From the NCBI GenBank assembly GCA_017889345.1, contig JAGHEJ010000012.1, positions 1-35,515 of the forward strand: DNA of 35,515 bases. Direction: 5' to 3'. The notes under the pieces are model-generated. The model searched no databases. It saw nothing but the letters and a program-made list of their open reading frames with translations, and was not told where the DNA came from. Source of the DNA: Clostridiales bacterium (GTDB taxonomy: Bacteria; Bacillota; Clostridia; Clostridiales; Clostridiaceae). Positions within the stretch are counted from its first letter, which is position 1. Each line of letters opens with the position of its first letter. Shown here piece by piece: positions 1 to 35,515 of the stretch. A program made the position numbers and the translations under genes.

Positions 1-425
1 CCAATTCTTATTTTAACAGAAAAAGGTTTATTTACAACTTTCCTTACTTCATAAGTTATCTCATCAACTTTATTTAAATCAAGAGTTAAGGCAGAACCAT
101 CTCCATTTTTAATTATTTTTGAAGCGGGACAACCCATATTTATATCAAGTATGCTAACGTAATCAAGCTCTGAAATAATTTTAGCTGCATAAACTAAATG
201 CTCAGTATTGCTTCCAAAAATTTGAACACCAACTTCTTTCTCATCATCTCCTTTTTCAAAAATTTTTTCTGTTTTATCGCTTTTAAAAAACAACGCAGTT
301 GAACTAACCATCTCCGTAAAATTAATTCCATCGTGATACTTTCCACACATTTCACGAAAAGCTATATTATTAACCCCAGCCATTGGAGATAAAATAAATC
401 TACTTTTAAATTTTTCATAAAACAT
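1..425 (-). CDS. dusB: tRNA-dihydrouridine synthase, DusB type (N-terminal part)
   Basis: This is the N-terminal 141 codons of an FMN-dependent enzyme that reduces uridine in tRNA D-loops; the gene runs off the left edge of the window. The visible part has the FMN-binding N-terminus (LSPMAGVNNIAFR, about residues 12-24), a VQIFGS strand (68-72), and the catalytic-cysteine motif INMGCPASK with Cys99. It ends in the VKIRIG strand of the TIM barrel. The ATG at 423-425 is preceded by a good AAAGGAGA ribosome binding site. The gene lies 26 bases beyond the ftsH terminator, which leaves no room for a normal promoter, so it is probably expressed by readthrough or from a promoter inside ftsH. In B. 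subtilis a dus gene also lies downstream of ftsH. Confidence 0.93.
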   Translation of the reverse strand, partial: MFYEKFKSRFILSPMAGVNNIAFREMCGKYHDGINFTEMVSSTALFFKSDKTEKIFEKGDDEKEVGVQIFGSNTEHLVYAAKIISELDYVSILDINMGCPASKIIKNGDGSALTLDLNKVDEITYEVRKVVNKPFSVKIRI

Positions 426-445
426 TATACTTTCTCCTTTAATCA

Positions 446-486
446 AATTAAAAAGAGTCTTAGATTAAAATAATCTAAGACTCTTT
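446..486 (-). terminator. Rho-independent terminator after ftsH
   Basis: A perfect 16-bp inverted repeat (arms 452-467 and 471-486, 3-base loop) starts two bases past the ftsH stop. On the minus strand it is followed by a short T-rich tract. dusB begins only 26 bases further on, so the terminator is either leaky or isolates dusB from ftsH. Confidence 0.88.
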
Positions 487-487
487 C

Positions 488-2293
488 TTAAGAATTTTGA
501 AATAATTCTTCAAACTCATCAGCATCGAGTTTTTCTTCCTCAATTAAAGCTTTCGCAACAGCATGAAGCTTTGATATGTTTTCAGATAATAAACTTTGAG
601 TTTTGGCATAAGCCTTATCCACAAGTTTCTTTACCTCTCTATCAATTTTAGATCCTAATTCTTCAGAGAAGTTTCTACTCTTAGTAAAATCTCTTCCAAG
701 AAAAACCTCATTATCTCCTCCAAAAGAAATAGTTCCAATTTCTTCACTCATACCATATTCCATAACCATTTTTCTTGCAATGCTACTTACTCTATCTATA
801 TCATTTTTAGCACCAGTGCTTATATCTCCTAAAACTAACTTTTCAGCAACTCTTCCACCTAAAAGTGTTACCATATCATTTTCCAAATCAGATTTAGAAA
901 TATAATCTTTATCCTCATCAGGTAAATGCATAGTATATCCACCTGCCATACCTCTTGGAATAATGCTTATTTCATGAACCTTATCATATTTATCTAACAA
1001 TCTCGATACAACTGCATGCCCTGCCTCGTGATAAGCTGTAAGCCTATTTGTTTTTTCTGTTCTAAGCTTACTCTTCTTCTCAGGCCCTGCAATAACTCTT
1101 GTTATAGCTTCTTCCATTTCTTGCATTGTAACAAACTTTTTATCTCTTCTTACCGCCAAAAGAGATGCCTCATTAGTTAAGTTTTCAAGATCAGCACCAG
1201 TAAATCCTGGTGTTCTCTTCGCTAATACATCTAACTTAACCTCTTCTGATAATGGCTTATTCTTAACATGTATCTTTAATATTTCTTCTCTTCCTTTAAC
1301 ATCAGGCGCACCAACAATTATTTGTCTATCAAATCTTCCTGGTCTTAAAAGCGCTGGATCTAAAATATCTGGTCTATTAGTTGCTGCAATTATTATTATT
1401 CCTTCATTAACTCCGAAACCATCCATTTCAACAAGTAATTGGTTAAGTGTCTGCTCTCTCTCATCATGACCTCCACCAAGACCTGCTCCTCTATGTCTAC
1501 CTACAGCATCAATCTCATCTATAAATATAATACATGGTGAGTTTTTCTTTGCCTGATCAAATAAATCACGAACCCTAGATGCTCCCACACCAACAAACAT
1601 CTCAACAAAATCAGAACCAGATATACTAAAAAACGGTACTCCCGCTTCCCCTGCAACTGCTTTTGCAAGGAGTGTTTTTCCAGTTCCTGGTGGACCAAAT
1701 AATAAAACACCTTTCGGTATCCTTGCCCCCATCTCAATATACTTTCTTGGTTGTTTCAAGAAATCTACAATTTCTTCAAGCTCTTCCTTCTCTTCTTTAG
1801 CTCCTGCTACTTCTTTAAAAGTTACCTTTTTAGTATCTTGAGTAGCCATCTTAGCTCTACTCTTACCAAAATTCATAACTCCTCTTCCGCTTCCTCCCCC
1901 TTGGGATTGTTGCATAAATAAGAACCAAAGACCTAAAGACATTACAATTATTATCAACGAAGGCACAAATTGAAGCCAAGCAAATACATTACTTTGTTCT
2001 TCATAAAGCTCAATTACTTCTCCATTTTTCGGATGTTTATCAAAAAGTAAATTTAATCTACTTTGAGGAACAACTGTTACAAACTGTTCTCTATTTTTTA
2101 GCGTTCCCTCTATAGCTAAACTACCTTCCCTTATTTTAATACTTTGAACTTCATCATTTACCCAATATTGTTCAAACTTACTATAAGGAATGGTCCTTTC
2201 TGTCCTTGTCGATTCAAAATAAAAAAGCCCAACTATAAAAATCATAACTAAAATTACTATCCATGAAGTTATGTTGGAAAAACTTTTTTTCAT
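488..2293 (-). CDS. ftsH: ATP-dependent zinc metalloprotease FtsH
   Basis: FtsH is a membrane-bound AAA+ protease that extracts and degrades misassembled membrane proteins and short-lived regulators. The order is TM1 (about 10-26), a small extracytoplasmic domain, TM2 (about 108-127), the AAA+ module, then the M41 peptidase domain. The AAA+ module has Walker A GPPGTGKT at 200-207, Walker B IIFIDE at 255-260, and RPGRFDRQI as second region of homology. The peptidase has HEAGH at 422-426 as zinc site and the downstream acidic ligand in STGAKNDID. At 601 residues it is slightly shorter than the Bacillus enzyme, with a short polar tail ending in FEELFQNS. A very strong SD (AAGGGAGGGG) precedes the ATG. 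It has its own SigA-like promoter, 140 bases separate it from hpt, and a terminator follows. Confidence 0.97.
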
Positions 2294-2335
2294 TATTTTA
2301 AACCCCCCTCCCTTTACTTTAATGAATACTATAAG

Positions 2336-2365
2336 ATTTTAACATATCAAATTTTATTAAATCAA
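2336..2365 (-). promoter_or_regulatory. Probable SigA promoter of ftsH
   Basis: On the minus strand, TTGATT (2360-2365) is followed by an 18-base spacer and TAAAAT (2336-2341). A TATG stretch just upstream gives an extended -10. It lies 43 bases before the ftsH start. Confidence 0.55.
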
Positions 2366-2433
2366 GTAAGTTAATACTATTATTTAGTTTACTATCTAAT
2401 TAAATTCAATATAAAATATTACCTAATTTATTT

Positions 2434-2970
2434 TTATTTATACATATTTTCTTTAAGAACTCCTATATATGGAAGATTTCTATAATTTTCTTTAAAATCA
2501 AGACCATATCCAACTACAAATTCATCTCCAACTTTAAATCCAGTATACTTTGGAGTTATTTCTATTTTTCTTCCACTCGGTTTATCTAAAAGAGTTACTA
2601 TCTCAACACTGCTTGCTCCTTTTCCCTTTAAATAATTACATATGTAATCTAATGTTAATCCAGTTTCTATTATATCTTCTACAATTAATATATCTTTACC
2701 ATTTACGGGCATATCCAAATCCTTTAAAATTCTAACATTTCCTGTACTTGTTGTAGAATTTCCATAAGAAGATACACTCATAAATTCTGTTGTTAAATAT
2801 GTATCTATGCTTTTCATTAAATCTCCCATAAATAAAATAGATCCTTTAAGTATACATAAAAGAAGTAGCTCCTTTCCTCTATAATCATTAGTTATAATTT
2901 CTCCAAGTTCCTTTACCTTCTCTTGTATCTCTTCACTGCTTATTAAAATCTTTTTTACATCATTATGCAT
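2434..2970 (-). CDS. hpt: Hypoxanthine phosphoribosyltransferase
   Basis: This purine-salvage enzyme converts hypoxanthine or guanine plus PRPP to IMP or GMP. The 178 residues match the usual length. The PRPP loop is ILIVEDIIETGLTL (about 94-107), with the Glu-Asp pair typical of type I phosphoribosyltransferases. The LKGS loop is at 41-44 and LLDKPSGRK supplies the purine-side Lys. The ATG has an AGGAG site about 10 bases upstream. It starts 13 bases after the tilS stop and is co-transcribed with it. The tilS-hpt pairing is conserved across Firmicutes, and the two proteins are reported to interact in B. subtilis. No clear terminator follows before the ftsH promoter. Confidence 0.96.
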   Translation of the reverse strand: MHNDVKKILISSEEIQEKVKELGEIITNDYRGKELLLLCILKGSILFMGDLMKSIDTYLTTEFMSVSSYGNSTTSTGNVRILKDLDMPVNGKDILIVEDIIETGLTLDYICNYLKGKGASSVEIVTLLDKPSGRKIEITPKYTGFKVGDEFVVGYGLDFKENYRNLPYIGVLKENMYK

Positions 2971-2983
2971 TACATTTTCACTC

Positions 2984-4417
2984 CTATAAATACTCTAAAT
3001 TTATTTTAACTATGGTTTCTGTATTATTTAAAACCATATTTTCTCTACTATTTCTAAAACCAACTACCCAAATAATATTATTATCAAAACACACAAGAGG
3101 AATTCTATCCTTATTCTCTGCTTTTTCATTTATTAAAAATTCTTTTAACTTCTTAGGAGAATTAAGTCCAAAGGGAGTAAATAAATCTCCCTCTTTTCTG
3201 TTTCTTAAGGAAATTTCACAAACCTCATCTATTGAAAAATATTTAAAATCCTTAGAAGTGTTTATCAAATCCTCCTTTGTTAAATTCTCACAAACCTCGA
3301 AACTTATTTTTATCTTCTCTCCTAAAAAATCAATTTCCTTTGAAATATAACTTCTAATATTATTTCTCAAATCATTAATCTCATTAATATTTAAAACAAC
3401 ACTATTAAAATGTTTAACCTCATATTTTTCATATGTTGTTGACAATTCTAAATAATCCTCATTATTTATGCAATATAAATCTTTCTTAATTTGTATATAT
3501 CGTCCTTTTCTCTTTTCTATAAGATCGCAAATAGATTTTATATGATTTAAAGTTATATCATTAATATTTCCTTTACACATATGTATACATTTTCTAATCA
3601 CTCTATATAAAATAGCTTTATGAATAGAAAAACACCTTTTGTAAATTCTAACACATTCTTTGTTTATGTCCACATATTTAACTATGTTTTCTTCAACAAT
3701 TTCATCTATAAAATCATTATCAATCTTACAAATTTCTTTTAAGGTTAAAACATTTTTAGTTACATCCATTGAAAAGCTCTCATTTATTTTAGGAATTATG
3801 GACAAACGAACTTTATTTCTCAAATAATCTTCGCATAAATTAGTGCGGTCTATTATGAAATTTATATCATTTTCTTTTAAAAATTTCTCAATTTCCTCCA
3901 CTCTTCTTAAAAATAAAATAGGTCTTATGTAAAATCCCTCTCTTATTTCTTTAATTCCTTCTAATCCTTTTGTTCCAGTTCCCTTAAATATTCTCATTAA
4001 AATAGTTTCAGCATCATCATCTCCATGATGAGCAAGAGCACATTTATTTATAATTTTTTGATCATTTAAATCCTTAAAAATCCTATAACGAACCTCTCTT
4101 GCTCCCATTTCTATTGAAAGCTTATTTTCTAAGCTAAACTTATTAACATCAACTCTATAACTTTTAAATTCTATGTCTTGTTCTCCACAAAACTTACGGG
4201 AAAACTCCTCATCTATAAAGGATTCCTCTCCTCTTAACAAATGATTAACATGAACTCCTATAATTTTAAAATTCATCTCTTTTGAAAGTTTATTGAGAAC
4301 ATAAGTCATAAAAATAGAATCCGCTCCACCAGAAATTGTAGAAGCAACCACATCATTTTCACATATTAAATTGTTTTCCTTTATAAAGTCTTTTACCCTT
4401 TGTAAAATATCCTCCAT
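2984..4417 (-). CDS. tilS: tRNA(Ile)-lysidine synthase
   Basis: TilS converts C34 of the CAU-anticodon tRNA-Ile to lysidine, changing its decoding from AUG to AUA. That is essential in an AT-rich genome with heavy AUA use. The N-terminal PP-loop ATP pyrophosphatase motif is SGGADS at residues 29-34. GVHVNHLLRGEES and LAHHGDDDAETILMRI, both typical of the family, follow. The C-terminal substrate-binding domain includes LRNRKEGDLFTPFG. The 477 residues are normal. The ATG lies behind AGGGAGTAGGT. It is the first gene of the tilS-hpt unit and has a SigA-like promoter overlapping the tail of the spoIIE terminator. Confidence 0.96.
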   Translation of the reverse strand: MEDILQRVKDFIKENNLICENDVVASTISGGADSIFMTYVLNKLSKEMNFKIIGVHVNHLLRGEESFIDEEFSRKFCGEQDIEFKSYRVDVNKFSLENKLSIEMGAREVRYRIFKDLNDQKIINKCALAHHGDDDAETILMRIFKGTGTKGLEGIKEIREGFYIRPILFLRRVEEIEKFLKENDINFIIDRTNLCEDYLRNKVRLSIIPKINESFSMDVTKNVLTLKEICKIDNDFIDEIVEENIVKYVDINKECVRIYKRCFSIHKAILYRVIRKCIHMCKGNINDITLNHIKSICDLIEKRKGRYIQIKKDLYCINNEDYLELSTTYEKYEVKHFNSVVLNINEINDLRNNIRSYISKEIDFLGEKIKISFEVCENLTKEDLINTSKDFKYFSIDEVCEISLRNRKEGDLFTPFGLNSPKKLKEFLINEKAENKDRIPLVCFDNNIIWVVGFRNSRENMVLNNTETIVKINLEYL

Positions 4418-4447
4418 ACCTACTCCCTAAAATTTTAACTTGAATCA

Positions 4448-4476
4448 ATTATAAATACATTTCATAAAAAAATCAA
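4448..4476 (-). promoter_or_regulatory. Probable SigA promoter of tilS-hpt
   Basis: On the minus strand, TTGATT (4471-4476), a 17-base spacer and a consensus TATAAT (4448-4453) can be read. The -35 box lies inside the T-tract of the spoIIE terminator, so one operon ends where the next promoter begins. Confidence 0.6.
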
Positions 4477-4507
4477 AAACTCTTTTGAAATTAATCAAAA
4501 GAGTTTT
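4464..4507 (-). terminator. Rho-independent terminator after spoIIE
   Basis: Perfect 13-bp arms at 4476-4488 and 4495-4507 enclose a 6-base loop. On the minus strand the stem ends in TTTT and is followed by a T-rich run (TGATTTTTTT). It starts three bases past the spoIIE stop. Confidence 0.88.
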
Positions 4508-4510
4508 ATA

Positions 4511-6868
4511 TTAATCACAATTTTTATAAACCTTAGATACTATAACAGTTACATCATCTTGGAAAGATCCATTATTTAAAAGTTTAAACTCACGAATAAT
4601 TTCCTCACAAAGTTTATCTGGGGATATAATATCACATCTTTTTAAAAAGTTATAAAGCCAAGCTTTATGTGATAAATCTTTAAAATGTATTAATCCATCT
4701 GTTAAATGAACAAGAATATCTCCATACTTTAATTGAAACTCTCCAGTTAAAATCATATGGTTATTTTCATTAAATTCATTAAATAAATCCCTATCACTTT
4801 CAAGTGTAAATACCTCTTCTCCACGTTTTATATATGTAATAACTGAAGAAAATTTTAAATAATTCATTTTTCCAGTATATAAATCTATACTTCCAAAATC
4901 TATTGTAGATATGGATTCATCTCTAAAGAATTTAAGAGATATAATAGAAATTATCTCTTTTATACAAGAAGAAAGACTAAGACTTGTCTTTATAAATTTA
5001 TGTATTAAATCAACAGTAAACTTACTTTTATCATAAGCTTCGCTTCCAGATCCAATTCCATCACTTAAAATTATTACATAATTATCATTTGGATTATTTG
5101 AAAATACATAGCTATCTCCATTTTTATCTCCTTTAGATAATTGAAGACAATGAGAAATTACATTATAATCATATTTTTCTACATAATTTAAAATAATTTC
5201 ATCATTCATATTTATATATTTTGAAGATTCCTCTTGAAGCATCATTTTCTTTGGAAGTGCTAAGTTTACAATATCTAATATATCAAGTTTATACTCACAA
5301 TAAACTTGATAAGGAAGTATAACCTTAACTTTTACCCTTCCATTTTCCTCATAACAAACTAAATCAAAGTATTTTATCTTAAATTTTGAGAATTTATTTA
5401 TAAGATTTTTTTCATAATTAACCTTTATAACAATATCTTTTTTAACTTCCTTTATACCTTGACTAATTATATTGTGAAGATTTTTAAGTTCATAAGATAA
5501 AATATCTTGAGCTTCATATATTTTATTCTCATATGTTTTTTGCATGTTATAAAAATTAGATATCTTAGATAATTCTCCAATTATTTCCTCTTTTTTTATA
5601 CAATTTCTATCTATATACTTAGTTAAAGTTTTTTCACCTTGAATAAAATTTTCAAGGCTTACCAAAACCTCTTCTCTTATCTTTTTAAAATTATTTTTCC
5701 AACATAAATTAATTCTACTACAATCTCCACAAACACTTTCTGCAAGAATCTCAACATAAATCTTCTTATCGAGCATCTTATACTTAAAATTCACATTAGA
5801 AACTATCATATCAGAAAGTTGCTTTATTATATCGTTAAAATCATTTATCTTTTCAAGTCTCATATCAAGAGTATTAAATAATCTTTTTTGAGTATAAAAT
5901 TCTCTCCTATGCTCTTCATTAAAATGAATCAAAATTTTATTTAATACCTTACTAGGTAAAATCATAAAAATTCCCATAGCAATAAGAATTTCTAAGAACA
6001 GTAAATTTTGATCTACTCCTAAAAAAGAAATTGTTGAAAATTTTAAAATTAAAATACTAATAGAACATAATAAACCTATAGCAAATCTTGAAGATAAATA
6101 AAAAAGTGAAGAAACACAAGAAATTATACTATATAATGCTATATATTCAGTAAATTCTCCCTTTGTAATTCCAATAATTCCTCCAGAAAAAACTGCAGAG
6201 ATCATTCCAATAGATATTCCATTTATATAAGACATTGTAAGAACAAAAAGTACAAGTAAAATATTTGGAATATCCAAACCAAAAATTTTAATGTTGTTAA
6301 AACCTGAAATGATTAAACATACTGTAATTACTAAACAAATTACCTCTTCTTTTGTAAATATTTGATTTGTAGAAAAGGAATTCATAACTTTTATAAAATT
6401 ATTAAAAATAAAGTAAAGTGCAAATATAATTCCACATTCTAAAGTCATTGAAAAAATTCCTGATAATAAGGAAAATCCTACAAAAAAATATTTATAAACA
6501 AAAATTGCTATACTACACAAACTAAAAAGAGCTATTTTTTTTAAATTCACCTTTATATCTAAAAAATTAAAGGGAATAAAAATTAAATTTATAAATACAT
6601 ATAAATTAAATGTGATAAATAAATCTCTTGTTGTAAAATATCCAATCATACTAGATAAACAAACTAATAAACCTAAAAATTTATCACCCTTAAGTAAACA
6701 TATAATAGAAAATGCAACTCCTATAGGGGCCATATAAAAGACAATATTTATACGACTTAAAAGAAATGCTATCAAACAATAAAATATATATTTCTTTCCC
6801 CCTAATAAAAGGGTAACTTTTCTATAATCATTCACTTCTTTATCAATTAACTTACTATTATAAATCAC
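4511..6868 (-). CDS. spoIIE: Stage II sporulation protein E (PP2C-type serine phosphatase)
   Basis: SpoIIE sits at the polar septum and dephosphorylates SpoIIAA, releasing SigF in the forespore. The N-terminal ~310 residues are a run of about ten hydrophobic helices. A central cytoplasmic region follows, with a Cys cluster (SVCGDCSRINLCW). The C-terminal PP2C domain carries metal-ligand motifs LSDGIGSG (Asp603), LTDGLIHF (Asp724) and QDDVTVIV (Asp771-Asp772). Length is 785 residues against about 827 in B. subtilis. The start is GTG at 6866-6868: an AGAGGG site lies at ideal spacing and no in-frame ATG is better placed. In B. subtilis Spo0A-P controls this gene; I do not see a confident Spo0A box here. 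Confidence 0.95.
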   Translation of the reverse strand: MIYNSKLIDKEVNDYRKVTLLLGGKKYIFYCLIAFLLSRINIVFYMAPIGVAFSIICLLKGDKFLGLLVCLSSMIGYFTTRDLFITFNLYVFINLIFIPFNFLDIKVNLKKIALFSLCSIAIFVYKYFFVGFSLLSGIFSMTLECGIIFALYFIFNNFIKVMNSFSTNQIFTKEEVICLVITVCLIISGFNNIKIFGLDIPNILLVLFVLTMSYINGISIGMISAVFSGGIIGITKGEFTEYIALYSIISCVSSLFYLSSRFAIGLLCSISILILKFSTISFLGVDQNLLFLEILIAMGIFMILPSKVLNKILIHFNEEHRREFYTQKRLFNTLDMRLEKINDFNDIIKQLSDMIVSNVNFKYKMLDKKIYVEILAESVCGDCSRINLCWKNNFKKIREEVLVSLENFIQGEKTLTKYIDRNCIKKEEIIGELSKISNFYNMQKTYENKIYEAQDILSYELKNLHNIISQGIKEVKKDIVIKVNYEKNLINKFSKFKIKYFDLVCYEENGRVKVKVILPYQVYCEYKLDILDIVNLALPKKMMLQEESSKYINMNDEIILNYVEKYDYNVISHCLQLSKGDKNGDSYVFSNNPNDNYVIILSDGIGSGSEAYDKSKFTVDLIHKFIKTSLSLSSCIKEIISIISLKFFRDESISTIDFGSIDLYTGKMNYLKFSSVITYIKRGEEVFTLESDRDLFNEFNENNHMILTGEFQLKYGDILVHLTDGLIHFKDLSHKAWLYNFLKRCDIISPDKLCEEIIREFKLLNNGSFQDDVTVIVSKVYKNCD

Positions 6869-6909
6869 GCATTCACCCTCTATACCCCATTTTCCAATTT
6901 TTGTAAATA

Positions 6910-6918
6910 ATTATACCA
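6910..6918 (-). promoter_or_regulatory. Extended -10 element likely driving spoIIE
   Basis: TGG followed by TATAAT on the minus strand (TATAAT at 6910-6915) lies about 40 bases before the GTG start. No good -35 box is seen at 17 bases; a poor TTATAA lies about 21 bases upstream. B. subtilis spoIIE also has a promoter with a long spacer that depends on Spo0A. Confidence 0.45.
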
Positions 6919-6967
6919 TTTATTCCCTTAAAAATTTATAACTTAACAGTAAATTAATATTTTTACG

Positions 6968-6999
6968 TGAAAAAAAGAGGTGACCTTAAAATCACCTCT
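6968..6999 (-). terminator. Terminator of the Leu-fMet-Met tRNA operon
   Basis: Arms AGAGGTGA (6976-6983) and TCACCTCT (6992-6999) form a hairpin. On the minus strand it is followed by a long T run. It lies 13 bases past the end of tRNA-Met. Confidence 0.85.
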
Positions 7000-7011
7000 G
7001 AAATTTCTAAT

Positions 7012-7088
7012 TGGTAGCGGAAATAGGACTCGAACCTACGACACACCGGGTATGAACCGATTGCTCTAGCCAACTGAGCTATTCCGCC
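7012..7088 (-). tRNA. tRNA-Met (CAT), elongator
   Basis: A 77-base cloverleaf with encoded CCA. The anticodon CAT is at 7052-7054 (complement), in a loop closed by ATCGG/CCGGT. It closely resembles the B. subtilis elongator Met tRNA, including the G1-U72 pair, rather than tRNA-Ile2. A tRNA-Met gene occupies the same place between the S1-domain gene and spoIIE in B. subtilis. Confidence 0.95.
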
Positions 7089-7094
7089 AAAAAA

Positions 7095-7170
<76 letters not shown>

Positions 7171-7175
7171 ACATT

Positions 7176-7265
7176 TGGTGCTGAAGACCGGAATCGAACC
7201 GGTACGGTAGTTTAAGTACCGCAGGATTTTAAGTCCTGTGCGTCTGCCAGTTTCGCCACTTCAGC
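7176..7265 (-). tRNA. tRNA-Leu (TAA)
   Basis: A 90-base class II tRNA with a long variable arm and encoded CCA. The acceptor stem is GCTGAAG/CTTCAGC, and the anticodon TAA is at 7229-7231 (complement) in the loop CTTAAAA. It reads UUA, the dominant Leu codon in AT-rich genomes. It is the first gene of the three-tRNA operon. Confidence 0.96.
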
Positions 7266-7303
7266 TCACATATTCATCAACTCTCAAATCCGACTACCAC
7301 TTA

Positions 7304-7332
7304 ATTATATATTATTTAAAATATACTGTCAA
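7304..7332 (-). promoter_or_regulatory. Consensus SigA promoter of the Leu-fMet-Met tRNA operon
   Basis: On the minus strand, TTGACA (7327-7332), a 17-base spacer and TATAAT (7304-7309) all match consensus. It lies 38 bases before tRNA-Leu, just past the end of the S1-domain gene. Confidence 0.9.
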
Positions 7333-7349
7333 TACTTTTTCAAAAATTT

Positions 7350-7769
7350 TTATCCAAAATTACTCTTACTATATCCTCTTTGTTTAGAATCTTGGTTTTT
7401 CTTAAAATCCTGCATTCTTTCTTCACTATCTTTTAAATACTTAGAAAGTATATCTTCAAAATTAGATGTGTTATTCTTAACCTTAAAGTTATTATCTTTT
7501 TTATTAGAATTTCTCCTAGAATAATTATTTGGGGAGTTTTCTTCAGTTTGTTTAATAGATAAACTAACTTTTCCATTATTATCTATAGACAAAACCTTAA
7601 CTTTTATATCCTTTACATCTTTTAAATGTTCTTTAATATCTTTTACATATTTATTTGAAACTTCAGATATATGTACAAGCCCAACTTCTCCATCAATATC
7701 AACAAAAGCACCAAAATTTGTAATGCTAACTATTTTACCCTCATAAATATTCCCTATGACTAAAGCCAT
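7350..7769 (-). CDS. yabR: S1-domain RNA-binding protein (YabR/GSP13 family)
   Basis: A small cytoplasmic protein with one N-terminal S1 (OB-fold) domain, about residues 1-75. It has the classic motifs GKIVSITNFGAFVDI, GLVHISE and VKVLSIDNNGKVSLSIK. The tail (76-139) is Asn/Lys-rich, low-complexity and basic, typical of proteins that contact RNA or the ribosome. B. subtilis YabR lies at the same place (divIC-yabR-tRNA-spoIIE), and its paralogue GSP13 is a ribosome-associated stress protein. The exact role is not known. The ATG has an AAGGAGG site. The gene starts 27 bases after the divIC stop and is probably co-transcribed with it. Confidence 0.9.
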   Translation of the reverse strand: MALVIGNIYEGKIVSITNFGAFVDIDGEVGLVHISEVSNKYVKDIKEHLKDVKDIKVKVLSIDNNGKVSLSIKQTEENSPNNYSRRNSNKKDNNFKVKNNTSNFEDILSKYLKDSEERMQDFKKNQDSKQRGYSKSNFG

Positions 7770-7796
7770 ATTAATTTTGTTCCTCCTTAAAATAAC

Positions 7797-8087
7797 CTAA
7801 TTATCTTTAATTGTATTAATTATAGATTTTTCTCCATCAAATACATACCCAAGTCTCTCTCTAACTAAAGTTTCTAAATACTCCTTAGTATTTGATAAAT
7901 CTAACTCATCTTTTAACAATTGAATCTCATGATTTATATCATCTAATTTTTCCTGATATTTTATAAATTCAACCTCAACGTTGTATCTATCAAAATCATT
8001 CTTAAGTAAAGTAACCAAAGTATAAATTAATATGAGCAAAATCACAATATTCCTAATAAAAAAAATCTGTCTCCTCTGTCTAATCAA
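7797..8087 (-). CDS. divIC: Septum formation initiator DivIC (FtsB-like)
   Basis: A bitopic division protein that forms a complex with FtsL and DivIB/FtsQ at the septum. The sequence shows a basic N-terminus (IRQRRQ), one membrane helix (about 9-27), a short heptad-like coiled coil (about 35-65), and the family's C-terminal motif LVRERLGYVFDGEK. The 96 residues are slightly short for the family (B. subtilis 125) but complete. The start is TTG at 8085-8087 behind AGAGGT; there is no in-frame ATG. Its place after yabQ matches B. subtilis. Confidence 0.92.
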   Translation of the reverse strand: MIRQRRQIFFIRNIVILLILIYTLVTLLKNDFDRYNVEVEFIKYQEKLDDINHEIQLLKDELDLSNTKEYLETLVRERLGYVFDGEKSIINTIKDN

Positions 8088-8155
8088 ACTGACCTCTTTA
8101 TAATAAATTTTAATACATAAATATTTTAATATAAATTAGTTTTTTTTCAATGGTT

Positions 8156-8542
8156 TTATAAACTTTTACTCCCTTTTCCTGTGAAAATTTTTAAAATTAA
8201 ATAAAAAATATTTTTAAATACCACTCTTAAAAAACTTCTTATGTTAAATATTAAATTTTTAACCTTATTAAAAAGAAATTTTGAAATAAATTTTAAATAT
8301 ATAAATGATCCTAAAAATATATAAAAATACGTATAGAAAGATAATATTGCATATTGAGTATAGAGTAAAAACCAAAATACACCAATTCCAACTATAATCC
8401 AAAATATCGTACATTTTATAAATCCTAATACTTTTTTTGAGTTTCCCATAATTATCTTGTATACATCAAAGCTAATTCCAAAAATTATTCCTGATAGAAA
8501 ACTATAAATTAATATTAGAATTTGTTCATTTAAATTAATCAT
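8156..8542 (-). CDS. yabQ: Spore cortex biosynthesis protein YabQ
   Basis: A small integral membrane protein needed for spore cortex formation in B. subtilis, where it lies in the outer forespore membrane under SigE control. The first ~95 of 128 residues are hydrophobic with three to four predicted helices (SFLSGIIFGISFDVYKII near the start is typical of the family). The C-terminus is basic. The ATG overlaps the last bases of yabP (AATGATTAA), so translation is probably coupled; the region in front is purine-rich (AGAGAGAAG) rather than a strong SD. Assignment rests on the profile and yabP-yabQ-divIC synteny. Confidence 0.88.
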   Translation of the reverse strand: MINLNEQILILIYSFLSGIIFGISFDVYKIIMGNSKKVLGFIKCTIFWIIVGIGVFWFLLYTQYAILSFYTYFYIFLGSFIYLKFISKFLFNKVKNLIFNIRSFLRVVFKNIFYLILKIFTGKGSKSL

Positions 8543-8846
8543 TCTTCTTCTCTCTATTTAAAATTCTCTTTAAAAACCTTATCCTGCTTTTCCTCTTTTT
8601 TGTATTATCTAAATATTTACACTCATTTATATTACCAGTAATATTTACTTCACCATTTTTTAAATCTAATTTACATATTTTAAGATTGTTTCCGCATATT
8701 TCTAACTTTTTCAAAACGGTATTTAATAAAACCTTCTCCTCATCAAATCCTAATACTTCGAAAACTCCTGTAATTTCTATACTCTTTCTATTTTCTAAAA
8801 ATATATTACTCTTTTTAGATTCATTATTAACTTTCTTATTCTCCAT
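8535..8846 (-). CDS. yabP: Sporulation protein YabP
   Basis: A protein of the YabP/YqfC family, required with YabQ for cortex assembly in B. subtilis. The core has the family pattern IEITGVFEVLGFDEEKVLLNT followed by short strands (GNNLKICKLDLKNGEVNITGNI). The basic tail RKSRIRFLKRIL suggests membrane or nucleic-acid contact. I place the start at the ATG at 8844-8846 (103 residues). An ATG 12 bases upstream has no SD, whereas GGAGG sits five bases before the internal one. The gene overlaps yabQ by eight bases. Confidence 0.88.
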   Translation of the reverse strand: MENKKVNNESKKSNIFLENRKSIEITGVFEVLGFDEEKVLLNTVLKKLEICGNNLKICKLDLKNGEVNITGNINECKYLDNTKKRKSRIRFLKRILNREKKND

Positions 8847-8857
8847 GTTGTCCTCCA

Positions 8858-8893
8858 TTAAATATTCTTTATTAGAATAATATGAATATTTAA
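8858..8893. repeat. AT-rich 10-bp inverted repeat before yabP
   Basis: TTAAATATTC (8858-8867) and GAATATTTAA (8884-8893) form perfect arms around 16 bases in the rqcP-yabP intergenic space. There is no following T-tract. It may be an operator or an RNA hairpin; the AT-rich background makes a chance match possible. Confidence 0.4.
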
Positions 8894-8905
8894 TATAGTA
8901 TATTA

Positions 8906-9145
8906 CTATAGAATTTTATATAATTTATCCGCCTCATCTTTTCTTACATGCTCTTTTATTTCCAATATCTCAATTTTGAAAGATGAATTTCCAAAATTAA
9001 TTTCAAGTATGTCCCCAACGTTTACTCGAGAAGAAGGTTTTGATAATTTTCCATTTATTAAAACTTTATCAGAATCACAAGCATCTTTTGCAAACATTCT
9101 TCTTTTTATAATTCTAGATACTTTTAAAAACTTGTCTAATCTCAT
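8906..9145 (-). CDS. rqcP: S4-domain ribosome quality control factor RqcP
   Basis: A 79-residue protein made almost only of an S4 RNA-binding domain (MRLDKFLKVSRIIKRR... KVLINGKLSKPSSRVNVGDILEI). RqcP (formerly YabO, Hsp15-like) binds obstructed 50S subunits with RqcH and supports processive Ala-tailing of stalled chains in B. subtilis. The position next to yabP matches. The ATG has a strong GGGAGG site. The hup terminator lies immediately upstream, with only about 15 bases between its T-tract and this start, so expression probably depends on readthrough from hup. Confidence 0.93.
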   Translation of the reverse strand: MRLDKFLKVSRIIKRRMFAKDACDSDKVLINGKLSKPSSRVNVGDILEINFGNSSFKIEILEIKEHVRKDEADKLYKIL

Positions 9146-9159
9146 TTTAATTTCCTCCC

Positions 9160-9198
9160 AATTTAAAAATAAAGACCCGAGAAATTCCTCGGATCTTT
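9160..9198 (-). terminator. Terminator after hup
   Basis: Arms 9171-9181 and 9188-9198 pair over 11 bp with one G-U on the minus strand. They overlap the hup stop codon and are followed by TTTATTTTT. rqcP starts at 9145, so the terminator acts as an intercistronic filter. Confidence 0.82.
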
Positions 9199-9472
9199 AT
9201 TTGTTAACTCTTTCTTTAAATTCTTTTCCAGCTTTAAATACTGGAACTTTAGCTGCAGGTATTTTTATAGGCTCATTATTTTGAGGGTTTCTACCTTCTC
9301 TTTCAGCTCTCTCTCTAATTTCGAAAGTTCCAAATCCAACTAATTGAACTTTATCTCCATTTTCCAAAGCTTCAAAAACACTCTTTATAAATGAATTTAA
9401 AGCCGCTTCAGCGTCTTTCTTACTAAGCTCACTTTTTTGCGCCATACTCGCAACCAATTCAGCTTTATTCAA
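9197..9472 (-). CDS. hup: DNA-binding protein HU
   Basis: A small basic nucleoid protein of 91 residues that binds and bends DNA without sequence preference as a dimer. The family signature is intact: MNKAELV at the start, VQLVGFGTFEIRERAEREGRNPQ with the beta-arm, and IPAAKVPVFKAGKEFKERVN. The start codon is TTG at 9470-9472, eight bases after a consensus AAGGAGG; no ATG competes. It has an extended -10 promoter and its own terminator, as expected for an abundant protein. Confidence 0.97.
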   Translation of the reverse strand: MNKAELVASMAQKSELSKKDAEAALNSFIKSVFEALENGDKVQLVGFGTFEIRERAEREGRNPQNNEPIKIPAAKVPVFKAGKEFKERVNK

Positions 9473-9569
9473 TCCTATATCCTCCTTAAAATTAATTTAT
9501 TTAATATCAAAATCCTTCTTCAATATTAAATAAAACTAAAATTAATTACTAAATTATTTGTCTCAGTTA

Positions 9570-9598
9570 ATGTTATCATAAGTAAAAATATTATTCAA
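9570..9598 (-). promoter_or_regulatory. Probable SigA promoter of hup
   Basis: On the minus strand, TTGAAT (9593-9598), a 17-base spacer and TAACAT (9570-9575) with upstream TATGA form an extended -10 promoter. It gives a leader of about 90 bases. A perfect palindrome covers the -35 box. Confidence 0.6.
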
Positions 9599-9606
9599 TA
9601 ATATTT
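9586..9606. repeat. Perfect 21-bp palindrome over the hup -35 box
   Basis: Arms AAATATTATT (9586-9595) and AATAATATTT (9597-9606) flank one central base. The palindrome covers the TTGAAT -35 element, so it could be an operator. It could also be a weak all-AT hairpin acting after the flippase gene that ends at 9667. Confidence 0.6.
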
Positions 9607-9666
9607 CCACTAACTCTTATTTTTATATATCTTATAATTACATTTATTCAAAATATTATTCATCAT

Positions 9667-11199
9667 TTATTTCATAGAGAAAAATATATTTCTCATTTCC
9701 TTTCGATTTAATATAACCATTGAGAAAATATATACAATTCCACCAATTCCTATACAAATACCTAAACTCATCAATATATTTCCTAAAACTTTATATAAAT
9801 AATCAAAACTAACTAAAACAACTATTATCATTAAAAGTGATGATAATAATGGAGTTAAAATAATTTCTGTTATATTTATTGTTACATTCACTTTTTTCTT
9901 TATTGACATCATGTTTAAATAGCTAGTTAATATGTAAGAAAATATCGTTGCGATAACAGCTCCATATATATTAAATTTTGAACTTCCTGTAAGAAATAAT
10001 GTAATTAATATTTTAATAGTACATCCTATTAATAAATTTATAACTGGTCTTATGTAATTGTTTGTACTTTGAAGAATTGATGTTGACACTTGTGAGAAAA
10101 TTATAAATGGTATACTAACTGATGCATACTTTAAAATATCAAATCCATCTGAATTATTTGGAAATATAACATTCATTATTGGACTTGCTAAAAAATAAAG
10201 TCCTATAAAACAAGGAAATGCAATAAAACTTGAAATTTTAAATGAAGTTATTACCTTCTCTTTAAACTGTTTATAATCTTTAAGCACAAAAAGTTTTGAT
10301 AATGCGGGTATTATAGCAGTACCAAGTGCAATTGATAATGCAAGGGGAACATTTATCAAAACAGAAACCTTCCCTGTTAATTGTCCATATAAAATCGTTG
10401 ATTCTTTATGGCTATATCCCGCATGTAAAAGCATTTGAGGAACTAAAATAGAATCTATTAAAACCATTATTGTAGATACTGTGGCTCCAAGGGATAATGG
10501 TATTGCCATTTTCAAAAGCTTTGATAAATATAATTTCGTATCTTTTCTCTTTTTAACTTTGTAAAAATGTTTCCTCTTAAACTTTAGATAAACTATTACT
10601 ATAAAAATTGTTGCTACAAATCCACTAATAGATGCTCCAAAAGCTGCTCCTCCTGCTGCATACTCAATTCCGTAAGAAAAGAATATAAAAGAGAGAGAGA
10701 TTCCAACAACTACTCTGACAATTTGTTCAATTACTTGAGATACTCCTGTTGGAATCATATTCTCCATTCCTTGAAACACTCCTCTAAATACACCAAGAGT
10801 ACAAACACTAAGTGGTGCAAGAGCTACTCCAAGTAAAGACCAATAAGCTTTTTGATCCCAATTTAAAAAATCTATAATAAAATTTGAACAAGTAAATAGA
10901 AAAGCACTTGTTCCTATTCCTAAAATAAGCATAATTTTAAGAGCTGCACTTACTATACTTAAAATTGATTCCTTATCATCATAAGCAACTCTCTCTGACA
11001 CAAGTTTTGATACGGCTATAGGCATTCCAGAAACTATACCTATAAAAAACATATATAAAGGATAGGTCATTTGGTAATATCCAATTCCCTCATCTCCAAT
11101 AAGCATAACAAGTGGCCATCTAAATAAAATTCCTAAAAATTTCGCTAGTATACTACTTACACTAAGTATAATTGTACTTTTTATAATTTGATTTTTCAT
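9667..11199 (-). CDS. Flippase of the MATE/MurJ (SpoVB/YabM) family
   Basis: A 510-residue polytopic protein with about 14 membrane helices. It belongs to the polysaccharide-exporter superfamily that includes Wzx, MurJ, SpoVB and YabM. Family features are the N-terminal LSVSSILAKFLGILFRWPLVMLIGDEGIGYYQMTYPLY and the later PLALSIALGTAIIPALSKLF. It probably moves a lipid-linked wall or cortex precursor across the membrane. SpoVB is needed for cortex synthesis; YabM occupies this locus in B. subtilis. I cannot choose between the two from sequence. The ATG follows GGGGGAT. spoVT lies upstream behind a terminator. Confidence 0.88.
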   Translation of the reverse strand: MKNQIIKSTIILSVSSILAKFLGILFRWPLVMLIGDEGIGYYQMTYPLYMFFIGIVSGMPIAVSKLVSERVAYDDKESILSIVSAALKIMLILGIGTSAFLFTCSNFIIDFLNWDQKAYWSLLGVALAPLSVCTLGVFRGVFQGMENMIPTGVSQVIEQIVRVVVGISLSFIFFSYGIEYAAGGAAFGASISGFVATIFIVIVYLKFKRKHFYKVKKRKDTKLYLSKLLKMAIPLSLGATVSTIMVLIDSILVPQMLLHAGYSHKESTILYGQLTGKVSVLINVPLALSIALGTAIIPALSKLFVLKDYKQFKEKVITSFKISSFIAFPCFIGLYFLASPIMNVIFPNNSDGFDILKYASVSIPFIIFSQVSTSILQSTNNYIRPVINLLIGCTIKILITLFLTGSSKFNIYGAVIATIFSYILTSYLNMMSIKKKVNVTINITEIILTPLLSSLLMIIVVLVSFDYLYKVLGNILMSLGICIGIGGIVYIFSMVILNRKEMRNIFFSMK

Positions 11200-11261
11200 A
11201 CATCCCCCAAAGTAAATAACCTTATGCTTAATTTCTATTTTTATTTTTTTAAAAATATTCT

Positions 11262-11299
11262 TTTTAAAAAAATAAAAAAGCTATGAATCCATAGCTTTT
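11262..11299 (-). terminator. Terminator after spoVT
   Basis: AAAAGCTATG (11276-11285) and CATAGCTTTT (11290-11299) form a perfect 10-bp stem with a 4-base loop. It is followed on the minus strand by TTTATTTTTTT. Confidence 0.88.
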
Positions 11300-11312
11300 A
11301 TTATGTAAATAA

Positions 11313-11861
11313 TTATTCCATTTGTTTTCCTAAGAAAGATGCCGCTGTTTCTGCAAGCTTTTGCTCTACTATTCCTAATTTTTCTTCTCCTTCTTTAGAT
11401 AGAATTATTACTGCTCCTATAGCATCTCCTTCAGCAATAATTGGAGATATTATTTGAGAAGAATATTTGTTATGTAAACTTTCATCTGCACATAAAGGTA
11501 AAAATTCACTTTCCTCTGTGATACAAACTGTTTTTCTATTCTCTAAAACTTTTTCAAGAGATGAACTTATCTTCTTATCTAAATATTCTTTCTTAGATAT
11601 ACCGCAAACTGAAATAAACGCATCTTTATCTGCAATTAAAACTATATTTCCAATAGCTTGTTGTAAAGACTCTGCATATTCCTTTGAAAAATCACTTAAC
11701 TCTTCTATTGGAGAATATTTCTTAAGTATAACTCCTCCATCTCTATCTGTAAAAATTTCAAGTGGATCACCTTCTCTTATTCTTAAAGTTTTTCTGATTT
11801 CTTTAGGTATTACCACTCTTCCTAAATCATCTATTCTTCTAACTATACCTGTTGCTTTCAT
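11313..11861 (-). CDS. spoVT: Stage V sporulation protein T, forespore transcription regulator
   Basis: SpoVT is a forespore DNA-binding protein that adjusts SigG-dependent gene expression. The N-terminal AbrB-type swapped-hairpin domain (about 1-52) has the near-invariant MKATGIVRRIDDLGRVVIPKEIRKTLRI. A GAF-like sensor domain (about 56-178) follows. The 182 residues match the family length. The ATG is preceded by AAGGAGGA. A SigG-like promoter lies upstream and a terminator on each side, so it is a single-gene unit. Confidence 0.97.
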   Translation of the reverse strand: MKATGIVRRIDDLGRVVIPKEIRKTLRIREGDPLEIFTDRDGGVILKKYSPIEELSDFSKEYAESLQQAIGNIVLIADKDAFISVCGISKKEYLDKKISSSLEKVLENRKTVCITEESEFLPLCADESLHNKYSSQIISPIIAEGDAIGAVIILSKEGEEKLGIVEQKLAETAASFLGKQME

Positions 11862-11904
11862 TTTCTTCCTCCTTAATATTTACACATAACATACTCAACA
11901 TTTA

Positions 11905-11934
11905 TAGTATCTATCATTTTTGCTATTTTATACA
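11905..11934 (-). promoter_or_regulatory. SigG-type (forespore) promoter of spoVT
   Basis: On the minus strand, TGTATA (11929-11934), a 17-base spacer and GATACTA (11905-11911) match the SigG pattern GHATR ... CATNHTA in all but the first base of the -10 box. B. subtilis spoVT is SigG-dependent, which supports the reading. Confidence 0.6.
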
Positions 11935-11942
11935 TTAATTAG

Positions 11943-11971
11943 AAAAAAAGAGTAGCAAATTGCTACTCTTT
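11943..11971 (-). terminator. Terminator of the pth-mfd-prsA-prsA unit
   Basis: Perfect 11-bp arms (11947-11957 and 11961-11971) with a 3-base loop overlap the prsA stop codon. A T run follows on the minus strand. Confidence 0.88.
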
Positions 11972-12949
11972 CTTTCCTGTTATATTTTCATCAAATATTT
12001 TAACTTTATATTTGTCCTTAGATTTTTCAACTAAAGAATTTATAACCTCATTTATTTTATCAGCTTTAAGAGTCTCCTCTATACTTTTAGAAACCCTATC
12101 TAAATCTTCTGTCCATTCCTCATCATTAATATTCTCAACTTTTATAATATGATATCCAAATTGAGTTTTAACAGGTCCTCGAATTTCTCCCTCTTCCATA
12201 TCCTTAACTTCATCCATAAATTCTTTTACAAGCTGAGAGTTATCAAACTCTTGATATCCTAAATATCCTCCAACACTTGCACTCCCATCTTGACTATAAA
12301 TTTTTGCAAGCTCTCCAAAATCTCCTCCATTATCGAGCTCTGCTAAAACTTCTTCCGCTGTAGCTTCATCGCTTAAAAATATATGATAAACATCTGCTCC
12401 TGGTCCTTTTAAAAATTTATCTGAGTTTTCTTCATAATATTTCTTAATATCACTAGATGAAACTTTTAAATTATCTGTTTCATTTTGAACTAACTCTTCT
12501 ATGATTAAGGAGATTTTTAACTTTTGTTTATAATCTTCCTCATCTTTAAATCTACTATTTACAATGGCTGTCTCAAATTCTTCTTCACTTCCAAAAACAC
12601 TTTTCATATTCTCAAATTCTTCATCAACTTTTTCTTGTATTTTTGTTTCATCAACTATTCCTTCATCTTGAGCATACTGAACTAAAACTCTTTGTTCAAC
12701 ATATTGATTAACTAAATCAAGATATATATCTTTAAATTCATCTAACTCCTTATAATCCTCTCCATACTGAGCTATAAATCCATTTTCAAGTCCAGCATAA
12801 TACTCATCAACTTCTTCTCTTTTTACCTCTTCTTTTCCAATCTGAGCTACCACATTAGGATCCTTGCTAGCTTTACTCCCTAAGCAAGAATGCATTGTGC
12901 ACATTGTCATTACTAGTAAAATCATAGATGCAACTTTTCTAAACCTCAT
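11963..12949 (-). CDS. prsA: PrsA-like foldase lipoprotein (copy 1)
   Basis: An extracytoplasmic peptidyl-prolyl isomerase of the parvulin class that folds secreted proteins at the outer membrane face. A basic start and hydrophobic segment lead to a lipobox-like MHSC with Cys22; Met at -3 is unusual but tolerable. A helical chaperone region (about 35-180) follows, then the PpiC domain (about 186-272) with VYHIFLSDEATAEEVL, GGDFGELAKIYSQDGSASVGGYLG and GPVKTQFGYHIIKVE. The acidic C-terminal helix is usual. It lies 34 bases after the second prsA, its tandem paralogue, with shared motifs (YAGLENGFIAQYGEDYK). Confidence 0.92.
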   Translation of the reverse strand: MRFRKVASMILLVMTMCTMHSCLGSKASKDPNVVAQIGKEEVKREEVDEYYAGLENGFIAQYGEDYKELDEFKDIYLDLVNQYVEQRVLVQYAQDEGIVDETKIQEKVDEEFENMKSVFGSEEEFETAIVNSRFKDEEDYKQKLKISLIIEELVQNETDNLKVSSSDIKKYYEENSDKFLKGPGADVYHIFLSDEATAEEVLAELDNGGDFGELAKIYSQDGSASVGGYLGYQEFDNSQLVKEFMDEVKDMEEGEIRGPVKTQFGYHIIKVENINDEEWTEDLDRVSKSIEETLKADKINEVINSLVEKSKDKYKVKIFDENITGKKE

Positions 12950-12983
12950 GTTATATCTCCTCCACCAATCCCTTAAACCTTAA

Positions 12984-14006
12984 TTATTTAAGTTTAAGGT
13001 TCTTTTCTTTAAATAAATTCTCAGAAAACTCTGTAACTGCATTTTGTTTTTTCTCAACTAAAAGGGTCTCTTCTATGTTTATTTTAACTGATTCAAAATC
13101 ATCATATTGAGGCTCATTTCTAACATCTGTAACTTTTATAATATGATATCCAAATTGAGTTTTAACAGGATCAGATATTTCCCCTTCTTTAAGATTTTTA
13201 GCTCCTGCTAAGAAATCTTGATCATAATTTGGGTTTTCATACTCAACAAATCCTAAGCTTCCTCCAGTTTGACTAGTTGAATCAGGATTTAATTCAGCAG
13301 CAATAGCAGCATAATCTTCCCCGTTGTTAAGTCTCTCTTTAACATTTAAAGCTTCCTCTTCTGTATTTACTAAAATATGATACATTTGAGCTCCAGGTCC
13401 TGTAGAAAACTTATCCTCTTTATTTTCCTCATAATAAGCCTTAATTTCTTCCTCAGTTACATTAATATCTTTAACTACATCTTGTATAAGTTTATCTATT
13501 TTTAATATGTCCTTTTGTTTCTCTTTATAATCATTCATATCTACATAATAAGCATTATTTAATTCCTCTTTTAACTTCTCTTCATTAATTTTATGTCCAT
13601 CTCCATCATCTAAAGTTCCATTTTCTTCATCAACAAATAAATGTAAAACTTCATTTGCCATATTCTCTACTTCTTTATTTATCTCCTCGTCTGTAGCAAG
13701 AGCTCTCTTATCAAATTCCTCTATAAGTATTTTATTTTGTGCGTAGTTTTCTGCAAAAATCTTTAATTGATTATCTAAATATTCCTTATTATTTTTATAA
13801 TCTTCACCATACCTTTCTACAAGAGCATCATGAAATCCCGCAAAATAACTTTCTACTTCCCCTCTCGTAACCTTTACGTTATCATAAGTAGCAACTACTT
13901 CATTGTTTATTGCTTCTTGAGTTTTTTCAACGCTACTACACGATGTCATGAAAAAAAACACCGGAAGTATAAATGAAATCTTACAAATTAGTTTGTTAAA
14001 TTTCAT
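12984..14006 (-). CDS. prsA: PrsA-like foldase lipoprotein (copy 2)
   Basis: Tandem paralogue of the adjacent foldase, 340 residues. The signal peptide ends in MTSC with Cys23 as the probable lipidation site. The helical region contains YFAGFHDALVERYGEDYKNNKEY, clearly related to copy 1. The PpiC domain (about 205-295) has MYHILVNTEEEALNVKERL, GGSLGFVEYE and DPVKTQFGYHIIKV. It begins 21 bases after mfd with no promoter visible, so it is co-transcribed with mfd. Divergence outside the core motifs suggests different client sets. Confidence 0.92.
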   Translation of the reverse strand: MKFNKLICKISFILPVFFFMTSCSSVEKTQEAINNEVVATYDNVKVTRGEVESYFAGFHDALVERYGEDYKNNKEYLDNQLKIFAENYAQNKILIEEFDKRALATDEEINKEVENMANEVLHLFVDEENGTLDDGDGHKINEEKLKEELNNAYYVDMNDYKEKQKDILKIDKLIQDVVKDINVTEEEIKAYYEENKEDKFSTGPGAQMYHILVNTEEEALNVKERLNNGEDYAAIAAELNPDSTSQTGGSLGFVEYENPNYDQDFLAGAKNLKEGEISDPVKTQFGYHIIKVTDVRNEPQYDDFESVKINIEETLLVEKKQNAVTEFSENLFKEKNLKLK

Positions 14007-14027
14007 AATAAAATATCCTCCAAATTT

Positions 14028-17000
14028 TTAATGTTTATTGTTTTTTAAAATTTTATTTTCTTTTATTAAATTTTCTAATAAATCTATAAATTTATCAAGA
14101 AGTTTTTCCTTATCCTCATTTAAAATGCTATATAAAAAGGATGGTTTATCTCCTACATTAAACTTAATAACATCTCCATAGTTATTTAAAAGATAATTAA
14201 AACTCTCTTTTGTTAAATAATCCTTATCTTCATATTCAAATAAAACATTTTCCCCAATCTCTTTTATTTGAGAAAATCCTAGTTTCTTTCCTAAAGCTCT
14301 TATGTAAGAAATCTTAATTAAACACTCAACTTCTTTTGGTATACTTGAAAATCTATCTATTAACTCATCTTTTATATACTTAAGATCTTTTTTATTTTCA
14401 ATACATGAAATCTTTTTGTATATTTCAATTTTTTGAACCTCATCTTCAATATAGGAAGTTTTTATATAAGCATCTATTTTAATATCAACAACCGTATTAA
14501 CTTCCTCTTTTTCAATGTCTCCTCTAATAAGTTTTATAGCATCTTCTAGCATTTTACAATATAAATCATATCCAATAACACTCATTTGTCCATGCTGTGC
14601 TTCCCCTACAATATTTCCAGACCCACGAATCTCTAAATCCTTCATAGAAACCTTAAATCCAGACCCAAGCTCCGTAAAATCCTTAAGAGTCTTAAGTCTT
14701 TTTTCTGCAACTTCTGTTAATACCTTATCTTTTTTATAGGTTAAATAAGCATAAGCAAGTCTATTGCTTCTTCCAACTCTCCCTCGAAGTTGATAAAGCT
14801 GAGAAAGACCAAACTTATCTGAATCATAAATAATTATTGTATTTGCATTTTCCATATCAATTCCCGTTTCAATTATGGTTGTACATACAAGAAAATCAAT
14901 TTCCTTATTTAAAAACCTAACTATAATATCTTCAACTTCCCTTTCACTCATTTGTCCATGAATAGTTGAAAATCTACATTCAGGAACAAGCCCTTGAAGA
15001 TAAGCACTCATTTTATCTATTGTTTCAACTGAATTATATACAAAAAATCCTTGACCACTTCTTGAAATTTCTCTAATAATTGCATCTCTTATTAATTGTT
15101 CACTATACTCCACAACATAGGTTTGTACAGGATACCTTTCTTCTGGTGGAGTATCAATAACACTTATATCTCTAACTCCAATCATTGACATATGAAGAGT
15201 TCTAGGTATTGGAGTTGCACTTAAACTTAAAACATCAACGCTTTTTCTAAGCTCTTTTATTTTCTCTTTGTGCTTTACTCCAAATCTTTGCTCCTCATCT
15301 ATTACTAAAAGTCCTAAATCTTTAAACTCCACATCTTTTGAAAGAATTCTATGAGTTCCAACAATTATATCTATCTCTCCACTTTTAAGTTTCTCTAAAG
15401 TTTGCTTTTGTTGCTTTGGAGTTCTAAATCTACTTAATACATCAACATTAAATGGAAAATCTACAAACCTTCTTTTTATATTGTTGTAATGTTGATCTGC
15501 AAGTATTGTTGTTGGAACTAATAAAACAACTTGCTTTTTATCAACAACAGCTTTAAATATAGCCCTAAGTGCAACCTCAGTTTTTCCATACCCAACATCT
15601 CCACATAAAAGCCTATCCATAGGTTTATTAGATTCCATATCTTTTTTAATCTCTTCAATTGCAGATAATTGATCAGGAGTTTCATTATATGGAAATTCAT
15701 CTTCGAATTGTTTTTGCCACTCACTATCTTTAGAAAATGAATTCCCTTTTAAAATATTTCTCTCAGCATAAAGCTTAACTAAGTTCTCAGCAATTTCATT
15801 TATTGATTTCTTAGTTTTAATTTTAAGCTTAGTCCACTCACTTCCCCCAAGCTTATTTATTTTAGGACTCTTCCCTTCCATTCCAATATATTTTTGAACT
15901 AAATCAAGCTGCTCTATTGGAACATAAAGTTTATCTTTCTTTTCATATTCAATATCTAAATAATCCCTATTTATTCCTTGAACTTCTATTTGTTTTATTC
16001 CTTTGTAAACACCAATTCCATGATTTATATGAACTATGTAATCTCCTGGCTTTAAATCCTCAAAGCTTTTAATTTTTCCAAAATCTTTCTTACTTGATGA
16101 AAAAGATTGTTTTTTCTGTTTATTTTTAGATTCTCCAAAAACCTCTTTATCTGAAATTACATAAAGTTTTAAATCACAAAAATCATACCCTTCATTTAAA
16201 ACTCCTTTACTTATTACAATTTTTCCTTTAGAAACATTTGTTAAATCCTCATCATAATAAGCATTTATTTCATACTCTTCTAAAAACTCTTTTAATTTTT
16301 CCCCTCTAGCTTTAGTTGAGGATAAAATTACAACAGAATAATCATTCTTTATCTTATCTCTAATTTCATCAAGTATAAGAGTTATTTTACCATCCATTTT
16401 TAAGGTGTTTTTGGTTTTAAATTCTATAGTAAAATCCTCTTCTCTATGGTTAAGCAAACTAAAAGTTAAACTATAAATATTATTTAATTTTTTATACAAA
16501 TCTTCTCTTCTTAAAATTAAATCCACTTGAGATGGAAGAACTTCCCCTCTTAAAAGCATCATGTGAAAATTTTCATTAAATCTTTCATACATAATATCTA
16601 TGGATTCTTTACACCTATTAAATTCATCAACTATAACAATAGAATTTTCCATTAAATCAAAAAATGTAGAGAACTCATCTTTTAAATAAGGAAGAATTAT
16701 GGAATATTCATCGTAAAAATCAAGCTCTTTAATCTTCTCTAAAGTGAAAATAAATTTACTTTTAAGTTTCTCCTTAACCTCAGAATCATTTATATCACTT
16801 ATGTGTTTATCAAAATCTCTTTTTAAATTTTCATAAAGCCTTTCTTTCTCTTCTCTTGTTAAAATAAATTCCTTAGCTTGTATCAAATTAATTTCACTAC
16901 AATTATCAACACTCATTTGAGTTGTAATATTAAAGCTTCTAATTTTATCTAACGTATCACCAAAAAATTCAACTCTATAAGGACAGCTTGTGTTTATTGG

Positions 17001-17549
17001 AAATACATCTATTATTCCTCCACGAGTTGCATATTGTCCCTTTTGCTCAACCTTATGTACTTTTTCATATCCAAGATTATGTATTTCTCTTAATAAATTC
17101 TCAAATTCATATTCTGTATTTTCCTTTAAGGTTAAATAAAGATTTTGAGTTTTAATTTTATCCATATATAAAGAAACTAAACTATCTACAGATATACAAA
17201 CGATTTTAGGAGAATCCTCACATATTTTTCTAAAAGCTTTTATTCTTTCCCATTTAATATCAGGAGAAAAAGCTTCAATGTTGTAAAATATACTTTCTTT
17301 TCCTTGGTAATAAATACATTCATCTGTATAAAACCTTAAATCTTCATATATGTTTTTAGCCTCAAAAGAACTACTTGTAATTATAAATACGTTTTTATTT
17401 AACTTTTCAAATATTCCATACAAAACATTTGACTTTGAAGAATTAACAAGCCCACAAATATTACCCTTCTTATTTTTATTTAAACACTCTATAATATTTT
17501 GGAATTTTTCAGAATTAAAAAGTCTTTCATTAATTCCATTTAATCTCAT
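14028..17549 (-). CDS. mfd: Transcription-repair coupling factor Mfd
   Basis: Mfd removes stalled RNA polymerase from lesions and recruits UvrA. Order: a UvrB-like N-terminal module, the RNA polymerase-interacting CarD-like domain (FEDLKPGDYIVHINHGIGVYKG), a RecG-like translocase with Walker A LLCGDVGYGKTE near residue 650, DEEQ box VIDEEQRFGV, LSATPIPRTLHMSM, QLRGRVGRS, and the C-terminal TRCF domain. I start it at the ATG at 17547-17549 (1173 residues), because AGGCGGTG lies just upstream. A TTG seven codons earlier overlaps the pth stop and has no SD. It is co-transcribed with pth. Confidence 0.96.
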   Translation of the reverse strand: MRLNGINERLFNSEKFQNIIECLNKNKKGNICGLVNSSKSNVLYGIFEKLNKNVFIITSSSFEAKNIYEDLRFYTDECIYYQGKESIFYNIEAFSPDIKWERIKAFRKICEDSPKIVCISVDSLVSLYMDKIKTQNLYLTLKENTEYEFENLLREIHNLGYEKVHKVEQKGQYATRGGIIDVFPINTSCPYRVEFFGDTLDKIRSFNITTQMSVDNCSEINLIQAKEFILTREEKERLYENLKRDFDKHISDINDSEVKEKLKSKFIFTLEKIKELDFYDEYSIILPYLKDEFSTFFDLMENSIVIVDEFNRCKESIDIMYERFNENFHMMLLRGEVLPSQVDLILRREDLYKKLNNIYSLTFSLLNHREEDFTIEFKTKNTLKMDGKITLILDEIRDKIKNDYSVVILSSTKARGEKLKEFLEEYEINAYYDEDLTNVSKGKIVISKGVLNEGYDFCDLKLYVISDKEVFGESKNKQKKQSFSSSKKDFGKIKSFEDLKPGDYIVHINHGIGVYKGIKQIEVQGINRDYLDIEYEKKDKLYVPIEQLDLVQKYIGMEGKSPKINKLGGSEWTKLKIKTKKSINEIAENLVKLYAERNILKGNSFSKDSEWQKQFEDEFPYNETPDQLSAIEEIKKDMESNKPMDRLLCGDVGYGKTEVALRAIFKAVVDKKQVVLLVPTTILADQHYNNIKRRFVDFPFNVDVLSRFRTPKQQKQTLEKLKSGEIDIIVGTHRILSKDVEFKDLGLLVIDEEQRFGVKHKEKIKELRKSVDVLSLSATPIPRTLHMSMIGVRDISVIDTPPEERYPVQTYVVEYSEQLIRDAIIREISRSGQGFFVYNSVETIDKMSAYLQGLVPECRFSTIHGQMSEREVEDIIVRFLNKEIDFLVCTTIIETGIDMENANTIIIYDSDKFGLSQLYQLRGRVGRSNRLAYAYLTYKKDKVLTEVAEKRLKTLKDFTELGSGFKVSMKDLEIRGSGNIVGEAQHGQMSVIGYDLYCKMLEDAIKLIRGDIEKEEVNTVVDIKIDAYIKTSYIEDEVQKIEIYKKISCIENKKDLKYIKDELIDRFSSIPKEVECLIKISYIRALGKKLGFSQIKEIGENVLFEYEDKDYLTKESFNYLLNNYGDVIKFNVGDKPSFLYSILNEDKEKLLDKFIDLLENLIKENKILKNNKH

Positions 17550-17566
17550 AAAACACCGCCTATTAC

Positions 17567-18121
17567 TCAATTGAATAAATTCATAGCCTCAACTATTTTC
17601 CCATTTATAATCATCTCAACACATTTTAAAATGTCGTCATATTTTCCATCTAATATTAAAAGCTCCTCTTTTGTAAAATTAGACAAAACATAATTTGATA
17701 AATCAATATTCTTATTTTCTCCAATTCCTACCTTAATCCTTTTAAACTTATCCGTATTTATTTTTTTAATAATATCTCTTATTCCATTATGACCTCCATG
17801 AGATCCTTTTTCCCTTATTCTAATTTTTGAAAAATCAAGAGATATATCATCATAAATTACCAAAATATTTTCATAGGAAATTTTATAATAATTCATAAGA
17901 TAAACTAAAGCATCCCCACTTAAATTCATAAAAGTAGTGGGCTTTACGCAAATAACTTTTTCCCCAGAAATTATTCCACTTCCATATATAGAAGTACTAC
18001 ATTCTTTGTTCATTTCAATATTAAATTTTTCGCACAATTTATCTATAACCATAAATCCAATATTATGACGTGTACTTTTATATTTCTTTCCAACGTTTCC
18101 AAGTCCTACAATTAAAAACAT
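17567..18121 (-). CDS. pth: Peptidyl-tRNA hydrolase
   Basis: Pth releases peptidyl-tRNAs that drop off the ribosome. Catalytic His19 sits in STRHNIGF, Asn66 in PTTFMNLSGD, and the Asp pair 91-92 in VIYDDISLDF. GSHGGHNGIRDI completes the signature. The ATG at 18119-18121 (184 residues) is chosen over an upstream extension because AAGGAGAG precedes it and the protein then starts directly with MFLIVGLGN. It is followed by mfd, as in most Firmicutes. A hairpin terminator lies just upstream. Confidence 0.97.
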   Translation of the reverse strand: MFLIVGLGNVGKKYKSTRHNIGFMVIDKLCEKFNIEMNKECSTSIYGSGIISGEKVICVKPTTFMNLSGDALVYLMNYYKISYENILVIYDDISLDFSKIRIREKGSHGGHNGIRDIIKKINTDKFKRIKVGIGENKNIDLSNYVLSNFTKEELLILDGKYDDILKCVEMIINGKIVEAMNLFN

Positions 18122-18136
18122 AATTTCTCTCCTTAA

Positions 18137-18183
18137 AAATATTAAAATAAGAGTGCAACTAAGTAATATTTTAAGTTGCACCC
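18137..18183 (-). terminator. Hairpin terminator after the HtrA-like gene
   Basis: GAGTGCAACT (18151-18160) and AGTTGCACCC (18174-18183) pair over 10 bp with one G-U. The stem overlaps the 3' end of the HtrA-like gene and is followed on the minus strand by TTATTTTAATATTTTT. The 13-base loop makes it weaker than the others; pth starts 16 bases beyond. Confidence 0.7.
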
Positions 18184-18989
18184 TTAATCATTTCATTTAT
18201 TAATTTTATAATATCTTGTGATGAAATTAAAATAGAAGTTTCCCCATTTAAATTGTTTAAATCATTAAATTTATTACTAATCAATCCTAAAATTTCTCCA
18301 TTTACATCACAAACAGGTCCCCCAGTATTTGAGTTATTAATTTTAACATCACTTTTAATAAATTTTAAATCTCCAACCTCACCAAATCCATTTATAAGAC
18401 CTGAATAAACAGAATACGAGTTAAAATCTCCCAAATGATTTCCAATAGAAATTACTTTTAACCCATGAGTAACATCACACATATTATTTTTAAAGTTACC
18501 CTTCATATATCCATCACCTTGAATCTTTATTAAAGAAATATCATACTTCTCATTGTAAGAAACTATTTTCCCTTCTTTAACAACATCAACAGCTGATGGA
18601 AATTTTATGTATATTTTACTTGCATTTTCAAGACCACTATAGTTAGTAACTATATATCCATCCTCTGAGTATAAAACTCCAGTCAAACTATTTTTAAATA
18701 TCGAGCCATCTAAATCATCTTTAATATAAGCACTAACTCCAACAATACTTTCTCCAATTTTATTAATTACATTTAAAATATCCTCATCATATTTTTGATT
18801 AGAAATGGAAACATTTTTAAAAGAATTCTTCTCATAAGATTTTATAAATATGAAAGATCCAACAACTCCAAATATAATAGATAAAACTATGTTTAATCCT
18901 ATAAATAATAGTTCCTTATTTAAAAACCTTACATTTTTATGTCTAAAAACTATTCTTCCTTTATTTAAACCTTCATCATTAGTATTCAA
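18171..18989 (-). CDS. Membrane-anchored HtrA/trypsin-fold protein with substituted catalytic residues
   Basis: A 272-residue protein with an N-terminal cytoplasmic stretch, one membrane helix (about 27-49) and an extracytoplasmic S1C/HtrA-fold domain without PDZ. The fold is clear from DGYIVTN, EKYDISLIKI, VISIGNHLG, GGPVCDVNGEILGL. The catalytic His of TNxH is Ser118 (TNYSG). The Asp is kept (Asp150). The nucleophile of GNSGGP is Thr222 (SNTGGP). It is therefore probably a pseudoprotease with a binding or sensing role. The likely start is TTG at 18987-18989, eight bases after TAGGTGG; a GTG four codons upstream overlaps that SD. It follows the sensor kinase by 37 bases and is probably in its operon. 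Confidence 0.85.
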   Translation of the reverse strand: MNTNDEGLNKGRIVFRHKNVRFLNKELLFIGLNIVLSIIFGVVGSFIFIKSYEKNSFKNVSISNQKYDEDILNVINKIGESIVGVSAYIKDDLDGSIFKNSLTGVLYSEDGYIVTNYSGLENASKIYIKFPSAVDVVKEGKIVSYNEKYDISLIKIQGDGYMKGNFKNNMCDVTHGLKVISIGNHLGDFNSYSVYSGLINGFGEVGDLKFIKSDVKINNSNTGGPVCDVNGEILGLISNKFNDLNNLNGETSILISSQDIIKLINEMIKGAT

Positions 18990-19026
18990 AATTATTACCA
19001 CCTAAATTTAAGATTTAAAAATCAAT

Positions 19027-20457
19027 TTAGTTAGATAACTGCAATGTAAATACAAAACTAACTCCCTCTTCTTTAGGTTTATTCTCAACCCAAACTTCTT
19101 CTCTAAATTGAGAAATTATATTTCTTACAATAGATAATCCAAGACCCGTACTTTCTTTTCCCGTTCTTGATTTATCATTTTTGTAAAATCTAACCCAAAT
19201 GTTATTAAACTCCTCTTCACTTAGAAGCTTCGCTGTGTTAAAAATAGAAACAACTGCCTTATTATTCTTTATCTTAGCCGAAATATTTATTCTCTTTTTA
19301 TCATCACAATATTTAATAGCATTTGCAATTAAATTGTTAAGCACCTGTACAAGTCTATCTTCATCAGCAATTACATTTACATTTTCATGCTCAAAAAAAA
19401 CTTCCATATTTATATTATTCTGTTTTATTTCCTGCTCAAAATTCGTTACAGTATATTTAATTAATGAATTTAACTCTATAACCTTAAATCTTAAAGTAAA
19501 TTTCCCAGATTCCATAGCAGTTAAATCCAATAAGTCATTAACAAGTCTAGATAATCTTTTAACCTCATCATACACAACTTTTAATTTTTCCATGTGATTT
19601 TCAACAGGTATAATACCATCTAAAATTCCACTTAAAAATCCTATAATAGTAGTAAGAGGAGTTCTTAATTCATGAGAAACATTTGATAAAAACTCTCTTC
19701 TATTAGCATCAATTTTCTCTAAAGACTCTGCCATATAGTTAAAGGAATTGGAAAGCTCTCCTATTTCATCTTTAAAGTTAATCTCAATCCTTTTATAAAC
19801 TTCCCCTAAAGCAAATTTTTTAGCAGTGGTATTTATTATGTTAATAGGCTTAACAATAACCCTTCTAAATAAAAAATAAATAATCACACTTATTATTAAA
19901 ACACAAAAAACCATAATCAAAAAAATAGTTAAATTAAATCCAAACATTTTATTTGAGATTTCTTTATCAGAAAAGAATACAGTGATAGAGCCTTTATATA
20001 TAGAAGACTCATATAAAGGCTTAATTAATCTATAAATTTTATATTTTGAAGATGAATCATAAACTTCGACCTCTACCGTATCAACTTTTATTGATTTAAA
20101 TTTATTATACTCTTCTCCATCTTCATACTGCTTACCTAACAAATTCATGTAAGAATTATTAGATATTAAATAAACATAATTAAGAGCATCAGATAAAATA
20201 ACATCTATGTCTAAAGATTTATTAATTAAATCTATATAATCTGATAACTCTTTTATATTTTCCCCATTAGGATTATTCATATATTCTATTATGGATTTAG
20301 AAACTATCTCAGTATGCTCGGTAATATTATCAATCTTTAACTTTATTAAATTATCCCTATACCAAAAAGATATTAAAAACACAAGTAACCCAAAAACAAC
20401 AGTAATTACAGATATAAAATAAAATAATATCCTATTTATAATACTGTTTTTAAACAT
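19027..20457 (-). CDS. Membrane sensor histidine kinase
   Basis: A 476-residue kinase with TM1 (about 9-31), an extracytoplasmic sensor of about 140 residues, TM2 (about 173-197), HAMP (198-250), HisKA with His262 in SNVSHELRTPLTT, and HATPase with NNLIANAIKY and GKESTGLGLSIV. The G1 box reads IFNTAKLLSEEEFNNIW rather than DxGxG, as in a subgroup of Firmicute kinases. Its ATG overlaps the regulator's TAA by one base (TAATG), so the pair is translationally coupled. The signal is unknown. The neighbouring HtrA-like gene and prsA pair suggest envelope or secretion stress (inference). Confidence 0.93.
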   Translation of the reverse strand: MFKNSIINRILFYFISVITVVFGLLVFLISFWYRDNLIKLKIDNITEHTEIVSKSIIEYMNNPNGENIKELSDYIDLINKSLDIDVILSDALNYVYLISNNSYMNLLGKQYEDGEEYNKFKSIKVDTVEVEVYDSSSKYKIYRLIKPLYESSIYKGSITVFFSDKEISNKMFGFNLTIFLIMVFCVLIISVIIYFLFRRVIVKPINIINTTAKKFALGEVYKRIEINFKDEIGELSNSFNYMAESLEKIDANRREFLSNVSHELRTPLTTIIGFLSGILDGIIPVENHMEKLKVVYDEVKRLSRLVNDLLDLTAMESGKFTLRFKVIELNSLIKYTVTNFEQEIKQNNINMEVFFEHENVNVIADEDRLVQVLNNLIANAIKYCDDKKRINISAKIKNNKAVVSIFNTAKLLSEEEFNNIWVRFYKNDKSRTGKESTGLGLSIVRNIISQFREEVWVENKPKEEGVSFVFTLQLSN

Positions 20458-21143
20458 TACTTCACCTCAAATTTATATCCAACTCCCCAAACAGTTTCTA
20501 TTTGCCAATTCATTCCACCATTTAACTTTTCTCTCAATCTTTTAATATGTACATCAACCGTCCTAGAATCTCCAGGATAATCATATCCCCATACTTCACA
20601 CAAAAGATTTTCACGAGTAAAAACTTTATTTTTATTTGAAGCAAGATAATGAAGAAGCTCAAATTCCTTAGGAGGCATTTTTATATCCTGCCCCTTAAAA
20701 ATAACCGTATAAGAATTTATATCTATAGTTAAATCTGTAAAAATTAAATTTTCCCTAACATGACTATCTGTGTTAAATCTTCTCATAACAGCTTTTATTC
20801 TCGCTAAAAGTTCCTTAGGTTCAAATGGCTTAACCATATAATCATCTGCTCCAAGTTCTAAAGCTAAACATTTATCGAATAACTCCCCTTTAGCCGTAAG
20901 CATTATTATAGGAACACTGGAATCTCTCCTAATCCATTTTAAAACCTCAGTTCCATCAAAAAATGGCATCATAATATCTAATATAACTAAATTAGGTTTA
21001 TAATCCGGAAAAACTTCCTGAACTTCTCTTCCATCGCTACAGGATCTAATATCATAGCCAGAATTACCTAAATACATTTTTAGAACTTCTAATATGTTAA
21101 CATCATCATCTACTATCAGAACCTTAACTGCATTTCCGTCCAT
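20457..21143 (-). CDS. OmpR/PhoB-family response regulator
   Basis: A 228-residue transcription regulator. The receiver domain has the acidic pocket DDD at 12-14, phospho-acceptor Asp56 in VILDIMMPFFDG, Thr in MLTAKG and Lys in VKPFEPKELLARI. A winged-helix DNA-binding domain follows (EFELLHYLASNKNKVFTRENLLCEVWGYDYPGDSRTVDVHIKRLREKL). The ATG has a GGGAG site. It is the first gene of the regulator-kinase-HtrA-like unit. Two copies of an 8-base repeat lie upstream and could be binding sites. Confidence 0.95.
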   Translation of the reverse strand: MDGNAVKVLIVDDDVNILEVLKMYLGNSGYDIRSCSDGREVQEVFPDYKPNLVILDIMMPFFDGTEVLKWIRRDSSVPIIMLTAKGELFDKCLALELGADDYMVKPFEPKELLARIKAVMRRFNTDSHVRENLIFTDLTIDINSYTVIFKGQDIKMPPKEFELLHYLASNKNKVFTRENLLCEVWGYDYPGDSRTVDVHIKRLREKLNGGMNWQIETVWGVGYKFEVK

Positions 21144-21166
21144 TTTAACACTCCCTTATTTTGTGA

Positions 21167-21200
21167 ACACTTAATTTTTTGTTCTATACAATACACTTAA
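21167..21200. repeat. Direct repeat upstream of the response regulator
   Basis: ACACTTAA occurs at 21167-21174 and 21193-21200, 26 bases apart, between prs and the regulator. OmpR-family proteins bind direct repeats, so this may be an autoregulatory site. Two copies of 8 bases is weak evidence. Confidence 0.3.
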
Positions 21201-21330
21201 ATTTATCATACAAAAAATATCTATTATTGTAAAATTATTTTTAAATTAAATAACTTTTCCATACAATTTATGAAATTATAATTCTTCTTTTAGTAGTTTT
21301 CCATTGTTTTTGAAAAATATACCAAGAGCT

Positions 21331-22311
21331 TTAAAATTTACCAAACAATGGACTTAAACTCTTACAATGATGAATTCTTCTTACAGCTTCTGCAAATATA
21401 GGAGCTACTGATAACATTTTAAATTTAGAACCTTCATAGCATAGCTCACTTTTTGATATAGTATTTAAAAATACAAGTTCTTTTATTGGAGAATTATTAA
21501 TTCTCTCTATAGCCTCTCCTGAAAATACCCCATGAGTACAACAAGCATAAACCTCTTTTGTTCCAAGTTCCATAAGTTTATTGGCAGCATTTACAATTGT
21601 TCCTGCTGTATCTATCATATCATCAACTAAGATTGCAACTTTCCCTTTAACTTCCCCTATTACTGACATAACCTCTGAAACATTTTGAGAAGGTCTTCTC
21701 TTATCAATAATCGCCATAGGAACATCTCCACTTAATTTTTCTGCAAATCCTCTTGCTCTCTTAACACTTCCAACATCTGGTGATACAATAACTAAATCTT
21801 CACCATCAAATATTTTTTTATCATAATACTTTGTTAAAATCGGTAAACCTAATAAATGATCAACAGGAATATTAAAATATCCTTGAATTTGAGGTGCGTG
21901 TAAATCCATTGTAAGAACTCTATTTGCTCCTGCAACAGTTATAAGATCTGCAACAAGTTTTGCAGTTATTGGATCTCTTGACTTTGCTTTTCTATCTTGA
22001 CGAGCATATCCATAATAAGGAACAACCGCTGTAATTCTTCCAGCAGACGCTCTCTTTAGTGCATCTATTATTATTAAAAGTTCCATAAGACTATCATTTA
22101 CTGTTAAATCATTTGTTTTACAAACTGATTGAACAACAAACACATCTTCTCCTCTTATGGTTTCGCTTATATCAACATTTATTTCCCCATCACTAAAATT
22201 TATAACTTTTGAATCCACCAAAGAAGTCTTCAAACATTCTGCAATATTTTCTGCCAATATAGGATTAGAATTTCCAGCAATTATTTTAATATTATTTATT
22301 TGTTCTAACAT
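21331..22311 (-). CDS. prs: Ribose-phosphate pyrophosphokinase
   Basis: Prs makes PRPP from ribose-5-phosphate and ATP for purine, pyrimidine, NAD, His and Trp synthesis. It is 326 residues, within the usual range. Visible motifs are GNSNPILAENIAECL, FSDGEINV, the catalytic-loop YYGYARQDRKAKSRDPITAKLVA, VSPDVGSVKRAR and the ribose-phosphate loop VDDMIDTAGTI. The ATG follows CGGAGGA. It begins 26 bases after glmU and is co-transcribed with it, as in B. subtilis. No strong terminator follows. Confidence 0.97.
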   Translation of the reverse strand: MLEQINNIKIIAGNSNPILAENIAECLKTSLVDSKVINFSDGEINVDISETIRGEDVFVVQSVCKTNDLTVNDSLMELLIIIDALKRASAGRITAVVPYYGYARQDRKAKSRDPITAKLVADLITVAGANRVLTMDLHAPQIQGYFNIPVDHLLGLPILTKYYDKKIFDGEDLVIVSPDVGSVKRARGFAEKLSGDVPMAIIDKRRPSQNVSEVMSVIGEVKGKVAILVDDMIDTAGTIVNAANKLMELGTKEVYACCTHGVFSGEAIERINNSPIKELVFLNTISKSELCYEGSKFKMLSVAPIFAEAVRRIHHCKSLSPLFGKF

Positions 22312-22337
22312 TTACACTATTCCTCCGATTTTATTTG

Positions 22338-23690
22338 TTATTTTTTCACCCAATTTTTAATATTTGTTTGTCTGCATCTTCCAATAGCTAAACTATTAGA
22401 ATCAACTTTTTCTGTAACAGTTGTTCCTGCAGCAATATAAGAATTTTCCCCAACAACAACAGGGGCAACTAAATTAACATTACATCCAACAAAACTTTTA
22501 TCTCCTATAATTGTTTTGTGCTTTTTCTTTCCATCATAATTTACGGTTACAATTCCACACCCTAAATTACAATTTTCTCCAACTGAGGCATCACCTACAT
22601 AAGATAAATGAGAAATTTTCGTTTCATTTCCAATAGTTGCATTTTTAATTTCTACGAAATCCCCAACCTTAACCCTATCTCCAATAATTGAATTTGGCCT
22701 TAAATATGCAAAAGGTCCAACACTTGTGTTTTCTCCAACTTTTGATTCATAAATAACGCTTGATTCAATTTTTGTATTATTTCCAATTTGCGTATCTACT
22801 ATTTTTGTGTTAGGAAGTATTTCACACTCTTCTCCTATAATGCTTTTCCCACAAATATGAACATTAGGATAAATAATGGTATCCATTCCAATTTTTACAT
22901 CAACATCAATATAAGTTGATTCACAATCTAAAATAGTAACTCCATTGTTCATGTGAAAATCTAATATTTCTTCTCTTAAAAGTTTATTTGCATAATACAA
23001 TTGTTTTCTTGAGTCAACCCCAATAACTTCTTTATTCTCAACTTGAATAGTTCCAATTTTTACATTCTCTTTATTTCCAATCTCAATTAAATCCGTTAAA
23101 TAAAATTCATTTTGAGCATTAGAGTTATTTATTTTCTTAAGTCCATTTAACAAAAAATCTATATCAATACAATAAATACTTGTGTTTACTTCCTTTATTA
23201 AAAGCTCTTCAGGTGTACAATCCTTTGCTTCTCTTATTAAAGAAACTTCCCCATTTTTTCTTATAATTCTTCCATAACTTAAAGGATCTTCAAAAAATGA
23301 AGTTACAAAAGTTATGGCATTCTTCTCACTTTCATGAGTTTTTATAAGAGAGATTATACTCTCTTTCTTAAAAAGAGGAGTATCACATGCAAAAATTAAA
23401 ACGCTTCCTTTCTTATCTTTAAGAAATTCCTGTGAACATAAAACAGCATGTCCTGTACCAAGTTGTTCTTCTTGAGTTGAATAACTAACGCCTCTATCTT
23501 TAGTAACATTTATTATTTCTTCTTTATGTTCCCCAACAACTAAGTTTATATCTGAAACATTAGAAGCTCTAAGTTTATCAATTAAAATATTAATCATTTC
23601 CTTACCACAAACCTTATGAGTTCCCTTGTGGTGTTTTGACTTCATTCTACTTCCTTTTCCTGCAGCCAAAACGATAGCACAAATTTCCAT
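22338..23690 (-). CDS. glmU: Bifunctional UDP-GlcNAc pyrophosphorylase / GlcN-1-P acetyltransferase
   Basis: GlmU catalyses the last two steps to UDP-GlcNAc, the precursor of peptidoglycan and teichoic acids. The N-terminal uridyltransferase half has LAAGKGSRMKSK, EEQLGTGHAV and the FACDTPLF metal site. The loop after it reads HHKGTH instead of the usual PKVLH but keeps the Lys and His. The C-terminal left-handed beta helix is built of hexapeptides (VGENTSVGPFAYLRP, VGDFVEIKNATIG). I start it at the ATG at 23688-23690 (450 residues) because GAGGTG precedes it; an upstream extension is not protein-like. It leads the glmU-prs operon. Confidence 0.96.
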   Translation of the reverse strand: MEICAIVLAAGKGSRMKSKHHKGTHKVCGKEMINILIDKLRASNVSDINLVVGEHKEEIINVTKDRGVSYSTQEEQLGTGHAVLCSQEFLKDKKGSVLIFACDTPLFKKESIISLIKTHESEKNAITFVTSFFEDPLSYGRIIRKNGEVSLIREAKDCTPEELLIKEVNTSIYCIDIDFLLNGLKKINNSNAQNEFYLTDLIEIGNKENVKIGTIQVENKEVIGVDSRKQLYYANKLLREEILDFHMNNGVTILDCESTYIDVDVKIGMDTIIYPNVHICGKSIIGEECEILPNTKIVDTQIGNNTKIESSVIYESKVGENTSVGPFAYLRPNSIIGDRVKVGDFVEIKNATIGNETKISHLSYVGDASVGENCNLGCGIVTVNYDGKKKHKTIIGDKSFVGCNVNLVAPVVVGENSYIAAGTTVTEKVDSNSLAIGRCRQTNIKNWVKK

Positions 23691-23720
23691 AGTCAACACC
23701 TCATAATTAATACTATATCT

Positions 23721-23750
23721 ATTATAATTTAATAATATTAACATTTGCAA
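23721..23750 (-). promoter_or_regulatory. Probable SigA promoter of glmU-prs
   Basis: On the minus strand, TTGCAA (23745-23750), an 18-base spacer and a consensus TATAAT (23721-23726) lie between the asnS terminator and the glmU start. Confidence 0.6.
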
Positions 23751-23752
23751 TA

Positions 23753-23785
23753 ACATAAAAAAAGATAGTTAAAATAACTATCTTT
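23753..23785 (-). terminator. Terminator after asnS
   Basis: Perfect 11-bp arms (23761-23771 and 23775-23785) with a 3-base loop directly follow the asnS stop. A run of T follows on the minus strand. Confidence 0.88.
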
Positions 23786-25174
23786 TTAAAACTCTGCATT
23801 TTGAGGAGTTCTTGGAAATGGAATTACATCTCTTATGTTTGTCATTCCAGTTAAATACATAACCAATCTCTCAAGTCCAAGACCAAAACCTGAATGTTTT
23901 GTCTCTCCATATTTTCTCAAATCTAAATACCACCAATAATTTTCAATCGGAAGTCCACACTCTTTTATTCTGTTTTCAAGAACAGAGAGTCTTTCTTCTC
24001 TTTGACTTCCTCCAATTATCTCCCCAATTCCAGGAACTAAACAATCAAAAGAAGCAACTGTTTTATTATCATCATTTAATCTCATGTAAAAAGCTTTTAT
24101 CTCTTTTGGATAATTATATAAAAACACAGGCTTTTTAAAATACTCTTCTGTTAAATATCTTTCATGTTCAGATTGAAGATCAACTCCAAAACCTACTTTA
24201 AATTCAAATTTCTTATTAGATTTTAAAAGTATATCTATTGCTTCAGTATACTCAACTCTCTCAAACACATTATCTTTTACATTGTTTAATCTCTCTAAAA
24301 GAGTTTTATCTACAAAACTATTTAAAAATTCTAATTCATCTTTACACTCTGATAAAACAGAATTTATTACATATTTAAGCATTTTTTCTGCTAAATCCAT
24401 AGTTTCAAATATATCTAAAAACGCAGCCTCTGGTTCAATCATCCAAAATTCTGCAGCGTGTCTTGAAGTATTAGAGTTTTCAGCTCTAAAAGTTGGACCA
24501 AAAGTATAAATTTTCCCCAAAGCAAGAGCCATAATCTCCCCTTCTAATTGCCCACTTACTGTTAAGTTTGAAAGTTTTCCAAAGAAATCTTTTGAAAAAT
24601 CAATTTCCCCCTCTTTAGTTTTAGGTATGTTTTCAAAATCAAAAGTTGTTACCTTAAACATTTCTCCTGCACCTTCACAATCACTAGTTGTGATAATTGG
24701 TGGGTGAACATATTCAAATCCCTCTTCTTTAAAAAAACTATGAATGGATTGAGAAATTACACTTCTTATTCTAAATACTGCTAAAAACGTATTTGTTCTC
24801 GGTCTTAAATGAGCAATCGTCCTTAAATACTCAAATGTATGTCTCTTTTTTTGTAAAGGATAATCCTGATTTGAATTACCTTCAATTTCTATTGATAAGG
24901 CTTTTATTTCAAAGGGTTGTTTATTTTCAGGAGTTAAAATAACTTTCCCTTTTACCTTAATAGTTGTAGATAATGGACACGCACATATAGAAGAATAATT
25001 AGAAAGATCATTTTCCATAACTATTTGAATATTTTTAAGAGTACTTCCATCATTTAATTCAATAAACCCAATATTATTATTGCTACGTATACTTCTTATC
25101 CAACCACAAATTTCAACTTCTTTATCTCCATATTGAGAAAAATCCTTCCTTAATGATCTAATATCAATTTTCAA
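23786..25174 (-). CDS. asnS: Asparaginyl-tRNA synthetase
   Basis: A class IIb synthetase that charges tRNA-Asn. The N-terminal OB-fold anticodon domain ([21 protein letters not shown]) precedes the catalytic core. Motif 2 is [24 protein letters not shown] and the C-terminal [15 protein letters not shown] identify AsnRS rather than AspRS; motif 3 is GLGLERLVM. The likely start is TTG at 25172-25174 (462 residues) after AAGGAGAG. A longer reading beginning at 25210 would overlap the upstream gene and has no SD. It follows the phosphoesterase-like gene by 16 bases. Confidence 0.95.
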
Positions 25175-25190
25175 ATTAACTCTCTCCTTT

Positions 25191-25847
25191 TTAATTTGTT
25201 CCAGTATCATAAGAATTTATAAGCATCTCAGGAAATTTCATCATCTTCATATCTTTTTGTATTTTTTGAAAAGAGTAGGAAGAATTCATAATCTTAAAGT
25301 TATATAAATTTTCACTAATTTCTAAAACTCCAAAAGTAACAATCTCATTATTATAAGATAATCTTCCTACGCTACCTGGATTAAGTATGTATTTATTTTT
25401 TAAAATTTTATTTTCTTCAGCCATATGAGTACATCCACAAACTAAAATATCCTCTTCCATTTGTGAAACATTTTCATAAGGATTTTTATGTATGAATTTA
25501 ATTTTAAAATTTCCAAATTTCATATTAAGTTCCGTTGGTAAATTCAATAAGTAATATATATTATTTTTCGTAAGTTCTTCTCTGGTAAACTCAACAGAAA
25601 AATTATTAATAGTATTTTCCTTTATATATGTAAAGTCATTATTTAAAACAGCTAAATCATATACTCCTTTTAAAGAAATTATTTGCTTTCTCCTTATAAA
25701 ATTTATTACCTCATTTGGATGTGGACCATAACCAACCATATCTCCAAGACAAATTATACTATCTACTCCCTCTCTTTCTAAAAGAAAATAAACCTCCATA
25801 AGAGAGTATAAATTTCCATGAATATCACTTATAATTCCTATCTTCAT
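25191..25847 (-). CDS. Metallophosphoesterase-family protein with altered metal-site motifs
   Basis: A 218-residue calcineurin-like phosphoesterase of the small YfcE/MJ0936-like group. Kept motifs are SDIHGN (Asp8, His10), [13 protein letters not shown] (Asp36) and NPGSVG. Three sites differ from the family. GNxD reads GVYD at 61-64, so the metal-bridging Asn is lost. HG(S/T)P reads HKNP at 120-123. GHTH reads GCTH at 138-141, so the first His is Cys. Activity is therefore doubtful or altered. It lies between murC (terminator between) and asnS, and is probably co-transcribed with asnS. No function can be given. Confidence 0.85.
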
Positions 25848-25863
25848 ATTTTCACTACCTTCT

Positions 25864-25896
25864 AAGTTAAAATAAAAGAGGTTTTAAAAACCTCTT
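25864..25896 (-). terminator. Terminator after murC
   Basis: AAGAGGTTTT (25876-25885) and AAAACCTCTT (25887-25896) form a stem five bases past the murC stop, followed by TTATTTT on the minus strand. The next same-strand gene starts 17 bases later without a visible promoter. Confidence 0.82.
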
Positions 25897-25901
25897 AATA
25901 A

Positions 25902-27290
25902 TTACGACTGTATAAACATATCACAAAGATTTCCAACATTGCCTGCACCTATTGTTAAAAATAAATCCCCATCTTTTATCTTACCTTTTGCATAAGACAA
26001 GGCATCTTCAAAATTCTTTGCATTATAACATTTTTGACCATGAGATCTTATTTTATCCCCAAGTTCTATTGAATTAATATTACCAGGATCCTTTTCTCTC
26101 GCTGCATAAATATCTAAAAGTATAAGCTCATCTACCCCATCAAAACACTTAGAAAACTCATCAAATAAAGCTAAGGTTCTACTATATGTGTGAGGTTGGA
26201 AAAAACAAAAAATGTCATTATGCTCCATAGATTTAGCAGTATTTATTGTGGCTTTTATCTCCGTCGGATGATGGGCGTAATCTTCTATAAGAGTTATATT
26301 ATCTTTCTTTCCCTTTATTTCAAATCTCTTTTTAGGAAGAACAAATTTCTTTAATCCCTCTTTGGTTTTCTCTAAATCTAAATTTGAAATAAAAGTAAAC
26401 GCAATAGTTGATAAGGCGTTTAAAATATTATGTTCTCCAAGTACATTTATTTCAATATCTTTATAATAATTATCTTTATATAAAACATCAAACAAGGTTT
26501 TATTTTCTAAATTCTTTCTGATATTTAAAGCTTTAACATCTCCACTTTTTATACCATAAGATATAACTTTGCATTTAACATTTTCTAGTATATCTTGTAT
26601 ATTTAAATCATCTCCACATACAATTAAATATCCATCTTCTGGTATATTGTCTGCATATTTTTTAAATGCATTTTTTATATGATCCAAATCTTTATAATAA
26701 TCCAAATGATCCTTATCTATATTTAGTATTATCCCAATATTAGTTGAAAATTTTAAAAAGGATTCTTTGTATTCACAAGCTTCCATTAACAAATATTCGC
26801 TTTGTCCTATTCTAAAATTTCCATCAAGTATAGATAATTGTCCTCCAAGTAAAATGGTTGGATCTAAACTATTTTCCATCATAACATAACTAAACATAGA
26901 AGTAGTTGTAGTTTTACCATGCGTTCCCGAAATTGTTATACATTTATTATACCTTCTTGTTAATAATCCAAGAAACTCCGCTCTATTTATCATAGGTATA
27001 TTTCGTCTTATACCTTCTTTAATTTCTTCATTATCCTGCTTAACTGCCGCAGTATACACAATAAGTCCCACATTTTCATCAATATTTTTATAACTATGAC
27101 CTATATTAATTTTGCATCCATTTTCTCTAAGCTTTAATATTAAATCATTTTCTTGTACGTCACTACCTAAAACTTTAAAACCTTTATCTAAAAGTATCGA
27201 TGCAATTCCACTCATACTAATTCCACCAATACCTATTAAATATATACTTTGATCTTTTTTAAAAATTTGATCTATAAAACTCTCTTGCAA
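25902..27290 (-). CDS. murC: UDP-N-acetylmuramate-L-alanine ligase
   Basis: MurC adds the first amino acid of the peptidoglycan stem peptide in the cytoplasm. The N-terminal Rossmann-like domain has YLIGIGGISMSGIA. The central ATPase has GTHGKTTTTSM at about 122-132, MEACEYKESFL, NIDKDHLDYY. The C-terminal domain has LIEDYAHHPTEIKATI and FQPHTYSRTLAL. The 462 residues are usual. The start is TTG at 27288-27290, eight bases after AAGGAG; the GTG three codons upstream overlaps the SD. The gene is divergent from spoVG. Confidence 0.96.
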   Translation of the reverse strand: MQESFIDQIFKKDQSIYLIGIGGISMSGIASILLDKGFKVLGSDVQENDLILKLRENGCKINIGHSYKNIDENVGLIVYTAAVKQDNEEIKEGIRRNIPMINRAEFLGLLTRRYNKCITISGTHGKTTTTSMFSYVMMENSLDPTILLGGQLSILDGNFRIGQSEYLLMEACEYKESFLKFSTNIGIILNIDKDHLDYYKDLDHIKNAFKKYADNIPEDGYLIVCGDDLNIQDILENVKCKVISYGIKSGDVKALNIRKNLENKTLFDVLYKDNYYKDIEINVLGEHNILNALSTIAFTFISNLDLEKTKEGLKKFVLPKKRFEIKGKKDNITLIEDYAHHPTEIKATINTAKSMEHNDIFCFFQPHTYSRTLALFDEFSKCFDGVDELILLDIYAAREKDPGNINSIELGDKIRSHGQKCYNAKNFEDALSYAKGKIKDGDLFLTIGAGNVGNLCDMFIQS

Positions 27291-27469
27291 AAAAAACACT
27301 CCTTAATTATATAGGACTTTTTATAATTATATACATTTTTTAGTAAAAAAAATACATATTTATGAAAGAATAATATATTTTTTTAAAATTTATTGTAATA
27401 TGAATATATTTTTTAGTTTTTTGCATAGACTACACCCATATTACTGAAAAACTTATAGAGGTGAATTGA

Positions 27470-27742
27470 ATGCAAGTTACAGATGTTAAAATCAGAAAAA
27501 TCACTAATGAAGGAAAAATGAAAGCTATCGTGTCAATAACTTTAGACAACGAATTTGTTGTACACGATATTAAAGTTATAGAAGGAGAAAACGGTTTATT
27601 CATAGCTATGCCTAGTAGAAAAACTCCAAACGGAGAGTTTAAAGATATAGCTCACCCAATCTCTACGGATGTTAGACAAAAATTTCAAACTGAAATTTTA
27701 AAACACTATAACATAGCTCTAAGTGAAAAAGAGCAAGGATAA
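27470..27742 (+). CDS. spoVG: SpoVG, septation and sporulation regulator
   Basis: A 90-residue conserved protein that binds nucleic acids and affects septum placement, sporulation and many regulatory outputs in Firmicutes. The sequence is typical: [43 protein letters not shown] and [17 protein letters not shown]. The ATG follows AGAGGTGA. It is one of only two plus-strand protein genes here, divergent from murC and convergent with the aminopeptidase. In B. subtilis it is transcribed in the same direction as glmU. I could not find a convincing SigH promoter in the 179 very AT-rich bases before it. Confidence 0.97.
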
Positions 27743-27773
27743 AAAAAGGAGCATACAATGCTCCTTTATTTTT
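27738..27773. terminator. Bidirectional terminator between spoVG and pepA
   Basis: AAAGGAGCAT (27745-27754) and ATGCTCCTTT (27758-27767) form a 10-bp stem with a 3-base loop between convergent genes. T-rich tails lie on both strands, and the stem overlaps the aminopeptidase stop codon. Confidence 0.88.
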
Positions 27774-29214
27774 TAGAAATTTTCTTGCAGAAATTATATA
27801 AAAGTTCAACACCTGCTCCTGTTGCACCTTTCTTTGGGAAAATTTTGCTAGGAAAATCATTCCATGCAACATAAGCAATATCAATATGTCCCCATGGTTT
27901 ATTTTTTATAAACTCTCCTACAAACAATCCTGCTGTAATAGTTCCACCATATCTTCCTCCAAGGTTTTTAAGATCAGCTACATCTGATTTTAATAACTCT
28001 ATATACTCAGGATCAGCAGGAAGTCTCCAAATGCTCTCAACAGTTTCTTTGCTTCCTTCTTCTAAAATATCAAATATAGATTTATTATTATCAACAACTG
28101 CTGCATATTTTGTTCCAAGAGCAACTCCACAAGCTCCAGTAAGAGTTGCAATATCTATTATCATATCTGTATTTAGTTTATCTGCTGCATAATAAACACC
28201 ATCTGCTAAAACAAGTCTTCCTTCTGCATCAGTTGAAATTATTTCAATTGTTTTTCCTGATAAAGAATTTATAACATCTCCTGGTTTAAATCCATTTCCA
28301 TTTATTAAGTTTTCGCAAGTAGGAATTATTCCATATACATTTATTTTTAAATTTTGTTTGGCAATTAATGTCATTGCTCCAAGAACAGCTCCAGCCCCTC
28401 CCATATCGCATTTCATAGTTACCATTCCATCAGAACTTTTTATTGAATATCCCCCTGAATCATAAGTTAACCCTTTTCCAACTAATGAAAGAGTTTTTTC
28501 ACTATCCTTATCTCCAAAATATTTCATAACAATAAATTTTGGTTTATTTACTGAAGCTTTTCCAACTGAATAAAGTGCATGAAGATTATTCTCTTCTATC
28601 CATTTTTCATCATAAACAAAAGTTTCTATGTTTAAATCTTTTGTAGCTTCAACACATCTTTTAGAAAACTCTTCAGGAGTTAAAACATTAGCTGGTTCAT
28701 TTACTAAATCCCTTGTTAAATTTAATGAGTCTTTTATGTTAATACTCTCTTTTAAAGCTTCCTTTAAATCCTCTTCTCCTAAAAGATTAATAACTACAGT
28801 ATTCTCTTTTTTATCCTTTGTAAAATATTTTGTAAAGGAGTATTCACAAGCAGAAATAGCTAATACAAAAGATTTAAGAACACTTTGTTTACTTAAATTT
28901 TTTGTTTCAAATATGTTTATTAAAACTTGTGAGTTTCTATCAAATTTAAAAGATTTAAAAGATGAAACAATTGATTTATATAAAATTTCATAATCTAAAT
29001 TATCTTTCTTTCCAAGTCCTAAAAACATTACATTTAAAAATTTTCCATTTTCAAATTTATCATATCTATAACTTGTACATTTTTTACAAGAAAATATATT
29101 CTTAGAACTTAATTCTTTTAATAAAAAATCAAACTCTTTATTATCTTCATTTTCAAAACAAGGTACAACTAAAACATCGTGATTTACACTACTATTAACT
29201 AATTTAAATTCCAT
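27766..29214 (-). CDS. pepA: Leucyl aminopeptidase, M17 family
   Basis: A cytosolic two-metal aminopeptidase that trims N-terminal residues from peptides. The variable N-terminal domain (1-165) precedes the catalytic domain. Active-site residues are all present: Lys247 in VGKGLTYDSGG, Asp252, Lys259, Asp270 in MKCDMGGAGAVLGA, and Asp329, Glu331 and Arg333 in STDAEGRLVLADGV. The 482 residues are normal. The ATG has TTGGAGGAG upstream. It is convergent with spoVG and divergent from the hydrolase-like gene. Confidence 0.94.
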   Translation of the reverse strand: MEFKLVNSSVNHDVLVVPCFENEDNKEFDFLLKELSSKNIFSCKKCTSYRYDKFENGKFLNVMFLGLGKKDNLDYEILYKSIVSSFKSFKFDRNSQVLINIFETKNLSKQSVLKSFVLAISACEYSFTKYFTKDKKENTVVINLLGEEDLKEALKESINIKDSLNLTRDLVNEPANVLTPEEFSKRCVEATKDLNIETFVYDEKWIEENNLHALYSVGKASVNKPKFIVMKYFGDKDSEKTLSLVGKGLTYDSGGYSIKSSDGMVTMKCDMGGAGAVLGAMTLIAKQNLKINVYGIIPTCENLINGNGFKPGDVINSLSGKTIEIISTDAEGRLVLADGVYYAADKLNTDMIIDIATLTGACGVALGTKYAAVVDNNKSIFDILEEGSKETVESIWRLPADPEYIELLKSDVADLKNLGGRYGGTITAGLFVGEFIKNKPWGHIDIAYVAWNDFPSKIFPKKGATGAGVELLYNFCKKISKK

Positions 29215-29283
29215 TTAAAAATCTCCTCCAAGTAAATGAATATTAAATCCTTTATTACAAAATATAATAAGAGGGTGATATTC

Positions 29284-30171
29284 ATGATAAATAAAAAAAA
29301 TATAATTATATATTCTATAATTTTATTATTTTTTATACAAATTATTATTAATGTATACTTACTTTTTTACAACAAAAAATTTAAAATAACCTTCACTCCT
29401 AAAAATTATAATGAGAAAACTTTTAACATAAATGAAAATTCCTTTTTAACTTACTACGAAACAACAACATTAAAAGATAAAAATTCTATTGACGATACAA
29501 TTGTGTTTATTCATAGCCCATTCGAATCCTCTTTAAATTCAGAAAAAATTTTAAAAGAAAACTTCTCTATTTATGAAGATAATGGGAAAAATTTTAGAGT
29601 TGTATTAATAGATCTACCAGGTCATGGAAAATCTTTTAAACAAAATGGATATGATTACTCTTTTAGAAATGTGTCCTCAACTATTCTCTCTCTTCTTGAG
29701 AGTTTAAACATAAATAATATTAATTTAATTTGTGATAAATACTCCTCAAGTATTGGGCTTAATATGATTTCTCTTAATGATAAGATTTTTTCGAATACAA
29801 TACTCTTAGATCCAATTTTTAAATATAATTCCTTTATTGAAAACTCCAAGCTTTTTTTAAGAAATAAGATTTTAGATAAAATAAATTTCATAAGTTTATA
29901 TTTAAACAACAATAATGAAAATTTATATAATTATGTTTCTTCATATTTTAATAACAAAAATTCTTCAAATAAATATGTAAGAGAAATGCTTAAAGATAGC
30001 ACTCCAATTTCTACAAAAGATATTTCATCTAATATAAATATTTTTGCTCTAATTTCAACTAAAAAACAATTTGACTCAACATATTTAGGAGATTTATCAA
30101 ATAATTTTTCAACCATATTATTTCTCCCAAAGTCCACAACTCTTGAAAAAATAATTAAAAAAATAGGTTAA
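29284..30171 (+). CDS. Membrane-anchored alpha/beta-hydrolase-like protein lacking the nucleophile
   Basis: A 295-residue protein with one N-terminal membrane helix (about 7-28) and an extracytoplasmic alpha/beta-hydrolase-like domain. The fold is suggested by TIVFIHSPFESS (oxyanion strand), VVLIDLPGHGKS (110-117) and INLICDKYSSSIGLNMISL. The last aligns with the usual NLxGHSxGGxIAL, but the elbow reads CDKYSS, with Lys152 at the Ser position and neither flanking Gly. The HG oxyanion motif is HS. No clear Asp/His pair is seen in the C-terminal part. I start at the ATG after GAGGGTGA; an ATG 16 codons upstream has no SD. It is Asn/Ser/Lys-rich. The function is unknown and probably not hydrolytic. 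Confidence 0.75.
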   Translation: MINKKNIIIYSIILLFFIQIIINVYLLFYNKKFKITFTPKNYNEKTFNINENSFLTYYETTTLKDKNSIDDTIVFIHSPFESSLNSEKILKENFSIYEDNGKNFRVVLIDLPGHGKSFKQNGYDYSFRNVSSTILSLLESLNINNINLICDKYSSSIGLNMISLNDKIFSNTILLDPIFKYNSFIENSKLFLRNKILDKINFISLYLNNNNENLYNYVSSYFNNKNSSNKYVREMLKDSTPISTKDISSNINIFALISTKKQFDSTYLGDLSNNFSTILFLPKSTTLEKIIKKIG

Positions 30172-30189
30172 TAAAAACTAACCTATTTT
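30160..30189. terminator. Bidirectional terminator between convergent genes
   Basis: AAAATAGGTTA (30160-30170) and TAACCTATTTT (30179-30189) pair perfectly over 11 bp. T-rich tails lie on both sides, stronger on the minus strand. It overlaps the stop of the plus-strand hydrolase-like gene. Confidence 0.8.
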
Positions 30190-30191
30190 AA

Positions 30192-31628
30192 TTATTTTAC
30201 CTCAAAGCCCTTATAGTCGTATTCCATAATGTGGTATCCCTTAGAACTTCCATAGTCATATATATATTTGTTAAATCCTGTTTTCCCATCATAAGGAAAA
30301 TCCTCTTCCATTCCTTCTCTAACTTCAACACCATATACAAGGTTTGAAATATTTTTCCCTTCATCATAATTTAATCCAACTATAAAGTAACCATTATCTT
30401 TAAAATATGGATACATTGAAATCATTGGATAATATACGACTCCATATTTAATATTATCTATTTTTTTCATATTTTGAAATTGGCTAAAATTATCTACATA
30501 AACCTTAAAAAATACATACCCTTCTTGATTTAAAGAATTCATTTCATCATATTCATTTAAAATATTTAGGAAAAATCTATAATCATAATCTTCAATCATA
30601 CTTCTCTTATTTTTAAAAATATTTGGAAATAATGATTGTATTAATTTTTCAATTTTACCATCATCTTTTACTATAAGTTTCTTGAGAGCTTCTATATGTT
30701 CTTTTGCTTTTTCACAAGAGCTTTTAGTTTTATCTATTTTATGTTTAATTTTATTTTCATATCGTTCATATGCATTCATATTTTCCCGTCTAAAACCTTC
30801 ATTATTCATTCTATGATATTTTTTCATTAAAGAACTTCCCCCATTTTTAAATTTACTTTCCTTCCCTTCTTCATCTTCATCTTTTTGAAAATCCTCATTC
30901 GGTAAACAAGGTCTTGAATCTTCTTTAGGGGGTGTATTATTTTCCAATGTATTGTTATCATCTTTACTCTCATCATTATCTAAAATTTTTGAATCATCAT
31001 TTGAAATTTCCTCTTTATGATCCTTAGCTTCACAATCTTTGTTATCTCTATCTATTAAATTTTCTTCATGATTTATATAAATTTTATTCTCCTCATATCC
31101 ATCATTAGCAATGGTTATCATATCCTCAATTTCACCATCTTTAATTTTAGATTTAATCTCTGTTTTTTTTGAAGAATCCCTCTTTTTGTCAAAAGATAAA
31201 ACATCTTTTCTAAAAGGTCTATTTTTAATTAAGCGAGATTGTGAAACCTTCCAATTAAAAACCTTTTTCTTAGGAATAAATCCACTTAAAGGAAATTTAA
31301 TTTCTCCATTTGAATTTTTAATAGATATTCCACTTCCACAAACACTATTTAATAATTCCTCATCAAAATCATATGACATTTCTATTTTCCCATTTGAATC
31401 AGCTTTAACTTCTCCAATAGAAACAACTTCTATTTTAGAATCATTATTTATAATTAAAACTAGACCATAAGTATTTTCACTATCTATGTTTTGAACAAAA
31501 TAAAAAATCTTAAATTTCCCATCCTTATCTTCTATTTTTGTGTATCCAGAAGGTTTTTTATTGTTAAAAGAATATCCCTTATCATCTTCTTGAAGTATTA
31601 TAAATTTTTTATTATCAGAAATTCCCAT
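30192..31628 (-). CDS. Unrecognised 478-residue protein with acidic linker
   Basis: I do not recognise this protein with certainty. The N-terminal part (about 1-130) looks like an all-beta domain (KFIILQEDDKGYSFNNKKPSGYTKIE). A charged, Asp/Glu/Asn-rich low-complexity linker spans about 175-265. A Lys-rich helical segment (about 275-325) leads to a C-terminal globular domain (about 335-478) with YDYRFFLNILNEYDEM, GYFIVGLNYDEGKNISNLVYGVEV and DFPYDGKTGFNKYIYDYG. It has no signal peptide or membrane helix. The start is the ATG at 31626-31628, six bases after GGAG. A terminator lies on each side. It sits beside rsmA where B. subtilis has yabG, and a SigE-like promoter candidate lies upstream, so a sporulation role is possible. 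Confidence 0.8.
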   Translation of the reverse strand: MGISDNKKFIILQEDDKGYSFNNKKPSGYTKIEDKDGKFKIFYFVQNIDSENTYGLVLIINNDSKIEVVSIGEVKADSNGKIEMSYDFDEELLNSVCGSGISIKNSNGEIKFPLSGFIPKKKVFNWKVSQSRLIKNRPFRKDVLSFDKKRDSSKKTEIKSKIKDGEIEDMITIANDGYEENKIYINHEENLIDRDNKDCEAKDHKEEISNDDSKILDNDESKDDNNTLENNTPPKEDSRPCLPNEDFQKDEDEEGKESKFKNGGSSLMKKYHRMNNEGFRRENMNAYERYENKIKHKIDKTKSSCEKAKEHIEALKKLIVKDDGKIEKLIQSLFPNIFKNKRSMIEDYDYRFFLNILNEYDEMNSLNQEGYVFFKVYVDNFSQFQNMKKIDNIKYGVVYYPMISMYPYFKDNGYFIVGLNYDEGKNISNLVYGVEVREGMEEDFPYDGKTGFNKYIYDYGSSKGYHIMEYDYKGFEVK

Positions 31629-31660
31629 ATAAATCTCCATAATATTTTTAACCTTACTTT

Positions 31661-31689
31661 ATATTATGCAATTCTAATTTAAAATTTCC
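31661..31689 (-). promoter_or_regulatory. Possible SigE-like promoter of the unrecognised gene
   Basis: On the minus strand, GGAAATT (31683-31689), 14 bases and CATAATAT (31661-31668) resemble the mother-cell SigE pattern KMATATT ... CATANNNT. The -10 fits well but the -35 only partly, and the AT-rich background makes chance matches likely. Confidence 0.3.
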
Positions 31690-31732
31690 TAAAATAAAAA
31701 CAAACCAAATTTAAAATTAATTTGGTTTGTTT
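31690..31732 (-). terminator. Terminator of the tatD-yabE-rnmV-rsmA unit
   Basis: Perfect 14-bp arms (31698-31711 and 31719-31732) overlap the last codons of rsmA. TTTTTATTTTA follows on the minus strand. Confidence 0.87.
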
Positions 31733-32550
31733 ATTTCCATAAATATATTTTTAAAATCATCCATATTTAAATTTTCTGCTCGTTTATGAAAATCTACAGA
31801 TAACTTTTCTGATATTTTTTGAAGATCTTCTTTAGATTTTTTAAATTGAGAAAGTACATTATACAAATTTTTCCTTCTCATACTAAAACATCTCTTTACA
31901 AAATCTAAAAATTCCTTTTCAAGATGGGAATCTTTAAATTCTCTTTCCTTTTTTATTTCAAATTTAATAAACACTGAATCAACCTTAGGTTTTGGGGTAA
32001 AATTACACGCAGGAATTTTTTTAATAAGTTTTGGATTTGAAAAATAATTTGAAAATATAGTAAGAGAGCCATAATCTTTAGTAGAAGGACTTGCTAAAAT
32101 TCTATCTCCAACTTCTTTTTGAACCATAAAGGAAATAAAATCTATATTTAAATTGCTTTTAAAAAGCTTTTCAAGTATTGGGGTGGTTATATAATAAGGA
32201 ATATTTGCTACGACTTTTATTTCTCCCTCTAAATTTTTAAATTCCTCTAAATCCATTTTCAAAAAATCTTTATTTATAAGGTAAAAATTTTTCCTATCTT
32301 TAAATTCTTCCTTTAAAATAAATACCGCCTCTTTATCAACTTCAACAGAAATTACCTCTTTTCCCCTATGTAAAAGTTTTTCTGTTAAAACCCCAAAGCC
32401 TGGACCAATTTCAAGAATTACATCATCTTTGTTAATATTAAGAGCATCTACAATCTCCTCAAGCATAACATCATTATTAAAAAAGTTTTGTCCAAGAGAA
32501 GATTTAAAAGAGAACCCATATTTTTTTTGTATATAATTTATATTTATCAT
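31717..32550 (-). CDS. rsmA: 16S rRNA A1518/A1519 dimethyltransferase
   Basis: RsmA (KsgA) dimethylates two adjacent adenines in helix 45 late in 30S assembly. The Rossmann SAM site has EIGPGFGVLT at 47-56 and VEVD; the catalytic NIPYYITTP is at 116-124. The C-terminal domain has FTPKPKVDSVF and RRKNLYNVL. The N-terminal KSSLGQNFFNN is typical. The 277 residues are normal. It starts one base after the rnmV stop, a conserved pairing of two rRNA maturation genes. Confidence 0.97.
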   Translation of the reverse strand: MININYIQKKYGFSFKSSLGQNFFNNDVMLEEIVDALNINKDDVILEIGPGFGVLTEKLLHRGKEVISVEVDKEAVFILKEEFKDRKNFYLINKDFLKMDLEEFKNLEGEIKVVANIPYYITTPILEKLFKSNLNIDFISFMVQKEVGDRILASPSTKDYGSLTIFSNYFSNPKLIKKIPACNFTPKPKVDSVFIKFEIKKEREFKDSHLEKEFLDFVKRCFSMRRKNLYNVLSQFKKSKEDLQKISEKLSVDFHKRAENLNMDDFKNIFMEINKPN

Positions 32551-32551
32551 A

Positions 32552-33097
32552 TTATTTCTCCTGAAGTTTTTCTAAAGCATTTTTAAACTGCTCTCTTGAT
32601 ATATTAAATCCATTAAGCCTAGCTAAAAATTTTTTACCATTTGAATATCCTATACCTAAAATATCTCCAATTTTTTCACGTCTTAAAGAAGATTCCTCAG
32701 TGTTAACCAAGTTATTTAAAATTAAATCCTTCATAGTAAATTCTTCACGCTTCTCTTCTAATATACATTTTGAGTTTTTTATAGCTTCTATTATAGCTTC
32801 TGGTTTTGCATTTTCAACTCCAATATCTCCATTTTTTGTACTTTCACTTCTAGAAATATAAGCATGCTTTACTCCCTTAACCTTATCTGAAATTGATTTT
32901 CTAATTCTTTCTCCAGCAGAATCAGAATCCATTAAAAGTATAACTCCGCATTTTTCTTGAGCATTTTGTATTAACTTTAATGTTTTTTTAGTTAAACCAA
33001 ATCCCGAAACATAAATAACCTGAGCATCAACTCCTCTTTTTACAGCAATTTCATCTTTTATTCCCTCAACAACAATAACCTCTTTTATCTTAAGCAT
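32552..33097 (-). CDS. rnmV: Ribonuclease M5
   Basis: RnmV makes the final cuts on 5S rRNA precursors in low-GC Gram-positives. The TOPRIM domain has Glu11 in VVEGIKDE and the DxD pair Asp57/Asp59 in LLMDSDSAGERIR. The C-terminal part carries GDIGVENAKPEAI and LGIGYSNGKKFLARLN. The 181 residues are normal. The ATG has a TAGGAGGA site. A hairpin lies between it and the upstream 3D-domain gene. Confidence 0.95.
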   Translation of the reverse strand: MLKIKEVIVVEGIKDEIAVKRGVDAQVIYVSGFGLTKKTLKLIQNAQEKCGVILLMDSDSAGERIRKSISDKVKGVKHAYISRSESTKNGDIGVENAKPEAIIEAIKNSKCILEEKREEFTMKDLILNNLVNTEESSLRREKIGDILGIGYSNGKKFLARLNGFNISREQFKNALEKLQEK

Positions 33098-33109
33098 TTT
33101 TCCTCCTAT

Positions 33110-33150
33110 AAAAAATAGCTGAAATATTTGAATCTCAAATATAACAGCTA
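33110..33150 (-). terminator. Hairpin terminator between the 3D-domain gene and rnmV
   Basis: The stem TAGCTG/CAGCTA (33116-33121 and 33145-33150) continues inward, past a two-base internal loop, into ATATTTGA/TCAAATAT. A T run follows on the minus strand just before the rnmV SD. It probably reduces transcription into rnmV. Confidence 0.72.
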
Positions 33151-33158
33151 AGCTTTAA

Positions 33159-34226
33159 TTATTCTAAAATATATACTTTTACTCCATGTTTACGTCCCCA
33201 TGTGTAAGCTGCATCACGGCTTGGCATAAATACATCTATAATATTTCCTTTTATTGCTCCACCAGTATCATGAGCAACCCCAAAGCCATATCCTTCTACA
33301 TACATTCTTGTTCCAAGAGGAATAACTTTTGGATCAACAGCAACTGTGCTCCATCCATTTGGATTATATACAGTTGGGTTTCCTGTTGCAGTGGTATGAT
33401 TTCCATTACTTCCACTATTATAGTAGGCAGTTGACTCAACAGACTTTGTATACTTTATAGTGTATTCCTCTCCTAAAAAGCTTATTTTGTTTCCGTTAGC
33501 ATGAGCATTACTCATAACTTCACGTGAATTTCTACTTTCCACATGAGTAACTTGTTTTTTCTTACTACCCTTCTCAATTATTTTCTGAGTTGGGTTCACC
33601 TCTATATTATCATAAATAACTTTATTGTCTACTTCAATTCCATTTTCGTAACGTTTTTCCCTTTTTACAACTCTTAATCCATTTTTTCCTTCTTGTATTA
33701 CTTTTTCATTGCCTTCATAAATATCATCATTATACTGTATTTTTGTTTCATAAGGTATTTCATACTGTTCATTTTCAACTTTTACATCTACGTATTTTAC
33801 ATAAATCTCTAAATCTGGAATAATTTGAGTATCAATGGAAGGTTCTACAATATCACTTTCATCTATTTCAACCCCTTGTTCCTTTAAAAAATCTCCTATT
33901 GTTTTAGAAGTTGTCATAACTTCATAAGGATCCATTTTGCCTAAATACAATATAACAGGCACTGGATTCTCTAAAATTATTTTATCTCCTCTACTAACTT
34001 TTGAAGATTCTGATGGAAAAACATTACCTCCATCTCTTAAGACTATACCATTCTCATCTAAAACTTCCTCTACAGTAGATCCACTAGTACGAGTTGTTAT
34101 TTCAACCCCATCTACAACTATTGTAACAGGTTTATTAAAACTTATAACAACGTAAAAAAGTATTATAAAAATTAACAAACTAAGAATAGAGAATAATATA
34201 GTCTTTATCGACTTCGACTTTATCAT
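33159..34226 (-). CDS. yabE: Cell-wall protein with DUF348, G5 and 3D domains (YabE-like)
   Basis: An exported, membrane-anchored wall-remodelling protein of the YabE/Rpf2 type. A signal-anchor helix (about 9-29) is followed by two DUF348 repeats (about 34-75 and 90-130), a G5 domain (about 145-225) and the C-terminal 3D domain (about 262-355). The 3D domain is a double-psi beta-barrel related to lytic transglycosylases. Its three Asp are present in VAVDPKVIPLGT, VAHDTGG and NIIDVFM. Length is 355 residues against 437 for B. subtilis YabE. It begins 30 bases after tatD. The tatD-yabE-rnmV-rsmA order matches B. subtilis. Confidence 0.92.
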   Translation of the reverse strand: MIKSKSIKTILFSILSLLIFIILFYVVISFNKPVTIVVDGVEITTRTSGSTVEEVLDENGIVLRDGGNVFPSESSKVSRGDKIILENPVPVILYLGKMDPYEVMTTSKTIGDFLKEQGVEIDESDIVEPSIDTQIIPDLEIYVKYVDVKVENEQYEIPYETKIQYNDDIYEGNEKVIQEGKNGLRVVKREKRYENGIEVDNKVIYDNIEVNPTQKIIEKGSKKKQVTHVESRNSREVMSNAHANGNKISFLGEEYTIKYTKSVESTAYYNSGSNGNHTTATGNPTVYNPNGWSTVAVDPKVIPLGTRMYVEGYGFGVAHDTGGAIKGNIIDVFMPSRDAAYTWGRKHGVKVYILE

Positions 34227-34256
34227 AATTTCCTCCTGATAAAACTTTAATATACA

Positions 34257-35027
34257 TTATAAATTCAAAAATTTTGACGCATTTTCATATAACGTATCCA
34301 CAATTTTATAGAAGTCTGCATTTTTTGCTTCAGAAATTTTTCTTATAATGTGTTCTATATTTATAGATTCATTTCTCTTTCCCCTTAAAGGTACTGGAGA
34401 TAGGTATGGACAATCGGTTTCTGTTAAAAGGTATTTAGTTGGAATTTCTTTTACAACTTCTATAATTTTCACAGCATTTTTAAAAGTTACTACTCCGCCT
34501 ATACCAAGATAAAAACCAAGCTTTACCCATTCCTTAGCTATATCCACACTTCCAGAAAAACAATGAATGACACCTCTTAAAGGCATAAATTCCTTAATAA
34601 TATTTAAAGTATCATAATGAGCATCTCTACAATGAATTACAACAGGCTTATTAATTTCCTTTGAGAGAGCTAATTGCTCTTTAAATATTTCTTTCTGTAT
34701 AGATACATCTAAATCCTTATAGAAATAATCAAGTCCAATTTCTCCCACAGCCAAAATTTTGTTATTTCTATGATATTCAAATAAATCGTTAATATAACTT
34801 GTTTTATAATAATCTTTTGAATAACTTGGATGTATTCCACAAGCGCCATATATAAAATCATATTTTTCTGTAAGAATAATTGTATTTTTACAAGAATCGA
34901 TATCAATGGCACAATTCAAAATTTTATTAACTCCAAGATCAAATTGTCTCTTTAAAACCTCTTCTCTATCTTCATCAAAACTCTCATCATCATAATGAGC
35001 ATGAGTATCAAAAATTTTAATAGACAT
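34257..35027 (-). CDS. tatD: TatD-family metal-dependent hydrolase
   Basis: A TIM-barrel metal-dependent hydrolase; family members act as 3'-5' exonucleases or DNases in repair and DNA turnover. Metal and catalytic motifs are all present: FDTHAHYD (His9, His11), AVGEIGLDYFY (Glu), PVVIHCRDA (His), GVIHCFSGS (His) and TETDCPYLSP (Asp). The 256 residues are normal. The ATG follows GAAAGGAG, and a good SigA promoter lies upstream. It is the first gene of the tatD-yabE-rnmV-rsmA unit. Confidence 0.95.
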   Translation of the reverse strand: MSIKIFDTHAHYDDESFDEDREEVLKRQFDLGVNKILNCAIDIDSCKNTIILTEKYDFIYGACGIHPSYSKDYYKTSYINDLFEYHRNNKILAVGEIGLDYFYKDLDVSIQKEIFKEQLALSKEINKPVVIHCRDAHYDTLNIIKEFMPLRGVIHCFSGSVDIAKEWVKLGFYLGIGGVVTFKNAVKIIEVVKEIPTKYLLTETDCPYLSPVPLRGKRNESINIEHIIRKISEAKNADFYKIVDTLYENASKFLNL

Positions 35028-35050
35028 TTTGTTGCTCCTTTCAGTAAACC

Positions 35051-35079
35051 ATAATACAAATATTACTTTTTAGTGTCAA
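35051..35079 (-). promoter_or_regulatory. SigA promoter of tatD
   Basis: On the minus strand, a consensus TTGACA (35074-35079), a 17-base spacer and TATTAT (35051-35056, one mismatch) lie 24 bases before the tatD start. Confidence 0.8.
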
Positions 35080-35086
35080 CTTGACA
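35074..35086. repeat. 13-bp palindrome over the tatD -35 box
   Basis: TGTCAACTTGACA is a perfect palindrome, so TTGACA appears on both strands. The plus-strand copy has no -10 box at the right distance. It could be an operator. Confidence 0.5.
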
Positions 35087-35231
35087 AAATTTAGATGACT
35101 TGTTCAATGTTATTATTAAAGTGCTTGAGGAAATTTTTTCTAACGCATATTTTCAAAAATTTTTCATACATATCTCATTTAAAATTTTTCCAAATTATAA
35201 TGATAATGTTTAAAAAATTTTTGAAAAACTA

Positions 35232-35260
35232 TTGACAAATAATTCAGTGTGATATATAAT
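35232..35260 (+). promoter_or_regulatory. Consensus SigA promoter of the Glu-Val-Asp tRNA operon
   Basis: TTGACA (35232-35237), a 17-base spacer and TATAAT (35255-35260) match consensus exactly, 22 bases before tRNA-Glu. The 120 bases upstream are very AT-rich and contain several A/T tracts that may act as an UP element. I see no gene between tatD and this promoter. Confidence 0.92.
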
Positions 35261-35282
35261 TCAAAAAGTGGTTGTAAACTAC

Positions 35283-35357
35283 GGCTCGTTGGTCAAGGGG
35301 TTAAGACACCACCCTTTCACGGTGGTAACACGGGTTCGAATCCCGTACGAGTCACCA
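35283..35357 (+). tRNA. tRNA-Glu (TTC)
   Basis: A 75-base cloverleaf with encoded CCA. The acceptor stem is GGCTCGT/ACGAGTC, and anticodon TTC is at 35316-35318 within stem CCACC/GGTGG. It is the first gene of the plus-strand tRNA operon. Confidence 0.97.
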
Positions 35358-35364
35358 TTATTGT

Positions 35365-35440
35365 GGGCGCATAGCTCAGCTGGGAGAGCATCTGCCTTAC
35401 AAGCAGGGGGTCACAGGTTCGATCCCTGTTGTGCCCACCA
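35365..35440 (+). tRNA. tRNA-Val (TAC)
   Basis: A 76-base tRNA with encoded CCA. The acceptor stem is GGGCGCA/TGTGCCC, and anticodon TAC is at 35398-35400. It follows tRNA-Glu by seven bases. Confidence 0.97.
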
Positions 35441-35444
35441 TTTT

Positions 35445-35515
35445 GGCCCAGTAGCTCAGCTGGTTAGAGTGCTGGCCTGTCACGCCAGAGGTCGAGGGTT
35501 CGAGTCCCTTCTGGG
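35445..35515 (+). tRNA. tRNA-Asp (GTC), cut by the window edge
   Basis: The sequence covers the 5' acceptor arm, D arm, anticodon arm (GTC at 35479-35481 within CTGGC/GCCAG) and T arm. Only the end of the 3' acceptor strand and CCA are missing. More tRNA genes probably follow beyond the edge. Confidence 0.95.

Follow-up and report, generated by a model that had tools for sequence, protein, structure and literature searches.

Repeated loss of catalytic residues in an HtrA encoded beside a WalK-like kinase in Clostridiaceae, and its PDZ-less form in segmented filamentous bacteria

The stretch of DNA analysed here (the window; 35,515 nucleotides, G+C ~27%) comes from the 1.66-Mb genome of a segmented filamentous bacterium (SFB) and encodes an HtrA-derived protein, pseudo-HtrA. 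Our observations support its assignment as a maintained, membrane-anchored pseudoprotease without a PDZ domain. They establish its pseudoprotease state and selection on the gene, the recurrence of catalytic loss in Clostridiaceae, the specificity of that loss to one locus, the dependence of HtrA on a kinase gene at that locus, and a conserved cytoplasmic tail. The gene, its catalytic positions (assigned by alignment with active HtrA) and its membrane anchor are as follows.

18171..18989, minus strand: pseudo-HtrA coding sequence, 272 aa, TTG start, Shine-Dalgarno sequence AGGTGG
18636..18638, minus strand: codon of Ser118, at the catalytic His position
18540..18542, minus strand: codon of Asp150, the retained catalytic Asp
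18330..18332, minus strand: codon of Ser220, at the oxyanion-hole Gly position
18324..18326, minus strand: codon of Thr222, at the catalytic Ser position
18852..18926, minus strand: single N-terminal transmembrane helix, approximately residues 22-46, a hydrophobic run in the sequence (helix 21-58 in the model)

The reading frame and Shine-Dalgarno sequence were intact, as reported in a first-pass annotation of the window; an alternative GTG start lies at 19001, 12 nt upstream of the TTG. The protein scored 56 bits against Pfam Trypsin_2 (cut-off 27.6), the sole family matched in a Pfam scan in which neither PDZ nor YycH/YycI was found, and its chain stops at the protease/PDZ boundary. An AlphaFold model built on 86 orthologues (mean pLDDT 89) had HtrA1 as its best Foldseek match in the PDB (E 1.1e-17) and gave VIA-align Z scores of 27.5 to DegQ and 27.2 to DegS. 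The Trypsin_2 score and the structural Z scores together show a trypsin-like double-barrel protease domain, so that the HtrA fold read by the first-pass annotation held up in the structure modelling it had suggested. The membrane anchor and the missing PDZ domain were supported as well. Catalytic positions were assigned against the active HtrA at the same locus of a related genome. The replacements already reported, His by Ser and Ser by Thr with only the Asp left, were confirmed, but that list of lesions was incomplete, as the oxyanion Gly is also replaced by Ser. Pseudo-HtrA therefore has neither the His-Asp-Ser triad with oxyanion Gly nor the one or more PDZ domains of HtrA/DegP (S1C), and has the HtrA descent, degenerate triad and non-Gly193 residue of an HtrA-derived pseudoprotease. 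Its best NCBIfam model was DegP/Do, and the MamO model gave just 26.7 bits (cut-off 800). The distribution of positive residues suggests an N-in/C-out topology.

Pseudo-HtrA was found at the same locus in both other SFB species compared, Candidatus Arthromitus SFB-turkey UMNCA01 (58% identity) and SFB-rat-Yit (44%). The His and Ser positions are occupied by Tyr and Thr in SFB-turkey and by Ser and Thr in SFB-rat-Yit, the oxyanion Gly is replaced by Ser or Leu in these congeners, and the PDZ domain is missing in both. Three of three SFB species have thus lost the triad and oxyanion Gly, and the recurrence of these lesions at one locus in both congeners rules out a sequencing artefact. The window's genome encodes two more HtrAs at other loci, both with the triad intact. 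Between the window and SFB-turkey, the response regulator of the locus is 97.8% identical, the kinase 76% and pseudo-HtrA 58%. Also in the window is a pair of adjacent genes for PrsA-like foldases (11963-12949 and 12984-14006, minus strand), which have PPIC domains and signal peptides that contain cysteine; SFB-turkey has this pair too.

Aligning orthologues at the pth-adjacent locus, a check proposed with the first-pass annotation, showed that the lesions are shared and that they are not the oddity of a single genome. The survey was anchored on pth in 183 Clostridiaceae genomes and yielded 150 well-covered loci with HtrA; the gene order RR-HK-HtrA-pth-mfd is conserved over Clostridiaceae, and HK-HtrA-pth occurs in a sister family. 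His and/or Ser was lost at 84 of the 150 loci: both residues were present at 66, both absent at 66, His alone was lost at 10 and Ser alone at 8. These dead copies are spread over 29 of the 45 genera and show 38 different combinations of residues at the His and Ser positions. The His position carries 14 different replacements; at the Ser position Thr is the commonest (29/84), and Asn, Asp, Tyr, Ile, Phe, Val, Arg, Leu and Lys are also found. The catalytic Asp is retained in 66 of the 84, and in most dead copies the oxyanion Gly is replaced by bulky or charged residues. Some other copies (L185, L256, L274, L288, L291 and L292) keep His, Asp and Ser and have Ser, Ile or Glu in place of the oxyanion Gly; these are possibly half-way states.

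On a linked pth and HK tree (IQ-TREE), the dead state requires ~13 changes, of which strongly supported branches force 8 or more; calling the changes losses presupposes that loss is irreversible. All six outgroup-family loci are intact, indicating that catalytic loss is the derived state. SFB lie inside an all-dead clade of 20 sampled rows (SH-aLRT 97), their long branch making the placement within it less sure. Inactivation therefore predates SFB, which inherited the inactive state, and a recent SFB-specific loss of catalysis was rejected. PDZ_2 was matched by 82 of the 86 aligned proteins and the three SFB proteins end before it; as judged from these sequences, loss of PDZ is an SFB-specific step and nearly all other dead copies retain the domain, with highly conserved glycines and Asp outside SFB. 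HtrA is missing altogether at 32 of the 183 sampled loci, all in genera g15, g18, g19, g51 and g58.

The first-pass annotation had considered the gene maintained rather than decaying, and had named orthologues with intact triads combined with relaxed selection as evidence that would overturn this. Such orthologues exist, but relaxed selection was not seen: in pairs of related genomes from non-SFB genera, dN/dS spanned 0.04-0.24 among dead copies and 0.06-0.24 among active copies. SFB pairs were left out of this comparison, since at 44-58% identity saturation of their synonymous sites is to be expected. Reading frames of dead copies are open throughout and, together with the dN/dS values, this rejects decay to a pseudogene. 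HtrA paralogues in genomes with a dead copy at the pth locus had an intact His-Asp-Gly-Ser set in 32 of 32 cases, indicating that the loss is a property of the pth/kinase locus.

The genes and the hairpin around pseudo-HtrA are listed here.

19027..20457, minus strand: membrane histidine kinase, HAMP-HisKA-HATPase, WalK-like, with a Cache-like extracytoplasmic domain
20457..21143, minus strand: OmpR-family response regulator (best NCBIfam models MtrA and YycF/WalR, below cut-off)
17567..18121, minus strand: pth (peptidyl-tRNA hydrolase), downstream neighbour
18149..18185, minus strand: hairpin over the pseudo-HtrA stop codon, with a T-rich tract behind it; rat and turkey SFB have it too

By NCBIfam the kinase resembles WalK/MtrB and the regulator WalR/MtrA, yet both score below the curated cut-offs, and the closest solved match of the kinase model was the WalK-YycH integrative model. 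Pseudo-HtrA follows the kinase directly on the same strand, across a gap of 37 nt without a terminator, which is the position of WalK accessory genes. Terminator-like hairpins were found in the HtrA/pth gap at 125 of 151 loci and in the kinase/HtrA gap at just 17 of 150. In the window, the stop-codon hairpin is likely to be a terminator or attenuator ahead of pth. The first-pass annotation had located the gene by its neighbour pth; the placement of the hairpins, and the fact that HtrA never occurs without the kinase, indicate that the upstream kinase/regulator pair is instead the relevant partner, and pth is probably not a functional partner. The C-terminal Gly-Ala-Thr codons are probably constrained by the hairpin; they lie in its conserved stem, so that nucleotide constraint may explain their conservation, and a role of this C-terminus as a PDZ ligand was set aside.

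HtrA, active or dead, was accompanied by the kinase at 150 of 150 loci and never occurred without it. At 30 HtrA-less loci the kinase was kept in 19 and missing in 11 (150/0 versus 19/11, Fisher p 5e-10, phylogeny ignored). The regulator was an orphan beside pth in 8 of these 11 and missing too in 3, so that pth may simply have moved at some of these loci. Searches of 27 HtrA-less genomes returned at most an HtrA paralogue with 23-31% identity, and one genome gave no match; weak matches to the HtrA N-terminus in two genomes proved to be an unrelated histidine kinase. Divergence of the HtrA protease domain correlated with that of the HK sensor (partial r 0.47 given pth and the kinase core; reached in 0 of 200 permutations), more weakly among dead copies alone (r 0.29); these Mantel-type mirror correlations ignore phylogeny and their points are not phylogenetically independent. 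Part of the signal reflects lineage rate, since the correlation of HtrA with the kinase core is stronger (partial r 0.67 given pth). At matched kinase identity, the HK sensor, TM2 and HAMP diverge faster in genomes with a dead HtrA.

The alignment of pth-locus HtrAs also revealed a motif on the cytoplasmic side of the membrane anchor.

18942..18953, minus strand: I-x-F-R, residues 13-16, in the context K-G-R-I-V-F-R

Its wider form, G-x-[I/V]-x-F, is common to dead, active and outgroup copies. The Ile is invariant in the 84 of 84 aligned Clostridiaceae pth-locus HtrAs that reach the column, and a regular expression for the motif matched 123 of 151 pth-locus copies versus 3 of 32 paralogues, with about a tenth of shuffled tails matching. 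A second cytoplasmic motif, (V/I)KDVxWE, lies upstream of G-x-I-x-F and was matched by regular expression in 27 of 66 copies with intact triads (e.g. L007:814-1983) versus 1 of 85 dead copies.

From these gene-level patterns, which are indirect evidence, we infer a regulatory role for pseudo-HtrA. The simplest specific proposal, and the one we prefer, though at no better than even odds, gives it an accessory or sensory role as a subunit of the adjacent WalK-like kinase. Such a subunit would be a single-pass membrane protein, presumably co-transcribed with the upstream regulator and kinase (RR-HK-pseudoHtrA). Outside the membrane, its HtrA fold would bind a ligand, perhaps the kinase's own sensor or a protein that is unfolded or associated with the cell wall. 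Binding would be coupled to kinase activity by the transmembrane helix and conserved G-x-I-x-F tail, through a putative contact. If the ancestral active HtrA at the locus already partnered the kinase, this would explain why catalysis could be lost repeatedly while the gene was kept; PDZ would likewise have been dispensable in SFB. Conserved at the locus are the neighbouring kinase, the HtrA fold and a transmembrane anchor that carries the cytoplasmic motif; catalysis is often dispensable and PDZ is so in SFB. Against the proposal, the HK persists in 19 genomes that lack HtrA and can therefore function by itself. If the two-component system merely had HtrA as an output gene, in an envelope that evolves fast, co-occurrence and co-divergence would be expected as well.

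The main rival of a kinase subunit is a non-catalytic chaperone or holdase that acts at the membrane, where it binds secreted proteins that are unfolded and passes them to foldases or active HtrAs, with the two-component system controlling its expression. We regard this as possible but rather unlikely. It agrees with the separability of HtrA chaperone activity from proteolysis, with the improved secretion fitness conferred by an engineered Ser-to-Ala HtrA in B. subtilis (PMC10715036), with the well-conserved PDZ domains of nearly all other dead copies, and with the PrsA-like foldase genes 4-6 kb away in the window. A chaperone, however, leaves unexplained both the near-invariant cytoplasmic motif and the absence of HtrA wherever the kinase gene is absent, and PDZ has been lost in SFB. 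Pseudo-HtrA could instead be a heteromeric or allosteric activator or inhibitor of an intact HtrA from another locus, on the model of MamO, an activator of MamE. The pseudo-HtrA fold is that of an HtrA protease domain, active paralogues are present in the sampled genomes with dead copies, and active and inactive proteases are paired in several clades with MamO (PMC4794232). Genomes with an active pth-locus copy generally carry paralogues too, so this pairing is not specific to dead copies, and the locus associates with a kinase rather than with an active HtrA gene. Gene linkage thus suits a MamO-like activator less well than a kinase subunit, and we consider an HtrA partner improbable.

Two further explanations concern the catalytic state itself. 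A vestigial gene en route to loss would fit the 32 sampled loci from which HtrA has been dropped entirely and the faster divergence of pseudo-HtrA within SFB (58% and 44% identity to the congeners) than of the active SFB paralogue (78% and 73%). The low dN/dS of dead pairs, equal to that of active pairs, the frames that are open throughout, and the retention of the gene in an ancient all-dead clade make this reading very improbable, and it is strongly disfavoured. Residual or altered catalysis by a Thr nucleophile through an unconventional mechanism is suggested by the frequency of Thr at the Ser position and the common retention of Asp. We give it almost no credence, given the variety of residues at the His and Ser positions, which point to no common alternative site, and the bulky or charged residues at most oxyanion positions.

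Taken together, the results are consistent with a previously undescribed, Clostridiaceae-wide class of kinase-coupled pseudo-HtrA in which signalling is dominant and catalysis was given up on about a dozen occasions, SFB carrying a minimal membrane-anchored sensor without PDZ; we advance this class tentatively, with slightly less than even confidence. No description of a pseudo-HtrA at the pth/kinase locus was found in the open-licence papers searched, and 'pseudo' appears nowhere in the text of a 2025 review of Gram-positive HtrA. The default annotation would be HtrA serine protease, yet in over half of the Clostridiaceae sampled that carry the gene its product cannot act as a conventional serine protease. 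Repeated catalytic loss at one syntenic locus, with intact paralogues, is a natural experiment that isolates a non-catalytic HtrA function and points to coupling of the HtrA fold with a WalK-like kinase. Pseudo-HtrA also offers a testable component of envelope signalling in SFB, bacteria that are important in gut immunity and difficult to grow.

YycH and YycI (WalH/WalI) are single-pass membrane proteins. Like pseudo-HtrA, these accessory proteins are encoded directly after a WalK-type kinase, but pseudo-HtrA has the HtrA fold and belongs to another family, and its kinase is only WalK-like, below the NCBIfam cut-off. YycH/YycI regulate WalK/YycG (PMC12826053). In the CssRS-HtrA/HtrB secretion stress system of Bacillus, two-component genes also lie beside htrA (PMC12826053); there HtrA is an active protease and a regulated output, whereas pseudo-HtrA has lost its catalytic residues. 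Pseudo-HtrA shares the protease-domain fold and N-terminal anchor of HtrA/DegP/DegS (MEROPS S1C) and the Gram-positive membrane-anchored HtrAs, and descends from an active HtrA at the same locus; unlike them, it has His, Ser and the oxyanion Gly replaced and no PDZ. CspC and CspA of Clostridioides difficile are likewise clostridial pseudoproteases, which act as signal sensors (PMC6636752); unlike pseudo-HtrA, they have a subtilisin fold, are soluble and belong to the germination pathway. MamO of magnetotactic bacteria is also HtrA-derived, with a degenerate triad, a non-Gly193 residue and recurrent inactivation (PMC4794232). For the surface di-histidine metal site of MamO, a comparison by sequence showed no His common to all three SFB proteins (His17, His175 and His185 are not all kept). 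MamO is encoded in the magnetosome island, is paired with MamE and binds metal, whereas pseudo-HtrA is tied to a two-component system in the order RR-HK-HtrA-pth-mfd.
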